Of a stretch of DNA of 64,000 nucleotides, positions 1-64,000 are shown in pieces (the first letter of the stretch is position 1; every line of letters begins with the position of its first letter). The stretch is taken from assembly GCF_003731635.1 (NCBI RefSeq), contig NZ_RCUA01000078.1, forward strand, positions 2,062 through 66,061, in the 5' to 3' direction. The stretch is from Marisediminitalea oceani (GTDB taxonomy: Bacteria > Pseudomonadota > Gammaproteobacteria > Enterobacterales > Alteromonadaceae). Below the pieces are notes generated by a model. The model did not search any database. It was not told the DNA's origin and saw only the letters and a list, made by a program, of their open reading frames with translations. The position numbers and the translations under genes were made by a program.

Positions 1-795
1 TGCCAAGACTAATGCTAACTGATAAGCGGTGGCAAAAGCTACTTCAAGTAATGAAGAGCACAGGCCGCATTTATAACAAACCAGAACACAGAATGACCTT
101 TGAAGGGATACTTTACCGGTTGAGAACCGGTATCCCGTGGAGAGATTTACCCACAGAGTTTGGAGGCTGGAATACCATCTATCGACGCTTCAATTTATGG
201 TCGAAGAAAGGTTTATTAAATAATTTATTCAATGAGTTAGCAAAACTGGCTGATTATGACTGGGTCTTTGCTGATGGTTCTATTGTCAAAGCTCATCAGC
301 ATAGTACAGGTGCTGCGACTTCAGACAATGAGTGCATAGGAAAGAGCCGTGGTGGCAATTCGACAAAAATCCATTTAGCCGTGGATAGTGGGGGTCTTCC
401 CATTTATTTTGAGCTATCAGAAGGCCAGAGAAATGACATTGCTCGTGCTCAAAGTTTGGTTGACCACTTACAGGAAGTAAATGTTTTCGTAGGCGACAAA
501 GGCTACGATAGTGATGCATTAAGGGAATATATTGAAGCCAGAGGCGGTATTTCAGTCATACCAAAACGTAATTATGGCCAAGATATAGACAAAGAGAGTG
601 TCGATTGGTGTCTTTATAAATATCGACACTTAGTTGAAAATGCATTTGCTCGAATAAAACATTATCGTTCAATATCAACAAGATATGAAAAGTTAGCGAG
701 AAACTATGCCAGTATGGTATCACTGGCATTTTCAATGATGTGGCTGCCGATGTACTGCTGAGTGAAATATGTACAGCAAAGATCAACAGGCCTTA
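1..795 (+). mobile_element. IS5-family insertion sequence, left end outside window
   Basis: The stretch holds a transposase gene and, 31 bases downstream of its stop, a candidate right terminal inverted repeat. Read inward from the outside, that end starts GGCCTGTTGATCTTTGC at 776-792. It is followed by TTA (793-795), which fits the short T-N-A target duplications of several IS5 subgroups. The left end lies before base 1, so the repeat pair and the duplication cannot be confirmed. The exact right boundary is inference. Confidence 0.6.
12..761 (+). CDS. IS5-family transposase (DDE)
   Basis: A 249-residue DDE transposase that cuts and joins the ends of its own insertion sequence. The N-terminal part (about 1-65) is the helix-turn-helix-like domain typical of IS5 transposases, with the motif IPWRDLP followed by GGWNTIYRRF. 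The catalytic triad can be read as D88 (FADGS), D162 (VGDKGYD) and E209 (HLVENAF). The C-terminal basic segment RIKHYRSISTRYEK is the usual IS5 signature. It is one open frame, unlike the many IS427-group elements that need a frameshift. No internal stop or deletion is visible, so the protein may be active. The ATG at 12 is only 11 bases from the window edge; a start further upstream cannot be excluded. Confidence 0.92.
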   Translation: MLTDKRWQKLLQVMKSTGRIYNKPEHRMTFEGILYRLRTGIPWRDLPTEFGGWNTIYRRFNLWSKKGLLNNLFNELAKLADYDWVFADGSIVKAHQHSTGAATSDNECIGKSRGGNSTKIHLAVDSGGLPIYFELSEGQRNDIARAQSLVDHLQEVNVFVGDKGYDSDALREYIEARGGISVIPKRNYGQDIDKESVDWCLYKYRHLVENAFARIKHYRSISTRYEKLARNYASMVSLAFSMMWLPMYC

Positions 796-876
796 GCGTG
801 AGCAGGATTTTATTCATTTTTTAAACCTTAAAATAGATAACATCAGGGGTTTCAAAACTGGCAACGTATAGTCGTA

Positions 877-1365
877 TCATGTCACGCGAACTATATTGAG
901 ATTCTCGCTGTCAGTTGGTGCTTCAAAGTATCGGGTGACCTGGCGAAATACCGCTTCTGTATCAAATTTAGCTCTTTGCGGCTGTTCAACGCGACGTTGA
1001 GCAATTTGAGCTAAACACTGTTCATCAGAAACATCTAAATACCAGAGTTCGTGTTTACTGTGTGTTTCGGTACACAGCGATGTAAACCAGGCTCTTTGTT
1101 TTACAGTGTTGGCAGGAAAATCCATCACAACATTCACGCCGAGGCTAAGTAAGCCCTGTACATGGTTTTTAATAAATGGCCGGATTAGAGCTGAATATTT
1201 GATGTAATCGTCAAAGGTTTGGATCAGCCCAGGGTAATGCGCTGTGAGCCAATCATCTTCTGCAATCACCAGCGCGTTATTGTCTTGCGCAACAAGTCCG
1301 GAACGGGTGGATTTACCCGCGCCCATTTTGCCGCAGAAAAAGAATAGCTTGCCCGGATTACTCAT
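877..1365 (-). CDS. P-loop ATP-binding protein, AAA_33/zeta-like small kinase
   Basis: A 162-residue cytoplasmic protein with a Walker A loop GKMGAGKST at residues 12-20. A hydrophobic strand ending in MDFPAN (about 87-92) is a probable Walker B-like position. An arginine-rich lid-like segment (AQRRVEQPQRAKF) lies near residue 130. This is the layout of small P-loop kinases (AAA_33, zeta-toxin or shikimate-kinase fold). The substrate cannot be read from sequence. The ATG is preceded by GGAG at good spacing. No antitoxin-like partner lies next to it, so a toxin role is not supported. It sits between the IS5 element and a hydrolase on the same strand. Confidence 0.75.
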   Translation of the reverse strand: MSNPGKLFFFCGKMGAGKSTRSGLVAQDNNALVIAEDDWLTAHYPGLIQTFDDYIKYSALIRPFIKNHVQGLLSLGVNVVMDFPANTVKQRAWFTSLCTETHSKHELWYLDVSDEQCLAQIAQRRVEQPQRAKFDTEAVFRQVTRYFEAPTDSENLNIVRVT

Positions 1366-1412
1366 GTTTTCTCCATCAGTTGCCAGTGGCAGAGCGCCTC
1401 ATCAATCCTTAT

Positions 1413-2324
1413 TCAAAGGAGCTTTGCCGCCGCCTCAGACATCCGTTTATACTCATGGCCAACATCAGGCACAACCTGTATCTGCCAGTTAAAATCGAAG
1501 CCGTTATCCCCTGCTACGGTTTTAGACGCTTGAAAAAAGTTTGAGCCCCGTTCTAACCGATTAGGCCCCTGCTCCATTGCCATTTCGGTTTGGTCCAGCT
1601 GCCCTTGTTGGGCATTGTTATCCAGCTCACCAAGAAGCACCACCAGATGTTTAGCAAAAGAACCCTGCAGATTATAATTAACGTCACCCAGTCCGTAAGG
1701 GTAAGGCACCATTTCATCCATAAACGAATACGTGCCGGCGTTGGCTGCTATGGCTTTTTTAATACGGGACTGCGGCTTCATTGCCACCATGCGCTGAACA
1801 AACTGACCGCCGGCCGAATGCCCGAAAATGTGGTAACCATCCAGCGAAAGCCCGTTTACGTTATTCACATGGTCAAAAATATTTTCCACCACCGTAAAAG
1901 CCCACTCATTTTCGGGGTTTTGCCACCCAAAATAACTTTCTAAATTGCCTTCCTGATAGTCATTCGTAATGACCCGATAGAACTTACTGGCAAATTCGGG
2001 GGCAATCAGCATTATTCTTTTCTGCTCGGCAAGCTCTGTCCATGCATCGAGATAATCCTCCGCATTTCTGCCCATGCCATGCATAACAAACAGTACCGGA
2101 TTTGCAGGGGTCCACTCTGCTGGTTTGTATGTCCAGACTCTGATGGTTTTGCGATCGGTATGTTGATAGGCGTTAATGACAAAGCTGTCTTTACCTGTGG
2201 CAAAAGGTTTTGCTTCGGTTCTTTCTGGCCCGGTAGGAAGGATGTAAAGATACAGGTAGCCAACGGCTACAATAACAACGGTAATCAAAAGTACAGACGA
2301 CACCAGCCATTTGAAGACTCTCAC
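1413..2324 (-). CDS. Membrane-anchored alpha/beta hydrolase
   Basis: A 303-residue serine hydrolase of the alpha/beta fold. An N-terminal hydrophobic helix (about residues 5-29) would anchor it in the inner membrane or act as an uncleaved signal, placing the catalytic domain in the periplasm. HGMGRN near residue 82 is the oxyanion-hole loop. GHSAGG with S170 is the nucleophile elbow, and the histidine in VGHEY near the C-terminus completes the likely triad. The layout resembles poly(3-hydroxybutyrate) depolymerase or feruloyl esterase-like proteins, but the substrate is unknown. The start is GTG at 2324, chosen because AAAGGAG stands six bases upstream. Confidence 0.8.
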   Translation of the reverse strand: MRVFKWLVSSVLLITVVIVAVGYLYLYILPTGPERTEAKPFATGKDSFVINAYQHTDRKTIRVWTYKPAEWTPANPVLFVMHGMGRNAEDYLDAWTELAEQKRIMLIAPEFASKFYRVITNDYQEGNLESYFGWQNPENEWAFTVVENIFDHVNNVNGLSLDGYHIFGHSAGGQFVQRMVAMKPQSRIKKAIAANAGTYSFMDEMVPYPYGLGDVNYNLQGSFAKHLVVLLGELDNNAQQGQLDQTEMAMEQGPNRLERGSNFFQASKTVAGDNGFDFNWQIQVVPDVGHEYKRMSEAAAKLL

Positions 2325-2635
2325 TTAAAACTCCTTTTAAAAAATGCGCTTCCTGACCCGCTATGAAAATGGCATAACATCATCACGCTATGAAGCGCGC
2401 AATAATATTTAAGACTCTCGGTGGCCACGCCGCAGGCAGAGCGTTCAGCCTATGTAGTTATAAAGACAGGCTGAGTAACGTGAATATTTCAACAGACTAT
2501 ATCAACTTTTTATTATGCAGGGTGAAGAGCACAAGAATTCTTACAAAATGTTGTTATGTAGGGGGTTATCGATATTGTCTGGAAGATAGTGGCGATGGTT
2601 TGGAGCGGTTGTCAGAAAAATGAAGCAACCACAGT
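2325..2635. other. Intergenic gap without convincing gene
   Basis: About 310 bases between the hydrolase start and the ABM-protein stop. The left side must hold the hydrolase promoter. A 77-codon frame on + (2390-2623) has a cysteine-rich, low-similarity product and no clear ribosome site, so it is not called. No repeat or terminator was recognised. Confidence 0.5.
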
Positions 2636-2911
2636 TTATTTAAAAATCTGGTAATGACGTTCAACGTTAACGGTAACCTTGCCCCAGTCAGAATCTCTTA
2701 CTCTTTGCTGATGTTGCTCAAAAGCGCTTTGACTCGTGAACTCTTCATAAACATCAAAACGAAGCGGATCCTTTTTATTTTCAACAACTTTAAAGGTAAT
2801 GCAGCCAGGCTCACCCAGCGTTAGCTGTTTATGCTTTACCAACGCCTGCTTTACCACGTCAAGCTCTGACGCAGGCACTAAAATAAACCCCTTTAATGTA
2901 ACTTTTGACAT
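2636..2911 (-). CDS. Antibiotic biosynthesis monooxygenase (ABM) domain protein
   Basis: A 91-residue protein of the dimeric ferredoxin-like ABM fold (YgiN/LsrG-like quinol or aldehyde-product monooxygenases). The pattern is GxIxV at the N-terminus (KGFILVPASELD), EPGCITFKVVEN, then RFDVYEEFTSQSAFEQHQ and a late conserved segment. EPGC and the Y-E-E-(F/W) string are the typical ABM core. The start is taken at the ATG of MSKVTLKG, with ACAGG seven bases upstream. A longer frame begins at 2989 but its extra 26 residues do not look like part of the fold. The physiological substrate is unknown. Confidence 0.75.
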   Translation of the reverse strand: MSKVTLKGFILVPASELDVVKQALVKHKQLTLGEPGCITFKVVENKKDPLRFDVYEEFTSQSAFEQHQQRVRDSDWGKVTVNVERHYQIFK

Positions 2912-3020
2912 AAAAACCTGTGAAGCAAACGTTGTAGTGAGCTTAACTACCGTTATGAATGAGCCGAAGCATCGCTCGGACTGTTGCATTTCTTAGTTAT
3001 ATAGCCCGAAATTAATTCCG

Positions 3021-3389
3021 CTAAAACGGGTCGGTATTTTTCGGTACATCCAGCAAGGTATTGGCGCTGCCACATACCGAACATCTCTGTCTGATGGTTA
3101 ACCTGTAGTTGAGCAAATAACTACAAGCATGCAGAAACTTTCCCAGTGACTTTATTAAGAACACGATAAAAAGCGCGAACTCAACGCCAAACTCCAACAA
3201 AAATCTGAATTGGCCAAACTCAAAAAAGGCCATAAAGATTGCATAAAAAAGACTCCCCACAACAATGCTAATTGCGGAAATGGCAAACAGGTAAAACGCT
3301 AGCAGGATAGTCAGCCCAAACATGTCCAGCAAACTGACCGAACCTGAAAATTTCCAGTTTTTATATTTACAACAGCATTTTAATTTCAT
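3021..3389 (-). CDS. Small membrane protein with C-terminal Cys motif
   Basis: A 122-residue protein that I do not recognise. It starts with a basic, cysteine-rich tip (KLKCCCKYKNWK). A long hydrophobic stretch follows, enough for two or three membrane segments (about 20-50 and 65-88). It ends with CSVCGSANT, a CxxC pair like a small metal-binding knuckle. The ATG lies two bases after the stop of the next gene upstream (3392-3637), so the two are almost certainly translated together. Base composition is more AT-rich than in the metabolic genes around it. No function is proposed. Confidence 0.6.
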   Translation of the reverse strand: MKLKCCCKYKNWKFSGSVSLLDMFGLTILLAFYLFAISAISIVVGSLFYAIFMAFFEFGQFRFLLEFGVEFALFIVFLIKSLGKFLHACSYLLNYRLTIRQRCSVCGSANTLLDVPKNTDPF

Positions 3390-3391
3390 TG

Positions 3392-3637
3392 TTAAACCGG
3401 TGCTATTTGTTGAACCAATGTGTCATAGATTAGGATGGCCGAAACTATAACAATTACCCAAAATGACAAACCAACAATGAGCACCATGAAGCCATCTGGA
3501 TCTATGTCTTCATTAAACTTGCGGCAGATAAGATAACCCATTCCTTTGCATAGAAATTCGATCAGCACTTCGGTGAAGAGTCGCCCAATAAATCTGGCCA
3601 CTATCTCTATTATGTCTGCAACTCCCTCTAGTGCCAC
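3392..3637 (-). CDS. Small membrane protein, unknown function
   Basis: An 81-residue product with an amphipathic N-terminal half (IIEIVARFIGRLFTEVLIEF) and one clear membrane helix near residues 52-72. I know no family for it. The start read here is GTG at 3637 with GAGGG about 11 bases upstream, which is weak. It is the middle member of three small membrane genes on the minus strand and is followed by the next one after two bases. Confidence 0.5.
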   Translation of the reverse strand: MALEGVADIIEIVARFIGRLFTEVLIEFLCKGMGYLICRKFNEDIDPDGFMVLIVGLSFWVIVIVSAILIYDTLVQQIAPV

Positions 3638-3712
3638 TAAGTTACCAACCCTCTTACGCTCGTTAAATCGGTGAAATCCCGTAACCTTTTTTAGCTAAAT
3701 CAGAACAGCAAT

Positions 3713-3991
3713 CTAACTCGAAGCGCTGGTTTCTGCATGTATATAAAGCAATATTTTCTCGATAGAATAAAAAACCAGGTGTAAAAGCGTGAATAAGCAG
3801 AAAATTAACGCGCCCCAGATATATCCCTGATCACCGGACACATACTCAATACCAAGCTCGTAATGGCGGTCAATGTTTGATTTGAGTAAATGCCAATTAA
3901 GGAATATTGCAAGCACAATAAACGCGAATAGCCACAATGTTGAAATGATATGATAGCGTTTAACTATTTTCCTGATCTTTTCTTCAGTCAT
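3713..3991 (-). CDS. Small two-helix membrane protein, unknown function
   Basis: A 92-residue protein with a charged N-terminus (TEEKIRKIVKRYH) and two membrane segments (about 16-34 and 58-80) joined by a roughly 25-residue loop. The ATG at 3991 is preferred over the GTG one codon earlier because AAAGGAGT stands six bases upstream of it. It is the first gene of the three small membrane genes. The family is not recognised. Confidence 0.6.
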   Translation of the reverse strand: MTEEKIRKIVKRYHIISTLWLFAFIVLAIFLNWHLLKSNIDRHYELGIEYVSGDQGYIWGALIFCLFTLLHLVFYSIEKILLYIHAETSASS

Positions 3992-4098
3992 CACTGACTC
4001 CTTTCAGTTGTTTTTAAGTCCATTCGCCATGCACCTATTACCGGGATCACAAACGAAAGTGCTAAAAAACTTGATGGTCCGTACATCCATTTGGCTTG

Positions 4099-4815
4099 TT
4101 AATCCGGTTCAAGATCAAATGACGCTCCGGCGGGCTGATAGAGTGAAGGCTTATTAATGGGCTGTACCTTAAACTGGTGGCGTATTTTTGGTGATAGTAA
4201 ATCTTCAAGCGCCTCTGGCTCAGTAATATCTGCGTCCAACCACCGCTGCAGGCTGTTATCTTTAAGCGATAACATTAATGGCGTGGACTTTTGATGCACA
4301 TCCATTAGTTTTTCGTGTGGCGGTAACGTAACAACCGAGCACGAGGTTTCCACAAACTCGTTACCGTGACTGTCATGACCGTGCCATTCACGATACAAGC
4401 CGCCCATGGCAAGCTGTGCATCAGGTTCGGCAATCATATCGTGGTAGGTCATTTTACTGCCGACTTTTTGCGACTCACCAAAACCAGCGACCGGAATAAC
4501 ACAACGGTGCTGTCGAAAGGAATGATATCCCGCGCTACGAGGCACATTGAGCTTGTCATAACGGGTATTGAAAGAAGTGTAACGTGACGGCTTAAAATGC
4601 ATAATGCCAGTGCTGTGTTCTGGCTCCAGCAGCAACCACCAGATGGCATTACGTGCTACCCTTTTCCCCTGTTGTTCGAGCACAATGGTTACTCTTTCAG
4701 TGGCGCGTACAAAACGGCTGAATCGCATACCCTCTTCCGGCCAGAAGCTAATTTCCAGCTGATCGCACAATTGCCTGACACCCGGGCTATCGGTAACGTT
4801 TAACCGGCCACACAC
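4099..4815 (-). CDS. SOS response-associated peptidase (SRAP/YedK-HMCES family)
   Basis: A 238-residue SRAP protein. Family members form a thiazolidine crosslink between Cys2 and abasic sites in single-stranded DNA and shield them during replication. The required residues are all present: C2 directly after the initiator (MCGR), N83 (FNTRYD), E114 (AGFGES) and H174 (VHQKSTPLML). The start is GTG at 4815, fixed by the need for Cys at position 2. It departs from the classic members in two places: the RYNVAP segment is replaced (RFSRFVRATERV), and the usual GWFEW/GFYEW becomes GFGES. It is therefore a divergent subfamily. It overlaps the end of the prenyltransferase gene by 16 bases, which suggests coupled translation. 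Confidence 0.85.
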   Translation of the reverse strand: MCGRLNVTDSPGVRQLCDQLEISFWPEEGMRFSRFVRATERVTIVLEQQGKRVARNAIWWLLLEPEHSTGIMHFKPSRYTSFNTRYDKLNVPRSAGYHSFRQHRCVIPVAGFGESQKVGSKMTYHDMIAEPDAQLAMGGLYREWHGHDSHGNEFVETSCSVVTLPPHEKLMDVHQKSTPLMLSLKDNSLQRWLDADITEPEALEDLLSPKIRHQFKVQPINKPSLYQPAGASFDLEPD

Positions 4816-5705
4816 AATACCACTCCTAATAATAATGGAGTTGCCAGGGTCATCATCACATTCTGACCCATTGCCGCCAGAAAGCCTTTATCGGGTTGTT
4901 CAAACTGTTTGGCTTGTTGATAGATTCGCCAGCCTGGCAGCATAGGTAATAAACAAACAAGGCTGTACCAGGGCAGACTAAAAACTACAACGGTTAATAC
5001 AACTACCAGTATGGTGAGCAGCCACTGAGCTAAGTAAAGCCTGGCAGAAAATGCATAACCGTATTCAATCAGCACATGGTTGCGGCCATGCTCTGCGTCA
5101 CTGGCGGCATCCGGAAATTGATTGAGTAACAACAGATTGTTAGTCAGCAGTGTGGGGATCAACGCCAACAGCAGCATGGTTATATTATGTGAGCCGCTAA
5201 CCGCCACGTAGCTGCCATAAGACATCAGCACACCAAAACCCAAACCTGGTGCCACCAGACACAGCCAGGGATAGCGATTAAGCACCGGCGTATAGCTCAC
5301 CACAATCACAACACCCAGTACGCCCATGGCAAATAATGACATCCAGGCTTCGGGCGAATGGCGCAGCACCATAATGCCCGACACAATGGTGAGCAGCACA
5401 AAGGCGATCCCGATGTATTTAACCAGCCCGGCTACGGAAGGTTCGTTTACCAGTGCCCCGCTACCGCCGCTGAAGGGCGTGCGGTTAGTAGCAAAGTCCA
5501 GTTTGCTGGTGCAATCCACATATTCGTTCAGCATATTCACGGCGATGTGAGCACACAGGCCACAAACAACAATTAAACTAAATAAAAACCAGGAACCGTC
5601 TATATTTAAAAAGTTAACAAAGCCAAAGCTGAGTGTCAGACAACTCACTACCAGCAATAAAAACGGCGGACGCATGGTTTTAACAACGGTAGATAGAACG
5701 CTCAT
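4800..5705 (-). CDS. UbiA-family prenyltransferase
   Basis: A 301-residue polytopic membrane protein with about eight or nine helices. The two aspartate-rich motifs of the UbiA superfamily are visible: NEYVDCTSKLD near residue 74, and QFPDAASDAEHGR near residue 195. Both bind Mg-diphosphate of the prenyl donor. The pattern is nearest to MenA/1,4-dihydroxy-2-naphthoate or related prenyltransferases, but the aromatic acceptor cannot be decided here and no menaquinone genes are adjacent. The ATG at 5705 (MSVLSTVVK) is chosen because AGGAGCAGGGA precedes it. A TTG 14 codons upstream has no such site. Confidence 0.8.
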   Translation of the reverse strand: MSVLSTVVKTMRPPFLLLVVSCLTLSFGFVNFLNIDGSWFLFSLIVVCGLCAHIAVNMLNEYVDCTSKLDFATNRTPFSGGSGALVNEPSVAGLVKYIGIAFVLLTIVSGIMVLRHSPEAWMSLFAMGVLGVVIVVSYTPVLNRYPWLCLVAPGLGFGVLMSYGSYVAVSGSHNITMLLLALIPTLLTNNLLLLNQFPDAASDAEHGRNHVLIEYGYAFSARLYLAQWLLTILVVVLTVVVFSLPWYSLVCLLPMLPGWRIYQQAKQFEQPDKGFLAAMGQNVMMTLATPLLLGVVLCVAG

Positions 5706-5803
5706 TCCCTGCTCCTGTGCAGTCGGTTGGTTAATGATCTGCTTCAATAATAAATAACGACAGTTGCGCTAAACTTAAGGTATGTCGAGCTGATGGCATT
5801 TTG

Positions 5804-6991
5804 ATGGATACTCTCCTTTCAACCAGTATCGAGTTAAACAAAGTCAATATCTTACTGACTCTGCTGTTCAGTATTGGCTGGATCGTGATTGCCAAACCAT
5901 TGCAGTTGTACCACAACAGCAGTATCCGCTTTGCCCTGGCCAACCTGCTATTTGCGCTGGCATTGTTACTCGACTTTCGTCATCCCGACAATCCCACACT
6001 TTTTTTGTGGGTGATTGCCGATATCATATTACTGATTTCATTTATTATCTATAACCTTGCGCTTCGTCACCTGTTTCGATTAACCATCGATCCTAAATGG
6101 TTTAGCTCGATGATTATCCTGGTGAGTGTGGCCTATGTGCTGTTTTTACCTGGCTGGATAAGGCCTGAAACGGTGGCCGTGCTCAGTTTGGTTATGGTTA
6201 TTGTGGTGATGCTGGCCACCCTCAAAATGAAATTTAACGCTCTGCATGCGGCTTTTTCTGCCAGTATTGCCAGCATTTTGTGTCTCGCAGACGTGCTGAT
6301 CATCACGATGGTGAGCAGTAAGCTTACGTTTTGGGCATTTGCAGTACCCGTTCCGCAAAACAGTTTATTCTTTTCGCCTTACAATCCGTCGCTGATGCTA
6401 TGGATGCAGGTAGTACTGATTATCCTGATCAATACCACAGCGGTGGGCACAACAATATCGCGTTTAATTGTTCGCATGAAATACCTGGCCGAACACGACC
6501 AGCTGACCGGATTACTCAATCGCCGGGCGTTTCAGTCACAACTGGAATACCAGTTCTCGCTCTTTCAGCGTTATCAACGGCCCTTCAGTATTCTGATGCT
6601 CGACATCGATTACTTTAAATTAATTAACGATACCTTTGGACACAGCGCTGGTGACAAAGCCATTGTGCACACCGCCAGACAGCTCAAACAGCAGGTCAGG
6701 CAATCCGATTTGGTTGCTCGTTTTGGTGGAGAAGAGTTTATTGTGTTATTGGCCGATCAGTCCTTAACCGAGGCCAAACTCATTGCGGATAAGATTTGTC
6801 AGTCATTAAGCGAGACTAAATGGGCCGATGCCGCCGATCCACTCACTATCAGTATTGGTTGTGTTGAGGCGAGTCAGGCCCGGGATCCGGACCAACTGTT
6901 AAAACTCGCCGATGATGCGCTGTACCAGGCCAAAGCCAACGGCAGGGATCAGGCTGTCATGGCTGGCAGCAAAGTAAGCTATCTGACTTAA
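5804..6991 (+). CDS. Membrane-bound diguanylate cyclase (GGDEF)
   Basis: A 395-residue inner-membrane enzyme that makes cyclic di-GMP from two GTP. Six or seven N-terminal membrane helices (about 15-220) form an uncharacterised sensor part. The linker leads into a full GGDEF domain with the entry motif DQLTGLLNRRAF and the signature RFGGEEF near residue 309, an active variant. RQSD lies five residues before the signature and is a standard inhibitory I-site, so product feedback is likely. ATG 5804 is taken; a TTG one codon earlier is possible. The stop overlaps the end of rmuC by four bases in convergent orientation. Confidence 0.92.
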   Translation: MDTLLSTSIELNKVNILLTLLFSIGWIVIAKPLQLYHNSSIRFALANLLFALALLLDFRHPDNPTLFLWVIADIILLISFIIYNLALRHLFRLTIDPKWFSSMIILVSVAYVLFLPGWIRPETVAVLSLVMVIVVMLATLKMKFNALHAAFSASIASILCLADVLIITMVSSKLTFWAFAVPVPQNSLFFSPYNPSLMLWMQVVLIILINTTAVGTTISRLIVRMKYLAEHDQLTGLLNRRAFQSQLEYQFSLFQRYQRPFSILMLDIDYFKLINDTFGHSAGDKAIVHTARQLKQQVRQSDLVARFGGEEFIVLLADQSLTEAKLIADKICQSLSETKWADAADPLTISIGCVEASQARDPDQLLKLADDALYQAKANGRDQAVMAGSKVSYLT

Positions 6992-8430
6992 TCCTGCTCG
7001 TCAGCTTCATCATCACTGGTATCGGCCAGGCGCTTGCTGGGTTGTACACCCAGGGCACGGAATTGCTCAACCTGACGCACCAGATTGCCCCGCCCGCTGG
7101 TTAATTTATTCAGCGCCGCATCGTAGTGCTTCTGCGTGCTTTCTACCGCTTTACCAATTTTTTCCATATCCCCCACAAAGCCGGCAAACTTATCGTACAG
7201 TTTGGCTGCATGCTGTGCGATTTTCTGGGCATTCTGATTCTGATATTCGTACTGCCAGATGTTGTTTATGGTACGTAGTGCAACTAACAGATTGGTGGGC
7301 GAAACCAGCATAATGTTGTTATTAAGCGCCAGCGTCACCAGTTCCGGATCGCTTTCTACCGCCAATAAAAACGCGGGTTCTACCGGAATAAACATCAGTA
7401 CGTAATCCAGTGAACGGATCGCTTCCAGCTCGTGGTAATCTTTTGCGCCCAGCGCTTTAATGTGGGTGCGCAATGAGTTTACATGTTCTTTTAAATAGCG
7501 CGCCCGTTCATCATCATTATCACTGTTAAAATACCGTTCATAAGCGGCCAGACTTACTTTGGAGTCGATGATCACATCTTTATCATTAGGCAGGTGTACC
7601 ACCACATCCGGCTGCTGTAATTTGCCCTGTTCATTGCGGGCAGAAACCTGGGTTTCAAATTCATGGCCTTCGCGTAATCCGGATTCCTTGAGGATGCGTT
7701 CCAGCACAACTTCGCCCCAGTTCCCCTGCTGCTTGTTATCGCCTTTTAGGGCGCGGGTCAGCGCAGCGGCGTCTTCGGTGATTTGCTGATTAAGCGCTTT
7801 TAAACCCAGAATTTCTGTTTTTAGCGAGGCCCGTTCCTGCCCTTCCTTAACATACTGATCGGTTACCTGCTTCTTGAAGCCTTCAATCTGATCTTTCAAT
7901 GGGTTGAGCAGTGCATCCAGGCGAGTTTTACTCTCGTTGCCAAAGCTTTCTGCTTTTTGCTGGAAAATACGGTTGGCCAGGTTTTCAAATTGTTCCTGCA
8001 AGCGTTTTTCGGCTTTTTGCAGAGTGGCGAGCTTTTCCTCGTGAGATTTTTCGGCGACATCAAAGGCTGCCTGGCGGGCATCGCTGGCGGCTTTTAACTG
8101 CGTGTAATCGGCCTGCAGAGATTTCAGATCACTTTGTAATTGCTCTCGCTGCTGCTGGGCTTCCGGCAACAATGCCGCTTTGGCAGACTGCTCCTGCAGC
8201 GAACCCTGTAGCGTAGATAGCTGTTGCTTAAGCTCGCTAATATCCTGCTGGGCTCTTTGTTGAACAGCGTCCAAAGTTTGCTGTGCCTGCTCAAGCTGCT
8301 GGGCTAACAACTGTTGCTCCGCCAGCGCCTGCTGCGCCTGCGCCTTGCCCTGAAAGCGGCCAATTACCAGGCCAACAATTAACGCCAGCAGTGCTGCGCC
8401 GGCGGGAATAATAATATTAAGGTGTTCCAT
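6988..8430 (-). CDS. rmuC: DNA recombination protein RmuC
   Basis: A 480-residue protein that limits inversion or rearrangement at repeats in E. coli. A single N-terminal membrane helix (about 6-24, ending GLVIGRF) is followed by a long glutamine- and alanine-rich coiled coil to about residue 190. The RmuC nuclease-like core then carries WGEVVLERILKESGL, the DVVVHLPNDKDVIIDSKVSL motif and FIPVEPAF. The IDSK motif is the restriction endonuclease-like centre of the family. ATG 8430 (MEHLNIIIP) is chosen over a TTG seven codons upstream because the membrane helix then follows at once. It sits just downstream of the fumarase terminator, so its own promoter must lie in a very short space. Confidence 0.92.
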   Translation of the reverse strand: MEHLNIIIPAGAALLALIVGLVIGRFQGKAQAQQALAEQQLLAQQLEQAQQTLDAVQQRAQQDISELKQQLSTLQGSLQEQSAKAALLPEAQQQREQLQSDLKSLQADYTQLKAASDARQAAFDVAEKSHEEKLATLQKAEKRLQEQFENLANRIFQQKAESFGNESKTRLDALLNPLKDQIEGFKKQVTDQYVKEGQERASLKTEILGLKALNQQITEDAAALTRALKGDNKQQGNWGEVVLERILKESGLREGHEFETQVSARNEQGKLQQPDVVVHLPNDKDVIIDSKVSLAAYERYFNSDNDDERARYLKEHVNSLRTHIKALGAKDYHELEAIRSLDYVLMFIPVEPAFLLAVESDPELVTLALNNNIMLVSPTNLLVALRTINNIWQYEYQNQNAQKIAQHAAKLYDKFAGFVGDMEKIGKAVESTQKHYDAALNKLTSGRGNLVRQVEQFRALGVQPSKRLADTSDDEADEQD

Positions 8431-8452
8431 TACCAACCTGAATAACTTCAAT

Positions 8453-8484
8453 AAAAAAACGGGTAACTCATGTTACCCGTTTTT
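8453..8484 (-). terminator. Rho-independent terminator of the fumarase gene
   Basis: A near-perfect hairpin GGGTAAC-tcat-GTTACCC, flanked by A-tract and T-tract on both sides, stands 47 bases downstream of the fumarase stop on the minus strand. It is symmetric and could act in both directions, but only the minus-strand gene ends here. Confidence 0.85.
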
Positions 8485-8530
8485 GACATCGGTTTAAGCG
8501 AAGAATCGCTTATTCGGTGTTAAATGCTGG

Positions 8531-10060
8531 TTATTTAGACAGTGCTTCGTCCAGTTCAGCAATTTTAGCTTTCCAGATAGCCGGGCCAGTCTGGTGAGCG
8601 TTAGCACCAGTAGAATCTACTGCCACAGTTACCGGCATGTCTTCTACCTCAAATTCGTAGATAGCTTCCATACCAAGGTCTTCAAAGGCTACCACACGGG
8701 CTTTCTTAATCGCTTTCGATACCAGGTAAGCTGCCCCGCCCACTGCCATCAGATAAACTGACTCGTGCTTGGCAATAGACTCAACCGTTGCCGGGCCACG
8801 TTCAGCTTTACCAATCATGCCAGCGATACCGGTTTTTTCCAGCATCATGTCGGTGAATTTATCCATCCGGGTTGCCGTAGTCGGGCCTGCCGGGCCAACT
8901 ACTTCGTCACCAACCGCATCAACCGGCCCTACGTAGTAAATAAACTTACCATTAAGATCTACGCCCTCTGGTAAGCCTTCACCATTTTCCAGCATGGTCT
9001 GAATACGTTTGTGCGCGGCATCGCGACCAGTCAACATCTTGCCAGACAGCAGCACGGTCTCGCCTACTTTCCATTCTTTGATGTCTTCTTTAGTCACTTC
9101 GTCCATGTTTACGCGACGAGTGTTTTCGCTGACTTCCCAGGTAACTTCCGGCCATTCTTCCAGCTTCGGCGCTTTTAAGTCTGCCGGGCCGCTACCGTCA
9201 AGGTGGAAATGCGCATGGCGGGTTGCCGCGCAGTTCGGGATCATAGCCACCGGCTTAGACGCGGCGTGAGTAGGTACCGATTTAATTTTCACATCTACTA
9301 CGGTAGTTAAACCACCGAGGCCCTGTGCACCAATACCTAATTTGTTAACACGCTCGTAAATTTCAACACGCAGTTTTTCATCGGTGGTTTGCGGGCCGCG
9401 CTCAATCAGTTCCTGAATGTCTACCGGATCCATCAGGCTTTCTTTGGCCAGTACCGCTGCTTTTTCGGCAGTACCACCAATACCCAGACCAAGCATGCCC
9501 GGCGGACACCAGCCAGCGCCCATGGTAGGTAAGGTTTTCAGTACCCATTCAACAATGTCGTCGCTGGGGTTTAACATTACCATCTTAGATTTGTTTTCTG
9601 AGCCGCCGCCTTTGGCCGCGATCATCACTTCAATTTTATCGCCCGGCACGGTGTCGATATGCACTACCGCTGGCGTATTGTCTTTGGTGTTCTTACGGGC
9701 ACCGGCAGGATCTTCAACGATAGAAGCCCGCAGCGGGTTGTCCGGGTTCATATAAGCACGGCGGGTACCTTCATCAACCATTTGCTGAACGGTCATGTCG
9801 GTTTTATCCCAGCTTACGCCCATGCCGATTTTCACGAAACAGGTAACAATCCCTGTATCCTGACACAACGGCCGTTTACCCTCGGCTGACATACGTGAGT
9901 TAATCAGGATTTGGGCCATAGCATCTTTTGCCGCCTGGCTTTCTTCCTTGAGATAGGCCTGTTCAACAGCCTTCACATAATCAAGTGGGTGGTAATAGGA
10001 AATGAACTGCAATGCATCTTCGATGCTATCGATAAAGTCTTGTTGACGAATTACGGTCAT
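8531..10060 (-). CDS. fumA: Class I fumarate hydratase (4Fe-4S)
   Basis: A 509-residue oxygen-sensitive class I fumarase that converts fumarate and L-malate in the TCA cycle. Three cysteines for the 4Fe-4S cluster are at C66 (LCQDTG), C185 (AGWCPPGM) and C277 (PNCAATRHAHF). The C-terminal beta domain (about 340 onward) carries YVGPVDAVGDEVVGPAGPTTATRMD. Both alpha and beta parts are in one chain, as in E. coli FumA/FumB and unlike two-subunit enzymes. The ATG follows AAGAGGA. The symbol is by family; FumA and FumB types cannot be told apart here. It is a single gene with its own terminator. Confidence 0.93.
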   Translation of the reverse strand: MTVIRQQDFIDSIEDALQFISYYHPLDYVKAVEQAYLKEESQAAKDAMAQILINSRMSAEGKRPLCQDTGIVTCFVKIGMGVSWDKTDMTVQQMVDEGTRRAYMNPDNPLRASIVEDPAGARKNTKDNTPAVVHIDTVPGDKIEVMIAAKGGGSENKSKMVMLNPSDDIVEWVLKTLPTMGAGWCPPGMLGLGIGGTAEKAAVLAKESLMDPVDIQELIERGPQTTDEKLRVEIYERVNKLGIGAQGLGGLTTVVDVKIKSVPTHAASKPVAMIPNCAATRHAHFHLDGSGPADLKAPKLEEWPEVTWEVSENTRRVNMDEVTKEDIKEWKVGETVLLSGKMLTGRDAAHKRIQTMLENGEGLPEGVDLNGKFIYYVGPVDAVGDEVVGPAGPTTATRMDKFTDMMLEKTGIAGMIGKAERGPATVESIAKHESVYLMAVGGAAYLVSKAIKKARVVAFEDLGMEAIYEFEVEDMPVTVAVDSTGANAHQTGPAIWKAKIAELDEALSK

Positions 10061-10236
10061 GGCGTCCTCTTATTTTTAGGCTCACATAGTCATCTAGACG
10101 AAGAATCCGTATACTACCGCATGTCGACAACTGGCACCATTAAAACCATCTGAGACTTTGGTGGAGTGAACGTACTCTGCCGGTAGCAGCAGGCTTGCCG
10201 TTATTTTGTTAGTGATAAATACAAGAAAAGAATTGA

Positions 10237-11655
10237 ATGCCACAGTCCCGATTTTCATTTCCGACAGAGACGCTGCATATCACCCCGGTAACACTACCGG
10301 CTAACACGCCGCTACAAGCCGTTTTTCAGCAGGTTGCCGGTGACAACTGGAGTTTATTGTACGACTCCGGCACCTCTACGCAGAGCAACAGCCGCTACGA
10401 TATTGCCTTATGGTCTCCAGCCCTCACCATCACCACCAAAGCGGGCACAACTGAAGTTCGGGCGCAGGGTGATACACTTGAAACCATTGCCTGCAAAAAT
10501 GAGTCACCACTGGACACGGCAAAACGCTATTTCACGGCGTTTCAGCGTAGTATTACGCTGGATGCTAAGAGCCCGCAATATGACGAGCTTCCTTTGGTGC
10601 TCGGACTGGCAGGATTTTGCAGTTACGATCTGGGGCGCGATTACGAGAGCCTGCCAGCCCTCAACCGCGACGAATACCAATGCCCGGAAATGGCGCTGGG
10701 AATATATAACCGTGCGCTTATTCATGATGTTCAGGAAGACTGCTGGTATTTTTGTCATACCAGTGCCGTCGCCATACCCGATTTTAACCAATGGATAGCC
10801 AGCCCCTCTGCGCCTTTTACCATCAAAGGTGGCTGGCAAAGTAACATGACTCAGGCTCAGTACAGTGAAGCCTTATCAGCAGTGCATGATTACCTGGTGG
10901 CCGGTGACTGCTATCAGGTGAATTTTGCGCAACGCTTTACCACCAGTTACGAAGGTTGCCTGTGGGCAGCTTATCGCACCCTCACGCAGGCCAACAGCGT
11001 GCCTTTTTCAGCGTTTATGCGCGTTGCCGACAGCGCTTTACTGAGTTTGTCACCGGAACGTTTTATTCAGTGCCGTAACGGCGTTATTGAAACCAAGCCG
11101 ATTAAAGGTACCCGGCCCCGTTTTGATAACCCGGCCGAAGATGCCACAAGTGCCCAATCGCTGTTAAATGCCGAGAAAGACCGGGCCGAAAACCTGATGA
11201 TCGTTGATTTGCTGCGTAATGATATCAGCAAACACAGTGTGCCTGGCAGCCTGCAGGTGCCTGAGTTGTTCAAGCTTGAAAGCTACCCGGCGGTGCATCA
11301 CATGGTCACCCGGATCACCAGCAAACTGGCCCCGGGCAGCCACCCTCTGGATTTGCTTGCCGGCTGTTTCCCCGGCGGTTCCATTACCGGCGCGCCCAAA
11401 ATTCGCGCGATGGAAATTATTGAAGAGTTAGAGCCTAATCGCCGTAGCATTTATTGTGGCAGCTTTATGTATCTGGGCTTAAAGAACGATTTGGACTCAA
11501 GCATTTGTATCCGCACGTTGCTGGGTGAACAAAACCAACTGTTCTGCTGGGCCGGCGGTGGTATTGTGCTCGACTCCGATGCCGCTGAAGAATATCAGGA
11601 AACCCTGGATAAGGTCGCTCGTATCCTGCCGGTGCTGGAGGCCAGCTGTGAATAA
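10237..11655 (+). CDS. pabB: Aminodeoxychorismate synthase component I
   Basis: A 472-residue enzyme that aminates chorismate to 4-amino-4-deoxychorismate for folate synthesis, using ammonia from the PabA glutaminase. The N-terminal anthranilate synthase-like domain (about 10-150) precedes the chorismate-binding domain. PIKGTRPR carries the lysine that marks PabB (TrpE has alanine there). The C-terminal GGSITGAPKIRAMEIIEELEP and IYCGSFMYL motifs are complete. Length is close to the E. coli protein. Its stop overlaps the GTG of the Nudix gene by eight bases, as in many gammaproteobacteria, so the two form a translationally coupled pair. Confidence 0.95.
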   Translation: MPQSRFSFPTETLHITPVTLPANTPLQAVFQQVAGDNWSLLYDSGTSTQSNSRYDIALWSPALTITTKAGTTEVRAQGDTLETIACKNESPLDTAKRYFTAFQRSITLDAKSPQYDELPLVLGLAGFCSYDLGRDYESLPALNRDEYQCPEMALGIYNRALIHDVQEDCWYFCHTSAVAIPDFNQWIASPSAPFTIKGGWQSNMTQAQYSEALSAVHDYLVAGDCYQVNFAQRFTTSYEGCLWAAYRTLTQANSVPFSAFMRVADSALLSLSPERFIQCRNGVIETKPIKGTRPRFDNPAEDATSAQSLLNAEKDRAENLMIVDLLRNDISKHSVPGSLQVPELFKLESYPAVHHMVTRITSKLAPGSHPLDLLAGCFPGGSITGAPKIRAMEIIEELEPNRRSIYCGSFMYLGLKNDLDSSICIRTLLGEQNQLFCWAGGGIVLDSDAAEEYQETLDKVARILPVLEASCE

Positions 11656-12226
11656 GGCCGCTTTTCTGCACCGCTTTCATTCGTCGCCGCCACTGGCAGT
11701 GAGTGATGATTACCCACTTACTCATGCCGGGCGTGCAGCAGGCGTTCTGGTGCCGCTTATCGACCGGCCGGAAGGTCTTACGGTGCTGCTCACTCAACGA
11801 GCCTTACACCTGGCTCACCACCCCGGGCAAATTAGTTTTCCTGGTGGTAAACAGGAAGAGCAGGATAAGGATCTGATAGACACTGCTCTGCGTGAAGCCG
11901 GGGAAGAAATCGGCCTGCCCAGGCAGAATTGCCAGGTGATCGGGGTGATGCCTGAGCACCGCACCATCACCGGCTTCTGTATCACTGCGGTAGTCGCGAT
12001 TGTAAAGCCTGAATTCGATATCATTATAGATAGCAATGAGGTGAGCGACACCTTTGAGGTGCCACTGGCGTTTCTGCTGGATACCAATAATTATATCACC
12101 GAGCATTTTCATCGCGGGCCGCTCACCAACCCGGTTCACTTTATTCCCTGGCAAAATCGCATGATTTGGGGAGCTACAGCTGCCTTGTTACGAAACCTGG
12201 CGTCAATTTTTACTGACAACAATTGA
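11648..12226 (+). CDS. nudL: CoA pyrophosphatase, Nudix (NudL-type)
   Basis: A 192-residue Nudix hydrolase that splits CoA and derivatives to 4'-phosphopantetheine compounds and 3',5'-ADP; the length equals E. coli NudL. The family-specific motif LLTQRALHLAHHPGQISFPGG runs directly into the Nudix box, which ends REAGEEIGL with the metal-binding glutamates. The start is GTG at 11648, overlapping the pabB stop as GTGAATAA. Frames extending upstream into pabB do not resemble the family. It is expected to be co-transcribed with pabB. Confidence 0.92.
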   Translation: MNKAAFLHRFHSSPPLAVSDDYPLTHAGRAAGVLVPLIDRPEGLTVLLTQRALHLAHHPGQISFPGGKQEEQDKDLIDTALREAGEEIGLPRQNCQVIGVMPEHRTITGFCITAVVAIVKPEFDIIIDSNEVSDTFEVPLAFLLDTNNYITEHFHRGPLTNPVHFIPWQNRMIWGATAALLRNLASIFTDNN

Positions 12227-12353
12227 TTGCCACACAATAAGCGCGTGGCTTATCAATAGAAATTCTCATGCTACCATTAGGTTAACTGGTTTGTTCTGGT
12301 GCCCGTACACGGGCAAAATGGAATGATAATTACAATAATGGTAAACGCATCTA

Positions 12354-13724
12354 ATGATTAGTGTATTTGATATGTTCAGTGTGGGCATTGGCCCATCCAG
12401 CTCGCATACCGTTGGCCCGATGAACGCGGCCGCGGAATTTGTTGATGAACTTAAAAGCCAGCAGATCATCAATCGGGTTACCCATGTAACCACCGAGTTA
12501 TTCGGCTCACTGGGCCAGACCGGAAAAGGTCACGGCAGCGGTAAAGCGGTTATTCTGGGTTTACTCGGAGAGCGCCCTGAAACCATTGATGTAGACAGTA
12601 TTGACTCCTGGCTGGCGGATATCGACGCTAATGAAACCCTTAGTCTTGGTGGCGAAAAATCTATTCGCTTTCCTCGCACCAAAGCCATTGTGTTTCATCG
12701 GCGTAAAACCCTGCCCCGCCACGCAAACGCTATGACTTTACACGCCTTTGATGGTGAAAACCTGCTCTTGTCACAAACCTACTATTCTATTGGTGGCGGC
12801 TTTATCGTACGTGACGATCAGTGGGATGTGGCCAGGCAGGAAGCCAAACAGATCAGCAATACCGTACCCTTTAGTTTTCGTACCGCGAGTCAGTTACTGA
12901 GTCTGTGTAAAGAACAAGGGTTAAGTATCAGCGCGTTAATGCTCAAAAATGAACAGGCGCTGCATCCGGGCAAAGACATCAAGACCCGCTTACAGGACCT
13001 GTGGATGACCATGGATGCCTGTATCGAACGCGGTATCGAAAGTGAAGGTATTTTACCCGGCGGACTAAAAGTCATACGCCGCGCGCCTTCGCTTTATCAC
13101 CGGCTGATGACTGAATACAGCGGCGATCCCATGCAACCACTGGATTGGGTTAACCTGTTTGCCCTTGCAGTAAATGAAGAAAATGCCGCCGGCGGCCGGG
13201 TCGTTACCGCGCCGACCAATGGCGCCGCGGGGATCATTCCGGCAGTACTTAAATACGTCGACAAATTTGTTCGCCCGGTTGATAAAGACATTGCCAGCCG
13301 GTTTTTATTAACCGCCGGCGCAATCGGCATTTTATACAAAGAAAATGCCTCGATCTCCGGTGCTGAAGTAGGCTGTCAGGGCGAAGTTGGTGTTGCGTGC
13401 TCTATGGCTGCCGGCGCCTTAACAGAAGTACTGGGCGGTAATATTGCGGCGGTCGAATGTGCTGCTGAAATTGGTATGGAGCACAATCTTGGTCTCACCT
13501 GTGATCCGGTTGGTGGCCTGGTACAGGTGCCCTGTATCGAGCGTAATGCCATGGGCGCCATCAAAGCTATTAATGCATCCCGCCTCGCCCTGCGTGGCAC
13601 CGGCGAGCAAAAGGTGTCTCTCGATAAAGTGATTAAAACCATGCGGGATACCGGCGCCGATATGAAAACTAAATACAAAGAAACCGCCCGGGGCGGTCTG
13701 GCAGTGAATATTATTGAGTGTTAG
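12354..13724 (+). CDS. sdaA: L-serine ammonia-lyase (4Fe-4S)
   Basis: A 456-residue single-chain L-serine dehydratase that forms pyruvate and ammonia. The beta domain opens with [25 protein letters not shown]. The alpha domain has [19 protein letters not shown] and the cluster-binding cysteines in [20 protein letters not shown] and [19 protein letters not shown]. Length equals the E. coli enzymes. The 127-base upstream gap has a small GC-rich inverted repeat (GCCCGT/ACGGGC near 12300-12315) but no clear ribosome site before the ATG. The last 14 bases overlap the end of the convergent pectate lyase gene. Confidence 0.95.
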
Positions 13725-14895
13725 TGCCGTCGGCAGCGTGTTTTTGCTGCCAGGCCTTATATTCATCGGCTAACAGGGGCGCTGGCCAGCGCCCGTACCA
13801 GTCGTAACCGGTGCGGCGTTCCCGGGATATTTGCGCCAGTGAATCTACCCGCTGCCCTTGCCGGTTAGCCAGTAAAGGCTGTTGGGTGGTTAAATCGTAA
13901 AACCTTGCCCAGATAGGCGGACTATCTACGTTGGCAACAATCACCCTGTCCCACGTTGAAGTATGGTATTTATACCTCACCGGCTCTGCTTCAACCTGCA
14001 TCATGTCGATACCGGTTAACGCATTATTCTTAAACCACGCCATAGCACTATGAATAGCCTGACGTTTTCTGGCAGAAGGCGTTGGATCGCTCATCAGATA
14101 ACGCACCACATCCACACTTTCCCGGCTTACCAGCGAAGCTAATTCAAAAGCACGACCCTGAGCAGGTAACAAACTGTTTGCATCGTACTGCCCGGCCCAG
14201 ATAGTCAGTTCACCGTCCGTTTTTACCTGTAGGTCGAGGAGTAACGTATCGCCCCGGCCATGTGCTTCGCTCAACTGATGTACTAAATCGGCGGGTAAAA
14301 AATCAAAACGCTGACTGCCGAGTTTGATTTCCTGTAACAAACCGAGCACGCCGGCCATTACATCATCCATAATGGTGATGTGACCATAATATCGTTCGGT
14401 ACTTGGCGGCGAGTGAGTAAAGCCACCGTTGGCAAGCTGGGCTGATAAAATAAATCGCAGGCCGCGAATTACGGCTTGTTGATATTTCTCATCACCGGTT
14501 TGTTGATACGCTTCGGCCAGATAGCGGATTTGTGGGTACACATTGCGGTTATCAAAGCCGGTATCCGTGGCGGAATACAATGCAGCCTGGCGGGCGATTT
14601 CCTGCTCAGACATGATCCTTAACGGGTTAATGTTTTCCGGCCAGCCCCCGTTTGCTCGTTGATAACGCACTATATTATCAGCAATCAAACGAATTTGATG
14701 AAGCGCATAGCGCGGCTGTGGATCGCGATGATTCTGATCGTTCCAGTGCTTAATCACATCACTGAAGCCTGCCATTTCGATAGCTTGGTAATGACTTTCA
14801 GAGGTTTGACAGGCGCTGCAAGCAAACCCAATCGTCACCGCTAACGCCAGTTGTTTTATTGCCACACGCAGCTTCCCTGAACCTTTGCTATCCAA
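13711..14895 (-). CDS. PL10-family pectate lyase-like lipoprotein
   Basis: A 394-residue exported protein resembling polysaccharide lyase family 10. An N-terminal signal with cysteines after the hydrophobic core (IGFACSAC) suggests a lipoprotein. Family features in order: [26 protein letters not shown] (about 67-92), the (alpha/alpha) barrel segment with [17 protein letters not shown] near 230, and the C-terminal string WARFYDL through [13 protein letters not shown]. That last string is very typical of PL10. Family members cleave polygalacturonate by beta-elimination with calcium. No other pectin gene is nearby. The ATG is 15 bases after the cysB stop, so cysB read-through may transcribe it. 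Confidence 0.82.
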
Positions 14896-14910
14896 TTCCT
14901 GCGATCCGGA

Positions 14911-15999
<1,089 letters not shown>

Positions 16000-16061
16000 T
16001 TAGTTATTATTATGTTGGATACTAGCATAAGCAAGTCTGAGAACAATTGGAAGTAACAGAA

Positions 16062-16787
16062 ATGACAACCCGTTCTGAGGAAAACAACAACGCTGAACTC
16101 TCTACAGACTCACAGTTTGATTTTTCAACTGTACTGGCTGCAGCGGTACACGATATGAAAAACTCACTGAATCTGTTAGTGCAGTCGGTTGAACAAATCG
16201 TTTCCACACTTCCGCCAGAGCTTACCGAGACTCGCAGTCAGATTGTCGATTTACATTACGAAGCCAACCGCATGAACACCGGGCTGGTACAAATCTTATC
16301 GCTCTACCGGGCCAATCGCGAAACCCTGCCGGTGATGATTGACCAGTGTTTTATTAACGAATTACTCGAAGATATTGTGCTGTCCAATCAGCTCTATGCA
16401 TCGCAAAAAAACATTTCAATTAAAAATCAGTGCACAGAAGAGCTCGCCTGGTACCTTGATGCCGACCTTATGTACCTGTTAATTAATGATGTTTTGATCA
16501 ATGCGCTTCGATATGGTAAATCAGACATAATTATCAATGCGTATCAACAAGATGGATATTTAGTTGTTAAAGTAGAGGACGACGGTAATGGCTATCCGGA
16601 TCACATGCTGGTTACTGTTGATACCAAACCCTCAGATTTTAACGTAACTCAGGGCCGCACTGGTCTGGGCTTGTATTTTGCGCATCTGATTGCCAGAGCA
16701 CATGCAAAGGGTGAAAAGCAGGGTTTTATTACGCTGTCTAACGGCGGAACTTTGGGTGGTGGCATATTTGAAGTTAAAATCCCCTGA
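16062..16787 (+). CDS. Soluble histidine kinase, no membrane sensor
   Basis: A 241-residue histidine kinase-like protein without membrane segments. The dimerisation/phosphoacceptor part has H30 in the H-box AAAVHDMKNSLNLL. The ATPase part has the N-box NDVLINALRYG, the G1 box VEDDGNGYPD and the G2 box GRTGLGL. There is no recognisable input domain, so the signal must come through a partner or the short N-terminus. ATG 16062 has GGAAG eight bases upstream; TTG 16047 is the alternative. No response regulator is adjacent. The gene downstream starts about 58 bases later and may be in the same operon. Receiver-TPR proteins at 26.6 and 48.9 kb are possible but unproven partners. Confidence 0.82.
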   Translation: MTTRSEENNNAELSTDSQFDFSTVLAAAVHDMKNSLNLLVQSVEQIVSTLPPELTETRSQIVDLHYEANRMNTGLVQILSLYRANRETLPVMIDQCFINELLEDIVLSNQLYASQKNISIKNQCTEELAWYLDADLMYLLINDVLINALRYGKSDIIINAYQQDGYLVVKVEDDGNGYPDHMLVTVDTKPSDFNVTQGRTGLGLYFAHLIARAHAKGEKQGFITLSNGGTLGGGIFEVKIP

Positions 16788-16845
16788 GTTCGGGCCGATA
16801 AACCTATAACAACGATAAAAACAATACTAAGACGGGAAGCACTGA

Positions 16846-17607
16846 ATGACATTTATAATCATCATTGTACTGATAGTAGTGCTGGTAGTACTGGCCATTG
16901 TGGTCAATGCCTATCAACAGTACAAAGCGAAGATCGATGCCGAGCGCCGGGCCGAAGTAGCCAAGCAGCGCACGATAATCGATGAGACAGAAAATGTCCT
17001 GATGGCGACCTCGCAGATGCCTATCTCGCAGGGACTGATTAAAATATTGCTCAAACGTATTCAACGCGCCCTGCAGGTTACCCACGAGCTTAATCCTAAT
17101 TCTCCGGATATTAAACAGCACCTCGAAGACATCAGCGCCCGCATCAAATCCATTGATATTGAGCCGGATAATAATAACCAGTTTGCACTGCCTGAAACCG
17201 ACAAAATGATTATTCAGTATATTCAGGCGGTTAAAAAGCTCCGAGTAATGCTTCGCAGCGAAAGAAGTAAAGGCAAAGTTGACGGCAGTACCTATCTGGA
17301 GCAGGACAAAATACTTGAGCGGTTGCAGTTAAAAGTAAATGTTGAAACACTCATTCGCCGTGGTCGTGGCGCTCAACAAACCAATATGCTCGGTTCTGCC
17401 CGTCAGTATTACGAGAAAGCCATCGCCGCACTTGAAGCCCAGACTCAGCCGGATGAATTTGTTCAGTCCCGTCTGGAATGGCTGAACCAACAGTTAAAAG
17501 ACATTCAGGAAAATCTCAAAAACGCTAATGCCCAGGACCGCGCTAAGCGCCGCGAAGAAGAACGCGATGAACTGGACGAATTATTTGCACCCAAGAAAAA
17601 ATGGTAA
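16846..17607 (+). CDS. Membrane-anchored coiled-coil protein, unknown
   Basis: A 253-residue protein with one very hydrophobic N-terminal helix (about 2-21) and then a charged, helical cytoplasmic body. Segment 26-60 is coiled-coil-like. Residues 150-220 include LIRRGRGAQQTNMLGSARQYYEKAIAALEA, which reads like one TPR-type helix pair. The C-terminus is highly charged and ends LFAPKKKW. I know no function for it. It follows the soluble histidine kinase on the same strand, so a shared role such as membrane scaffolding is possible but only inferred. Confidence 0.65.
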   Translation: MTFIIIIVLIVVLVVLAIVVNAYQQYKAKIDAERRAEVAKQRTIIDETENVLMATSQMPISQGLIKILLKRIQRALQVTHELNPNSPDIKQHLEDISARIKSIDIEPDNNNQFALPETDKMIIQYIQAVKKLRVMLRSERSKGKVDGSTYLEQDKILERLQLKVNVETLIRRGRGAQQTNMLGSARQYYEKAIAALEAQTQPDEFVQSRLEWLNQQLKDIQENLKNANAQDRAKRREEERDELDELFAPKKKW

Positions 17608-17759
17608 CCCGCCTCTGCATTTTGCACAGGCGTATGCGGCAACTAAGTAATATCTGGTTCACTACAGATATAATTTGTTAACCCCCCTAACTTTTACATT
17701 TTCGTTACAATAATTCTGTGCTACTGTCAGTTTTCTAAACCAGTATCGCGGAGTAGTTC

Positions 17760-18719
17760 ATGGCATTTGGCCGTCGTCATTTTTTAAAGTCCAGCGCAGC
17801 ATTGGCAACCCTCGCCGGCTCACCTTTATTGTGGTCATGTTCAGAGCAGAAACCCGCAGCAGCCTGCAATAGCGCTGCAGACTATGGCGTTCAACTCTAT
17901 ATGTTCAGAGAAAACTATGCCAAAGACCCCAAAGGAACGCTGGCACAGATAGCCGCTATGGGATTTACGCAAGTCGAATCCTTTGGCCTGGGCGGCTTTA
18001 TCGGCATTCCCGGCGCGCCATTTTTTGGTCTGTCGATAGATGAAATAGCCAGTGCTCTCAAGGCAGTAAATCTTAAAACCCCTACTGCCCACGTGAGTGG
18101 AAAGCTTGATGATGCGAGTTATACCCACGAACTGGCCAGCAAACTGGGCATTGACTATTTTATAGAGCCATTGGCAGAAGAATTACTGGCTTTTAACGAC
18201 GGTAAGGTGAGTATCGCTGTGCCGGATACCGCCGATAAAGTGCTGCAGATGGCCGACAGAATTAACCTGCGTGGTAAGAAATTCCACGATCAGGGGTTTG
18301 GTTTTGCTTACCACAACCACCATATGGAATTTGCTCAGGTAGAAGGCAAAAGCATACTCGACTGGTTAATGGAAAACACCGATCCCAACTACGTCAAACT
18401 GGAGTTAGATTTGGGCTGGGTGGCCGTTGCCGATATTCCGCCTCTGGAAGCGCTACAGAAGTATGGAGACCGGGTTATAGGTTGTCATATGAAAGACCGA
18501 GACTACAGTGTGCGGGTTTCCCCGGATGAAACCGATGAGCTGATGCCAGAAGCCCTTCAGGTGAAAGCTCCGGGCCAGGGCGGAATTGACTTCACGCCAA
18601 TCCTCGCCTATCTGGATGAACACAATATCCAAAATCGTTATGTCGAGGTAGACGTAACTGCACAACCATTTGAAGATGCTAAGTTTGGCCTCGCCCATTT
18701 ACAAAAATTGTGCCGCTAA
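17760..18719 (+). CDS. Tat-exported sugar phosphate isomerase/epimerase-like TIM barrel
   Basis: A 319-residue protein of the AP endonuclease 2-like TIM-barrel superfamily (xylose isomerase-like). The N-terminus GRRHFLKSSAALATLAGSPLLWSC combines a twin-arginine motif with a possible lipobox, so it is probably a folded, exported, perhaps lipid-anchored protein. Metal-site segments are GFAYHNHHMEF (near 180), KLELDLGWV (near 215) and IGCHMKDRD (near 240). The substrate is unknown; exported members act on sugars or inositols. It stands alone, 150 bases after the coiled-coil gene. Confidence 0.82.
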   Translation: MAFGRRHFLKSSAALATLAGSPLLWSCSEQKPAAACNSAADYGVQLYMFRENYAKDPKGTLAQIAAMGFTQVESFGLGGFIGIPGAPFFGLSIDEIASALKAVNLKTPTAHVSGKLDDASYTHELASKLGIDYFIEPLAEELLAFNDGKVSIAVPDTADKVLQMADRINLRGKKFHDQGFGFAYHNHHMEFAQVEGKSILDWLMENTDPNYVKLELDLGWVAVADIPPLEALQKYGDRVIGCHMKDRDYSVRVSPDETDELMPEALQVKAPGQGGIDFTPILAYLDEHNIQNRYVEVDVTAQPFEDAKFGLAHLQKLCR

Positions 18720-18773
18720 GCAACACCAAACAGGTGAGCAATAGAGAACAGCTGGGCCGCACAGGCCCACTGA

Positions 18774-19166
18774 TTATCCTAAGGCCGCCCGCGCTATAGC
18801 TAAGTCTTCCTCGGCGCTGCCGCCGGAAATACCAATCGCGCCAATTTGATCATCACCGGCAAAGATGGGCACCCCGCCATTAAAGCCCATCAGGTTTTCA
18901 TTCGACGATTCGAATCCGGTAAGCTGTTCACTTCGGATCAATGCACCCAGCTGGCCTGATTCCAAAGGAAACAAGGCTGAAGTTCGCGCTTTTTTAATTG
19001 CGATATCCACCGAGCCCAGAAATGCGCCATCCATTCGCTCAAAAGCCACCAGGTGGGCACCGCTGTCAACAATGGCAATACACACTTTGATGCCAAGCTG
19101 TTCTGATTTACTGATGGCATCGGCAATATGGCGACGCGCAGCCGCAAGTGTCATAGATGTGGTCAT
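18774..19166 (-). CDS. GlcG/HbpS-family protein (DUF336)
   Basis: A 130-residue GlcG/HbpS protein. The family has a profilin-like octameric fold; some members bind haem or cobalamin, and others are found with glycolate or diol degradation. Typical strings are ALAAARRHIADAISKSEQLG-like at the N-terminus, VCIAIVDSGAHLVAFERMDGAFLGSVDIAIKKARTS, and near the end FAGDDQIGAIGISGGSAEEDLAIARAAL. No glycolate genes are nearby, so the role is open. It lies downstream of, and on the same strand as, the LysR gene at 19224, which could mean co-transcription. Confidence 0.85.
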   Translation of the reverse strand: MTTSMTLAAARRHIADAISKSEQLGIKVCIAIVDSGAHLVAFERMDGAFLGSVDIAIKKARTSALFPLESGQLGALIRSEQLTGFESSNENLMGFNGGVPIFAGDDQIGAIGISGGSAEEDLAIARAALG

Positions 19167-19223
19167 AAGCTTTCCGTAATCGACTTTTTGATTACCTTGC
19201 CCAATTTAACTCACTGATTCAAT

Positions 19224-20117
19224 TTACAAATTTGTAGAGTAATCTGTCACTACCTGCTGCCACAATGTTTGCGCTGCCACCGCCATAACACCGCGATTAG
19301 CCCGAACCATCCCTACCCGCTTAACCAACGGACTACCTTCAATATCAAGGCAAATCAGTCCCTTACGTAGCATTTGTTCGAGGCACAAGGAAGGCACTAC
19401 AGAGATCCCCATGCCGTGAGCGATAAGCTGACCAATGGTGCCGTACTGGCCCGTCTCTGCCACAATATTGAGCTGGCCATACTCGGCGGTCATCACTTCT
19501 GTCCATTGTCTGACACTGGAACCCCGGTTAGGAGAGATAAACGGCTGACTGACAATATCTTCAAGGGTAATGGTTCGGCTCGCTCCAAGTGGATGATCTG
19601 CTGGCATAACGGCTACAAAACGATCGGTAAATAACGGGAAGAACTCCAGGTTGTCCTTACTTTCCGGTTCGAAACAAAACCCGATGTCTACCCTGCCAGA
19701 CAGCACAGCCTGCAGCGTTTCTTCCATGATGACATCGAGTACCCGCACCCGGATATTGCTGAATTGCTGATGAAAGCGCACCAGAATGCCTGGCAGTTTA
19801 GACTCTGCAAAAGATGGCATCGCTGCGACAGCGAGGCGCCCCTGAGCCATGGCAAACAGATTCTGTACACCTTCGACCGCGTCATCCCAGTCGTGAAGTA
19901 AGCGCCGCGCATGAGGCAAAAAGGTTTCGCCCTCAGGGGTTAGCTGTACCCGCCGGGTTGTACGGCTAAATAACTGACCGCCCAGCTGCTCTTCCATTTT
20001 TTTAATAGAACTGGATAACGCGGGTTGGGTAACAAACAGTTTTTCAGCTGCTTCGGCAAAGGTGGCAGATTCCGCCACACATAAAAAGGCCTGCATATTT
20101 CGGTATGAGATACTCAT
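19224..20117 (-). CDS. LysR-family regulator, divergent from scoAB
   Basis: A 297-residue LysR-type activator. The winged helix (about 4-62) includes MQAFLCVAESATFAEAAEKLFVTQPALSSSIKKMEEQLGGQLFSRTTRRV. The substrate-binding-like effector domain follows from about residue 90. It is transcribed away from the CoA-transferase genes with a 101-base shared AT-rich spacer, the classic arrangement for a LysR regulator of its neighbour. Regulation of scoAB and of itself is therefore a fair inference, with a CoA thioester or acid as inducer unknown. Confidence 0.88.
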   Translation of the reverse strand: MSISYRNMQAFLCVAESATFAEAAEKLFVTQPALSSSIKKMEEQLGGQLFSRTTRRVQLTPEGETFLPHARRLLHDWDDAVEGVQNLFAMAQGRLAVAAMPSFAESKLPGILVRFHQQFSNIRVRVLDVIMEETLQAVLSGRVDIGFCFEPESKDNLEFFPLFTDRFVAVMPADHPLGASRTITLEDIVSQPFISPNRGSSVRQWTEVMTAEYGQLNIVAETGQYGTIGQLIAHGMGISVVPSLCLEQMLRKGLICLDIEGSPLVKRVGMVRANRGVMAVAAQTLWQQVVTDYSTNL

Positions 20118-20218
20118 ATTAATAAATTTTATTTATCAAAAGTGATATTTAATCAATTTTACAAAATTTTAACCCTGATTGATACTAGCGGTGTTCATTA
20201 CTTAAAGGAGAGTATGCT

Positions 20219-20917
20219 ATGTCTGGTTTCGATAAAGTCGTATCCAGTTACGAAGCCGCGATGGAAGGGTTAGAAGATAACATGACCGTCATCGCCGGTG
20301 GATTTGGCCTGTGTGGTATTCCTGAGGGCAGCATTGCCCAAATCAAAAAGATGGGAACCAAAGGGCTGACAATCGTATCGAATAACTGTGGTGTTGATGG
20401 CTTTGGCCTGGGCATTCTGCTTGAAGATAAGCAAATCAAGAAAATGATTTCATCTTATGTAGGTGAAAACGCTTTGTTTGAACAACAACTGCTTAATGGC
20501 GAGCTGGAAGTAGAACTGACGCCACAAGGCACCCTGGCCGAAAAAATGCGCGCTGGCGGTGCGGGTATCCCAGCATTTTATACCGCAACCGGTTACGGTA
20601 CGCCAGTTGGTGAGGGCAAAGAAGTAAAAGAGTTTAATGGCCGCCCCTATATTCTTGAGGAGTCTATCACCGGTGACTTCGCCATTGTGAAAGCGTGGAA
20701 AGCAGACCGTTACGGTAACTGTATTTATCGCCACACAGCACAGAACTTTAATCCAATGGCCGCAACAGCCGGTAAAATCACCGTAGTGGAAGTGGAAGAA
20801 ATTGTAGAACCGGGTACATTAGATCCGGCTCACATTCACACGCCGGGCATTTATGTGGATCGGGTTATCCAGGGTACGTTTGAAAAACGTATCGAACGTC
20901 GCGTAACGGCTAAATAG
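20219..20917 (+). CDS. scoA: 3-oxoacid CoA-transferase subunit A
   Basis: A 232-residue alpha subunit of a succinyl-CoA:3-ketoacid-type CoA transferase, which moves CoA to acetoacetate or similar acids. The N-terminal glycine-rich motif [10 protein letters not shown] (about 27-36) is the CoA-transferase signature 1. The segment [18 protein letters not shown] and the long [20 protein letters not shown] match the subunit A family. A strong AAGGAG site precedes the ATG. It is followed by subunit B after nine bases. The substrate choice (succinyl-CoA against acetyl-CoA) cannot be settled from sequence alone. Confidence 0.9.
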
Positions 20918-20926
20918 GAGGCAGTC

Positions 20927-21586
20927 ATGGCATTAACAAGAGATCAGATTGCGATGCGCGTGGCGCAGGAATTTCAGGACGGTAACTATGTCAACCTGGG
21001 GATTGGTATCCCAACGCTGGCCGCGAACTATGTGCCAGACGGTATCAGCGTTATGCTGCAGTCAGAAAATGGCTTACTGGGCATGGGCCGTTACCCTACT
21101 GAGGAAGAAGTCGACGCGGACATGATCAATGCGGGTAAAGAGACCGTGACGGCCATTACCGGCGCTTCTATCTTCAGCTCAGCAGAAAGCTTTGCCATGA
21201 TCCGTGGCGGGCACGTGGACTTTACCGTTCTCGGAGCATTTGAAGTAGATGTAAATGGTAATATCGCCTCGTGGATGATCCCAGGCAAACTTATTAAAGG
21301 CATGGGTGGCGCAATGGACCTGGTAGCCGGCGCGAAAAACATTATTGTCACCATGACCCACGCCGACAAGCACGGTAACTCCAAGTTATTGCGGGAATGT
21401 ACCCTGCCGCTGACCGGTGTTAACTGTATTACCCGTATCATCACCGACTTAGCAGTACTTGAAGTTAAAGACGGCGCGTTTTACCTGCGCGAGAGAGCGC
21501 CTGGTGTATCGGTAGATGAGATCAAAGAAAAAACCGCCGGTAAGCTGGTGGTAGAGGGTGATGTGCCGGAAATGGCCTTCGCCTGA
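20927..21586 (+). CDS. scoB: 3-oxoacid CoA-transferase subunit B
   Basis: A 219-residue beta subunit paired with the gene before it. [17 protein letters not shown] is the glycine-rich start. The catalytic glutamate, which forms the glutamyl-CoA intermediate, is in [13 protein letters not shown] (about 46-58). Further family strings are [21 protein letters not shown] and [25 protein letters not shown]. It is preceded by TAGGAGG overlapping the end of subunit A and followed by a hairpin terminator, so scoA-scoB is a two-gene operon. Confidence 0.92.
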
Positions 21587-21610
21587 TTGCAATTCACTTA
21601 AGCGCTTACA

Positions 21611-21652
21611 AAGGGGGACAACCGTACAAAACGGCTTGTCCCTTTTCTTTTT
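21611..21652 (+). terminator. Terminator of scoAB
   Basis: The hairpin GGGACAA-ccgtacaaaacggc-TTGTCCC has an extra inner pairing CCGT/ACGG and is followed by TTTTCTTTTT. It lies 25 bases after the scoB stop. Confidence 0.85.
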
Positions 21653-21721
21653 GGCTTGTGACTTTACTCAGGTACGTAATCAGGGATAATAGGCGCGGAT
21701 CTAAACCGGAGCGAAGCAACC

Positions 21722-23053
21722 TTGTTAATTACTGACTTACCTGTACATCATACCCTTATCAGCCGCATAGAAGATAAAGGCTTTACCGAACTCACCGAAG
21801 TTCAGGAAAAAACCATTCTGCCGGCCCTGCTGGGTAAGGATATTATTGCCTCCTCCAAAACAGGCTCAGGTAAGACGCTGGCGTTTTTAATTCCCGCTGT
21901 GCATCGCTTGCTAACCCAAAAAGCGTTAAGCCGACAAGATCCCCGTATTCTTATTCTCGCCCCTACCCGCGAACTGGCCAAACAGGTGTTTGGTGAAGCA
22001 AAGTGGCTATGCCAGAAGAAAAATCTGGCAACAGCTTTAATCGTGGGCGGCGATAACTATAACGATCAAACCAAGGCATTGCGCCGCAACCCGCATATTA
22101 TTGTGGGTACACCGGGCCGGGTAGCCGATCATTTAGAAGATAAAAGCTTCTTTATTAATGGCCTGGAAATGCTGATTTTCGATGAAGCCGACCGCATGCT
22201 CGATTTAGGGTTTGCCCAGGCGCTTAATATGATTAACGGTAAGGCCGATCACCGTAAACGCCAGACTATGCTGTTCTCGGCCACCATGGATCACGTTGAG
22301 CTAAACCACGTGCTGGATTCATTACTTAAGGCTCCGGTACGGGTGGCCGTTGGCAGTGCCACGGCAGAACATACCGATATCAGCCAGACGCTGTATTTTG
22401 CCGAGAGCATTGAGCACAAAGATGCCCTGCTCTGCGATCAGTTAACCAACAACAGTTATAACCAGGCGATTGTATTTACCGCCACGCGGGATGATGCAGA
22501 GCGCCTCAGCACCATGCTGGGTGAAAGCTTACCTACCCGCACTTCTCAGCCACTCAGAGGCGATTACGCCCAGTCAAAACGCTCGTTGGTGATGAATGAG
22601 TTTGCCCGTGGTCAGTTTGATATTCTAGTCACCACCGACGTGGCCTCCCGAGGGCTTGATTTGTCTAAAGTAGGTCTGGTCATTAACTATGACATGCCCA
22701 AACATCCTGAGGAATATATCCACCGGATCGGCCGTACCGGCCGGGCGGGTAATCAGGGCGCAGCAGTATCTTTTGTTGGTAAACGCGACTGGCAAAGTTT
22801 CTCAGCGTTAAAACAGCAACTCGCCTATCCGCTGGAGCCCCAGCAGCACGAGAGTCTGCCATCTAAGTTCAGCGGTATTAAACCTAAACCGGCCAAACCG
22901 AAAAAAGCAGCGATAAAGCATAAATCGACAGAGGGCAAATCGGAACAGCCGGTCAAAAAAACCCAGCGGGTAAGGACCATGACCGGTGAGGATATTGGCC
23001 ATATGCCAATGCGTAAAAAAGCCACTCCGCCTCCCCAGGACGAGGAAGAATAA
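21722..23053 (+). CDS. DEAD-box ATP-dependent RNA helicase
   Basis: A 443-residue RNA helicase. The Q motif region is GFTELTEVQEKTI (about 20-32). Motif I is SKTGSGKT (45-52), Ia PTRELAKQ, Ib TPGRV, II FDEADRMLDLGF and III SATMD. The second RecA domain has IVFTATRDDAERL, TDVASRGLDL and HRIGRTGR. A basic, lysine- and proline-rich tail (about 385-443) probably binds RNA. It is near the RhlE/SrmB group but I cannot assign a symbol safely. The start is TTG with GGAG ten bases upstream, because no ATG fits before the Q motif. Confidence 0.9.
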   Translation: MLITDLPVHHTLISRIEDKGFTELTEVQEKTILPALLGKDIIASSKTGSGKTLAFLIPAVHRLLTQKALSRQDPRILILAPTRELAKQVFGEAKWLCQKKNLATALIVGGDNYNDQTKALRRNPHIIVGTPGRVADHLEDKSFFINGLEMLIFDEADRMLDLGFAQALNMINGKADHRKRQTMLFSATMDHVELNHVLDSLLKAPVRVAVGSATAEHTDISQTLYFAESIEHKDALLCDQLTNNSYNQAIVFTATRDDAERLSTMLGESLPTRTSQPLRGDYAQSKRSLVMNEFARGQFDILVTTDVASRGLDLSKVGLVINYDMPKHPEEYIHRIGRTGRAGNQGAAVSFVGKRDWQSFSALKQQLAYPLEPQQHESLPSKFSGIKPKPAKPKKAAIKHKSTEGKSEQPVKKTQRVRTMTGEDIGHMPMRKKATPPPQDEEE

Positions 23054-23074
23054 AGGCTACCAGAATAGGTAGCT

Positions 23075-24520
23075 TTAGTTTGGAGGCGCTTCTGTAAGCG
23101 CCTTTTCTTTTAATAGTGACACTGCAGACGACAACACGTTATCATCACCACTGGTTATATCCGGCTTAAGGTATATGTCGGGTAGCACCCCCTTTAATGC
23201 CTCACTACCACTTATTCTGGTTATTTTCCCTTTTGCAACTTTTACAGTGATGCCAGTTTCAGGCAATTGAAAGCTGAATTGTGAAGTATACAAGCTCGGC
23301 AAATCAGCGGTTTCTTCCCCGGCAATCACGGCCCAGCCATAATCCTGTATTTGTGCTGCAGTAACTGCTGATTGAGAGTGAGTCTGACGGTTAATTAATA
23401 CTATTACCTGCCCCTTAAATCGTTGTTCTACAGGCTGAGGTTCATAAAGGCCGAAATCGTACTCATATATGCTACCACTCGGATGCTCCATTACTTGCTG
23501 CCAATATGGCTGAGTAATATCACGATGCTTTTGTGTGTCATCTTTTAGCAAGCGACTGGTTTTTAACTGAAACTTGCTTGACCATTTGAATGGTTTGTCA
23601 GCAATAAACGACACGAGATAGTTACTGAATGAATCATTACCGCCGGCATTGTTTCTGAGATCGACAATAAGCGATTTTATACGCCGCTGATTAATTTGTT
23701 TAAACCCATTACGTATAAATTCCTCAAATTCAATTTCATCACCCGAAAAATTGCCAGGATTTAAATAGGCAATATCGCCATAAAAAGAAAGCTTTCTGGT
23801 CGCATTGAGCACTTCTTCCCGCTGCATTTCAAAACCATGTATCACAGGCGTAGCATTTACAACCAGTGTTTGTTCATTACTGTCCTGATCCATTACCGTA
23901 ACCGAAAACGTTTTCTCTTCACCATATACCTGCCAGTAATAACGAGGGAAAGAAAGGGCTTCCAGTTTGGTTTGTTTAAAATAGTGACGTTCCGCAGAAA
24001 TCAAAGGATAAATGCTATCCAGCACTTCATCTAATGACTTTCCATTAATAGCAAGCAATTCATCACCAGCTTTAATCTCACCTTTTTCTGAATAGTTATG
24101 GGTAATTAGTGCTCGATGAATATCGAAGGTTATTTCGAAAGGGAATACAGTTCCCCCCGCTTGAGCATAAGCAATATAAACCTCGGCCGGAAAGTCTATT
24201 TCTGTATGACCGTTGCGGATAATAGCGGCTAATTGCTGATACAGACTGGTAACTTCAAGCAAAGTCCAACGCTTTTTAAGATCAACAAGTTGCCTTAACT
24301 GTTGATATTTCGCTTCGTATTGTGCCTGACTAACATAAGCAAATGCGTTGTAATGTGTCTTTGTCAGCGATTGATAAAGAAATGATAAATCGTTCGATAC
24401 TTGCTTTTGGCTAAATTCAGTTTGTTTATATGTTGCCTCCTGGGCAGAGACATTATTGGCGATGGCAAGAACCAGGGCGAAACTGGTGTAGATAATGGTA
24501 CGAACTAATTTATAAGTCAT
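23075..24520 (-). CDS. S41-family peptidase (tricorn/CTP-like), secreted
   Basis: A 481-residue protein with a Sec signal (about 1-26, cleavage after VSA). A helical N-terminal region and a PDZ-like segment (GEIKAGDELLAINGKSLDEVL, about 140-165) come before the S41 protease core. The core has SLIVDLRNNAGGNDSFS (about 285-300) and the nucleophile region INRQTHSQSAVTAAQIQDYG, where the serine after the glutamine is the likely catalytic one. These enzymes cleave periplasmic or surface proteins; the target is unknown. The gene is convergent with the helicase gene and shares its end with that gene's terminator. Confidence 0.85.
   Translation of the reverse strand: MTYKLVRTIIYTSFALVLAIANNVSAQEATYKQTEFSQKQVSNDLSFLYQSLTKTHYNAFAYVSQAQYEAKYQQLRQLVDLKKRWTLLEVTSLYQQLAAIIRNGHTEIDFPAEVYIAYAQAGGTVFPFEITFDIHRALITHNYSEKGEIKAGDELLAINGKSLDEVLDSIYPLISAERHYFKQTKLEALSFPRYYWQVYGEEKTFSVTVMDQDSNEQTLVVNATPVIHGFEMQREEVLNATRKLSFYGDIAYLNPGNFSGDEIEFEEFIRNGFKQINQRRIKSLIVDLRNNAGGNDSFSNYLVSFIADKPFKWSSKFQLKTSRLLKDDTQKHRDITQPYWQQVMEHPSGSIYEYDFGLYEPQPVEQRFKGQVIVLINRQTHSQSAVTAAQIQDYGWAVIAGEETADLPSLYTSQFSFQLPETGITVKVAKGKITRISGSEALKGVLPDIYLKPDITSGDDNVLSSAVSLLKEKALTEAPPN
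23084..23111 (+). terminator. Terminator of the DEAD-box gene, inside the S41 gene end
   Basis: The hairpin AGGCGCTT-ctgt-AAGCGCCT is followed by TTTTCTTTT on the plus strand. It starts about 30 bases after the helicase stop and overlaps the last codons of the convergent S41 peptidase gene. A smaller stem GCTACC/GGTAGC (23056-23073) stands just before it. Confidence 0.75.
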
Positions 24521-24605
24521 CCAACAAACTCGGATTGTCCTAAACCTTCACCAGAATATACAAAAAAGCCATCGTTACCGTTGCGCTATTATGTAACAAA
24601 ATTAA

Positions 24606-24636
24606 ACAAAAAAGCCGCTAGAAAGCGGCTTTTTTC
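24606..24636 (-). terminator. Terminator of the EF-hand gene
   Basis: The hairpin GCCGCT-agaa-AGCGGC is flanked by A6 and T6, so it works on either strand. It lies just downstream of the EF-hand gene stop on the minus strand. Confidence 0.88.
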
Positions 24637-24646
24637 TGAATCGGGC

Positions 24647-24889
24647 TTAGTATTCCCACCAGCACTCCTGCCACCAGGCAAGAAACTCTTCAAAGTCGAT
24701 ATACCCATCGTGGTTTTCATCGATAAGTTTAAAGCCTTCTTCTACGTGGCTGACTTTGGTTTTAGGTGAAATTACCGTTAATAACTCAATAAATTCCTGC
24801 AGGTCGATCTGACCGTTACCATCACGGTCAAAGAAGCTAAAATCTTTTTGAATCGCTTCTACTTTTTCGGGTGTTAATTCAGTAGACAC
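24647..24889 (-). CDS. Small two EF-hand calcium-binding protein
   Basis: An 80-residue acidic protein made almost wholly of two canonical EF-hands. Loop 1 is residues 21-32 (D21, D23, N25, Q27, D29, E32) and loop 2 is 57-68 (D57, N59, D61, Y63, D65, E68), so all calcium ligands are present in both. There is no signal peptide, so it is expected in the cytoplasm. The C-terminus is rich in tryptophan (WWQECWWEY). It is like half of a calmodulin. A calcium buffer or sensor role is inferred; the target is unknown. It follows trhO on the same strand after about 60 bases and has its own terminator. Confidence 0.9.
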   Translation of the reverse strand: MSTELTPEKVEAIQKDFSFFDRDGNGQIDLQEFIELLTVISPKTKVSHVEEGFKLIDENHDGYIDFEEFLAWWQECWWEY

Positions 24890-24948
24890 TGTCTGATTCC
24901 CTGTCGGTTTCCGGTGAGATTGAGTGTAACCCCAGCTCTACCGAATGT

Positions 24949-25947
24949 CTACGACTTAACTTGTTTTTGCGCCTGCAAAGCACGTAACCGCTGCTCCTCT
25001 GCCTTGGCCTTGCGACGGGCTTCCATAGCATCACGAGCTTCAGTACCAACGTGTTCTTCATTGCGCTCACGGGCCAGATTAATTTGCTTCTCACGTTCAC
25101 GGAATCGTTCAACCTGTTCGTCGCTATGAGTACCAAAACAATGTGGGCAGCTTACGCCGCTTTCGTATTTATCGCTTTGCTTATCGGCTTCAGTAATCGG
25201 CAAACGGCAAGCATAGCACTGGTCGTAGGCACTCTTTTCCAGGTCGTGATTCACCGCTACACGATTATCGAAGACAAAGCAGTCGCCTTCCCACATGGTC
25301 TCTTCTTTTGGCACATCCTCGAGGTACTGCAGAATACCGCCCTCAAGGTGATAAACTTCTTCAAAGCCCTGCTCTTTTAGATACGCAGTGGACTTTTCGC
25401 AGCGGATGCCACCGGTGCAGAACATGGCGACCTTTTTATTTTTCGCCGGGTCGAGATTTTCCTTCACGTAATCCGGAAATTCACGAAAGGTTTTAGTATT
25501 CGGATTCACCGCATTTTTGAAAGTACCAATTTCGATTTCATAATCGTTACGGGTATCAATGAGTACCACATCAGGATCGCTGATTAACGCATTCCACTCT
25601 GCGGGTTTCACGTAAGTCCCAACGGTACGACGCGGATCAATACCTTCCACACCCATGGTAACAATTTCTTTTTTCAGTTTTACTTTCGTCCGGTAAAACG
25701 GCTGGGTGTCGTGGAATGAAATTTTGTAGGAGATCGGGTTAAAGCGTTCATCGCTGTTTAACCAGGCCAGCAGGTTATCTATGCCTTGCTGCGTACCGGA
25801 AACGGTGCCGTTTATGCCCTCTGCAGCCAATAACAGGGTGCCTTTAATTTGATTCGCTTCCATTACATCGGTAAGCGGCTGGCGGATAGCTTTATAATCT
25901 TCAAGCGCGACAAATTTGTATAGCGCGCATACAACATACTGACTCAT
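24949..25947 (-). CDS. trhO: tRNA uridine(34) hydroxylase, rhodanese-like
   Basis: A 332-residue TrhO/YceA protein that hydroxylates U34 of some tRNAs to ho5U in an oxygen-dependent path; CmoM at 52.6 kb acts later on the same wobble base. The N-terminal ferredoxin-like domain (about 1-95) includes [16 protein letters not shown]. The rhodanese domain has the active loop [11 protein letters not shown] with C177 and C183. A C-terminal cysteine cluster (CYACRLP, SCPHCFG) suggests metal binding, and the end is a charged coiled coil. ATG 25947 is taken; a longer frame to 26010 has no family match. Confidence 0.93.
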
Positions 25948-26053
25948 ATTTTTTAACCTTTGCGAGTTGGAACGTAAAACCAGAGCAAAAATGCGCGCGG
26001 AATATAGCAAAAAAATCGGCAGGCGAAAACCCGACGGAGGTATTTAACGGCGT

Positions 26054-26554
26054 TTAAACTGCGATAGCCTGGGAGGCTGGAATGGTATCGGCCAGTAAGG
26101 TAGCGTCTGGCTCTCTGATTTGCGACGCTTTTTCACTTACCCAGGCAAGTTGCGTGCGATAAGGGCAATTTTGTTTTACTTCAGGTTCCAGGCGCTTGCT
26201 GTTGTTATGGAAACTTAACGGATCCGGGCTGATGGCCTGCCACAGACGGATGTGCTCATTGCTGAATGACTGACTCAAACCTGCCTGCCACTTTAAATAG
26301 CTGTCTACGTGTTCGGATGTCGATGCCATCGGGCTGCGTCGGTAATGGTTTAGTCTGGCGGGAAAATCCGGATCCTCAACCTGCTCTGGGGCTGACGACC
26401 ACCTGACAGGCTCATCCCCCCGGGCTTCACTGATTGCCAGATATAACGAAAACAACGCAGCACTGCCACCTACCGCCTTGTTGAGCGGAAGTGACGAAGT
26501 GACATTCTGAACATCAAAAGATGTTTGGGTAATGGTATCTGGTTGCAAAATCAT
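26054..26554 (-). CDS. Conserved-looking hypothetical protein
   Basis: A 166-residue soluble protein that I cannot assign. It has an alanine-rich helix (AVGGSAALFSLYLAISEARGD, about 27-47), a segment with LNHYRRSPMA and many proline and serine residues. There is no signal peptide and no membrane helix. The codon pattern looks like that of neighbouring genes, which supports a real gene. It is transcribed away from the receiver-TPR gene, with about 90 bases between them. Confidence 0.6.
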   Translation of the reverse strand: MILQPDTITQTSFDVQNVTSSLPLNKAVGGSAALFSLYLAISEARGDEPVRWSSAPEQVEDPDFPARLNHYRRSPMASTSEHVDSYLKWQAGLSQSFSNEHIRLWQAISPDPLSFHNNSKRLEPEVKQNCPYRTQLAWVSEKASQIREPDATLLADTIPASQAIAV

Positions 26555-26647
26555 TCATAGGTATTAACGACTTACTAGCTTAATCGGCATATACCCATTA
26601 TCCTTTAGTATATTATCGAACAGTTTCGCGTTTAATGGGAGCGGCCT

Positions 26648-28300
26648 TTGGGAGTGCCCTATCAGGACGTTAATATTCTGATTGTAGAAGATCAGCGTCC
26701 CTTCCTTATTCTGTTAAAAGGATTATTAACCAACCTCGGCGCCAAGGATGTCATGACGGCAACCAGTGCCGACCAGGCGATTCGCTTTTGCCGCAATCAC
26801 AGAGTCGATATTATTGTTTGTGACCTGCATCTTGGCACCAATAAGAAAAACGGCTTTGAGCTTTATCAGGAGCTGCAATATCGCAAGATGGTATCCGCCG
26901 GCGCGGTATTTCTGCTGATTAGCGCCGATGCCACGCGCCCAATCGTGCTGGGCTCATTAGAGCACAAGCCCGATGATTATCTGCTAAAGCCCTTCTCCCA
27001 GGCGCAGTTAAAAAGCCGGCTGAATAAATCCTGGCAACGTAAACAGTATTTTTTAAACGTACTGCAGGCAATGAGCAAACAGGAATACACGGCGGCAATT
27101 GAGGCGCTCGATAAACTAAAGGATATGCCTGCTCCCTATCAGCGCATGGCTTTGGAGATCCGTCTGGAGATCCTGTGGCATGAAAACCAGTACGAGAAAG
27201 CGCTGACCCTGTTAAACAGTCATTCAGACCAGTTACCCACGCAGTGGGCGCAACTGGCCCTGGGCAAAACTTATCTGGCCATGCGCAAATTTAGTGATGC
27301 CATTCAGTGCGCCAATAAGGTACTGGCGCTTAACCAGTTTGATCCGGAAGCGCTGGATATCCTTGCGCAGGCAAAATCCGCCTCCCAACACCCAGAAGAA
27401 GCGCTGGAAGATATTCGCCGGGCGATTAAAAACTCACCGTATTCACTGCAACGTCAGATCCTGGCCAGTCGTATCGCCAGGGACAATAATGACTATGAGT
27501 TACTCACTGAAGCCACTAAAGCAACCTGGCAATTATCCAAAAACACCATTTTTAAACAGGTTAATTACTGGTGTAATCATATATCCAGTCTGCTGGATGC
27601 TGCAGAAGCGGCAGACAGTAAAACGCAACGCCACCGGTTTCAGCAAGAAGCGCTATTGCAGTTGCAGCGAGCAGGCCATGACGAAGCCCTGACCCGGCTG
27701 GAAGAGCCGTTCAGCCTGGATATATTCGATCAGATCATGCACGCCCGGGTAGATGCCATCGACGGCAAACTCATTAACGCCAAACGATCGCTTATGGACA
27801 GTCAGATGGCTATTGAGAAACAGTTTGAGTTATACCCTGCCTCACTGGCGCCCTCAAGTATGCAATTAATGGTCGACCTCGGCGAATTTGAAGAGGTAAA
27901 CCAACTGCTGCAAACCCTTGCCAGCCAGAATACCGAACTGGACGATAGCAGCCGTATGCTGGTGCGGTCGATGTCCAAACAGGTGAAGGAAAGCGAGCAG
28001 CAATATGCCCATATAAACCGCCGCGGTATCCAGCTTTATCAGCAGGAAAAATATGCCGAGGCGAAAGCCGCCTTTAACAGCGCACTGGAACTTTCTCCGG
28101 TAAATGCGGGAATTGCGCTAAACTTATTACAATGCCTTATTAAGCTGATGGGTAACGATGGAAAAGATGACGGCGCGATGATCAAAGAGGCACGTCAGGT
28201 GTATAAGATACTGAACCATGCGCCCATGCGGGAGCAACACCAAAGCAAGTTTGATGGTTTAAGGGATGAATTGCTGCGCTTAGGCATTGCTACCCTGTAG
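26648..28300 (+). CDS. Response regulator with TPR repeats
   Basis: A 550-residue protein with an N-terminal receiver domain (about 6-125) and tetratricopeptide-like helices to the C-terminus. The receiver keeps the acidic pair in LIVEDQ, the phosphoacceptor aspartate in IIVCDLHLG, the S/T position in LLISAD and the lysine in LLKPFS. There is no DNA-binding or enzymatic output, so the output is probably protein binding by the TPR part. Repeats are clearest at about 180-260 and 455-490 (GIQLYQQEKYAEAKAAFNSALEL). The start is TTG with GGGAG six bases before. A paralogue of the same layout is at 48926. A small lipoprotein gene follows. Confidence 0.85.
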   Translation: MGVPYQDVNILIVEDQRPFLILLKGLLTNLGAKDVMTATSADQAIRFCRNHRVDIIVCDLHLGTNKKNGFELYQELQYRKMVSAGAVFLLISADATRPIVLGSLEHKPDDYLLKPFSQAQLKSRLNKSWQRKQYFLNVLQAMSKQEYTAAIEALDKLKDMPAPYQRMALEIRLEILWHENQYEKALTLLNSHSDQLPTQWAQLALGKTYLAMRKFSDAIQCANKVLALNQFDPEALDILAQAKSASQHPEEALEDIRRAIKNSPYSLQRQILASRIARDNNDYELLTEATKATWQLSKNTIFKQVNYWCNHISSLLDAAEAADSKTQRHRFQQEALLQLQRAGHDEALTRLEEPFSLDIFDQIMHARVDAIDGKLINAKRSLMDSQMAIEKQFELYPASLAPSSMQLMVDLGEFEEVNQLLQTLASQNTELDDSSRMLVRSMSKQVKESEQQYAHINRRGIQLYQQEKYAEAKAAFNSALELSPVNAGIALNLLQCLIKLMGNDGKDDGAMIKEARQVYKILNHAPMREQHQSKFDGLRDELLRLGIATL

Positions 28301-28338
28301 CCACAGTATTTAAAGCTCCTCACAAAGGATAAGATGTC

Positions 28339-28644
28339 ATGCAAAAACACTGTTTATTGGTTACTGCCGTTCTGGTTGGCTCAGGTTGGTTGTCGGGTTG
28401 TGCGAGTCAGTCTAACCTGTGTGAAGATATCCTTGAGGTCAAAGCTCAGGCTCAGCAATGCGAAGTATTACAGAAAGCCATCAGAAACCCCAAAAATCCG
28501 CAGATGGCGCTTACCGCCCGGCAAAGATATGAAAATGAGTGTGTTAATTTTCGTTATTATCGGGATGATTACGACACTATTTGTAAGGGCGGCGAACAAC
28601 CTATCGGTCAGCCCGCCCCAAAACCGGTAAACAAGGATAACTAA
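28339..28644 (+). CDS. Small cysteine-containing lipoprotein
   Basis: A 101-residue exported lipoprotein with the lipobox LSGC at about residues 18-21. The mature part has four further cysteines (NLCED, QQCEV, NECVN, TICKG), enough for two disulfide bonds, and a proline-rich tail. AAAGGA stands upstream of the ATG. It starts 38 bases after the receiver-TPR gene and is probably co-transcribed. The family is not known to me. Its last four bases overlap the stop of the convergent transporter gene. Confidence 0.75.
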   Translation: MQKHCLLVTAVLVGSGWLSGCASQSNLCEDILEVKAQAQQCEVLQKAIRNPKNPQMALTARQRYENECVNFRYYRDDYDTICKGGEQPIGQPAPKPVNKDN

Positions 28645-29558
28645 CGGGCTCCACGGCCCAATGCAGCCATTACCGAGCCACCAATCACCATCACCGCCCC
28701 CAACACAGCCAGCGCACCTAACGGTGGCTGTTCAAAGCTGCTGGGATAAAAATACTCAGCCACGGCAACCGAGATAAAGGTAAACACAGGCGCGGTGGCA
28801 ATTACTGCACTTACCCGCGAGGCATACCATACCCGCATAGCTTCGGTGAAAGCCCCATAAGCCACAAAGGTATTTAAACAACAAAACAACAGCGCCCAGC
28901 CTTGCACCGCATTCATTTCGGTAATGGCCTGCAGATGTGTAAACGGCAGCAGCATCATGCTGCCAATGATGTAAATGATCAGCGTGAGTTGCATGGCCGA
29001 CATGGTTTTCATCAGAGACTTCTGACACAACGCGTACCCGGCCCAGGTCACTGCGGCGATAATAACAAACAAAACACCCAGAGTATCTTCGGTTTCTGAA
29101 GCAATAATCTGCGGTAGGCGTTGATTGAAAAACAAACCAAGTCCGAGCAGCAAGGACGACGCGCCCCACAGCTGCAAGCGACTGAATTTTTCTTTGTACA
29201 ACACGATACCACCAATCATCAGAGCAAATGGTGCCACCTGCATGAAAACCTGCACACTGCCAGGACTCAGGTATTTAAGCCCGAGCACGTTAAAGACATA
29301 ATTGATCACCAGCATCAGCGTGCAGGCGATGGCCAGAATAATAACGGCTTTAGGGTAGCGTAAAAAGTTAGGAATGTGGCGACGATAAAACAACCAACCG
29401 CCCACCAGGATGGCAGCTGCTACGAACCGATAAAGGGTGATGGTCTGACTGTCCATAACCTGCAGGCAGATCTTAAGAAACAGGGGTAAAATTCCCCACA
29501 GCACTGCGGTAACCAAAGACAAACAAAAGCCATAGAGCGGCCGGTAACTACTTTCCAA
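28641..29558 (-). CDS. EamA/DMT-family transporter (RarD-like)
   Basis: A 305-residue inner-membrane protein with ten membrane helices arranged as two EamA repeats (about 8-138 and 160-295). The N-terminal motif LVTAVLWGILPLFLKICL and the second-repeat motif AAVTWAGYALCQKSL are typical of drug/metabolite transporters. The substrate cannot be predicted. It begins directly next to the stop of the DUF6279-like lipoprotein gene (29559), so these two minus-strand genes form an operon. Confidence 0.85.
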   Translation of the reverse strand: MESSYRPLYGFCLSLVTAVLWGILPLFLKICLQVMDSQTITLYRFVAAAILVGGWLFYRRHIPNFLRYPKAVIILAIACTLMLVINYVFNVLGLKYLSPGSVQVFMQVAPFALMIGGIVLYKEKFSRLQLWGASSLLLGLGLFFNQRLPQIIASETEDTLGVLFVIIAAVTWAGYALCQKSLMKTMSAMQLTLIIYIIGSMMLLPFTHLQAITEMNAVQGWALLFCCLNTFVAYGAFTEAMRVWYASRVSAVIATAPVFTFISVAVAEYFYPSSFEQPPLGALAVLGAVMVIGGSVMAALGRGAR

Positions 29559-30407
29559 CTAATCATTACTCATGAGGTATTCAAAGTCCTCAATCATATC
29601 GTCAATCTTACTGATTAGCTTTCTTTTTTGTTTTTTATCCAGGGTATAGAACAATTCTTCAGCCATTTTGGCATAGATTCGGGTGTTGTCGTTTCGCAAC
29701 TTCATAAAAGCTTCACTGCGAAATTTATCGGGATGGGTCATCAGCGCAACAAAGTCTTGTTTAAACGTTGGATTAGCCGCGCGATTGTCGATCATTTCCC
29801 TGGCTGCCTGCTGAAAATCCTGACGATAAGTCAACCACAATGCCCGGGTACTGGTAAACTGTGACGCATAACCTTTAACGATGGCTTTCTGACTGGCATT
29901 AAGGCGACCGATGAACTCGCTTACGCCCTCTTCCATATCGTCCAGTCGCTCTTCGGCCTGCTCTTGAGGTGACAACTCCTTAAACTCTTCCAGCGACTCG
30001 CGAATGTCATCGTTCTCTTCTTGAAGTTCCTCAAACAGCGAACTCACCTGTTCGTCGGTTAACTTAGCAGCCATGTCTGCCAGTTCCGGGCTAACATGAT
30101 CCCGAAGTCGCTCCCAGTGTTGACGACTGTCGAGCAGATGCCCCTCAATTTGTGCAGCACTGAGTTCTTCGCTGTCTAAGTCTGCTTTCAGGCTTTTAAG
30201 ATGTTCGATGTACTTCCCAAGCTCTTCGCTACGATGCCAGCTTTGCCAGTCGGCAAAATATTCATCAAACAGTGCTTCCTGATTATCCGATAGTGATACG
30301 TAATCATCGATATACCAATGAATTAACCAATCCAGATTATTGTAGGTAAACTTTGTCGAACATCCGCCTAGAAAAATGATGATCGCAATCAACAAACCTT
30401 TTTTCAT
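29559..30407 (-). CDS. DUF6279-like lipoprotein
   Basis: A 282-residue protein with a short signal and lipobox LGGC at about residues 13-16. The mature part is helical and very acidic, with the opening TKFTYNNLDWLIHWYIDDYVSLSDNQ that I associate with DUF6279 lipoproteins. Its function is unknown. ATG 30407 (MKKGLL) is chosen because AGGAAG is five bases upstream; GTG 30413 would leave no room. It is the first gene of a pair with the EamA transporter. Confidence 0.8.
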   Translation of the reverse strand: MKKGLLIAIIIFLGGCSTKFTYNNLDWLIHWYIDDYVSLSDNQEALFDEYFADWQSWHRSEELGKYIEHLKSLKADLDSEELSAAQIEGHLLDSRQHWERLRDHVSPELADMAAKLTDEQVSSLFEELQEENDDIRESLEEFKELSPQEQAEERLDDMEEGVSEFIGRLNASQKAIVKGYASQFTSTRALWLTYRQDFQQAAREMIDNRAANPTFKQDFVALMTHPDKFRSEAFMKLRNDNTRIYAKMAEELFYTLDKKQKRKLISKIDDMIEDFEYLMSND

Positions 30408-30639
30408 TGTCACTTCCTGTCAATTTACACTTGGCACGCGTGGCTATACCTGACAATCTATCAATACGTGCTGATGGCTGTTCCCGATCGCCGGGCTTTG
30501 TATTTCAGCCCTCTGCCACCAATCTGACTGTGATTTTACGTGGTATAACAACATAATACTCATACTTGGACTGCATAAGCGATGACAAATTCACACTGCG
30601 TTATTGGTGTATTTGTATCAAATTGTAAAGGAACGCTTT

Positions 30640-31656
30640 ATGACCAATAAAAGAATTGCGGTACTGACCTCCGGCGGCGATGCGCCGGGGATGAACGCCT
30701 GTATTCGGGCGGTTGTAGTAGCCAGTGAAGGCGCAGGACATACTGTGATTGGCTTTGAGCACGGCTTTAATGGGCTGCTGGCCGCTAACTGGCGTAAGCT
30801 CGACAGTAAAAAGGTGCACAATATTATTCAACGCGGCGGTACCATTTTGCGCAGTGCTCGCTGCAAGGAATTCAAACAGGACGTCTCAGCCAAACTGGCC
30901 GCTAAACATCTGGATGAGCTTGCCATAGATGCCCTGCTGGTGATCGGTGGTGACGGTTCTTTTCATGGCGCTAAGCACCTGAGTAACTTCTGGGACGGAC
31001 AGGTTATTGGCCTGCCCGGCACCATAGATAATGACATTTATGGCACCGACGCTACCATCGGGTATTACACTGCCATCGAAACGGCCATGGACTCGATTGA
31101 TAAGGTCAGGGATACCGCCGATGCCTTTGAACGTATTTTTCTGGTTGAGGTAATGGGCCGTCATGCCGGATTTCTGGGGGCCAGTGCCGCGCTCTCCGGA
31201 GCGGCAAACTACGTGATATTACCCGAACTGTTCACCGATAAAGAAACTACGCTCAAGGATATTCATCAGCAACTCTCTATTCACCGCCAGCGCTATGGGC
31301 ATGAGAGTTTTATTATTGTACTAACCGAAAACCTGTGGCCTGAGGGTATTGCCGAATTAGGCGTGCAACTGGAAGAACTGACTGGCGGTGAAGTCCGTCC
31401 GGTAATCCTAGGCCATATTCAGCGAGGCGGCTCACCGGTGAGTCAGGACCGAATGCTGGCAACCTTACTGGGTGTAAACGCGGTACGCTGTGTGGAGCAG
31501 AATAAAACCGGCATTATGGTTGGTATGCAAAATAACAAGCCGGTAGAAATTGAGCTGAGCCAAACCTGGGAAAATCGTAAGGAGCTTGGCGACACTCTGA
31601 CACAAACCATGGTAACCATGCTCAATGAACGCCATAACTGGGGTATGACAACCTGA
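30640..31656 (+). CDS. pfkA: ATP-dependent 6-phosphofructokinase
   Basis: A 338-residue enzyme that phosphorylates fructose 6-phosphate to fructose 1,6-bisphosphate in glycolysis. TSGGDAPGMNA (10-20) binds ATP. GGDGS (103-107) carries the glycine expected of ATP-using enzymes, and PPi-type enzymes have aspartate there. PGTIDND (126-132) holds the catalytic aspartate and lacks the PPi-type lysine. GHIQRGGSPVSQDR is the sugar-phosphate site. ATG 30640 follows AAAGGAA. An in-frame ATG 12 codons upstream lacks such a site. It is monocistronic. Confidence 0.94.
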   Translation: MTNKRIAVLTSGGDAPGMNACIRAVVVASEGAGHTVIGFEHGFNGLLAANWRKLDSKKVHNIIQRGGTILRSARCKEFKQDVSAKLAAKHLDELAIDALLVIGGDGSFHGAKHLSNFWDGQVIGLPGTIDNDIYGTDATIGYYTAIETAMDSIDKVRDTADAFERIFLVEVMGRHAGFLGASAALSGAANYVILPELFTDKETTLKDIHQQLSIHRQRYGHESFIIVLTENLWPEGIAELGVQLEELTGGEVRPVILGHIQRGGSPVSQDRMLATLLGVNAVRCVEQNKTGIMVGMQNNKPVEIELSQTWENRKELGDTLTQTMVTMLNERHNWGMTT

Positions 31657-31703
31657 GTAAGACGCCTATTTTCTAAAAAAGGTGGCTTTGCGTTCCCAAT
31701 TTA

Positions 31704-31873
31704 AGGGCGCTCTATTGAAATCGAACAAAGAACAAATTTTGCGCCCTAATTCAGTGTTGTCATCGTCACTGGCATTTCGCAGTATGAGGAACGACACGCC
31801 ATGGATGGCGTGGCTGGGATGAATCACAGGGACGTCCGTTGCGATGGGGCCTATTCTGTAGGCGACTCCGACA
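31704..31873 (+). ncRNA. Candidate structured RNA / dispersed element, copy A
   Basis: Related to the element at 43705-43968 on the other strand. In order: an inverted pair AGGGCGC (31704-31710) and GCGCCCT (31741-31747) around a 30-base loop; a block shared with copy B (31727-31774); and a hairpin CACGCC-ATGGAT-GGCGTG at 31795-31812 with a six-base ATGGAT loop. After these come CAGGGACG near 31827 and the shared 13-mer GGCGACTCCGACA at 31861. A weak closing stem (AACG/CGTT) may join 31790 and 31838. Only one clear ATGGAT hairpin is seen. A mobile repeat rather than an RNA gene is the alternative. Confidence 0.38.
31727..31774 (+). repeat. 48-base intergenic repeat, copy A
   Basis: Begins AAAGAACAA and ends GTCACTGGCA. 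It matches 43900-43947 on the minus strand at 45 of 48 positions by hand alignment, without gaps. The central part contains TTTTGCGCCC and CAGTGTTGTCATCGT. Confidence 0.92.
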
Positions 31874-32129
31874 ACAACCCTTAAACATCTATATTTGCTA
31901 GCTTAAACCTCTACTGTGGGAAAGTAATAAAGCCACATACCAACTAGAAAAAAACACTATGATTCGATTTTCTCATGATTTTCCTCTTATGGAACAAGTT
32001 ACATTTTTTCCATAAAAAGTGCCGTAATTCTCAGGCCTTACCCAAAGTCTTAATAAATTAAAAACTTATACTAACCATAAAGCACCAAGATCCACTATAT
32101 TTATATCTAACATCAATATTGTATTCATC

Positions 32130-33293
32130 TTAACCATTATCGAATAACATAGAGGTTATTATATTTTTCGTTTCCCTAACTTTTTTGGTAACAGTATGAC
32201 GTACTACCTCAAAACTACTGAACTCCTCAGCGATTTTCTCCTCAATAGTGTTGACGATACTATCATAAAATTCTTTTTCATCTTGACTTGGAAGTAGAGT
32301 GTAGTAATAAGAGCGAGCATTGAACATTTCAAACAATTGCCGCTTTTTAAAATCACCAAGAGTCCCCTTCTGTGAATGAGAGTCCTGTGATAGACAAATA
32401 GTTGGTACACCCATCCGTAATGCATTAACACAAACATGATATGTATCAGTGATTACAAATTGAGAATTTAAAATTAAAGATAGATTGGAATTAAATTCAT
32501 TATCAGCATTACGCTTATTTAAATTTAACCAATGGCTTGTTTCGACGCCTTTCAGGTCTGTTTGCTTCTCAAGTAACTTAATTAAATATTTTGTTGAATT
32601 AAACCCAGACCGATGGAAAAAGTAGGTAAATGTCTTAGTTGAATTTTTACGCCTCTCAGTGTCATTAATAAAAAAAGCACAGTCAACACCTTTAAACAAA
32701 GACTGACTAGGATTTTTGTCGCTTTTAGCTTTCGAAACAATATATTTATTTAGATTTTCAAATGAGTAATGATCACGAGGTGCTACTATATAAAAGTTAT
32801 GTAATATTTTTAAAACAACTTCCTCATAGTCTTCATTCTCTATAGAAAAGTCATGCTGGAAATTGTTCCCAATTGAAACCAGTTTAGGCCCAGTGCTTAT
32901 ATCAGGACAGAAAAGCTTCTTCCATCTTCTATATCCCTCAGTTTGCGTTGCTACTCTTCCTGCACAAAAATCTCGATAAGCAAAATCAAACTTCCCATAT
33001 AAAGGGTTGTTCAAAAAATCCCCCCAATACACAACGTAATCATAATCCCGGATGAGATCAGAAATATTATCTAGTCTTTTAAAGTTAAGCTTTCCAAATC
33101 TATATTTTTCAGGATATAAAAACCGATTTGGAATTATCTTTGCGAGCTTTCCTGCACCTTTTATCTGCGTTTGAGCTAAAAAAAAGTCAAAGTCACAATG
33201 TAAACTTGAAAAAAAATCTAATCCACCTAAGTCAACACTGTACATACCACTATTTCTTGGATTAAATGCACAAATTACTGCTATTTTTTTCAA
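32130..33293 (-). CDS. Polysaccharide pyruvyl transferase-like protein
   Basis: A 387-residue cytoplasmic protein of the polysaccharide pyruvyl transferase superfamily, which adds pyruvyl ketals to cell-surface sugars. The N-terminus KKIAVICAFNPRNSGMYSVD is the expected nucleotide-fold start, and the C-terminal ITDTYHVCVNALRMGVPTICLSQD matches the family's conserved S/TDxxHxxxxA segment. The start is read as TTG at 33293, where AAGGA stands eight bases upstream; ATG 33323 has none. The gene is strongly AT-rich compared with both sides and stands alone without other polysaccharide genes, which points to horizontal gain. The exact reaction is uncertain. Confidence 0.72.
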   Translation of the reverse strand: MKKIAVICAFNPRNSGMYSVDLGGLDFFSSLHCDFDFFLAQTQIKGAGKLAKIIPNRFLYPEKYRFGKLNFKRLDNISDLIRDYDYVVYWGDFLNNPLYGKFDFAYRDFCAGRVATQTEGYRRWKKLFCPDISTGPKLVSIGNNFQHDFSIENEDYEEVVLKILHNFYIVAPRDHYSFENLNKYIVSKAKSDKNPSQSLFKGVDCAFFINDTERRKNSTKTFTYFFHRSGFNSTKYLIKLLEKQTDLKGVETSHWLNLNKRNADNEFNSNLSLILNSQFVITDTYHVCVNALRMGVPTICLSQDSHSQKGTLGDFKKRQLFEMFNARSYYYTLLPSQDEKEFYDSIVNTIEEKIAEEFSSFEVVRHTVTKKVRETKNIITSMLFDNG

Positions 33294-33651
33294 TATTAGA
33301 GTCCTTTGTAAGTAGATGAACATGGATGACACACAGTGAAAACAACATGGTAACCCAAACCGTTCAATGTAAAATTGTATTTTCTTAAACTTACCATTTC
33401 TCTGAAGGCCAAAACTGTACAACAGCAAAGCTGTTATGACATACCACAAATTGGCAAATTAATACTTAAGATGAGACCAATAGACTTACATTTAAAATCT
33501 AAATACAATCTTTTTCAAAAAAAGAACCTTGGACATAAAACGGACTAGATGTAGTTTTAACGACCACCTGCCAGATTCCATGCTTCAGGGCTTAAAAAAA
33601 GAATGACGGCGCTTAATGCGCCGTCTTGTATTAGTCTGTAATTGGTTTAGC
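33294..33651. other. AT-rich intergenic gap with terminator
   Basis: It contains the upstream region of the pyruvyl transferase-like gene and, at the right, the terminator of the LytTR regulator gene. The frame of the transferase stays open upstream to 33449, but the extra residues are not family-like. Nothing else was seen. Confidence 0.6.
33594..33625 (-). terminator. Terminator of the LytS/LytR-type operon
   Basis: On the minus strand the hairpin GACGGCGC-attaa-GCGCCGTC is followed by ATTC and a T7 run. It is 27 bases after the regulator stop. Confidence 0.8.
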
Positions 33652-34479
33652 TTACATTTTCATGGCCGCTTTCACCTTATCACGGTGACTACGACTCACT
33701 TTTAGCTCGGTATCGTTATTAAGGATCAGGTGATACTCACCGCTAATATGACTCACCAGTTTTTTCACATAACGAATGTTAGCGATAGCTGAGCGGTGAA
33801 CACGCACAAACAATTGCGGGTTTAATTCCTGCTCAAGTTCTTTCATGGTTTTACGCATAATATGCATACCATCCAGGGCGTGGACGCACATGTAATCACC
33901 GGCTGCATCAATCCACTGAATATCAGATACATTTACCCGGGTAACTTCTGAGCCGTCTTTAATCGCCAGGACATCCGGGTAAGGATTCGTTTCTACGGCC
34001 TCACCACTGGCAAGCTTACGTAAAATTTCTTCGCAATCGTCACCGGTTAATTCCGCCACAAGATTAACCAGCTTTCTGGACTGCTCATCCTGATTCTGGG
34101 TGGCAAAGTATTCGCGAACTTTCTTAATAGCGGCACTCAAACGCTCGTCATCGGCCGGTTTAAGCAGGTAATCGAGGGCGTGGACATCAAAAGCCTTTAT
34201 GGCGTAGCTGTCGTAGGCGGTAACAAAGATAATCATCGGGATGGGCTGTTTGAGCTCTTTGAGCTTGTTGATTACCTGAAAACCATTTAATCCGGGCATT
34301 TGAATATCGAGAAAAACCAGATCCGGACGATGCTGAGAAATCATACTGACTGCGTCCAGACCATTCTGACATTCAGCAACCACTTCTACATCATCGAACT
34401 TTTCCAGGCGTAAGCGTAAGCCACTACGGGCCAGAGGCTCATCGTCGACGATAAGAGTTTTAATTTTTTGCTGACTCAT
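33652..34479 (-). CDS. LytTR-family response regulator
   Basis: A 275-residue regulator with an N-terminal receiver (about 7-125) and a C-terminal LytTR DNA-binding domain (about 170-272). The receiver has VDDEPLAR, the phosphoacceptor in LVFLDIQMPGLNG, VTAYD and LLKPAD. The LytTR part has IQWIDAAGDYMCVH, RKTMKELEQEL and FVRVHRSAIANIRYVK. It follows the cognate kinase with no gap (start 34479, kinase stop at 34480). Targets are unknown; LytTR regulators bind imperfect direct repeats. Confidence 0.92.
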   Translation of the reverse strand: MSQQKIKTLIVDDEPLARSGLRLRLEKFDDVEVVAECQNGLDAVSMISQHRPDLVFLDIQMPGLNGFQVINKLKELKQPIPMIIFVTAYDSYAIKAFDVHALDYLLKPADDERLSAAIKKVREYFATQNQDEQSRKLVNLVAELTGDDCEEILRKLASGEAVETNPYPDVLAIKDGSEVTRVNVSDIQWIDAAGDYMCVHALDGMHIMRKTMKELEQELNPQLFVRVHRSAIANIRYVKKLVSHISGEYHLILNNDTELKVSRSHRDKVKAAMKM

Positions 34480-35577
34480 TTAAATATCCTTTACATCATA
34501 AGGAATACGAACACTAACGCGTACTCCCTGCGGCTGATTATGTTCAACCGTAAAAGCAAAATTCCGATTATACAAAGCGTGCAGGCGTTCTTTTATATTA
34601 GGCAGACCCACACCGCCGGTGCGGCTTAACTGACCATCCAGAATATCTGCCCCCGGGCCGTTATCGGCTACATCAAGAAGCAGATCGTTACCAAATCTGC
34701 GTGCATCAATGGTGAGCTTGCCTGCATGTTCAAGCTTAGAGATAGCATGCTTGATGGCATTTTCAACGATTGGTTGCAGTATCATACTTGGAACCATAGC
34801 GTTTTCGCAATCTTCTTCGATATTCCAGACCACTTCCAGACGTTCGCCAAAACGTACTTTTTCGATTTCTAAATATAACCGTAATGCTTTGATTTCCTGA
34901 CCTAATGCCACTTTTTTAATGGGATCGTTATCCAGCGAGTAACGCAGGAAGTCGCTCAGTCTTGATACCATGGCCTCGGCGGTATCATTGTTCTTCATCA
35001 GGATCAGCGTCGAAATGGCGTTAAGCGTATTAAACAGGAAATGTGGATTAAGCTGATAGCGCAGCATCTTAAGATGCGCCTGGTGAGCCATGGTACTCGC
35101 CTTTAAGGCATTTTGCTTTTCGCGCTGCAGCATCTCAAAGTTTTTGATACCAAAATACAAGCCGCTCCAACAACCGATCATGATCATTGAATCAATGGTA
35201 TTAGTAAAATACATATACCAGGCATCGGGCCTGAAGCCGTGTTTATAGATTTCCCAGTAGTTAACGTTTTTGACTACCGCCCATAACAGTGCAACGGCAT
35301 AAGACGCGGCCAGCACGGTAAGCAGCAATTTAACCGGCCCCTGATTGCGCGCCCAGCGATACACGTAGCGCAGCGGGATAGTTAAAATCCAGCCGGCGTA
35401 GGAATTGAGGATAATAATGAACAGGAAAATGGGACGAACTTCATGCAAAAACGACCCAATGTAATAAACCACGGCGAATCCCGCCCACCCTGCGGTATGC
35501 AATACCCAGAATAAACGTTCGTTGTTTTCAAATAGTCGCTGCCACTTCAGCACAAAGGTACCAGATTGTTTTATCAT
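34480..35577 (-). CDS. LytS/YehU-type sensor histidine kinase
   Basis: A 365-residue kinase with four membrane helices in the N-terminal part (about 22-140) and a His_kinase domain. The phosphoacceptor histidine is in LRYQLNPHFLFNTLNAIS (about 175-190). The ATPase part has PSMILQPIVENAIKHAI and DNGPGAD. It is the partner of the LytTR regulator encoded directly downstream. The sensor segment has no large periplasmic loop, so the signal is probably in or near the membrane. It has no symbol I can give safely. Confidence 0.9.
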   Translation of the reverse strand: MIKQSGTFVLKWQRLFENNERLFWVLHTAGWAGFAVVYYIGSFLHEVRPIFLFIIILNSYAGWILTIPLRYVYRWARNQGPVKLLLTVLAASYAVALLWAVVKNVNYWEIYKHGFRPDAWYMYFTNTIDSMIMIGCWSGLYFGIKNFEMLQREKQNALKASTMAHQAHLKMLRYQLNPHFLFNTLNAISTLILMKNNDTAEAMVSRLSDFLRYSLDNDPIKKVALGQEIKALRLYLEIEKVRFGERLEVVWNIEEDCENAMVPSMILQPIVENAIKHAISKLEHAGKLTIDARRFGNDLLLDVADNGPGADILDGQLSRTGGVGLPNIKERLHALYNRNFAFTVEHNQPQGVRVSVRIPYDVKDI

Positions 35578-35723
35578 CTACTGCATTATACGTGTATTTA
35601 TGAGGGTGAATAATGACTTAGTCGTAATTGATTTACGATTTATCGCACTATTGTCATACCTGAGGGTAACAGGCAATGTGGACGGTACAGTCTTTGCGCA
35701 CTAATTGCCACATTGCCGGAAGA

Positions 35724-36185
35724 TTAATAACTAATATTTAACCGTTTCAGCCAGCAGCCCCATACCCAGGCTGGGCCAATCAACAGAAAACGTAAATCGG
35801 TGAAAAACGACGGCCGCTTACCTTCAATAGCATGGCCAATAAACTGTAAAATCCACATGATAACAAATACCCCGACACTCACCTGCCAGACCGGCACCGT
35901 CGATTGGGCGACTTGTTCAATAATCAGAAAGCAGGCAATGGTTAGCAGTGTCATGGCGGCACCAATCGGCCCAGACAGCAGAAAGTAGTAATAGAGTACC
36001 GGGATAGCGAGTATATGCGCAAAGTTAATCCCGTATTGTTCAATAAAACCAGGCACTGGTATAGACCAGACCAACCCGATTACTGAAAAGTAGATGGCCG
36101 GCACCGCCAGGTTATGAATCATCTTATTGGTTGGATTCATGTGGCTTTCTGAATATTCGTTAAACAGCCGTTCAATGTCACGCAT
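35724..36185 (-). CDS. Mpo1-like (DUF962) membrane protein
   Basis: A 153-residue protein with four membrane helices. The histidine motifs of the Mpo1/YGL010w family are visible: SESHMNPTNKMIHNLAVP at about 13-30, and QFIGHAIEGKRPSF at about 114-127. Yeast Mpo1 is an iron-dependent dioxygenase acting on 2-hydroxy fatty acids; whether bacterial members do the same is not known. The ATG start codes for MRDIERLF. It stands alone, upstream of the LytS-type kinase gene on the same strand. Confidence 0.85.
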   Translation of the reverse strand: MRDIERLFNEYSESHMNPTNKMIHNLAVPAIYFSVIGLVWSIPVPGFIEQYGINFAHILAIPVLYYYFLLSGPIGAAMTLLTIACFLIIEQVAQSTVPVWQVSVGVFVIMWILQFIGHAIEGKRPSFFTDLRFLLIGPAWVWGCWLKRLNISY

Positions 36186-36284
36186 ACAAATTGTCCCCGT
36201 TTCCTGTCTGATACGGAATGAGGCAAGTAATTGTTTTATGGTCGCCCTCTTTCCGCCGCTGGTACAACCAGCGTAGCTTCTATC

Positions 36285-36965
36285 CTAAAGCTCAACAATA
36301 AAACGATCCAACAATTTTTTAACAATTTCTGCATCTGCGGCAAATTGAACGCCATAAAACACTCTGGTTTGCGTGGTACTGCTGTTTTTAATGATCCCTT
36401 TAATCACGTTTTCTTTGTCTTCAGCAATTTTAAGTTGAATGGTTTTACCGTTTTCCAGAATGGGGAATTCCGGGCTCGATTCGAGTACGCACCGGCATCC
36501 CTGAAATGACACATCCACAATCATACAGTCGGTGCTTAAGGTTTGCTTATCATCGCTGGCACTCACCCGGGCCTGGATCCCCGGTGTCCAGCGTTTATGT
36601 TTGCGCAGTGCAAGGGTCTGTAGCGATTCAGGCATAGCCACAAAAAGGATGGGTACCGGATGCGTAATGACTTTGATTACGTGGGAACGAAAAGCAATCA
36701 CCTTGCCTTCATCGCCTTCCAGCACGTAACGTAAAACCACTTCATTGTCAGGCACCAGCACGTCACGCAGATAACCCCAACGGGACTCACTGGGAACCTG
36801 AAACAACAGGCAATTAGGTACATCAGCGCCAATATAGCTGGTTTTTACCCGCTTGGGAGCGGTGGGCGTGGAGATTTGTAAATCCACCACACTGCCGGGC
36901 ATAAGCGACTGTAAGCTATTGATATCAGCACTACTAAGCAGCATCTTTTTTTGTTTGGGCATCAT
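36285..36965 (-). CDS. PilZ-domain c-di-GMP receptor (YcgR-like)
   Basis: A 226-residue cytoplasmic protein with a YcgR-like N-terminal domain (about 10-105) and a C-terminal PilZ domain (about 115-215). The c-di-GMP binding residues are present: RKHKR (the RxxxR motif) and IVDVSFQGCR (the D/NxSxxG motif). YcgR proteins slow flagellar rotation when loaded with c-di-GMP; no flagellar gene is near, so the target here is open. The start is one of two adjacent ATG codons. The diguanylate cyclase at 5.8 kb is one possible source of ligand. Confidence 0.85.
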   Translation of the reverse strand: MMPKQKKMLLSSADINSLQSLMPGSVVDLQISTPTAPKRVKTSYIGADVPNCLLFQVPSESRWGYLRDVLVPDNEVVLRYVLEGDEGKVIAFRSHVIKVITHPVPILFVAMPESLQTLALRKHKRWTPGIQARVSASDDKQTLSTDCMIVDVSFQGCRCVLESSPEFPILENGKTIQLKIAEDKENVIKGIIKNSSTTQTRVFYGVQFAADAEIVKKLLDRFIVEL

Positions 36966-37071
36966 TTAAAACTGAATCGCAATCACTATAGCTATATAAT
37001 CATATTTTCAGTATTTCACAACTATTCATGTCCATCCTGGCTAAATCAGGATGCAAGAAGAGGTATCTCCC

Positions 37072-38853
37072 ATGGCGCCACAATCGCCCGTCCTTCAGTA
37101 TTCGTTATCGGTAAACTCAGTCAGCCAGCATTTGTTTGATGTCACCTTATCCATTCCGGCTATTGATAGTGAACACCTCAAGTTGAGCCTGCCGGGTTGG
37201 ATCCCGGGCAGTTATATGGTGCGCGACTTCTCTCGCAACATCGTTAATTTTTCTGCCACCAACAGCAAAGGACAACCCATTGAAGTTACCCTGCTGGATA
37301 AACAACAGTGGCAGTTAACCACTGGCGGCGAGGCGGCAGAAGTAACGTATCAGGTGTATGCCTTCGATCTGTCAGTACGTAGCGCCTATATCAACGATGA
37401 GTATGCCTTTTGTAACGGCACCAGTGTTTTTGTTAGCGTTTCAGGCTTTGAGCACCTGCCCTGCGAACTGGTAATTAAGAGCCCGGCCAACAAGCCCGAC
37501 TGGCAAATAGAAACCACGCTACCTCACCTTGAGGATAACCGCTTTATCAGTGCCGACTATGATGAACTCATCGACCACCCAATATTTATTGGTGAATGCA
37601 CCAGTGCCGACTTTGAGGTGGATGGCGTAACCTTTACTCTGATGTTCAGTGGCACCACAGAGTACGACATGCCTCGCCTGTGTGCCGATCTCGAAAAAGT
37701 CTGCCAGCATCATTTATCATTGTTTGGTAAGCCCTACCCGGTTAAACATTATTTGTTTATGACGTTGATTGCCAATGAAGGCTATGGTGGCCTGGAGCAT
37801 CGTAGCTCTACTGCGCTGTTATTCCCCCGCTTTGAACTACCACTGGCCGGTGAACCTGAAGAACTCAGCGACAGCTACGTTAACTTTATCAGTCTGTGTA
37901 GCCACGAGTTATTCCACACCTGGCACGTTAAGCGTATTAAACCCGATGTGATGGTGGTGCCGGACCTCAGTCAGGAAACCTACACCGACCAGCTGTGGAT
38001 TTACGAAGGCTTCACCAGTTTTTATGACGATGTCACCCTGGCCCGCGTTGGCGTTATCCCGCCGGAACGCTACTTTAAAATTGTCGCGCAAAACCTCACA
38101 CGGCTGTACAAAAATGCCGGGCGCTTTAAGCAAAGCATTGCCGAGTCGAGCTTTTATGCCTGGAATAAGTTTTATAAACAGGACGCCGGTTCCATTAACC
38201 ACATTGTCAGTTATTACAACAAAGGCGGCATCGTTGCACTGGGGCTGGATATTCTGCTCCGTGAGCGCAGCAACAGCCAATACAATCTGGACGATCTGAT
38301 GCGGTTACTGTGGGCACAATACGGTGATGAAAGCGGCACACCCGCCAACGTGATAGAACAACTTTGCCGTGATGAGCTTAACGTAAACATAAAAGATTAT
38401 CTCGATGCTGTGGTGTATGGCACAGAAGACGTGGCGATGGATAGCCTGCTCGAACATATTGGCGTCAGCCAGAGCGTACAGACTCCGCTTTCCTTACAAG
38501 ATAAGGGTGGCGATGAGGCGGCTGGTAAAGTATCGCCCCGCTATGATTTTGGTGCGGTGACCAAAGATGCCGATACCGGTTTACTTATTCAGGCGGTATT
38601 GGAAGACTCAGCGGCATGTCAGGCTGGTTTGCAGATAAATGATAAACTTATTGCAGTAGACAGCTACGTGGTGAATTCAAAATTATTGCAGCGGCTGCTT
38701 ACCGTACCTAATGACAAGCCTCTGGCACTGAGTGTAATCAGGGATGGCCGCTTGCTCAACCTGACTCTGCCGTTACTCCCCGCTCAGGCGCAAAACTGTG
38801 TGCTGAAAATTACCGATGAAGAAAAAGCAGTAGCGTGGTTAGGGCGGCAGTAA
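37072..38853 (+). CDS. M61-family aminopeptidase with PDZ domain
   Basis: A 593-residue peptidase of the M61 (glycyl aminopeptidase) family. An N-terminal beta domain includes PGWIPGSYMVRDFSRNI. The zinc site is HELFH at 278-282 with the downstream glutamate in IYEGFTSFYDD. A C-terminal PDZ segment (about 490-575, GLLIQAVLEDSAACQAGLQINDKLIAVD) follows. No signal peptide is seen, so it is probably cytoplasmic. The ATG at 37072 is taken because AAGAGG is eight bases upstream; the ATG at 37051 is the alternative. Confidence 0.92.
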   Translation: MAPQSPVLQYSLSVNSVSQHLFDVTLSIPAIDSEHLKLSLPGWIPGSYMVRDFSRNIVNFSATNSKGQPIEVTLLDKQQWQLTTGGEAAEVTYQVYAFDLSVRSAYINDEYAFCNGTSVFVSVSGFEHLPCELVIKSPANKPDWQIETTLPHLEDNRFISADYDELIDHPIFIGECTSADFEVDGVTFTLMFSGTTEYDMPRLCADLEKVCQHHLSLFGKPYPVKHYLFMTLIANEGYGGLEHRSSTALLFPRFELPLAGEPEELSDSYVNFISLCSHELFHTWHVKRIKPDVMVVPDLSQETYTDQLWIYEGFTSFYDDVTLARVGVIPPERYFKIVAQNLTRLYKNAGRFKQSIAESSFYAWNKFYKQDAGSINHIVSYYNKGGIVALGLDILLRERSNSQYNLDDLMRLLWAQYGDESGTPANVIEQLCRDELNVNIKDYLDAVVYGTEDVAMDSLLEHIGVSQSVQTPLSLQDKGGDEAAGKVSPRYDFGAVTKDADTGLLIQAVLEDSAACQAGLQINDKLIAVDSYVVNSKLLQRLLTVPNDKPLALSVIRDGRLLNLTLPLLPAQAQNCVLKITDEEKAVAWLGRQ

Positions 38854-38868
38854 CCGCCCTTTCTGTCA

Positions 38869-39675
38869 TTACTGACGAGGCGGAACCAGCAACGCCGGAT
38901 CGAGGCGTTCACTAAACCAGTTGATGCGCCAGTCAAGGTGGGGCCCGGTTGCCCTGCCCGTGGCGCCAATCTCACCAATTTTCTGGCCTTGTTCCACCAG
39001 GTCACCGGGCTTAACCGTGAGCTTGCTCAAATGCAAGAAGGTTGAGTTAACCCCAAGGCCATGGTCGATAATAATGGTGCCGCCGGAGTAATATAAATCC
39101 GGGTGCGCCAGAGTAACCTTGCCACCGGCCGGCGCAATCACCTGGGTACCGGTTGGCGCGCCAACATCTACGCCATAATGCGGACGCTTGGGCACACCGT
39201 TAAATACGCGCTGACTACCGTAAACACCTGTAATTGGCCCCTCGGCTGGCCAGATAAAGTCCACCGCAAAATCTGTTCGCTCACTACTGGTTTTGCGCGC
39301 TTTGGCAACCCGCCAGTTATCATCCTTTATGCGCTCCAGCACACTTTTAGGCGGCGTAACCATGGCTTGCGGTACGCCTTCAATGCGTTGTGTGGGATAT
39401 TCACGGGCGGTCAGGGTGATCTCGCGGGTTTGTACTTCTCCCTCGGGAGTTTGCCAGCGCAGCGCCTGAGTGAGTTTGGCATCACGGCCAAAGCCCACCA
39501 CAAAATTACCGTCTGGTAGTACTTTTACCGGCTCATCGTTCAGCCACATCTCACTACCGGGCATAAGTTCGCCGCGCAATAAACTGCCCTGGGTTAACTC
39601 ACCGCGCAGTTCAAGTGCCTGTAACGCACTGCTAATGCATAACAAGCCAAGCAGTAAGCTTTTAAGCTTAATCAC
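38869..39675 (-). CDS. M23-family (LytM) peptidoglycan endopeptidase
   Basis: A 268-residue periplasmic protein with a signal peptide (about 1-20). The LytM core has the zinc ligands in RPHYGVDVGAPTGT (H and D), STFLHLSKL (HxL-type) and GPHLDWRINW. These enzymes cut peptide crosslinks of the cell wall or activate amidases; a complete ligand set suggests that it is active. The N-terminal domain (about 20-120) is a beta-rich part with ELRGELTQGSLLRGEL repeats. Its start overlaps the end of the pterin synthase-like gene by eight bases. Confidence 0.9.
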   Translation of the reverse strand: MIKLKSLLLGLLCISSALQALELRGELTQGSLLRGELMPGSEMWLNDEPVKVLPDGNFVVGFGRDAKLTQALRWQTPEGEVQTREITLTAREYPTQRIEGVPQAMVTPPKSVLERIKDDNWRVAKARKTSSERTDFAVDFIWPAEGPITGVYGSQRVFNGVPKRPHYGVDVGAPTGTQVIAPAGGKVTLAHPDLYYSGGTIIIDHGLGVNSTFLHLSKLTVKPGDLVEQGQKIGEIGATGRATGPHLDWRINWFSERLDPALLVPPRQ

Positions 39676-40543
39676 TTACCATGGCTCCTTTGCCAACCCC
39701 TTCGTAAGCCATCACGCAGCAGCTATCATCTGGCAGGCGCTGTTTTTGCTGGGTGTAAATGAATTGCGCAAGGCACTCTACGGTTGAATCAGTATCAATG
39801 ATTTCGCAAATTGATTCAGGCAACACAATTTCAAAATAGCCCTGGGCCGCCTCATAGGCAAAACACACATGAGCATCGTAGTTTGCTAAGCGATGCTGGC
39901 ATTGCAGCGCATCGGCGCTAATCTGATCTTCCCGGGAAGCAATATAAATGTCTTCCCAACGCTTGGCCCAATAAGCTTCGCTTTCAAGATCCTCACTACC
40001 GTTGGTGATAATATCAACCCGCGAGCGATGGCCATGTGCGATCCGCTGACAGTTGCCATCGTGCTTTTTTAGCCCATGGGTATAGTGATAAAACGGTGTG
40101 TTAATGACTTCCGTGCGTAGCTTAATGGTAAGGTTGTCCACGTTATCCGGCAAATGGGTGGCAATCACCTCGCGCAGATATTCACTTACCGAGTCCATGG
40201 TGATCGTCGGCGCATAAATAAACGCGTAGGCTTCCGCCGGGCAATACATCTGAATGGCCTGCTCATCGGGCAGGTCAAAGCGAACTTCTACTTGTTCTGA
40301 GTCTTCATCACGGCGGATATGTGCCTGTTCGCTTTCTGCCGGTACCAGCAGTTTATGGTCGATATAACCGTCGATCAGGCGTTTCAGGTTCTTTTTCACC
40401 ACGCCAAAATCCTGGATCATACTTTCTTCATTCAAGGTGCCATCCAGCAGCACATCCACAATCCAGCTCTCGCCAACCATGCCACGCTCAGGGCATAGGT
40501 AAGAGAAGTCCATGACGGTGAGGTCGTTTACAAATAATTGCAT
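39668..40543 (-). CDS. Two-domain 6-pyruvoyl-tetrahydropterin synthase-like protein (QueD superfamily)
   Basis: A 291-residue protein made of two T-fold halves. The N-terminal half (about 1-115) has the family's MIQDFGVVKKNLKRLIDGYIDHKLL string. At the position where a zinc-binding HGH would stand it has VGESW. The C-terminal half (about 120-291) has the missing part, HDGNCQRIAHGHRSRVD, with the cysteine and the two histidines. Metal site and substrate site may therefore come from different halves. QueD-type enzymes make 6-carboxytetrahydropterin for queuosine; a role here is not proved. ATG 40543 is chosen over a longer frame. It overlaps the M23 gene. Confidence 0.82.
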   Translation of the reverse strand: MQLFVNDLTVMDFSYLCPERGMVGESWIVDVLLDGTLNEESMIQDFGVVKKNLKRLIDGYIDHKLLVPAESEQAHIRRDEDSEQVEVRFDLPDEQAIQMYCPAEAYAFIYAPTITMDSVSEYLREVIATHLPDNVDNLTIKLRTEVINTPFYHYTHGLKKHDGNCQRIAHGHRSRVDIITNGSEDLESEAYWAKRWEDIYIASREDQISADALQCQHRLANYDAHVCFAYEAAQGYFEIVLPESICEIIDTDSTVECLAQFIYTQQKQRLPDDSCCVMAYEGVGKGAMVSD

Positions 40544-40649
40544 TGTATCTCGTTTAATCTTTAACAGGTTGGCGGCTCGCAGACTGCGAGACGCCCAATA
40601 ATCCACTTAGTATACCAGCGATAGTAAAGTGACTGTACCACTAGCTAGC

Positions 40650-41690
40650 TTAGCTGTTGCGTTTTAACTGGTCTTTTAAGTTAGGCGGGATCCCTTTTAT
40701 CGTCAGCGTATCGGAATCCGGGTGATAGATAATACGGTCACCCAGTAATTTACGGTCAAAACTCAGCGACACGCCGCCGCCCTGACCACTGAACTTCGCC
40801 AGTTGTCGAATTGCTGCCGGGTCTGGCTGGACTTCAGGCTCAATGGGTGTTTCCAGCCCCTGGGTAAACTGGGCAAAGTCCCGCTGGTTATCTTCATCAC
40901 GGGGTAACTTTTCGGCCAGTTCGCTAATTCTAATGCTGTCTCCACTGTCTATCTGCTGTTTAAAGTAGTTGGAGACTTCGGTGCGATGCGCGGTTTTCTC
41001 TTCGGCATCCAGTCCCTCACTGGCCAGATAGTTTTCTACCGAGCTTATGAGCTGTTTATTTTGCTGTTTTACATCGACCTTTTCCTCGCAGCCAACAAAC
41101 TGCATAAAAAAGTCAGAAACCTTGCGCCCCATGCGCCCTTTTATAAAACTCACGTAGCGCTGTTGTTCCGGCTGAATGCGGTACTGGGTTAAATCAATCC
41201 GCACCGCCAGCTGCATTTTAGCCAGATCCAGATGCTCACGGCTGTTTAGTTCCAGCTGTTGGTTTATCTCCACGTGGGCCTTGGTGTTCAGCAACGTAAC
41301 CAGTAGATACTGAGTGGCCAGATATTCATAATGTACAAACAGCACAAACCCGGTTTCTACCTGACCGGTATCAACCAGCGATTTCAGCAGCAGATCACCG
41401 GCGGTTTTGGTAAAAGGCACAAATACTGAGTCGCTGTCTGCAGGCGACGCTTCATGGTGGGCCGTGTAGCCGTTTAACGATTCAGCAAAGCTGGCATCTT
41501 CTTGTTCTGTTTCAATAAAATGTCCTACCCCTTTGCCTGGTTTACTCACAAAGGTGTGATGTAATTGCTGGCCCAGTTGTTCCAGCGCCGGCGTTACCGG
41601 CAGGCAGCCTTCGCGGGGGATCAATTGCATTTTACCTTCGTTATTAACGATAAGCTGATGCACGACAAAATGATGAATCAATATACTCAT
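40650..41690 (-). CDS. yejK: Nucleoid-associated protein YejK (NdpA)
   Basis: A 346-residue nucleoid protein. The N-terminus MSILIHHFVVHQLI, FVPFTKTAGDLLL, YEYLATQYLLVTLLN and FIKGRMGRKVSDFFMQFVGCEE are characteristic of the family. The C-terminus SFDRKLLGDRIIYHPDSDTLTIKGIPPNLKDQL is also conserved. E. coli YejK associates with nucleoids and has been reported to affect topoisomerases. It is divergent from yejL-yejM, the same arrangement as in enterics. Confidence 0.95.
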   Translation of the reverse strand: MSILIHHFVVHQLIVNNEGKMQLIPREGCLPVTPALEQLGQQLHHTFVSKPGKGVGHFIETEQEDASFAESLNGYTAHHEASPADSDSVFVPFTKTAGDLLLKSLVDTGQVETGFVLFVHYEYLATQYLLVTLLNTKAHVEINQQLELNSREHLDLAKMQLAVRIDLTQYRIQPEQQRYVSFIKGRMGRKVSDFFMQFVGCEEKVDVKQQNKQLISSVENYLASEGLDAEEKTAHRTEVSNYFKQQIDSGDSIRISELAEKLPRDEDNQRDFAQFTQGLETPIEPEVQPDPAAIRQLAKFSGQGGGVSLSFDRKLLGDRIIYHPDSDTLTIKGIPPNLKDQLKRNS

Positions 41691-41827
41691 GAATTACCAG
41701 TGTCCAATTCGTTGATGAATGATGCAGTTTTTTGAATGAATGATTGTTATCAGATGCACAACGATTATAATCGCTTTATTGCCAAAAACTTTGCTTTTTC
41801 AAGCGATTTAACGATAAGAGGCGTAAA

Positions 41828-42049
41828 ATGCCCCAACAAAGCCGATACAGTGATGCTGAATTCGAACGTCTGATGAACGACGTTATTATGGTACTAGAAA
41901 AACACGGCGCAAGTCGTGATCTTTCTTTAATGGTACTGGGAAATGTAATTTCTCATATTTTTGAGCATCAGGTACCCCCTGCCAATCGCGAAGCGATGGT
42001 TGAACAGTTTGCCAGCGTGCTGGTAAAAAGCGTGAAAGGAACGGCCTGA
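41828..42049 (+). CDS. yejL: YejL-family protein (DUF1414)
   Basis: A 73-residue helical protein of unknown function, conserved next to yejM in gammaproteobacteria. Conserved strings are PQQSRYSDAEFERLMNDVIMVLEKH at the start, LSLMVLGNVISHIF, and NREAMVEQFASVLVKSV at the end. GAGGCG precedes the ATG. It is six bases before yejM and surely co-transcribed with it. Confidence 0.92.
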   Translation: MPQQSRYSDAEFERLMNDVIMVLEKHGASRDLSLMVLGNVISHIFEHQVPPANREAMVEQFASVLVKSVKGTA

Positions 42050-42054
42050 CCCCC

Positions 42055-43569
42055 ATGATTTTAGCAGAATCCCCAAGGCGTCAACGGGTAACAAAACTGG
42101 TTAACTGGGGTCACTGGTTTGCACTGGCGAATATAGTCATCGCCATAATTATTGCCTCTGTGTTTGTTATCTCTTCACCTGCGCCGGGTACGGTACTGGG
42201 TACCTTTTACCTTTTTGCAAACTGGTTCGGGCACATCAGCTTTTTAACCTTTTTTGGGTTTGTGATATTTATTCTGCCGCTGTGCTACCTGGATGTTTCC
42301 CAGCGCGTAATAAAAACCATTGCCTCCGCTGTGTCAGCGCTCGGGCTGGCGTTAATGGCCTTTGATGCGCTGCTGTATAACCGCACCGGTTTTCATTTAA
42401 GTCATAACTCCGCCTACCTGATAAAGAACGAAGCCGAAGCCCAGCTGTTTCAGTTTGGCTGGCAACAGTTTTTGTACCTGTTGCTGTTGTTTGTGGTGTG
42501 GTTTGGTTTTCAGTTAATCCTGGCTAACGCCGTCTGGAAGCGTATCGACCGCTTAATGCACTATCGTATTGGCCGCCGGGTGGTGAGCTTTTTTGTGGTG
42601 TGTTTTGTGTCTGGCCATGCTATTCACGTCTGGGCCGATGCCCAGCTCTATCAGCCAATCATTAAACAGGACAACATGTTTCCGCTGTCCTATCCGGCGA
42701 CGGCAAAAACCACTATGTCACGCTACGGTTTGCTCGATATCGAACGCTACGAACAGCGCAAGCAATTGCAGTTTGACCCGGATATTCATCAGGTTAATTA
42801 CCCGTCGGATCCGGTATATTGCGCACTGGAACCAGAAAGACAAGCGCTGTTATTGGTACAGATTGACGACGCGGATATCAGCCAGGCGATGAAAGAAGCG
42901 GACCTTCGACATATCGACAATTACTTCACCACCTCAACCACCATGGGCGGCTTAATCACCAGTACGCTTTACGGGGTTCCGGAGTTGTATCAGCAAAGTC
43001 TGAAAACCACCCAACCGGTATTGTTTGGTTTAAGTGATGCCTATGGTCTGAGCACCGAGCTATACGCCAACTCAGACGCTCAGCTTAAAGCGCAGTTTAC
43101 CGAGCTTACCTTTAGTGAGCGGTTAACCGGCTCAGCTAATATTGTGGTGGCCTTTGCCGACGGTGGTGCGCTCACCCGTTTACTGCAGCGCAGCGATTTA
43201 ACCAACACAATGGTGATGGTAGCTACGGGTTATCAGCAATCCAAAGGCACGCTGTACACCAATTTAGCGGTTAACAGCGAACTGGCCAGTACCGAAGATC
43301 TGGTCCCAACCCTGCTCAATGCAATGGGTTGTAGCGCGCCTTCACAGTTTTACTCCACCGGTCAGAATCTGTTATCACCAAAGCGTGACTGGTTAGTCAG
43401 TACCTCTGGTGAAAAGATTGTGGTGTTCTTCAACGACCAGCGTATCGACGTATTAAGTAACGGTAGTTACGATATCACGCATATCAGCAATGAGATGCGC
43501 AGCGACGATGCGCTCAATGTTGATTTACTCAGCCGGGCAATTAAACACCTCACCCGGTTCTCACAGTAA
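42055..43569 (+). CDS. yejM: YejM/PbgA-like inner-membrane protein with degenerate sulfatase domain
   Basis: A 504-residue protein with the DUF3413 membrane part (five helices, about 20-195) and a periplasmic alkaline phosphatase-like domain. E. coli YejM (PbgA, LapC) senses LPS and steers LpxC degradation through LapB. The protein is about 80 residues shorter than the E. coli one, and the periplasmic part is poorly conserved (LLLVQIDDADIS where a nucleophile strand would be, STTMGGLITSTLYGVPELY). The membrane part is well kept, which fits the view that this part carries the essential function. It follows yejL and ends in a hairpin terminator. Confidence 0.88.
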   Translation: MILAESPRRQRVTKLVNWGHWFALANIVIAIIIASVFVISSPAPGTVLGTFYLFANWFGHISFLTFFGFVIFILPLCYLDVSQRVIKTIASAVSALGLALMAFDALLYNRTGFHLSHNSAYLIKNEAEAQLFQFGWQQFLYLLLLFVVWFGFQLILANAVWKRIDRLMHYRIGRRVVSFFVVCFVSGHAIHVWADAQLYQPIIKQDNMFPLSYPATAKTTMSRYGLLDIERYEQRKQLQFDPDIHQVNYPSDPVYCALEPERQALLLVQIDDADISQAMKEADLRHIDNYFTTSTTMGGLITSTLYGVPELYQQSLKTTQPVLFGLSDAYGLSTELYANSDAQLKAQFTELTFSERLTGSANIVVAFADGGALTRLLQRSDLTNTMVMVATGYQQSKGTLYTNLAVNSELASTEDLVPTLLNAMGCSAPSQFYSTGQNLLSPKRDWLVSTSGEKIVVFFNDQRIDVLSNGSYDITHISNEMRSDDALNVDLLSRAIKHLTRFSQ

Positions 43570-43572
43570 AGC

Positions 43573-43609
43573 AAAAAAATAGCAGCCAGTTGGCTGCTAT
43601 TTTGGTTTT
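43573..43609 (+). terminator. Terminator of yejL-yejM
   Basis: The perfect hairpin AATAGCAGCC-agtt-GGCTGCTATT is preceded by an A-run and followed by TTGGTTTT. It lies a few bases after the yejM stop. Confidence 0.85.
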
Positions 43610-43704
43610 ATCATTAAGCTACCTTGTCAATGATTAGATATTATCATTGGTAGGGTTTTACCTGTGGTAATCACGGCACGCCAAGGCAGTTGTCTATACT
43701 TCTA

Positions 43705-43968
43705 TGTCGGAGTCGCCGACAGCGACCAAAGGGTGTTGTGCGACCCGGTGACCGTGAACCACTCTGGACTCCCCGCAGCCCTTAACAGTGAAAAGCATCA
43801 TCGTCCCTGACAGAACAAACCAGACCGTCAATGACAGCACATCCATGTGCCGCATCGACTGAATCCTCATCCATGATGATTCTTCTGGTTTGTTATGTCT
43901 GCCAGTGACGATGACAACACTGAAGAAGGGCGCAAAAATTGTTCTTTCTTCGAATAAAATTAAAGAGC
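43705..43968 (-). ncRNA. Candidate structured RNA with paired ATGGAT loops, copy B
   Basis: On the minus strand, in order: GCTCTTTAA (43960-43968), the 48-base block shared with copy A, then CTGGTTTGTT/AACAAACCAG (plus-strand 43814-43823 with 43885-43894), a perfect 10-bp closing stem. Inside it are two hairpins with ATGGAT loops: a 7-of-8-bp stem at 43861-43882 and GCAC-ATGGAT-GTGC at 43837-43850. CAGGGACG follows near 43803, and the shared GGCGACTCCGACA ends the element. Two ATGGAT loops in one closed junction fit the bioinformatic TwoAYGGAY motif, and GGA loops are the known CsrA/RsmA target. No promoter or terminator was found for it. Confidence 0.48.
43900..43947 (-). repeat. 48-base intergenic repeat, copy B
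   Basis: Inverted relative to copy A at 31727-31774, with three mismatches in 48 bases. It occupies the 5' part of the candidate RNA. Both copies sit between convergent genes. Confidence 0.92.
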
Positions 43969-44041
43969 AATTTTAAAATTCAGGTCTAAACCGATTTCTC
44001 CAGGCAGTGGACAGTCACGTTAAATCTGCTTATAAAACAGT

Positions 44042-44932
44042 TTAGTCCCTGGCAAACAAATTAAAGATACTTGAAAAGTCTTTATCGGCGTTGTTGCTCT
44101 GCCCCTGATGCAGTCGATACAGCGCCTGCGCCGCAGAGGCCATAGGTGTAGCTGCGCCAACCTGTGCAGCGGTATCCATGGCTAGGGTCAGATCTTTATT
44201 CATCAGTTTAACCATAAAGCCGCCCTGATAATCATTGCTAGATGGCACGTTGTCCATCACACCCGGGCAAGGGTTGTATTTTTGTAATGTCCAGTTGCAG
44301 CCCGAGCTTTGCAGCATAATGTCTGACATCACTTTGGGGTCGAGGCCATTAGCAATGGCCAGTTGCAGTGCTTCGGACGTGCCTGCCATCAGGACCGACA
44401 ACAACATATTGTTGCAGACTTTGGCAATTTGCCCGGCCCCCAGATCACCGGCTCTGAACAGGTTTGCCCCCATCATCGACAGCACCGGCCTGGCCCGTTC
44501 AACATCCGCTTCCTTACAGCCCATAATAAACGTCAGCGTGCCGGCAGCTGCACCGCCAACGCCACCGGACACCGGCGCATCAATAAAGGCAATGCCTGCC
44601 TGCTTAGCCTGTTCTCCCACTGCGATTGCGCTTTGCGCATCAATGGTACTGCAGTCGATCAGCAACGCGCTTTTATCAACATGAGCCAGCAAACCGTCTT
44701 CGCCCAGATAAAGGGATTTAACATGGGCTGCGGCGGGTAACATGGTTACCACTATATCAGCGCCAGCTACCGCTTCCTGCGGTGATCCTGCTTTGTGTGC
44801 TCCGGCTGCTACCAATGCATCAACTGCTTCCGGCATCAGATCGAACACCGTAACATGCTGATTATGTTTTAACAGGTTGCGGGCCATAGGCCCACCCATA
44901 TTACCCAATCCGATAAAGGCAATTTGTGTCAT
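44042..44932 (-). CDS. mmsB: 3-hydroxyisobutyrate dehydrogenase
   Basis: A 296-residue NAD-dependent dehydrogenase that oxidises 3-hydroxyisobutyrate to methylmalonate semialdehyde in valine breakdown. The Rossmann start is IAFIGLGNMGGPMA. The substrate motif is DAPVSGGVGGAAAGTL (about 120-135), and the catalytic lysine is in GAGQIAKVCNN (about 170). The C-terminal part ends DFSSIFNL as is usual. It is the last gene of the operon, with only two bases after the hydrolase gene stop. A second related enzyme is encoded at 50581. Confidence 0.93.
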   Translation of the reverse strand: MTQIAFIGLGNMGGPMARNLLKHNQHVTVFDLMPEAVDALVAAGAHKAGSPQEAVAGADIVVTMLPAAAHVKSLYLGEDGLLAHVDKSALLIDCSTIDAQSAIAVGEQAKQAGIAFIDAPVSGGVGGAAAGTLTFIMGCKEADVERARPVLSMMGANLFRAGDLGAGQIAKVCNNMLLSVLMAGTSEALQLAIANGLDPKVMSDIMLQSSGCNWTLQKYNPCPGVMDNVPSSNDYQGGFMVKLMNKDLTLAMDTAAQVGAATPMASAAQALYRLHQGQSNNADKDFSSIFNLFARD

Positions 44933-44934
44933 GA

Positions 44935-46050
44935 TTATTCTCCGGATAGTGTTAGCGGGGATTGCTCCCAGGGGCTGGTAAAATGCAGCTCAACAACGTC
45001 TTCAGAGACGCTGCCTACATCGGCAAAGCGCCATTTGGGCTGTTTGTCCTTGTCGATAAGTAACGCTCTTACGCCTTCGGCAAATTCGCCGGACTCGGCG
45101 CAGCGGCATGACATAATAAGTTCCATCTCAAAACATTCAGCCAACGAAAGCGATTTACCCCGCCGGATTTGCTCCCAGACCAGGTGCATGGTGATCGGCG
45201 AACCTTTACTCAGCGAATACTGCGCTTTACTCAGCCACTCATCCTCAGCAGACGGCATGGCTTGTATCGCTTTTACCGCCTCGCTAGCGCTTGTGCAGCC
45301 CTGCAGGGTCTCATCAATACTGTGCTGATGAACGGCTAGTTGTGCCTCAGGCCGCTCATCGGCGCTTAGTTGGTAACGCTCACATAGCTTATCTAACTGA
45401 GCAGTCACCTGCCCGTCCTGCCACTGAGTGTCACCAAGCGCTTGTAGCAGTGAAGGCAAAAACTCATTAGCCATGATGTAGTCGCCTAAGCCAATAAACA
45501 GTCCGTCAGCAGCGTTTAACGACGCCCCTGTCAGCCCGGCGAATAATCCGCTCTGACCTGGCGCACGAGACAGAAAATAGCTTGCTCCGACATCGGGATA
45601 CAAACCAATGGTGATTTCAGGCATGGCCAGCCTCGATGAAGCTGTCAATAACCGGTGGCTGGCACCAGCCAGCAGGCCGATACCACCGCCCATCACAATC
45701 CCTTCGCCCCAGGCAATAATCGGTTTATCGTAGGTGTGAATGGTGTAATCAAGACGGTATTCAGTGGCAAAAAATTCAGCGATAAACGCCGGGATCTGAT
45801 TAGCCGCCGACTGCATAGCCTGATACATGGAGACAATGTCGCCGCCGGCGCAAAATGCCTTGGGGCCACTGCCGCTTATCACCACCATTAACACGGAGTC
45901 ATCCGTTCGCCAGGCATCCAGTTGCTGCTGCATCGCCATGGCCATATCCAGATCCAGCGCGTTAAGCGCTTTTGGCTTATTTAACTGCAGATGACCAATC
46001 TGGCGTCCACAGCGGGTCGGAATAAGACTGCTCTGTAGTTTATCTGTCAC
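44935..46050 (-). CDS. 3-hydroxyisobutyryl-CoA hydrolase (crotonase family)
   Basis: A 371-residue crotonase-fold enzyme. The oxyanion hole is formed by GPKAFCAGGDI (about 61-71) and EGIVMGGGIGLL (about 115-126). The glutamate and aspartate in MPEITIGLYPDVGASYFLSR mark the hydrolase subgroup, and the long C-terminal extension with EFAEGVRALLIDKDKQPKW is typical. It frees 3-hydroxyisobutyrate from its CoA ester. The position between the acyl-CoA dehydrogenase and mmsB supports this. A plain enoyl-CoA hydratase would be shorter (about 260 residues). Hydration of methacrylyl-CoA needs a separate enzyme that is not in this operon. Confidence 0.9.
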   Translation of the reverse strand: MTDKLQSSLIPTRCGRQIGHLQLNKPKALNALDLDMAMAMQQQLDAWRTDDSVLMVVISGSGPKAFCAGGDIVSMYQAMQSAANQIPAFIAEFFATEYRLDYTIHTYDKPIIAWGEGIVMGGGIGLLAGASHRLLTASSRLAMPEITIGLYPDVGASYFLSRAPGQSGLFAGLTGASLNAADGLFIGLGDYIMANEFLPSLLQALGDTQWQDGQVTAQLDKLCERYQLSADERPEAQLAVHQHSIDETLQGCTSASEAVKAIQAMPSAEDEWLSKAQYSLSKGSPITMHLVWEQIRRGKSLSLAECFEMELIMSCRCAESGEFAEGVRALLIDKDKQPKWRFADVGSVSEDVVELHFTSPWEQSPLTLSGE

Positions 46051-46059
46051 CGTTTTCTC

Positions 46060-47214
46060 CTAAACAAGTTCGCTACCTTCCTGCAGCACGCTTCGACTGA
46101 TAATTAAGCGCATAATTTCGTTGGTACCTTCGAGAATTTGATGGACCCGAACGTCACGCACATGGCGCTCCAGCGGATATTCTTTAATGTACCCGTAGCC
46201 ACCATGGATCTGCAGTGCCTCGTTACACACCGTAAAGCCTACATCGGTTGCAAAACGTTTTGCCATGGCACAATAAGCCGTCGCCTGGGGATCATGCTCA
46301 TCAAGCTTGAATGCAGCCAGCCGCACTAACTGCCGGGCCGCAACCAATTCAGTTGCCATATCGGCCAGTTTAAATTGCAGCGCCTGAAATGCGGCCAGTG
46401 GCTTACCAAACTGCTGTCGCTCATGCATGTAATCGCGGGCGGTATTTAACGCCTGTTGCGCCGTACCAATAGAACAGGTAGCAATGTTAATCCGGCCGCC
46501 ATCGAGCCCTTTCATGGCAAAAGTAAAACCCTGACCTTCCTCACCGAGTAAATGACTGGCCGGAATGGTCACATTATCAAAGGTGATCATCCGCGTGGGC
46601 TGAGCATTCCAGCCCATTTTTTCTTCCGGTTTACCGTAGCTTATACCTGCAGCGTCTGCAGGTACTGCGAACGCAGAAATCCCTTTCGCACCATTATTGG
46701 CGGTACGGGCCATCACTATGAGTAAGTCGGTGCTGCCTGCCCCGGAAATAAAGACTTTGCTGCCAGAGAGTACGTATTGATCACCCTGCCGCTCTGCTTT
46801 GGTGGTTAAGCTGGCCGCATCTGAACCGGCACCAGGCTCGGTTAAACAATAGGAAGCCAGCTTATTGCCGCTAACCAAATCCGGTAACCAGGTGTCTTTC
46901 ACCGCCGCCTGGCCATAAGACGCCAGCATCCAGGTAGCCATATTATGAATCGTTAGCATGGCCGTAGTGGCAGTGCAGCCCATAGCCAGCTGTTCAAAGA
47001 TTATCGATGCGTCGAGGCGACTGAGTCCCAGTCCGCCGTCCTCTTCCGGGGTATAAAGCCCACAGAACCCGAGTTCACCGGCCTGACGTAAAGTGTCTAC
47101 CGGAAAGGTGTGGTCTTTATCCCACTGGGCGGCGTATGGCGCCAAAGCCTGTCTGGCAAATTGTGCTGCCACATCAGCAAAAGCCTGTTGGTCTTCGTTT
47201 AGATTAAAATCCAC
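46060..47214 (-). CDS. Acyl-CoA dehydrogenase, probable isobutyryl-CoA dehydrogenase
   Basis: A 384-residue FAD enzyme that forms an alpha-beta double bond in short branched acyl-CoA. Motifs are SYCLTEPGAGSDAASL (about 126-141), MGWNAQPTRMITFDNV and the C-terminal QIHGGYGYIKEYPLERHVRDVRVHQILEGTNEIMR. The glutamate in LEGTNEI is the likely catalytic base. Isobutyryl-CoA as substrate is inferred from the neighbours. It stands 11 bases after mmsA and nine before the hydrolase gene. Confidence 0.92.
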   Translation of the reverse strand: MDFNLNEDQQAFADVAAQFARQALAPYAAQWDKDHTFPVDTLRQAGELGFCGLYTPEEDGGLGLSRLDASIIFEQLAMGCTATTAMLTIHNMATWMLASYGQAAVKDTWLPDLVSGNKLASYCLTEPGAGSDAASLTTKAERQGDQYVLSGSKVFISGAGSTDLLIVMARTANNGAKGISAFAVPADAAGISYGKPEEKMGWNAQPTRMITFDNVTIPASHLLGEEGQGFTFAMKGLDGGRINIATCSIGTAQQALNTARDYMHERQQFGKPLAAFQALQFKLADMATELVAARQLVRLAAFKLDEHDPQATAYCAMAKRFATDVGFTVCNEALQIHGGYGYIKEYPLERHVRDVRVHQILEGTNEIMRLIISRSVLQEGSELV

Positions 47215-47225
47215 TGACTGTCTCC

Positions 47226-48716
47226 CTAGCGTAAATTAATCGTCAGGTTCGGACCGGCCGGAATGCTGTCTTCCGGCCAGCGCGAAGTGATGGTTTTGGT
47301 TTCAGTATAAAAACGCACGGCCTGCTTGCCGTAGGCATGCAGATCGCCGAAGAAGGAGTTTTTCCAGCCGGTAAACGAAAAGAACGGCAGCGGCACAGGA
47401 ATGGGTACATTAATCCCTACCTGACCTACACTGACTTCAGACTGGTATTTACGCGCGGCTGCACCACTGGCGGTGAAAATCGAAGTACCGTTACCGTAAG
47501 GGTTGTCGTTAACAATAGCCAGCGCTTCATCCAGTGAATCCACACACAGGCAGCACAGCACCGGGCCAAAGATTTCTTCCTGGTAAATGCGCATAGTGGT
47601 CGTCACATCACTGAATACTGTGGGGCCAATCCAGTGACCTTGTTCGTAACCCTCCACCGTGCATTCTGAGCCATCTACCAGACAGGTAGCGCCTTCTTCT
47701 TTGCCAGACTGAATGAGACCCAGCACGCGCTCTTTAGCAGCATTACTGATAAGCGGCCCGAAGCCGGCTTCTTTATCATCCCATACGCCGGGTTTCACTT
47801 CGGCGATGGCACTGGCCAGTTCGTCAATCCACTGTTGTGCATCGCCGACGAACACGGCTACCGAAATAGCCATACAGCGCTGTCCGGCTGCGCCTACGGA
47901 AGCGCCAACCAGGTTATTGATCACATGCTGTTTATTAGCGTCAGGCATTACTACGGTATGGTTCTTGGCACCGGCGAAACACTGGGCGCGTTTCATATTA
48001 GCGGTCGCCGTCTGATAAACGTGTTTACCTACCGGTACTGAGCCAACAAAAGAAACCGCTGCGATATCCGGATGATTAAGCAATTGGTCAACCCGCTCAC
48101 GACCGCCGTGAACCACATTCAGCACACCAGCCGGCGCACCGGCTTCCATGAATAATTCGGCCAGTAATACCGGTGTTTGCGGATCCTGTTCGGAAGGTTT
48201 GAGCACAAAAGTGTTCCCACACACCACCGCAAGCGGGAACATCCATAATGGGATCATGGCCGGAAAATTAAACGGCGTAATGCCCAGGCAAACACCGAGA
48301 GGCTGAACAACGCTGTACGTATCAATGCCCCGGGCAACGTTTTCTACCGTTTCGCCCATCATCATACTGGGCGCATTCATGGCCTGTTCAACCACCTCAA
48401 TACCGCGCCACACATCGCCCATGGCGTCATCAAACACTTTGCCGGTTTCACTGGCAAGGACTTTAGCAATGCGTTCCTGCTCACGCTTAAGGATGGCCTG
48501 ATAACGCATCATCACCCGCGCACGCTCTGTTACCGGCACATTTTTCCAGCTGTTAAAGGCGTTTTTAGCGGCAGCTACTGCTTGTTCGGTTTCTTCTGCT
48601 AATGCATCTGGTACGCGGGCGATTACGTCGCCACTGGCAGGATTGGTGACATCAATCATGTGTTGACTGGCGGAAGATCGGAATTCGCCATCGATTAATA
48701 GTTTAACGTTTTGCAT
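47226..48716 (-). CDS. mmsA: CoA-acylating methylmalonate-semialdehyde dehydrogenase
   Basis: A 496-residue aldehyde dehydrogenase that turns methylmalonate semialdehyde into propionyl-CoA and CO2 with NAD and CoA. The cofactor motif is [17 protein letters not shown]. The catalytic cysteine lies in [11 protein letters not shown], and the C-terminus with [25 protein letters not shown] is specific for MmsA. It is the first gene of the operon mmsA-acd-ech-mmsB. A LiuR-like palindrome lies about 50-70 bases upstream of its ATG. The gene encodes the last step of the valine pathway although it comes first in the operon. Confidence 0.95.
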
Positions 48717-48768
48717 TCCCGTTTATTCTCTGTCGTTAGTTTTATCCTAACGCTATAGCATGACTCCG

Positions 48769-48784
48769 TTTACGTAAACGTAAG
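48769..48784 (-). promoter_or_regulatory. LiuR-like operator upstream of the valine operon
   Basis: On the operon strand the site reads CTTACGTTTACGTAAA, and CGTTTACGTAAACG (48767-48780) is a perfect palindrome. It resembles the MerR-family LiuR site described for branched-chain amino acid operons in gammaproteobacteria. A TATAGC (-10-like) follows about ten bases downstream. The regulator gene itself is not in the window. Confidence 0.65.
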
Positions 48785-48925
48785 GAGGCGTGAAAGCTGC
48801 GTTAACAATGTAAATAAATTGTGACATTGTTAGTCATAACCATACCTATTATTGAATTTACGCTTTTATTTTAGGTCCCTGCTGATATGCTTAACACAGG
48901 TAACACTGACGAACGCGGTAGATGA

Positions 48926-50584
48926 ATGGTGCAAAAAATCAGAGTCGCAATTATCGAAGATAATGCGACGGCCCGGGCCACCATTCGTAGCCATCTGATT
49001 ACCATGGGTAATTTGGAGGTGGCGAGTTTTAGCACCGGCAGTGAGTTAAAAAACGTATTGCGCAAGCAGCATTTCGAACTGCTAATTTTTGATTTTCATC
49101 TTGGCCAGCGCCGTAACGGGGTTGAATGGGTGCAAGCCCTGCGACAGGCTGATTTTATCCGCCCGAGTACCGGCATCATTTTTCTCACCGCCGACAGAAT
49201 GCCTCAGACCATTGGCCAGATTATCGACATTCACCCCGACCTGCTGTTACTCAAGCCCTACACCATCAATTCACTGCAACGCGGACTGAATCATTATCTT
49301 GAGTATCGCGAGCAAGCCAGTAAAGCGCTGATGTACCTTGATGATGGTTACTGCGATCGGGCTATTAGTCAGGTCCGGCAACAACTTCAGGCACCGCTGT
49401 CGGCCAGACTGCGCTCCGACCTGGAAAAACTTCAGGCCAGGCTGCTATTACAGGTTCATCAATATACCGAGGCGCTCGATATTTATCAGCGGGTGCTACA
49501 ACAATCCGATAAGGTACTTTGGGCTCAGTGGGGCAAATTAAAATGTCAGTTTTTAATGGGTAACTGGCCGGACTGCCAGGAATCACTGGATGCCATGCTC
49601 GATACCCTGCTGACCCGCGACAAAGCCTTTGAATGGCTGGCGTGTTTGTCTTTTGAGCAAGCGGCTTATGAGAAAACCGAATACTACCTGGATCACATTC
49701 AGGACAGTGAACTCAGCCTGCCGGCTACCCGGCTGAAAACGATGACCTACCAGAAGCAAAACCGGGTCGTAGAAAGTATCGATTTACTGCAAAAAAAACG
49801 TGAATATAACCGCTCTACCAAAGAGCGCTTCGACGAGTTCACCTTTGAACTGGCCGAATTTTACCTGAGCATTGCCCAAAATAGTCCGATGAATAACCGT
49901 GGTGAGAGTCTCACCCAGGCCAGAAAACTAGCCGGTGTAGCGGCACGCAGCCAGGGCGACTCACTGGTCAGACAGCGCCACGATTATTTACTGGCCTACA
50001 GCTATGTGCTGGAAGATCAGGGTGAAAAAGCCAGAAGTCTCACTCAACGTGAACACATGCAGGTATTTAATCGCAGTTCTGCAAACACGTTAATTACAGC
50101 TGCAAGAGTGTTTAGTGCCCTGGGCAATGAAACTCAGGCGTTGTATTTACTTGATATGGCAAAAGTAAAAAGTGAGTTGGGAGAAATGCCGGCAGAACAG
50201 CAAACGCTGCAAAGCAGGTTAATTAATGCAGAAAAAGAATCTGGCCTGGCCCACAGCCGTGCCGATGTCTTTAACGAACAGGGGCAGCAATTGTTCGTAA
50301 AAGAAGCGTATCAGGAAGCGCTTGCCGCGTTCTATCATGCCCTTCAGCTACGCCCGTCATTGCCGGCGATTGCTCTCAACATGTTGCAAACACTGCTGGT
50401 AGAACAACAAAGTAGCTACCGCAGTGTACTGCTGAATGATTTGGTTCAGCAAATTCATCACAGTGAACTGTCTGAAACTAACCAGCAGCGTTTTGCCAGA
50501 TTACAAAAGAAATACCCGCAAATTAATGAGGTATTGATGGCAGCAACTCACGCCAGCGCCGCCAACCCGGTAACCCCGACTTAA
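48926..50584 (+). CDS. Response regulator with TPR repeats, paralogue of the gene at 26648
   Basis: A 552-residue protein with a receiver domain (about 4-125) and helical repeats behind it. Receiver residues: IIEDN, phosphoacceptor in LLIFDFHLG, the S/T position in FLTADR and the lysine in LLLKPYT. The phosphorylation site is intact. The last repeat, QGQQLFVKEAYQEALAAFYHALQL, matches the end of the 26648 protein in place and pattern. It has no DNA-binding domain. The upstream space is shared with the valine operon, which is divergent. The ATG has only a weak ribosome site. Its stop touches that of the convergent oxidoreductase gene. Confidence 0.85.
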   Translation: MVQKIRVAIIEDNATARATIRSHLITMGNLEVASFSTGSELKNVLRKQHFELLIFDFHLGQRRNGVEWVQALRQADFIRPSTGIIFLTADRMPQTIGQIIDIHPDLLLLKPYTINSLQRGLNHYLEYREQASKALMYLDDGYCDRAISQVRQQLQAPLSARLRSDLEKLQARLLLQVHQYTEALDIYQRVLQQSDKVLWAQWGKLKCQFLMGNWPDCQESLDAMLDTLLTRDKAFEWLACLSFEQAAYEKTEYYLDHIQDSELSLPATRLKTMTYQKQNRVVESIDLLQKKREYNRSTKERFDEFTFELAEFYLSIAQNSPMNNRGESLTQARKLAGVAARSQGDSLVRQRHDYLLAYSYVLEDQGEKARSLTQREHMQVFNRSSANTLITAARVFSALGNETQALYLLDMAKVKSELGEMPAEQQTLQSRLINAEKESGLAHSRADVFNEQGQQLFVKEAYQEALAAFYHALQLRPSLPAIALNMLQTLLVEQQSSYRSVLLNDLVQQIHHSELSETNQQRFARLQKKYPQINEVLMAATHASAANPVTPT

Positions 50585-51447
50585 CCCTGATGCAAACGGG
50601 TTAATAAGCTCGACGTATCCCAGCGCCCACCGCCGCTTTTTTGCACGTCAGCATAATACTGATCAACCAGCGCCGTCAGGGCCAGCGTCGACCCGTTTTT
50701 ACGAGCTTCATCCAGAGCGATCGCCAGATCCTTACGCATCCAGTCAACCGCAAAGCCAAACTCATACTCTCCTTTGATCATGGTTGCAGCACGGTTTTCC
50801 ATTTGCCACGACTGCGCAGCGCCTTTACTGATAACATCGATTACGGTGCCACAATCAAGCCCGGCCTGCTCACCAAAGTGCAGGGCTTCGGCAAGGCCCT
50901 GAACAATCCCGGCAATGCAAATCTGATTCATCATTTTAGCCAGCTGGCCGCTGCCGTGACCACCAATCAGCTGACTGTGACGGGCGTAAGTATCCATAAC
51001 CGGCTGCGCGCGGGCAAAGTCGGCCTCTTCGCCACCAACCATAATCGTTAGCTGGCCATTTTCTGCACCAGCCTGCCCGCCTGAAACCGGCGCATCCAGA
51101 AAGCCAGCCTGCTGTGCTGCACAGGCCTCAGCCAGCTCACGGGCGAGTTCGGCTGACGCTGTGGTATGGTCAACCACCAAAGTACCCGCACTGGTGCCAG
51201 CCAGAATGCCTGACTCGCCATAAACCACCTGACGAACATCATCGTCGTTGCCTACACATAAAAACACCAGTTCGGCGCCCTCTGCCGCTGCGCAAGGTGT
51301 GGTGCCTATGCGCCCACCATACTGACTCTGCCAGCTTTCAGCCTTACTGGTAGTGCGGTTATATACACACACGTCAAACCCGTTGGATTGCAGATGCCCG
51401 GCCATGGGAAATCCCATTACGCCCAAACCAATAAAACTCACTTTCAT
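50581..51447 (-). CDS. Beta-hydroxyacid dehydrogenase family oxidoreductase
   Basis: A 288-residue NAD(P)-dependent enzyme of the 3-hydroxyisobutyrate/tartronate semialdehyde reductase family. It has VSFIGLGVMGFPMAGHL at the start, DAPVSGGQAGAENGQL, and the catalytic lysine in GSGQLAKMMNQ. It is related to mmsB but belongs to another branch (VCVYNRTTSKA at the cofactor-specificity loop, where N-R-T favours NADPH). The substrate may be a glyoxylate, succinate semialdehyde or hydroxyisobutyrate-type acid. The convergent receiver-TPR gene overlaps it by four bases. Confidence 0.85.
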   Translation of the reverse strand: MKVSFIGLGVMGFPMAGHLQSNGFDVCVYNRTTSKAESWQSQYGGRIGTTPCAAAEGAELVFLCVGNDDDVRQVVYGESGILAGTSAGTLVVDHTTASAELARELAEACAAQQAGFLDAPVSGGQAGAENGQLTIMVGGEEADFARAQPVMDTYARHSQLIGGHGSGQLAKMMNQICIAGIVQGLAEALHFGEQAGLDCGTVIDVISKGAAQSWQMENRAATMIKGEYEFGFAVDWMRKDLAIALDEARKNGSTLALTALVDQYYADVQKSGGGRWDTSSLLTRLHQG

Positions 51448-51592
51448 TATTTTTCCTTAGTCCCCGAATCAAGGTGAAGAATGTCGCGCTGCCAAGTGTA
51501 ACACGCTGACAATTTATTGAAGCAAGCTTAACTTGACTGTAGGGCGCATCCTAATAGTATTAGCAGTACAGGGAAAGACAACGGGATTGCTA

Positions 51593-52606
51593 ATGACTCC
51601 TACACCACGCGTTGCCATGTTCAGTGCGCAGCACTACGACATTCAATCATTTAAACAGCATCCGCTGTATGAGCAGATTGATTTGACCAGCTTTGAAACC
51701 TCCCTGGGGCCGAAGACCGTCTCGCTGTGCCAGAATTTCGATGTGCTCTGTGCTTTTGTTAACGATTGCCTCGACAATTCGATTTTACACCAGTTAAGCG
51801 ATCAGGGCGTTAAACATATCGCACTGCGCTGCGCCGGATTCAATAACGTTGATACCGCTGCCGCCAAAGAGTTGGGACTGGCCGTTTCACGGGTACCCGC
51901 GTATTCGCCGGAGGCTGTTGCCGAACATGCTCTGGCGCTTATCATGACGCTGAACCGCAAAACCCATAAAGCTTATAACCGGGTCAGGGAAGGCAATTTT
52001 AACCTTAACGGTCTGCTGGGCTTTACCCTGCATAACAAAAAAGTGGGAATTGTAGGAACCGGCCATATCGGCGCCGCACTGGCACGTTTACTGACTGGCT
52101 TTGGTTGTGAGATTTATTGTTACGATCCCTACCCTGATGACGCTCTGATTAAACAAGGAGTGGTATATACCAGTCTCGAGACCTTGTTTAAGGAATGCCA
52201 TATTATCAGCCTTCATTGTCCGCTCAATGAACAGAGTCATCATCTTATTAATGCCGAGTCACTGGCCAGCATGCGCGATGGGGTGATGCTGATTAACACC
52301 TCACGCGGTGGCCTGATCGACACTCACGCGGTTATTGAAGCGTTGAAAAAACACAAGATTGGCTACCTGGGCCTGGACGTATATGAAATGGAATCAGAAC
52401 TGTTTTTCCGCGATCATTCCAGCGAAATTATTCAGGACGATGTATTTGAGCGACTGCAGACCTTTCACAATGTGTTGATTACCGGCCATCAGGGCTTTTT
52501 TACTGCTGAAGCTCTTGATCAGATTGCCGAAGTGACACTGCAGAATATTCTGGCGCTTAACAATGGTACGGCCGACGACAGCCGCTTTGTGGTTCTGCCG
52601 GATTAA
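51593..52606 (+). CDS. ldhA: D-lactate dehydrogenase-like 2-hydroxyacid dehydrogenase
   Basis: A 337-residue NAD-dependent D-2-hydroxyacid dehydrogenase, close in length to E. coli LdhA (329). The motif LRCAGFNNVD is shared with LdhA. VGIVGTGHIGAALARLLTGFG binds NAD, and HCPLNEQSHHLIN and NTSRGGLIDTHAVIEAL follow. The catalytic histidine is in ITGHQGFFTAEAL. It reduces pyruvate to D-lactate in fermentation in E. coli. ATG 51593 (MTPTPRVAMF) is used; the frame stays open 20 codons upstream. The stop overlaps the cmoM stop by four bases. Confidence 0.88.
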   Translation: MTPTPRVAMFSAQHYDIQSFKQHPLYEQIDLTSFETSLGPKTVSLCQNFDVLCAFVNDCLDNSILHQLSDQGVKHIALRCAGFNNVDTAAAKELGLAVSRVPAYSPEAVAEHALALIMTLNRKTHKAYNRVREGNFNLNGLLGFTLHNKKVGIVGTGHIGAALARLLTGFGCEIYCYDPYPDDALIKQGVVYTSLETLFKECHIISLHCPLNEQSHHLINAESLASMRDGVMLINTSRGGLIDTHAVIEALKKHKIGYLGLDVYEMESELFFRDHSSEIIQDDVFERLQTFHNVLITGHQGFFTAEALDQIAEVTLQNILALNNGTADDSRFVVLPD

Positions 52607-53376
52607 TCCGGCCGTTTTTCCAGCCACAGGTGAAAATACTTGCCCAGCCATAAATACGGCTCCTGGTGACCATACTGACGTTCGGTGGCCAGTAGTTCCT
52701 CGTATTTGGAATCTGCCATGTCACGGTCACGAAGGTAATCATGAAAGCAGCGAATTCCGCGCATTGAGTGCACTGTAAAACCAAGGTTTTGTACTTCAGC
52801 GATAACTTCTCTGGGCACCAGCGGCTGCTGAGGGTTTAAGCGCACCTGATTTTTCACTTTCATACCGCGGGCAATGTACTCAAAATTACCGTACACAGCA
52901 TTACTGAACAGCGCCGCATCGCGGTTAAAGAAAGTCAGGCTGAGCCGCGCGCCCGGCCGCATACGATCAGCCAGTACGCTAAGTGCTTCAAAGGGCCTGG
53001 CCAGCCATTCCAGCACGGCATGGCACACCACTACATCAAACTCGCCGAGGTCATCGATGTCGAATAAGTCGGCCTGCCTGACGGCGATACCGGCATCCAG
53101 TTGCTTACGGGCGATAGTTAAAATATCTTCTGAAATATCAGTCAGCGTTAGCTGATGACCAAGCCCGGCAAGAAAAGCAGACATCACGCCTGTGCCACCG
53201 CCCAGTTCAATAATGCTTTGCGCCGGCTCTTCGGCCAGCACTTCACTTAACACATCGCAGAGCAACTGATGGCGTAAACGGCCTTTGGTAGTACCGTAAA
53301 TATTACGGTTAAACTTTTCCGCCAGGCCATTAAAGGATTGATCTTTCAACAGGGTCTTCTCAGGCCGGGTTATCAA
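52603..53376 (-). CDS. cmoM: tRNA 5-carboxymethoxyuridine methyltransferase
   Basis: A 257-residue SAM-dependent methyltransferase that methylates cmo5U34 to mcmo5U34 in tRNA. The N-terminal RNIYGTTKGRLRHQLLCDVL is typical of CmoM. Motif I is IIELGGGTGVMSAFLA (about 55-70), and VVVCHAVLEWLARPFEAL is the post-motif region. The C-terminus RCFHDYLRDRDMADS is also conserved. It starts inside the end of the nif3-like gene (17-base overlap). TrhO at 24.9 kb works on the same modification path. Confidence 0.92.
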   Translation of the reverse strand: MITRPEKTLLKDQSFNGLAEKFNRNIYGTTKGRLRHQLLCDVLSEVLAEEPAQSIIELGGGTGVMSAFLAGLGHQLTLTDISEDILTIARKQLDAGIAVRQADLFDIDDLGEFDVVVCHAVLEWLARPFEALSVLADRMRPGARLSLTFFNRDAALFSNAVYGNFEYIARGMKVKNQVRLNPQQPLVPREVIAEVQNLGFTVHSMRGIRCFHDYLRDRDMADSKYEELLATERQYGHQEPYLWLGKYFHLWLEKRPD

Positions 53377-54112
53377 TGTCGATGAAGGTTACCTTCAGGC
53401 CAAACTCACCTGCCAGGTGCTCACCCACTGCTTTAACGCCATAGCGCTCGGTAGCATGATGGCCGGCAGCAATAAAGGCAATGCCCATTTCGCGGGCAAT
53501 ATGGATGGTCTGCTCCGACACTTCACCAGTAATAAATACATCGCAACCGGCCATTGCCGCCTGTTCGATAAAACCTTGTCCGCCGCCGGTACACCAGGCA
53601 ACCTTGTTAACCGGCTTATCCGCTTTGCCTTCGCAGACTACCAGGGGTCTATCCAGCTTTTGCTCGATTAATGCAGATAGTTCACCGAGAGTGGTTGAAG
53701 TTTCGCCCTGGTAAACAATACCCGCTGGGCTTACGGCTTCCAAAGGCACAACGTTGCTAAGTTCAAACAAGGCACCAAGCTGTGCGTTATTGCCCCACTG
53801 ATGATGCATATCAATGGGTAAATGATAGGCCAGCAGGTTAATGTCATGGGCCAGTAAACTGGCAATGCGGCGTTTTTTCATGCCAACCAGTGGCTCACTC
53901 TCGCCCTTCCAGAAATAACCATGATGGACCAGCAAGGCATCGGCACCGGCCTCAATGGCGGCATCGATAAGTTGCTGAGAGGCGGTAACGCCGGTCACTA
54001 AATGCCGGATATCCTCGCAACCTTCAATTTGTAAGCCGTTCGGACAGTAATCCTTGATGGTCGCGACCTGCAATTCCTTATTCAGATAATCAACAAGTTG
54101 AGTCGTCAGCAC
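53360..54112 (-). CDS. Nif3-like dinuclear metal centre protein (YbgI)
   Basis: A 250-residue Nif3/YbgI protein, a hexameric ring with two metal ions per subunit. Its true reaction is not established; it is often called GTP cyclohydrolase I type 2. Metal-site motifs are DALLVHHGYFWKGE (about 59-72), YHLPIDMHHQWGNNAQLG (about 96-113) and the late GHHATERYGVKAVGEHL. It starts three bases after the tetR stop and overlaps cmoM, so it belongs to the run sohB-tetR-nif3-cmoM. Confidence 0.92.
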   Translation of the reverse strand: MLTTQLVDYLNKELQVATIKDYCPNGLQIEGCEDIRHLVTGVTASQQLIDAAIEAGADALLVHHGYFWKGESEPLVGMKKRRIASLLAHDINLLAYHLPIDMHHQWGNNAQLGALFELSNVVPLEAVSPAGIVYQGETSTTLGELSALIEQKLDRPLVVCEGKADKPVNKVAWCTGGGQGFIEQAAMAGCDVFITGEVSEQTIHIAREMGIAFIAAGHHATERYGVKAVGEHLAGEFGLKVTFIDIDNPA

Positions 54113-54115
54113 GAT

Positions 54116-54757
54116 TTATCCCTCGTTTTGATAGCCGTCGCCGCTGATCCCCTGGGCAACGAATGGAAACAGATGTTCAATCACATCGGCAATATCGATG
54201 TCTTGCTGGTAGTCCGCCTTGGCAATGTCTTTCAGCGCCTGACTCGATGCCATGGAAAACACAAAGCTGCCAATAGCGAAGTGCAAGCGCCAGAATAATT
54301 CATCGGCCGGGATTGCTGGTAATGCGGTGCGTAACATGGCCAGTATGGTTTGGACCGTCTCACCGTAGCTGCCCATGATAAAGCGGCGTAGGTGGCCCTG
54401 CGACTCGGTATAGCCCTTACCCAGCAACTGCACAAACATTTCGGTGCCATCGGGCTGCACCGCATTGAGGTTAAGCAGCGGCCCCTTAAGGTTTTGCAAC
54501 ACCTGATCCACGCCTTTTCGACCCACGCTGGGAACCAACTTCGCCAGCGCCTCATCAATTTGCGGCATCATTACATCAAAGTAACGCTTGAGCACCGCCT
54601 GAATGAGGTTTTTCTTACTGCCAAAGTGGTAATTCACTGAGGCCAGATTCACGTCGGCCCGGGCGGTAATTTCACGCATCGAAGTTTGTCCGTAGCCCTG
54701 TAATGCAAACAGGTACTCGGCCGCTTCAATAATTCGCGCTTTGGTTTGCTTACTCAT
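54116..54757 (-). CDS. TetR-family regulator, PsrA-like
   Basis: A 213-residue TetR regulator. The DNA-binding part (about 5-50) includes IIEAAEYLFALQGYGQTSMREITARADVNLASVNYHFGSKKNLIQAVLKRY, very near the pattern of PsrA, a regulator of fatty acid degradation that responds to long-chain acyl-CoA or free acids. The C-terminal ligand domain is of the same type. The assignment to PsrA is by similarity of the helix-turn-helix only. The ATG abuts the sohB stop with no spacing (TAA at 54758), so translation is coupled. Confidence 0.85.
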   Translation of the reverse strand: MSKQTKARIIEAAEYLFALQGYGQTSMREITARADVNLASVNYHFGSKKNLIQAVLKRYFDVMMPQIDEALAKLVPSVGRKGVDQVLQNLKGPLLNLNAVQPDGTEMFVQLLGKGYTESQGHLRRFIMGSYGETVQTILAMLRTALPAIPADELFWRLHFAIGSFVFSMASSQALKDIAKADYQQDIDIADVIEHLFPFVAQGISGDGYQNEG

Positions 54758-55780
54758 TTACGACTTTTTAAACCATTGTGGAAGTTGACTGACCATACGC
54801 ATTGCCGCCCTTTCTGCGCCCTGAGCAAAAGACATCCCCAGCTTTTCGGCAACATTTTTCTTTTGCATAAATTTCACCGCAAAAATATCGCGCTCCGGGT
54901 AAACACTCATGATGTAATCATCAGAGGTACTGATGCCGTCAATCAGGCCCAACTCCAGCGCCTGGCTGCCATACCAGTATTCACCGGTTGCCACTTTGGC
55001 AATATCCAGCTCTTTGCGGTTAGTGCTGACCCAGTCCTTAAACATCACATGCACGGCTTCAAGCTCTTCGCGGAATTTTTCCCGGCCTTCATCGGTATTT
55101 TCCCCAAATACCGTGAGCGTACGCTTGTATTCACCGGCGGTGTGCTGCTCGTAATCGATGTCATTCTTCTTCAGTAACTTGTGGAAGTTAGGCAGCTGAG
55201 CTAATACCCCAATAGAACCAATAATGGCAAACTGACTGGCCACCAGATGATCGGCCACACAGGCCATCATGTAACCACCACTGGCAGCCACTTTATCAAC
55301 CGCAACGGTAAGCTTTAAGCCTTTATCACGAATACGCTGCAGCTGCGCAGCGGCCAGCCCGTAACCATGCACCACGCCGCCGCCACTTTCGACTTTAACC
55401 AGCACTTCGTCTTTCTCGGTTGCAATACACAACACGGCCGTAACTTCCTCGCGCAGTTTTTCTACCTCATGGGCGTCCATTGAGCCCTTAAAGTCGATAA
55501 CAAAGAGTTTACCGCTGTCTTCTGCCGGCTCTTTATTTTCTTTCTGCTTTTTCTTTTGTTCTTTAGCCAGTTTCTTCAGGCTGGCTTTGTCCAGCGTCAC
55601 CTGTTGAGCATAGTGCGTGATGTCTTTTAACTGCTCACTCACTGAATGAATTTCCAGTTGCCCTTTACCTTGTTTTTGTTTTGCCGCAGCACCTGCTGCC
55701 AGGGCCAGAACAATCACAATTGCGGCAACCAGTGTGACTGCCTTTGCTAAAAATAGTCCGTATTCGTATAAGAATTCCAC
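54758..55780 (-). CDS. sohB: S49-family inner-membrane protease SohB
   Basis: A 340-residue membrane protease. It has an N-terminal membrane helix (about 12-32), a basic linker with KEQKKKQKENKE, and the S49 core. The catalytic serine is S167 in VAASGGYMMAC and the lysine K219 in AGEYKRTLT. The start is GTG at 55780 (reading VEFLYEYGLFLAKAV), which has AGAGG five bases upstream and matches the N-terminus of known SohB. An ATG 16 codons upstream lacks this match. E. coli SohB can replace DegP activity in some mutants. It is the first gene of a four-gene run. Confidence 0.92.
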   Translation of the reverse strand: MEFLYEYGLFLAKAVTLVAAIVIVLALAAGAAAKQKQGKGQLEIHSVSEQLKDITHYAQQVTLDKASLKKLAKEQKKKQKENKEPAEDSGKLFVIDFKGSMDAHEVEKLREEVTAVLCIATEKDEVLVKVESGGGVVHGYGLAAAQLQRIRDKGLKLTVAVDKVAASGGYMMACVADHLVASQFAIIGSIGVLAQLPNFHKLLKKNDIDYEQHTAGEYKRTLTVFGENTDEGREKFREELEAVHVMFKDWVSTNRKELDIAKVATGEYWYGSQALELGLIDGISTSDDYIMSVYPERDIFAVKFMQKKNVAEKLGMSFAQGAERAAMRMVSQLPQWFKKS

Positions 55781-55894
55781 AAATGCCTCTTGTGTTATTG
55801 TTTGTCTGATTTTTTCAAGCTGAATCATACCAGTGATCGTCTTCGCTGACGATACACAAAGCCTATTCAGCGTGCTGTGGCTCCGGCGCCAGAC

Positions 55895-55925
55895 AAAAAT
55901 AAAGCCAGCTAAGCTGGCTTTATTG
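55895..55925 (-). terminator. Terminator of the phospholipase gene
   Basis: The hairpin AATAAAGCCAGC-tta-GCTGGCTTTATT lies about 25 bases after the stop of the 857-residue lipase gene. On the minus strand it continues into a short T-run. Confidence 0.8.
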
Positions 55926-55947
55926 GAATCACGTAGGTGAAGTAGTA

Positions 55948-58521
55948 TTAGTTGGCCACCACATCAGTATTAGTGATGGGTAATGCCTGTGCTTCAGACT
56001 TGATAAAACCACCCACCTGCAATTGCATCTCGCGGGTAACCGCAGGGTCGGCAGCCGGGCTTAAGCTGGATGCATGCGCACCGCTGTTAAAACGTACCTG
56101 GCCACTTACCGTCCCCGTCTCCGAGGAGATAGTAGAAGTCACCTGCTCAAGGCCAATCATTGCAGCCATTGGGTGCTGACCCGCTAACGGTAGTGAAGTC
56201 ACAACAGGGTTAACCTGATCCGGCAGATTCTCACCACCATCACCCACTACCGACATAAAGTGCACTGGTGTGGTAGCGCCAAGCATTCCGGCATAAGCAG
56301 TCGGGTCCCCGGCGTCGAGGATGGTTTGGGCGGCAAAGTTAAACTGCGCAAACAACGCTTCAACTTCTGCTCTGGCATCAGCATCCAGCAGTGCTACGAA
56401 ATCGGTGTAGGCCTGACGAAGCTGGGCTTCTGTGGCGTTTTCGCCATAAACCTGGCCAACGTAAGCAACAAAGTCTTCCGACGATTCACTCAGTAACAGG
56501 GCTTTAATTAACGGCCCGAAGTCCGGTGACTCCATCAGGAAGGTAGCAATACCACTGGCCGGTGACTCCAGTGAGGCAGCGTTAATAGCAAACATGCCGT
56601 CAAGGGTATCATTACCCAGAGAGCTGTTTGCCATAGCAGCAAAGTTAGCGCCGGTAATGGCTCCCAGTGAAACGCCCATTACAGACACTTTTGACACATC
56701 CAGATCAATGGCCTGTGTCGCCGTCATATCCGCTACAGCATTTAAACCAAGGCGTAAGCCCAGCAGATCGGCCATGCCCTGACGAACGTTATCTCGAGCA
56801 GTAGGCAGTGAAGCCAGATTCATAAAGTGAGTTGGTGATACCGTGGTTGCACTGATATCATCGGTGCCATCACCGTTTACATCAAAGCCACGGCTACCAT
56901 GTAAAGGTAAGTCAATGGCAACAGAAGCAATACCGTGCAGAGACAGAGTACCGCTGATAGCCATCATTTGCTCTTTTGTACCGGTAATACCATGCACCAG
57001 CATAACTACCGGCCAGCCGGCATCAGGTTTGCTGATTGGGAATCCCAGGGCAGTAGCAATGGCCGGATCAGGAATAGTGACCTGTACTTCCAGCGGGTTT
57101 GCCGCAATGGTGGTTTGCGGGATGGGGCTGTAACGGGTAACGTTACGCGCATCATCAATCATTTCGCCGTTCACACGCAGATCAGACAAGCCAACCTGGG
57201 TACACATTTCGTAGTTCGGACCAGGCTCAGCCATGGCCAGTACTTCAGCCGGTGCACCAGCCAGCACGATGCCGCTGTCACAGGCAGCATGCCAGAAGTC
57301 GTTAACCGGCGCGAGTGGATTGGTCATCGACGGAACCGGCAGATAATACGGCAGCGAAACAGAACCAGTGTAGCGCTGAGCCGCACAGAATGGGCCGGCT
57401 TCGGCAGCAAAAGACTGTGAAATTCCCGCAGCGACGGTTTCCATGCCACCCCAGTAAGCGCTTAGCTGACCGGATAAGGTGCCAAAAATGCCATCACAGG
57501 TTTGTAGCAAACTGAAATCAGTGGCATCGATAGCCGCCTGAACCTGAGCCGATTGCCCCTCTTTGGCCAATGCCAGCGCACCATCAAGCGTTGCACTGCT
57601 GATCAGGCCAAGTGCTTCCATGGCATTGTCCGGACCCGCTGCATCCTGCACCTGAACAATCGGCAGAGCCGTAGCCGGATTGCCCTGACCGGTGGTAAGA
57701 ATTTGTACCAGATCGGCAACCAGCAGTTGCTTAACCGTGCCCATCACATCTACTGTTGACTGGGTTGTGAACGCAGACACATAAGTAATGTCTTCACGCT
57801 CATAACCCGCACCAAGTAGTGGGGTGATATAGGAGTTTACCAGTGTTTGTAAGGTCAGCTGATCTTCGGTAGCCAGTGGTGCAGTGTTGATATCCTGACG
57901 CACCAGATCCCAGGTAGTAGACCCCTGCACTGCTTTACCTGAAGTATCTTTTAGATCGGTGGTCATTACCAGCATGTAACCAGAAGCTGGTTTAAGCGGC
58001 TTAAGCGGCACAACACTTACGGTGTCGTCATCAACCAGTGACAATACGTAATCAACGCCGTAGGTGAGCTGATCGCCCAGCTTACAGCCAGATGAAGGGA
58101 TGGCTGCCGCCGCACACTCAGGGTCGCTCTGATCAAGGCCTAGAGTTGCTTCAAATAAATGGATACCGGCCGACAAGGTAGAAGCGTCCAGTGCCACACC
58201 TGCCGAGGTTTGCACATCAATGGCAAAAGGATGCTGAATAGACCAGCCATCAAGAATATTCAGGGCATTCTGGGGGTCGCCGAAATCTGTTGGATCGGCT
58301 ACCGGAATGTTCAGTGTGTAGTCAAAGAAGCCATCATCACCAGGTAACATTAATAAATCGTTTGGAATATTCAGCTCGCCGTTGGCCGGGTCAAATACTA
58401 TACGAGAAAATGGCGTGTCGACTTGGGTTTCGTTATTAATGTCGTCAATGGACTCACCGCCACCGCAACCGGCTAACCCCAGTGCCAAGGCCACACTGGT
58501 GCTAAGGATTAGTTTTTTCAT
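55948..58521 (-). CDS. VolA/Pla-1 family surface phospholipase lipoprotein
   Basis: An 857-residue lipoprotein with lipobox LAGC at about residues 16-19 and a GGG linker. The N-terminal beta-rich domain (about 30-380) has bacterial Ig-like character (FDPANGELNIPNDLLM, LKPASGYMLVMTTDLKD). The alpha/beta hydrolase domain starts near residue 505 with VVMLVHGITGTKEQ and has the nucleophile S618 in MGVSLGAITG. A C-terminal histidine lies in SGAHASSLSP. VolA of Vibrio cholerae is a surface-exposed lysophospholipase that releases fatty acids for uptake; the same role is likely here but not proved. It is monocistronic with a terminator. Confidence 0.88.
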   Translation of the reverse strand: MKKLILSTSVALALGLAGCGGGESIDDINNETQVDTPFSRIVFDPANGELNIPNDLLMLPGDDGFFDYTLNIPVADPTDFGDPQNALNILDGWSIQHPFAIDVQTSAGVALDASTLSAGIHLFEATLGLDQSDPECAAAAIPSSGCKLGDQLTYGVDYVLSLVDDDTVSVVPLKPLKPASGYMLVMTTDLKDTSGKAVQGSTTWDLVRQDINTAPLATEDQLTLQTLVNSYITPLLGAGYEREDITYVSAFTTQSTVDVMGTVKQLLVADLVQILTTGQGNPATALPIVQVQDAAGPDNAMEALGLISSATLDGALALAKEGQSAQVQAAIDATDFSLLQTCDGIFGTLSGQLSAYWGGMETVAAGISQSFAAEAGPFCAAQRYTGSVSLPYYLPVPSMTNPLAPVNDFWHAACDSGIVLAGAPAEVLAMAEPGPNYEMCTQVGLSDLRVNGEMIDDARNVTRYSPIPQTTIAANPLEVQVTIPDPAIATALGFPISKPDAGWPVVMLVHGITGTKEQMMAISGTLSLHGIASVAIDLPLHGSRGFDVNGDGTDDISATTVSPTHFMNLASLPTARDNVRQGMADLLGLRLGLNAVADMTATQAIDLDVSKVSVMGVSLGAITGANFAAMANSSLGNDTLDGMFAINAASLESPASGIATFLMESPDFGPLIKALLLSESSEDFVAYVGQVYGENATEAQLRQAYTDFVALLDADARAEVEALFAQFNFAAQTILDAGDPTAYAGMLGATTPVHFMSVVGDGGENLPDQVNPVVTSLPLAGQHPMAAMIGLEQVTSTISSETGTVSGQVRFNSGAHASSLSPAADPAVTREMQLQVGGFIKSEAQALPITNTDVVAN

Positions 58522-58864
58522 TATATCTCCCTACAAAACGGATTTTTGTTATTCTGGCTCATGATAAGTCCGACAGCTTTTGTGAAGGCTAAATACCTTG
58601 ATCGCTGGGCAAATATCGAACAAGTACGACCAGTTACTAAACACATATTATTTTCTTTACGATGATTTTGCAAAATATTGTTAACTTTTTGTAACCCATT
58701 CTTGTAAATAACTGTAAAAACGTCAATTTATACACCTATCGTAGTAACTTATTTCAACTACGTAAAAGAATCGGTTTACATAAAACAGGATATTTGTATC
58801 ATCACAGCACTTTTGCGCCCTAAATGCTGGGTATGATGAGAAAGTTTAGCAGGAAACTTGATTT
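58522..58864. other. AT-rich divergent promoter region
   Basis: A 343-base region between the divergent phospholipase and yciK genes. It must hold both promoters. An inverted pair CGTAGT (58740-58745) and ACTACG (58757-58762) may be an operator. A 12-base TTTTGCGCCCTA near 58810 recalls the repeat described at 31.7 kb but does not extend. No gene is seen. Confidence 0.5.
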
Positions 58865-59608
58865 ATGAACGACTACATCGCACCGGACCACTTACTCAGT
58901 GGTAAAACCATTCTCATTACTGGCGCCGGTGACGGCATCGGAAGACAAGCTGCAATCAGCTATGCTACCCATGGCGCTACCTGCATTCTGCTGGGTAAAA
59001 CGGTTAGCAAACTGGAAGCAGTGTACGACGAGATTGTCGCGGCCGGTTATCCCGAGCCAGCGATTATACCGCTGGATTTAAATGGCGCTACCCCGAAACA
59101 TTATCAGGATATGGCAAATACCATTAGCGACCAGTTTGGTGTGCTCGATGGCATATTATTTAATGCCGGCAAGCTTGGTCACTTAAGTCCCTTCGCTCAG
59201 ATACCAGTGGATGAGTGGCAACAGGTCATGCAGGTAAACCTCAACAGCGCCATGTATATGCTGCAGCCACTACTTCCACTATTACTCAAGGCCGAGGCCG
59301 CTTCGGTCATCTTTACCAGTTCCTCAGTGGGTCGCAAAGGCCGCGCGTTCTGGGGCACCTATTCGGTATCGAAGTTTGCCACTGAAGGCCTGATGCAGGT
59401 ATTAGCCGATGAGTACAAGAACAAACCTCTGCGGTTTAACTGTATTAATCCGGGCGCCACACGCACAGCTATGCGGGCTAAAGCATTCCCGGCCGAAGAT
59501 GCTGAGACACTGAAAACCCCGGCCGATATTATGCCGCTGTATTTATACCTGATGGGTTCAGACAGCCAGGAGGTAAACGGTCAGTCACTGGATTGTCAGC
59601 CTAAATAA
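58865..59608 (+). CDS. yciK: Short-chain dehydrogenase YciK
   Basis: A 247-residue SDR oxidoreductase of the YciK group. The NADP loop is TILITGAGDGIGRQAA (about 15-30), and NAG is in GILFNAGKLG. The catalytic serine is in FTSSSVGRKGRAFWGTYSVSKFA, with tyrosine and lysine in the Y-S-V-S-K string. The C-terminal NPGATRTAMRAKAFPAED is a family mark. E. coli YciK is of similar length, with unknown substrate. It is single with a bidirectional terminator behind it. Confidence 0.92.
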   Translation: MNDYIAPDHLLSGKTILITGAGDGIGRQAAISYATHGATCILLGKTVSKLEAVYDEIVAAGYPEPAIIPLDLNGATPKHYQDMANTISDQFGVLDGILFNAGKLGHLSPFAQIPVDEWQQVMQVNLNSAMYMLQPLLPLLLKAEAASVIFTSSSVGRKGRAFWGTYSVSKFATEGLMQVLADEYKNKPLRFNCINPGATRTAMRAKAFPAEDAETLKTPADIMPLYLYLMGSDSQEVNGQSLDCQPK

Positions 59609-59643
59609 CCCGCTATTCACTTAAGTGACTAACTACAAATACC

Positions 59644-59670
59644 AAAAAGCCCCGCAATGCGGGGCTTTTT
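59644..59670. terminator. Bidirectional terminator between yciK and glnS
   Basis: The perfect hairpin AAAAAGCCCCGC-aat-GCGGGGCTTTTT lies between the two convergent genes and has the T-run on both strands. Confidence 0.93.
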
Positions 59671-59704
59671 AATAAGTAAAACTAACCTACAGCAAATAAC
59701 TGGC

Positions 59705-61372
59705 TTAATCGCCAATCTTAGCCCAGGTATCACGCAAACCAACAGTCTGGTTAAAGACCAGTTGCTCAGACGTGGAGTCTTTATCCAGACAGAAGTAACC
59801 GGTACGCTCAAACTGCCAGCTACCTACTTCCGGTACACGACCAGGCAGGCCAGGCTCTACCCATCCTGATTTAACAATCAGGCTGTCCGGGTTGATAGCG
59901 TCAACGAAATCATCTTCCGCAGCCGGGTTAGGCACGTTGAACAAACGATCGTATAATCTGAACTGCGCAGCTTCACCGCTGGCTACATCTACCCAGTGGA
60001 TAACACCTTTAACCTTGCGACCGTCTGCCGGGTCTTTACCGAGCGTGTCCGGGTCATAGGTACAGTAAACCGTGGTCACATTACCCTCTGCGTCTTTTTC
60101 AACGCGGTTGGCTTTCACCACATAAGCGTTACGTAAGCGGACTTCTTTATCCAGCACCAGACGCTTGAATTTTTTATTGGCGGATTCGCGGAAATCTTCT
60201 GCCTCAATCCAGACTTCGCGGCCAAAATTAAGGTTACGCGTACCCATAGACTCATCATTAGGATGGTTGGGGGCAGTCAGTGTCTCAGACTCACCTTCCG
60301 GATAGTTTTCAATAACCAGTTTAATTGGCTCGAGTACAGCCATAGCGCGGGGCGCATTGACGTTGAGGTCGTCGCGAATACAGGCTTCCAACATGCTCAT
60401 TTCAACCATGTTGTCCATCTTGGTTACACCAATACGCAAGCAAAACTCGCGCACAGAACCCGGTGTATAACCGCGGCGACGCAGGCCGGCAATGGTTGGC
60501 ATACGGGGGTCATCCCAGCCAGCCACATGCTTTTCTTCAACCAGTTGAATAAGACGGCGCTTACTTAATACCGTGTATTCCAGGTTTAAGCGGGAAAACT
60601 CATACTGATGCGGCGTGCAGTCGATGGTGATATTTTCGATGACCCAATCGTATAAACGACGGTTATCCTGAAACTCCAGCGTACACAAAGAATGAGTGAT
60701 CCCTTCAATGGCATCCGAGATACAGTGGGTAAAGTCGTACATCGGGTAAACGCACCACTTCTCGCCGGTTTGATGATGATGGGCAAACTTAATCCGGTAA
60801 ATAACCGGGTCACGCATGCACATAAACGGCGACGTCATATCGATTTTAGCACGCAGCGAACAATGCCCTTCCGGGTACTCGCCGGCAGTCATTTTAGCAA
60901 ATTCCTGCAGGTTGGTCTCGATGCTGGTGTCACGATACGGGCTGTTCTTACCCGGCTCAGTCAGCGTGCCACGCATTTCACGCATAGCTTCCTGGGTACT
61001 GAAGTCCACATAGGCCAGGCCTTTTTCGATAAGCTCCACGGCAAAACCATGTAACTGATCGAAATAATCAGAAGAGTAACGCGCCTCACCATCCCATTCA
61101 AAACCGAGCCATTTCACATCCTGCTGGATGGAATTAACAAATTCGATGTCTTCTTTGGCCGGATTGGTATCGTCAAAACGCAGGTTACAGCTGCCCTGAT
61201 AATCCCTGGCAATACCAAAGTTCAGACAGATGGATTTAGCATGCCCAATGTGCAGGAAGCCGTTTGGCTCTGGAGGGAAGCGCGTTTTGATGCTCGTGTG
61301 TACCCCGTTAGCGAGGTCTTTATCAATAATTTGACGGATAAAGTTGGTCGGACGGTGTTCAGTCTCGGCCAT
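59705..61372 (-). CDS. glnS: Glutaminyl-tRNA synthetase
   Basis: A 555-residue class I aminoacyl-tRNA synthetase, nearly the same size as in E. coli. The HIGH motif is in [17 protein letters not shown] (about 31-47) and the KMSKS-like motif in TVLSKRRL (about 267-274). The string [27 protein letters not shown] is conserved in GlnS and GltX-like enzymes. The C-terminal anticodon-binding beta barrels end near [11 protein letters not shown]. It has its own promoter region (61373-61591) opposite the LacI gene. Confidence 0.96.
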
Positions 61373-61591
61373 TCGCGGTGCCCTCTTATTATAATGTTTA
61401 AGTTAAATACGTGATGAAGCAGAAGAAAAAAGCTATGCTAATACTACTTCGTGTTTAACAAAAGTATATCACTGTCTTAGGGGTGCTAACCAACACTACT
61501 TACAATTCAGTGCAATAAAACGGGTATCGCACAGATATTAATCAACGCGGACTCATCGGTTAAATAATAATATGAACTATAATAACGACGC

Positions 61592-62614
61592 ATGAAGCAT
61601 AAACCGACCTCTTTTGACATTGCCCACCTCGCCGGCGTGTCGCAATCCACGGTATCCAGGGCATTGAATGACAGTCCGCTGGTCAATATCGCAACCCGCC
61701 AGAAAGTGCAGGAAATCGCCCGCGAGCTTAATTATCAGGTAGATAAAAACGCCAGTAATCTGCGCCGTCAGCGCAGCAGCACCATTGCGTTATTGCTGTT
61801 TGAGGATCCGACTTCAGATGATTCGCTGGTGAACCCTTTCTTTCTGGCCATGTTAGGCAGTATTACCAAAGCCTGCGCCGCTAAGGGATATGACCTGCTG
61901 GTGTCGTTTCAGAACCTCGATAATAACTGGCAGGCAGAGTACGAAGACTCTCATAAGGCCGACGGGCTGATCCTGCTCGGTTACGGAGACTATCGCTCCT
62001 ATGCCGGTAAACTCAGTCAGTTACACCAGCACAATACGCATGTTATGCGCTGGGGAGCACCCGTTGAGCAATGGCCCGGGATCTCTATTGGTTGTGATAA
62101 TTTTAGTGGCGGGCAGTCTGTTACCCGTCATTTACTCTCCCACGATTACCGCTCGTTTGCGTTTATTGGCGATATCGGCGACAAAGCACCTGAGTTTCAG
62201 AGTCGTTACGAAGGCTTTCTCAGTGCGCTGGATAAACATCACACTCATCTTCAGTACGATGCTATCTCTTCTGAGGAGGCTGGTATTGAGGCGGCAAAGC
62301 ATTTATTGGAAACCACTTCAGCACTGCCCGATGCCATTGTGTGTGCGGCAGATATTATTGCAGTGGGAGTGTTGCAGCAGCTTAAAGAAGCCGGGATACG
62401 AGTACCAGAGGATGTTGCGGTAGTCGGTTTTGACAATATTCAGTTAGCAGCGTTTACCACCCCCGGTCTGACCACCGTGCAGCAAAACACCGCCCAGGCT
62501 GGCGAAAAACTGGTAGAAAATCTGTTGTTAGCGATTGATGGCCATCCAACGGATGACCATTTGTTGCCAACTAATCTGGTGGTTCGTCAGTCTTGCGGCT
62601 GCGACATCAAATAA
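61592..62614 (+). CDS. LacI-family transcriptional regulator
   Basis: A 340-residue LacI repressor-type protein. The helix-turn-helix and hinge (about 6-60) read TSFDIAHLAGVSQSTVSRALNDSPLVNIATRQKVQEIARELNYQ. The periplasmic-binding-like domain follows and ends with the cysteine pair in SCGCDIK. GH13 amylase is encoded next to it in convergent orientation, so a role in alpha-glucan or maltose use is possible. The ligand cannot be read. Confidence 0.9.
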   Translation: MKHKPTSFDIAHLAGVSQSTVSRALNDSPLVNIATRQKVQEIARELNYQVDKNASNLRRQRSSTIALLLFEDPTSDDSLVNPFFLAMLGSITKACAAKGYDLLVSFQNLDNNWQAEYEDSHKADGLILLGYGDYRSYAGKLSQLHQHNTHVMRWGAPVEQWPGISIGCDNFSGGQSVTRHLLSHDYRSFAFIGDIGDKAPEFQSRYEGFLSALDKHHTHLQYDAISSEEAGIEAAKHLLETTSALPDAIVCAADIIAVGVLQQLKEAGIRVPEDVAVVGFDNIQLAAFTTPGLTTVQQNTAQAGEKLVENLLLAIDGHPTDDHLLPTNLVVRQSCGCDIK

Positions 62615-62631
62615 GGCCGGCCACCTTACCG

Positions 62632-64000
62632 CTACTGACGGCCCATCTGGTTCAGTAGAGCCCGGGTAAATGCCGAGTTACTGATCGGCTGATTGCGCAC
62701 ATACACCCGCACTGAGTGAGCCGGTACCGTGCTGGCCAATGTGCCATTTTGTGCTTCCGCTACCTTGCCGGTTAATTGCTCCTGCCATTGGCCCTGTTCA
62801 ACAAATTCATCGGCAGTCATGGTGACCGGCGCATCGCCTTTATTCAGCATGACCAGAGCAATCTGGGTTTTATCATTCTCCACCAGCACCCGGTAGAACA
62901 TGGCCTGGTTGCCTTCCATCGCAAGATTGTATTGCAGGCCCCGTTGTAAAGCTGGCGTGGTTTTGCGTACTTCTGCAATGGATTTTAAGGCCTGGCGAAT
63001 AGGGTTTTCACGCTGTTCGTTGAGTAGCGCCTGGCCAATAAAGTTGCGGTTACCGGCGTGTTCAGCAGTACCGCGCATAAAGGCAAATTCAGAGCCCTGA
63101 TAAACCACCGGGATCCCACGGGCAGTAAACAGCCAGTTATGGGCGTCGATAAACCCTTCATCACTGGCATTCATTCGCGCCATATCATGGTTGTCATAAA
63201 AGGTCGTGAGCTCGTAAGGGTTATGGTACGGGCCGTGGGTCAGGTACAGGTGTTCAGCTAATTGGGCAAAGCTGCTGTCAGCTTTTTCAAACACATTTAC
63301 CATTGCCTTTTGTAGCGGGAAATCCAGCACCGCTATGCCCCCATTTTTGGGCTGCGTGTGCTGAGCGATAAAATTTGCGTCGTACTGAAAGCTTTCACCA
63401 AACATGTAAAAGCCCGGATGCTCAGCGCGGATCCGCTCCGCCATAGTTCGCCAGAAGCTATGCGAAACATGACGAATGGTATCGATTCTGAACGCGTCAG
63501 CGCCCTGCTCTATCCAGTACAAATAACTGTTGATCAGGTAATCCTGCACTGCCGGGTTATGCTCATTGAGATTGGATAGTTTGACCAGATCCGGGTACGG
63601 ATGAAAGAAAGCATGCAATGGTTCTGTTTGGGGCGACAGCTCCTCAGGGGCCAGATTCATGTGATCGGCCACCAGCTCGCCTTCTGCGTTATACAACTCG
63701 CCGTAGCCTGGCTGATCAACGGGCATTGTCCAGCTTGGGGTGCCATGATTGGCAACAATATCAAATACGGTTTTGAATCCCTTTGCGCGCATGGCACCGG
63801 TAAAGTCAGCATAACTCAAAGAATCGCTGACCAGGTGCTCGTCGGGCTTATAAAAATTGGTTGCCCAGTAGCCGTGATAGCCGGTTTTACCGCCGTCTTT
63901 AAACTGGCCGCCATAGGTGATTTGCTCATCCCCGGTGAACGCTTCATCCGGATTATCCAGTACCGGTGATAACCATACCGCCGTAAAGCCCATATCGGCA
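62632..64000 (-). CDS. GH13 alpha-amylase family protein, N-terminus outside window
   Basis: At least 455 residues of a glycoside hydrolase family 13 enzyme; the 5' end runs beyond base 64000. The visible part starts inside the barrel at MGFTAVWLSPVL. Region I is FDIVANHG. Region II GADAFRIDTIRHV has the nucleophile aspartate, region III MFGESF the acid/base glutamate, and region IV FYDNHDMARM the third carboxylate. The end is a beta-sandwich domain (from about residue 370), followed by VRVYVRNQPISNS and a short tail. It acts on alpha-1,4-glucans; substrate and secretion cannot be judged without the N-terminus. It is convergent with the LacI gene. Confidence 0.9.
   Translation of the reverse strand, partial: ADMGFTAVWLSPVLDNPDEAFTGDEQITYGGQFKDGGKTGYHGYWATNFYKPDEHLVSDSLSYADFTGAMRAKGFKTVFDIVANHGTPSWTMPVDQPGYGELYNAEGELVADHMNLAPEELSPQTEPLHAFFHPYPDLVKLSNLNEHNPAVQDYLINSYLYWIEQGADAFRIDTIRHVSHSFWRTMAERIRAEHPGFYMFGESFQYDANFIAQHTQPKNGGIAVLDFPLQKAMVNVFEKADSSFAQLAEHLYLTHGPYHNPYELTTFYDNHDMARMNASDEGFIDAHNWLFTARGIPVVYQGSEFAFMRGTAEHAGNRNFIGQALLNEQRENPIRQALKSIAEVRKTTPALQRGLQYNLAMEGNQAMFYRVLVENDKTQIALVMLNKGDAPVTMTADEFVEQGQWQEQLTGKVAEAQNGTLASTVPAHSVRVYVRNQPISNSAFTRALLNQMGRQ

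Follow-up and report, generated by a model that had tools for sequence, protein, structure and literature searches.

What is the strongly structured DNA that lies between a 3-hydroxyisobutyrate dehydrogenase gene and a convergent YejM-like gene in the 64,000-nt stretch analyzed here (hereafter, the window)? From its hairpins, it had been predicted as a possible intergenic regulatory or protein-sponge RNA of the TwoAYGGAY type. According to the analysis presented below, the feature is probably a non-autonomous element of the IS200/IS605 type, about 0.4 kb in length, which carries a TwoAYGGAY core and would serve as a CsrA-type RNA in the 3′ UTR of its host gene.

On the minus strand, positions 43894–43885 (AACAAACCAG) and 43823–43814 (CTGGTTTGTT) formed a perfect 10-bp closing stem, inside which two hairpins with ATGGAT loops were located. 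The stem, both hairpins and the AGGGAC outside the stem were thus found as described in the original prediction, and the fold was better than that of shuffled sequences: the free energy of 43705–43968(−) was −109.7 kcal/mol (z −5.80), a value reached by none of the 200 shuffles, and that of the 92-nt core (43811–43902) on the minus strand was −39.5 kcal/mol (z −5.04). Since the plus strand of the core was likewise stable in the same fold test (z −4.44), the choice of strand cannot be made by energy alone. The Rfam TwoAYGGAY covariance model (RF01731), named earlier as a check, matched the locus over its cut-off, though marginally, with the window copy clearing the gathering score of 43 by half a bit, and our own covariance model, built with the window sequence included, gave 113.2 bits on the core. 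The features of the locus are collected in Table 1; the inserted part of the 438-nt segment, as judged by eye, extended from about 43604 to 44018, and the element came after the dehydrogenase stop codon, in the same orientation as that gene.

Table 1. Features of the element and its surroundings in the window.
Feature	Position	Strand	Basis or score
Convergent downstream gene, YejM-like	42055..43569	+	NF038282 (NCBIfam), 227.4 bits, under the model cut-off of 825
Bidirectional intrinsic terminator on the 3′ side of the element	43576..43603	−	Terminator scan
438-nt segment from the dehydrogenase stop codon to the terminator	43604..44041	−	About 20 bp instead in two sister genomes
Part common to other copies of the dispersed element	43680..43959	−	BLAST, query 102-381 or 101-356; copies in own genome, G002, G023 and G034
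Second module: GGGGAGTCCAGAG...CCCTTTGG hairpin and GTCGGCGACTCCGAC	43705..43774	−	Sequence, copies
Rfam TwoAYGGAY (RF01731) match	43783..43928	−	43.5 bits, E 0.0011
AGGGAC outside the closing stem	43803..43808	−	Sequence
Core: closing stem (43885-43894/43814-43823) with two ATGGAT-loop hairpins	43811..43902	−	Fold, pair counts
Upstream gene, 3-hydroxyisobutyrate dehydrogenase	44042..44932	−	TIGR01692 (NCBIfam), 408.3 bits, cut-off 291.6
Second, internally shortened variant copy	31657..31975	+	BLAST part match, sequence; end coordinate by eye

The TwoAYGGAY sequence is a dispersed element rather than a single-locus RNA gene. In the own genome of the window, RF01731 gave seven matches at E 10 or better, with five over the cut-off and 50.9 bits for the best-scoring copy; one of the seven (L007) was not recovered when the window sequence served as the BLAST query, and it may not be a copy of the element. 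BLAST with a 521-base query revealed matches in 10 of the 60 genomes, the own genome included, with longer matches to the element itself confined to the own genome, G002, G023 and G034, and only short matches of 25–48 bases in the other six, lying at the terminator in four of them. In the genus, RF01731 was matched at E 1e-3 in 15 of the 59 genomes, the own genome included (8 of 59 over the cut-off), with 12 matches in G009; G023 and G034 had none under the stricter filters of this survey, yet copies were found in both by BLAST. In the order sample, with at most six candidates scored per genome, 84 of the 394 genomes had matches at E 1e-4 (72 over the cut-off; best score 81.6 bits), and in the class sample, matches were found in 19 of the 369 genomes (16 over the cut-off), several of which contained more than one copy.

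The second copy present in the window directly follows the 6-phosphofructokinase gene (pfkA). It retains one ATGGAT hairpin (31795–31812) and CACAGGGACG, with a partial BLAST match at C76:33782-33835 and a fold z of −3.31, and in G034 a longer copy occupies the corresponding site behind the phosphofructokinase gene; the shortening in the window was possibly due to loss of the sequence between short CACTGGCA/CAGTGGCA-like repeats. In G009, TwoAYGGAY copies formed arrays (loci L047–L050) with a spacing of about 430–630 bp, and REP-like GGGATCTCC...GGGACGACG repeats were present between the array copies in L047 and L048.

The sites occupied by the element were polymorphic among related genomes. 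At the window site, the segment was absent in two sister genomes (G023:C57 and G034:C27), in which the flanks were 93–94% identical on the 1043-2001 side and 90–94% identical on the yejM side. For the other seven own copies, the flanks were searched for in eight genomes and then aligned, and at least one sister with an empty site, as judged by alignment or by spacing, was found for seven of the eight own sites tested. Empty sites corresponded to L018 (G023, G034 and G078; G002 by spacing), L023 (G071, G078 and G061), L026 (G023), L032 (G071, G061, G078 and G023; G034 and G002 by spacing), L035 (G061 and G023; G002 by spacing) and L037 (G061 and G034). The empty-site junctions were clean only at L018, L026 and L032; in the empty sites for L023, L035, L037 and the window copy, a short different sequence stood in place of the element. 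At the L029 site, the flanks were 411–473 bp apart in six relatives versus 530 bp in the own genome. Filled orthologues, some of them recognized by spacing only, were found for L018 (G061 and G071), L023 (G023), L026 (G078), L035 (G071 and G078) and L037 (G078). No long target duplication was seen in the alignments examined, which included the L032 block in part. The empty sites could instead be deletions. At L035 and L037, the filled orthologue of G078 differed from the own copy by an exchanged central module, with the outer parts in agreement. This module difference at orthologous sites was observed between L035/L253 and L257 and between L037 and L256; to judge from the sequences, it looks as if the copies exchange modules at orthologous sites.

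A candidate carrier was found in the sister genomes. Five copies of an IS200 transposon were present in G061, and their TnpA scored 134.7 bits with Y1_Tnp and 151.3 bits with the NCBIfam IS200/IS605 model (cut-off 55). This TnpA was identical in G081 (one copy) and 94–96% identical in G068 (four copies), a 27-residue piece of it lay at a contig end in G034, and no match to it was found in the own genome. The left end of the G061 transposon matched 14 of the 25 element copies (32–67 bases, 79–97%) and the right end 7 of the 25 (70–75 bases, 83–93%), some of these copies being cut by contig ends. Among the four IS copies whose right-end junctions were read, those of L349, L351 and L366 led into an A-tract and then a terminator-like hairpin, and that of L275 into an A-tract without a clear hairpin. 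The comparison indicates that the sister copies consist of IS200 ends, with the TwoAYGGAY core and the second hairpin module in place of the transposase gene. Ends shared with the intact IS200 were observed in the better-preserved copies. In the window copy, also one of the 25, the ends had no match to the IS200 ends at E 1e-3, so that its probable membership is based on its core, its position and the empty site; its own ends are worn or different, and we infer their origin.

A RAYT/REP origin was rejected. At 1e-5, a single Y1 transposase was detected in the own genome (C28; 238 aa, with a RAYT-like reading), and it was not among the five loci matched when four element copies were compared with 15 Y1 loci; all five were G061 IS200 copies. 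The Y1 check in other families took in seven genomes, of which G193, G177 and G184, with several TwoAYGGAY copies each, had no Y1 transposase at 1e-5; thus, the TwoAYGGAY core has other carriers as well. Comparison of the TwoAYGGAY loci of G166, G259, G712 and G602 with 17 Y1 loci revealed many short matches of G166 to two of its Y1 loci, one weak match each for G712 and G602, and none for G259.

Non-autonomous elements of the IS200/IS605 family (MITEs and PATEs) share with the element described here the absence of a transposase gene, the terminal hairpins, insertion with no long target duplication seen, and an intact relative, here in sister genomes, with ends matching those of the sister copies. 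Unlike them, this element carries a covarying CsrA-type RNA core and is often located beside terminators.

The position of the copies relative to genes was largely uniform within the genus. After removal of two duplicates from 26 rows, 21 of the 24 distinct genus copies were situated behind a gene in sense orientation, the exceptions being L020, L024 and L025. A separate terminator-like hairpin was found downstream, at a distance of 250–520 nt from the beginning of the match, in 8 of the 20 distinct copies with enough sequence, whereas the control, 270-nt pieces drawn at random from the window and mostly coding, yielded such hairpins in 17 of 400; in a further 4 of the 20, the script matched the right-end hairpin of the element itself, and 8 of the 20 had no terminator-like site. 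The sense-placement rule is looser outside the genus: for 49 matches from many genera, classified by a rough ORF rule, the neighbours were convergent in 22 cases, both antisense in 12, both sense in 6, divergent in 6 and incomplete in 3.

Alignment of homologues, also called for with the original prediction, revealed compensating changes in the stems. In a sequence-only alignment of 20 genus copies, 97.6% of the cells were paired (96.4 in shuffles), two-sided changes were present in 6 of the 49 pairs (shuffle mean 2.8; 0 of 500 as high), and the pair-type count was reached by 5 of the 500 shuffles; the outer helix pair 48–134 was broken in 10 of the 20 copies. The parts of the structure differed in this respect. 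Two pairs of the 10-bp stem had two-sided changes within the genus (U-A/C-G, and A-U/G-C with G-U), and the stem covaried across genera as well, whereas hairpin 1, which hardly varies in the genus, had such changes in none of its eight pairs, so that its covariation derives from the cross-genus set. The latter comprised 71 matches (65 distinct) from part of 93 sources, since sources without a model match were dropped; among the RF01731-derived sources, L304–L310 had no match with the R1 model. In this set, which was both found by and fitted to a model built from GGA-bearing copies and therefore favours conserved loops and pairs, 95.6% of the cells were paired, and two-sided changes were found in 35 of the 36 pairs (shuffle mean 29.1; 0 of 500 as high). 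The fitting leans towards pairing, but the controls were far lower, with a covariation score of 0.736 for the set, 0.172 for shuffles and at most 0.105 for slid versions. Thus, the pair of AYGGAY-loop hairpins inside a covarying closing stem, by which TwoAYGGAY is recognized, was found here. On the element strand, G·T cells outnumbered A·C cells by 44:4 in the sequence-only alignment, where 16 of the 44 represent one inherited pair, and by 78:21 in the fitted alignment, and this strand asymmetry points to selection on one folded strand, either RNA or single-stranded DNA.

The loops read A-N-GGA-U, and the base preceding GGA varied. The GGA letters were almost invariant (64 of 64 rows in loop 1 and, letter by letter, 64–65 of 65 rows in loop 2), though the search model, built on GGA-bearing copies, favours this. 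In the reported CsrA SELEX consensus, RUACARGGAUGU, ACA and GGA were fully conserved (PMC4347634). CANGGAYG was present in 65 of the 65 rows and the exact ACARGGATGT in 22 of the 65, with the window copy reading ACATGGATGT, one letter off the latter; the loops therefore fit the consensus, and the earlier interpretation of GGA in the loops as a putative CsrA-type site is supported.

These data bear on whether the fold acts as RNA at all. A purely DNA-level palindromic parasite of the REP/MITE kind, whose hairpins would function in transposition or replication while the DNA is single-stranded and whose likeness to CsrA sites would be incidental, would agree with the insertion polymorphism and the hairpin ends. 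IS200/IS605 elements are described as moving as single strands and as having subterminal structures (PMC6006769), and folding of single-stranded DNA would also yield covariation and an excess of G·T. However, the intact G061 IS200 is without the TwoAYGGAY core, which is therefore not needed for IS200 mobility, and the loop letters are better conserved than most stem letters, which is not required by folding alone, though the search model favours this as well; such a parasite is regarded as unlikely. The position behind stop codons and the very stable fold would also suit a BIME/REP-type element for stability or termination in the 3′ UTR, acting on mRNA decay without CsrA, but near-invariant GGA loops with a free preceding base are unneeded for stability, and this explanation appears quite improbable.

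The own genome contains a csrA gene and three CsrB-like loci on contig C13 (G000:C13:45708-46091, 48800-49144 and 64759-65101; L266 and L267), which scored 42.5–49.7 bits, under the Rfam CsrB cut-off of 71, with 21–25 GGA each; two of the three are located about 3 kb apart. No CsrB Rfam match was found within the window. By these sequence features, the three C13 loci are the likelier CsrA-sponge RNAs of the genome. RF01731 stands in Rfam clan CL00106, which we take to be the clan of CsrA-binding RNAs. A stand-alone sponge sRNA gene of the CsrB/RsmZ kind at the window locus, with its own promoter and the terminator at 43576–43603, would be in line with this clan, with the CsrA binding proposed for TwoAYGGAY (PMC4333381), with the terminator and with the six GGA in 437 nt of the element, but it was dropped as the main reading and is considered very doubtful, because the three CsrB-like loci lie elsewhere, two close relatives lack the segment at this site, and the sigma-70 promoter scan of the locus gave a single site, on the plus strand and not above shuffles.

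Thus, the regulatory or sponge RNA reading of the original prediction holds as regards the TwoAYGGAY match, the covarying stems and the GGA loops, but the locus is a dispersed insertion and not a single-locus intergenic RNA; the repeat nature, the empty sites, the link to IS200 through the sister copies and the mostly 3′ UTR position had escaped it. For the preferred explanation, a non-autonomous IS200/IS605-type element with a TwoAYGGAY core, the following mechanism is proposed. The transposase gene would have been replaced by the structured core, the TwoAYGGAY RNA, and the element would be inserted as single-stranded DNA, very probably by an IS200 TnpA acting in trans. Insertions would often occur on the A-tract side of intrinsic terminators, and most copies would therefore come to lie in sense orientation behind a stop codon. 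The element would then be transcribed as the 3′ UTR of the host gene (here, the hydroxyisobutyrate dehydrogenase gene), and the two GGA hairpins of that RNA would bind a CsrA dimer, whereby CsrA would be tethered or titrated and the decay of the host mRNA possibly affected.

Several known systems resemble this element in part. TwoAYGGAY (RF01731) shares the two AYGGAY-loop hairpins in a closing stem and a score over the gathering cut-off, but in the sources consulted it is a candidate RNA, whereas here it forms the core of a dispersed insertion with a mostly 3′ UTR position. A 2010 listing described it as a probable RNA that is not cis-regulatory (PMC2864571), its function was still called unknown in 2014 (PMC4333381), and two added covarying pairs are reported for it in Rfam 15 (PMC11701678). 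No description of its mobility or repeat nature was found in the literature searched, which covered few subscription papers. The sponge RNAs CsrB/CsrC and RsmX/Y/Z likewise have GGA in hairpin loops, but each copy of the element has few sites, and numerous copies are located behind genes. The RrA/RrB/RrF RNAs of the E. coli rRNA operons likewise interact with CsrA and are made at the end of another transcript, close to terminators; they differ in lying between two rRNA-operon terminators, and the abstract makes no mention of mobility (PMC8144298). Regulatory RNA from an IS200 is known in the 5′tnpA sRNA of Salmonella, which corresponds to the 5′ portion of the tnpA transcript and not to a core replacing tnpA, and among its partners worth testing the authors named CsrA (PMC12594629).

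Hairpins of the GGGAGTCCAGAGGG...CCCTCTGG type, similar to the second module at 43705–43774, were observed in at least 117 stretches elsewhere (L067–L183), with hosts in Clostridia, Desulfovibrionales (Desulfovibrio), Chloroflexi, Puniceicoccales and others; no TwoAYGGAY core was seen by eye in the second-module-like loci L067–L109. In another family (L184–L201), TwoAYGGAY was mostly followed by a different partner module, a TTGGTTACTTTTCTTTTGCTG...AAAGAAAAGTAAC-like palindrome with CGCC...GGCG, and some neighbouring copies were in opposite orientations (L186, L187 and L190).

The RNA motif itself is known, and its score at this locus is marginal; what is new is that its relatives are connected with an IS200-type transposon. 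Tentatively, RF01731 may be largely a mobile cargo handed from one carrier to another, of the IS200 type here and of other types elsewhere, within a mobile family that spreads CsrA-binding hairpins to gammaproteobacterial 3′ UTRs and could thereby wire CsrA titration or 3′-UTR control to new genes. The view of TwoAYGGAY as repeated cargo behind genes would account for its patchy distribution, provides natural pairs in which one gene occurs both with the element and without it, and makes the CsrA hypothesis testable copy by copy. If this is true, a global RNA regulator would acquire new binding sites from mobile DNA.
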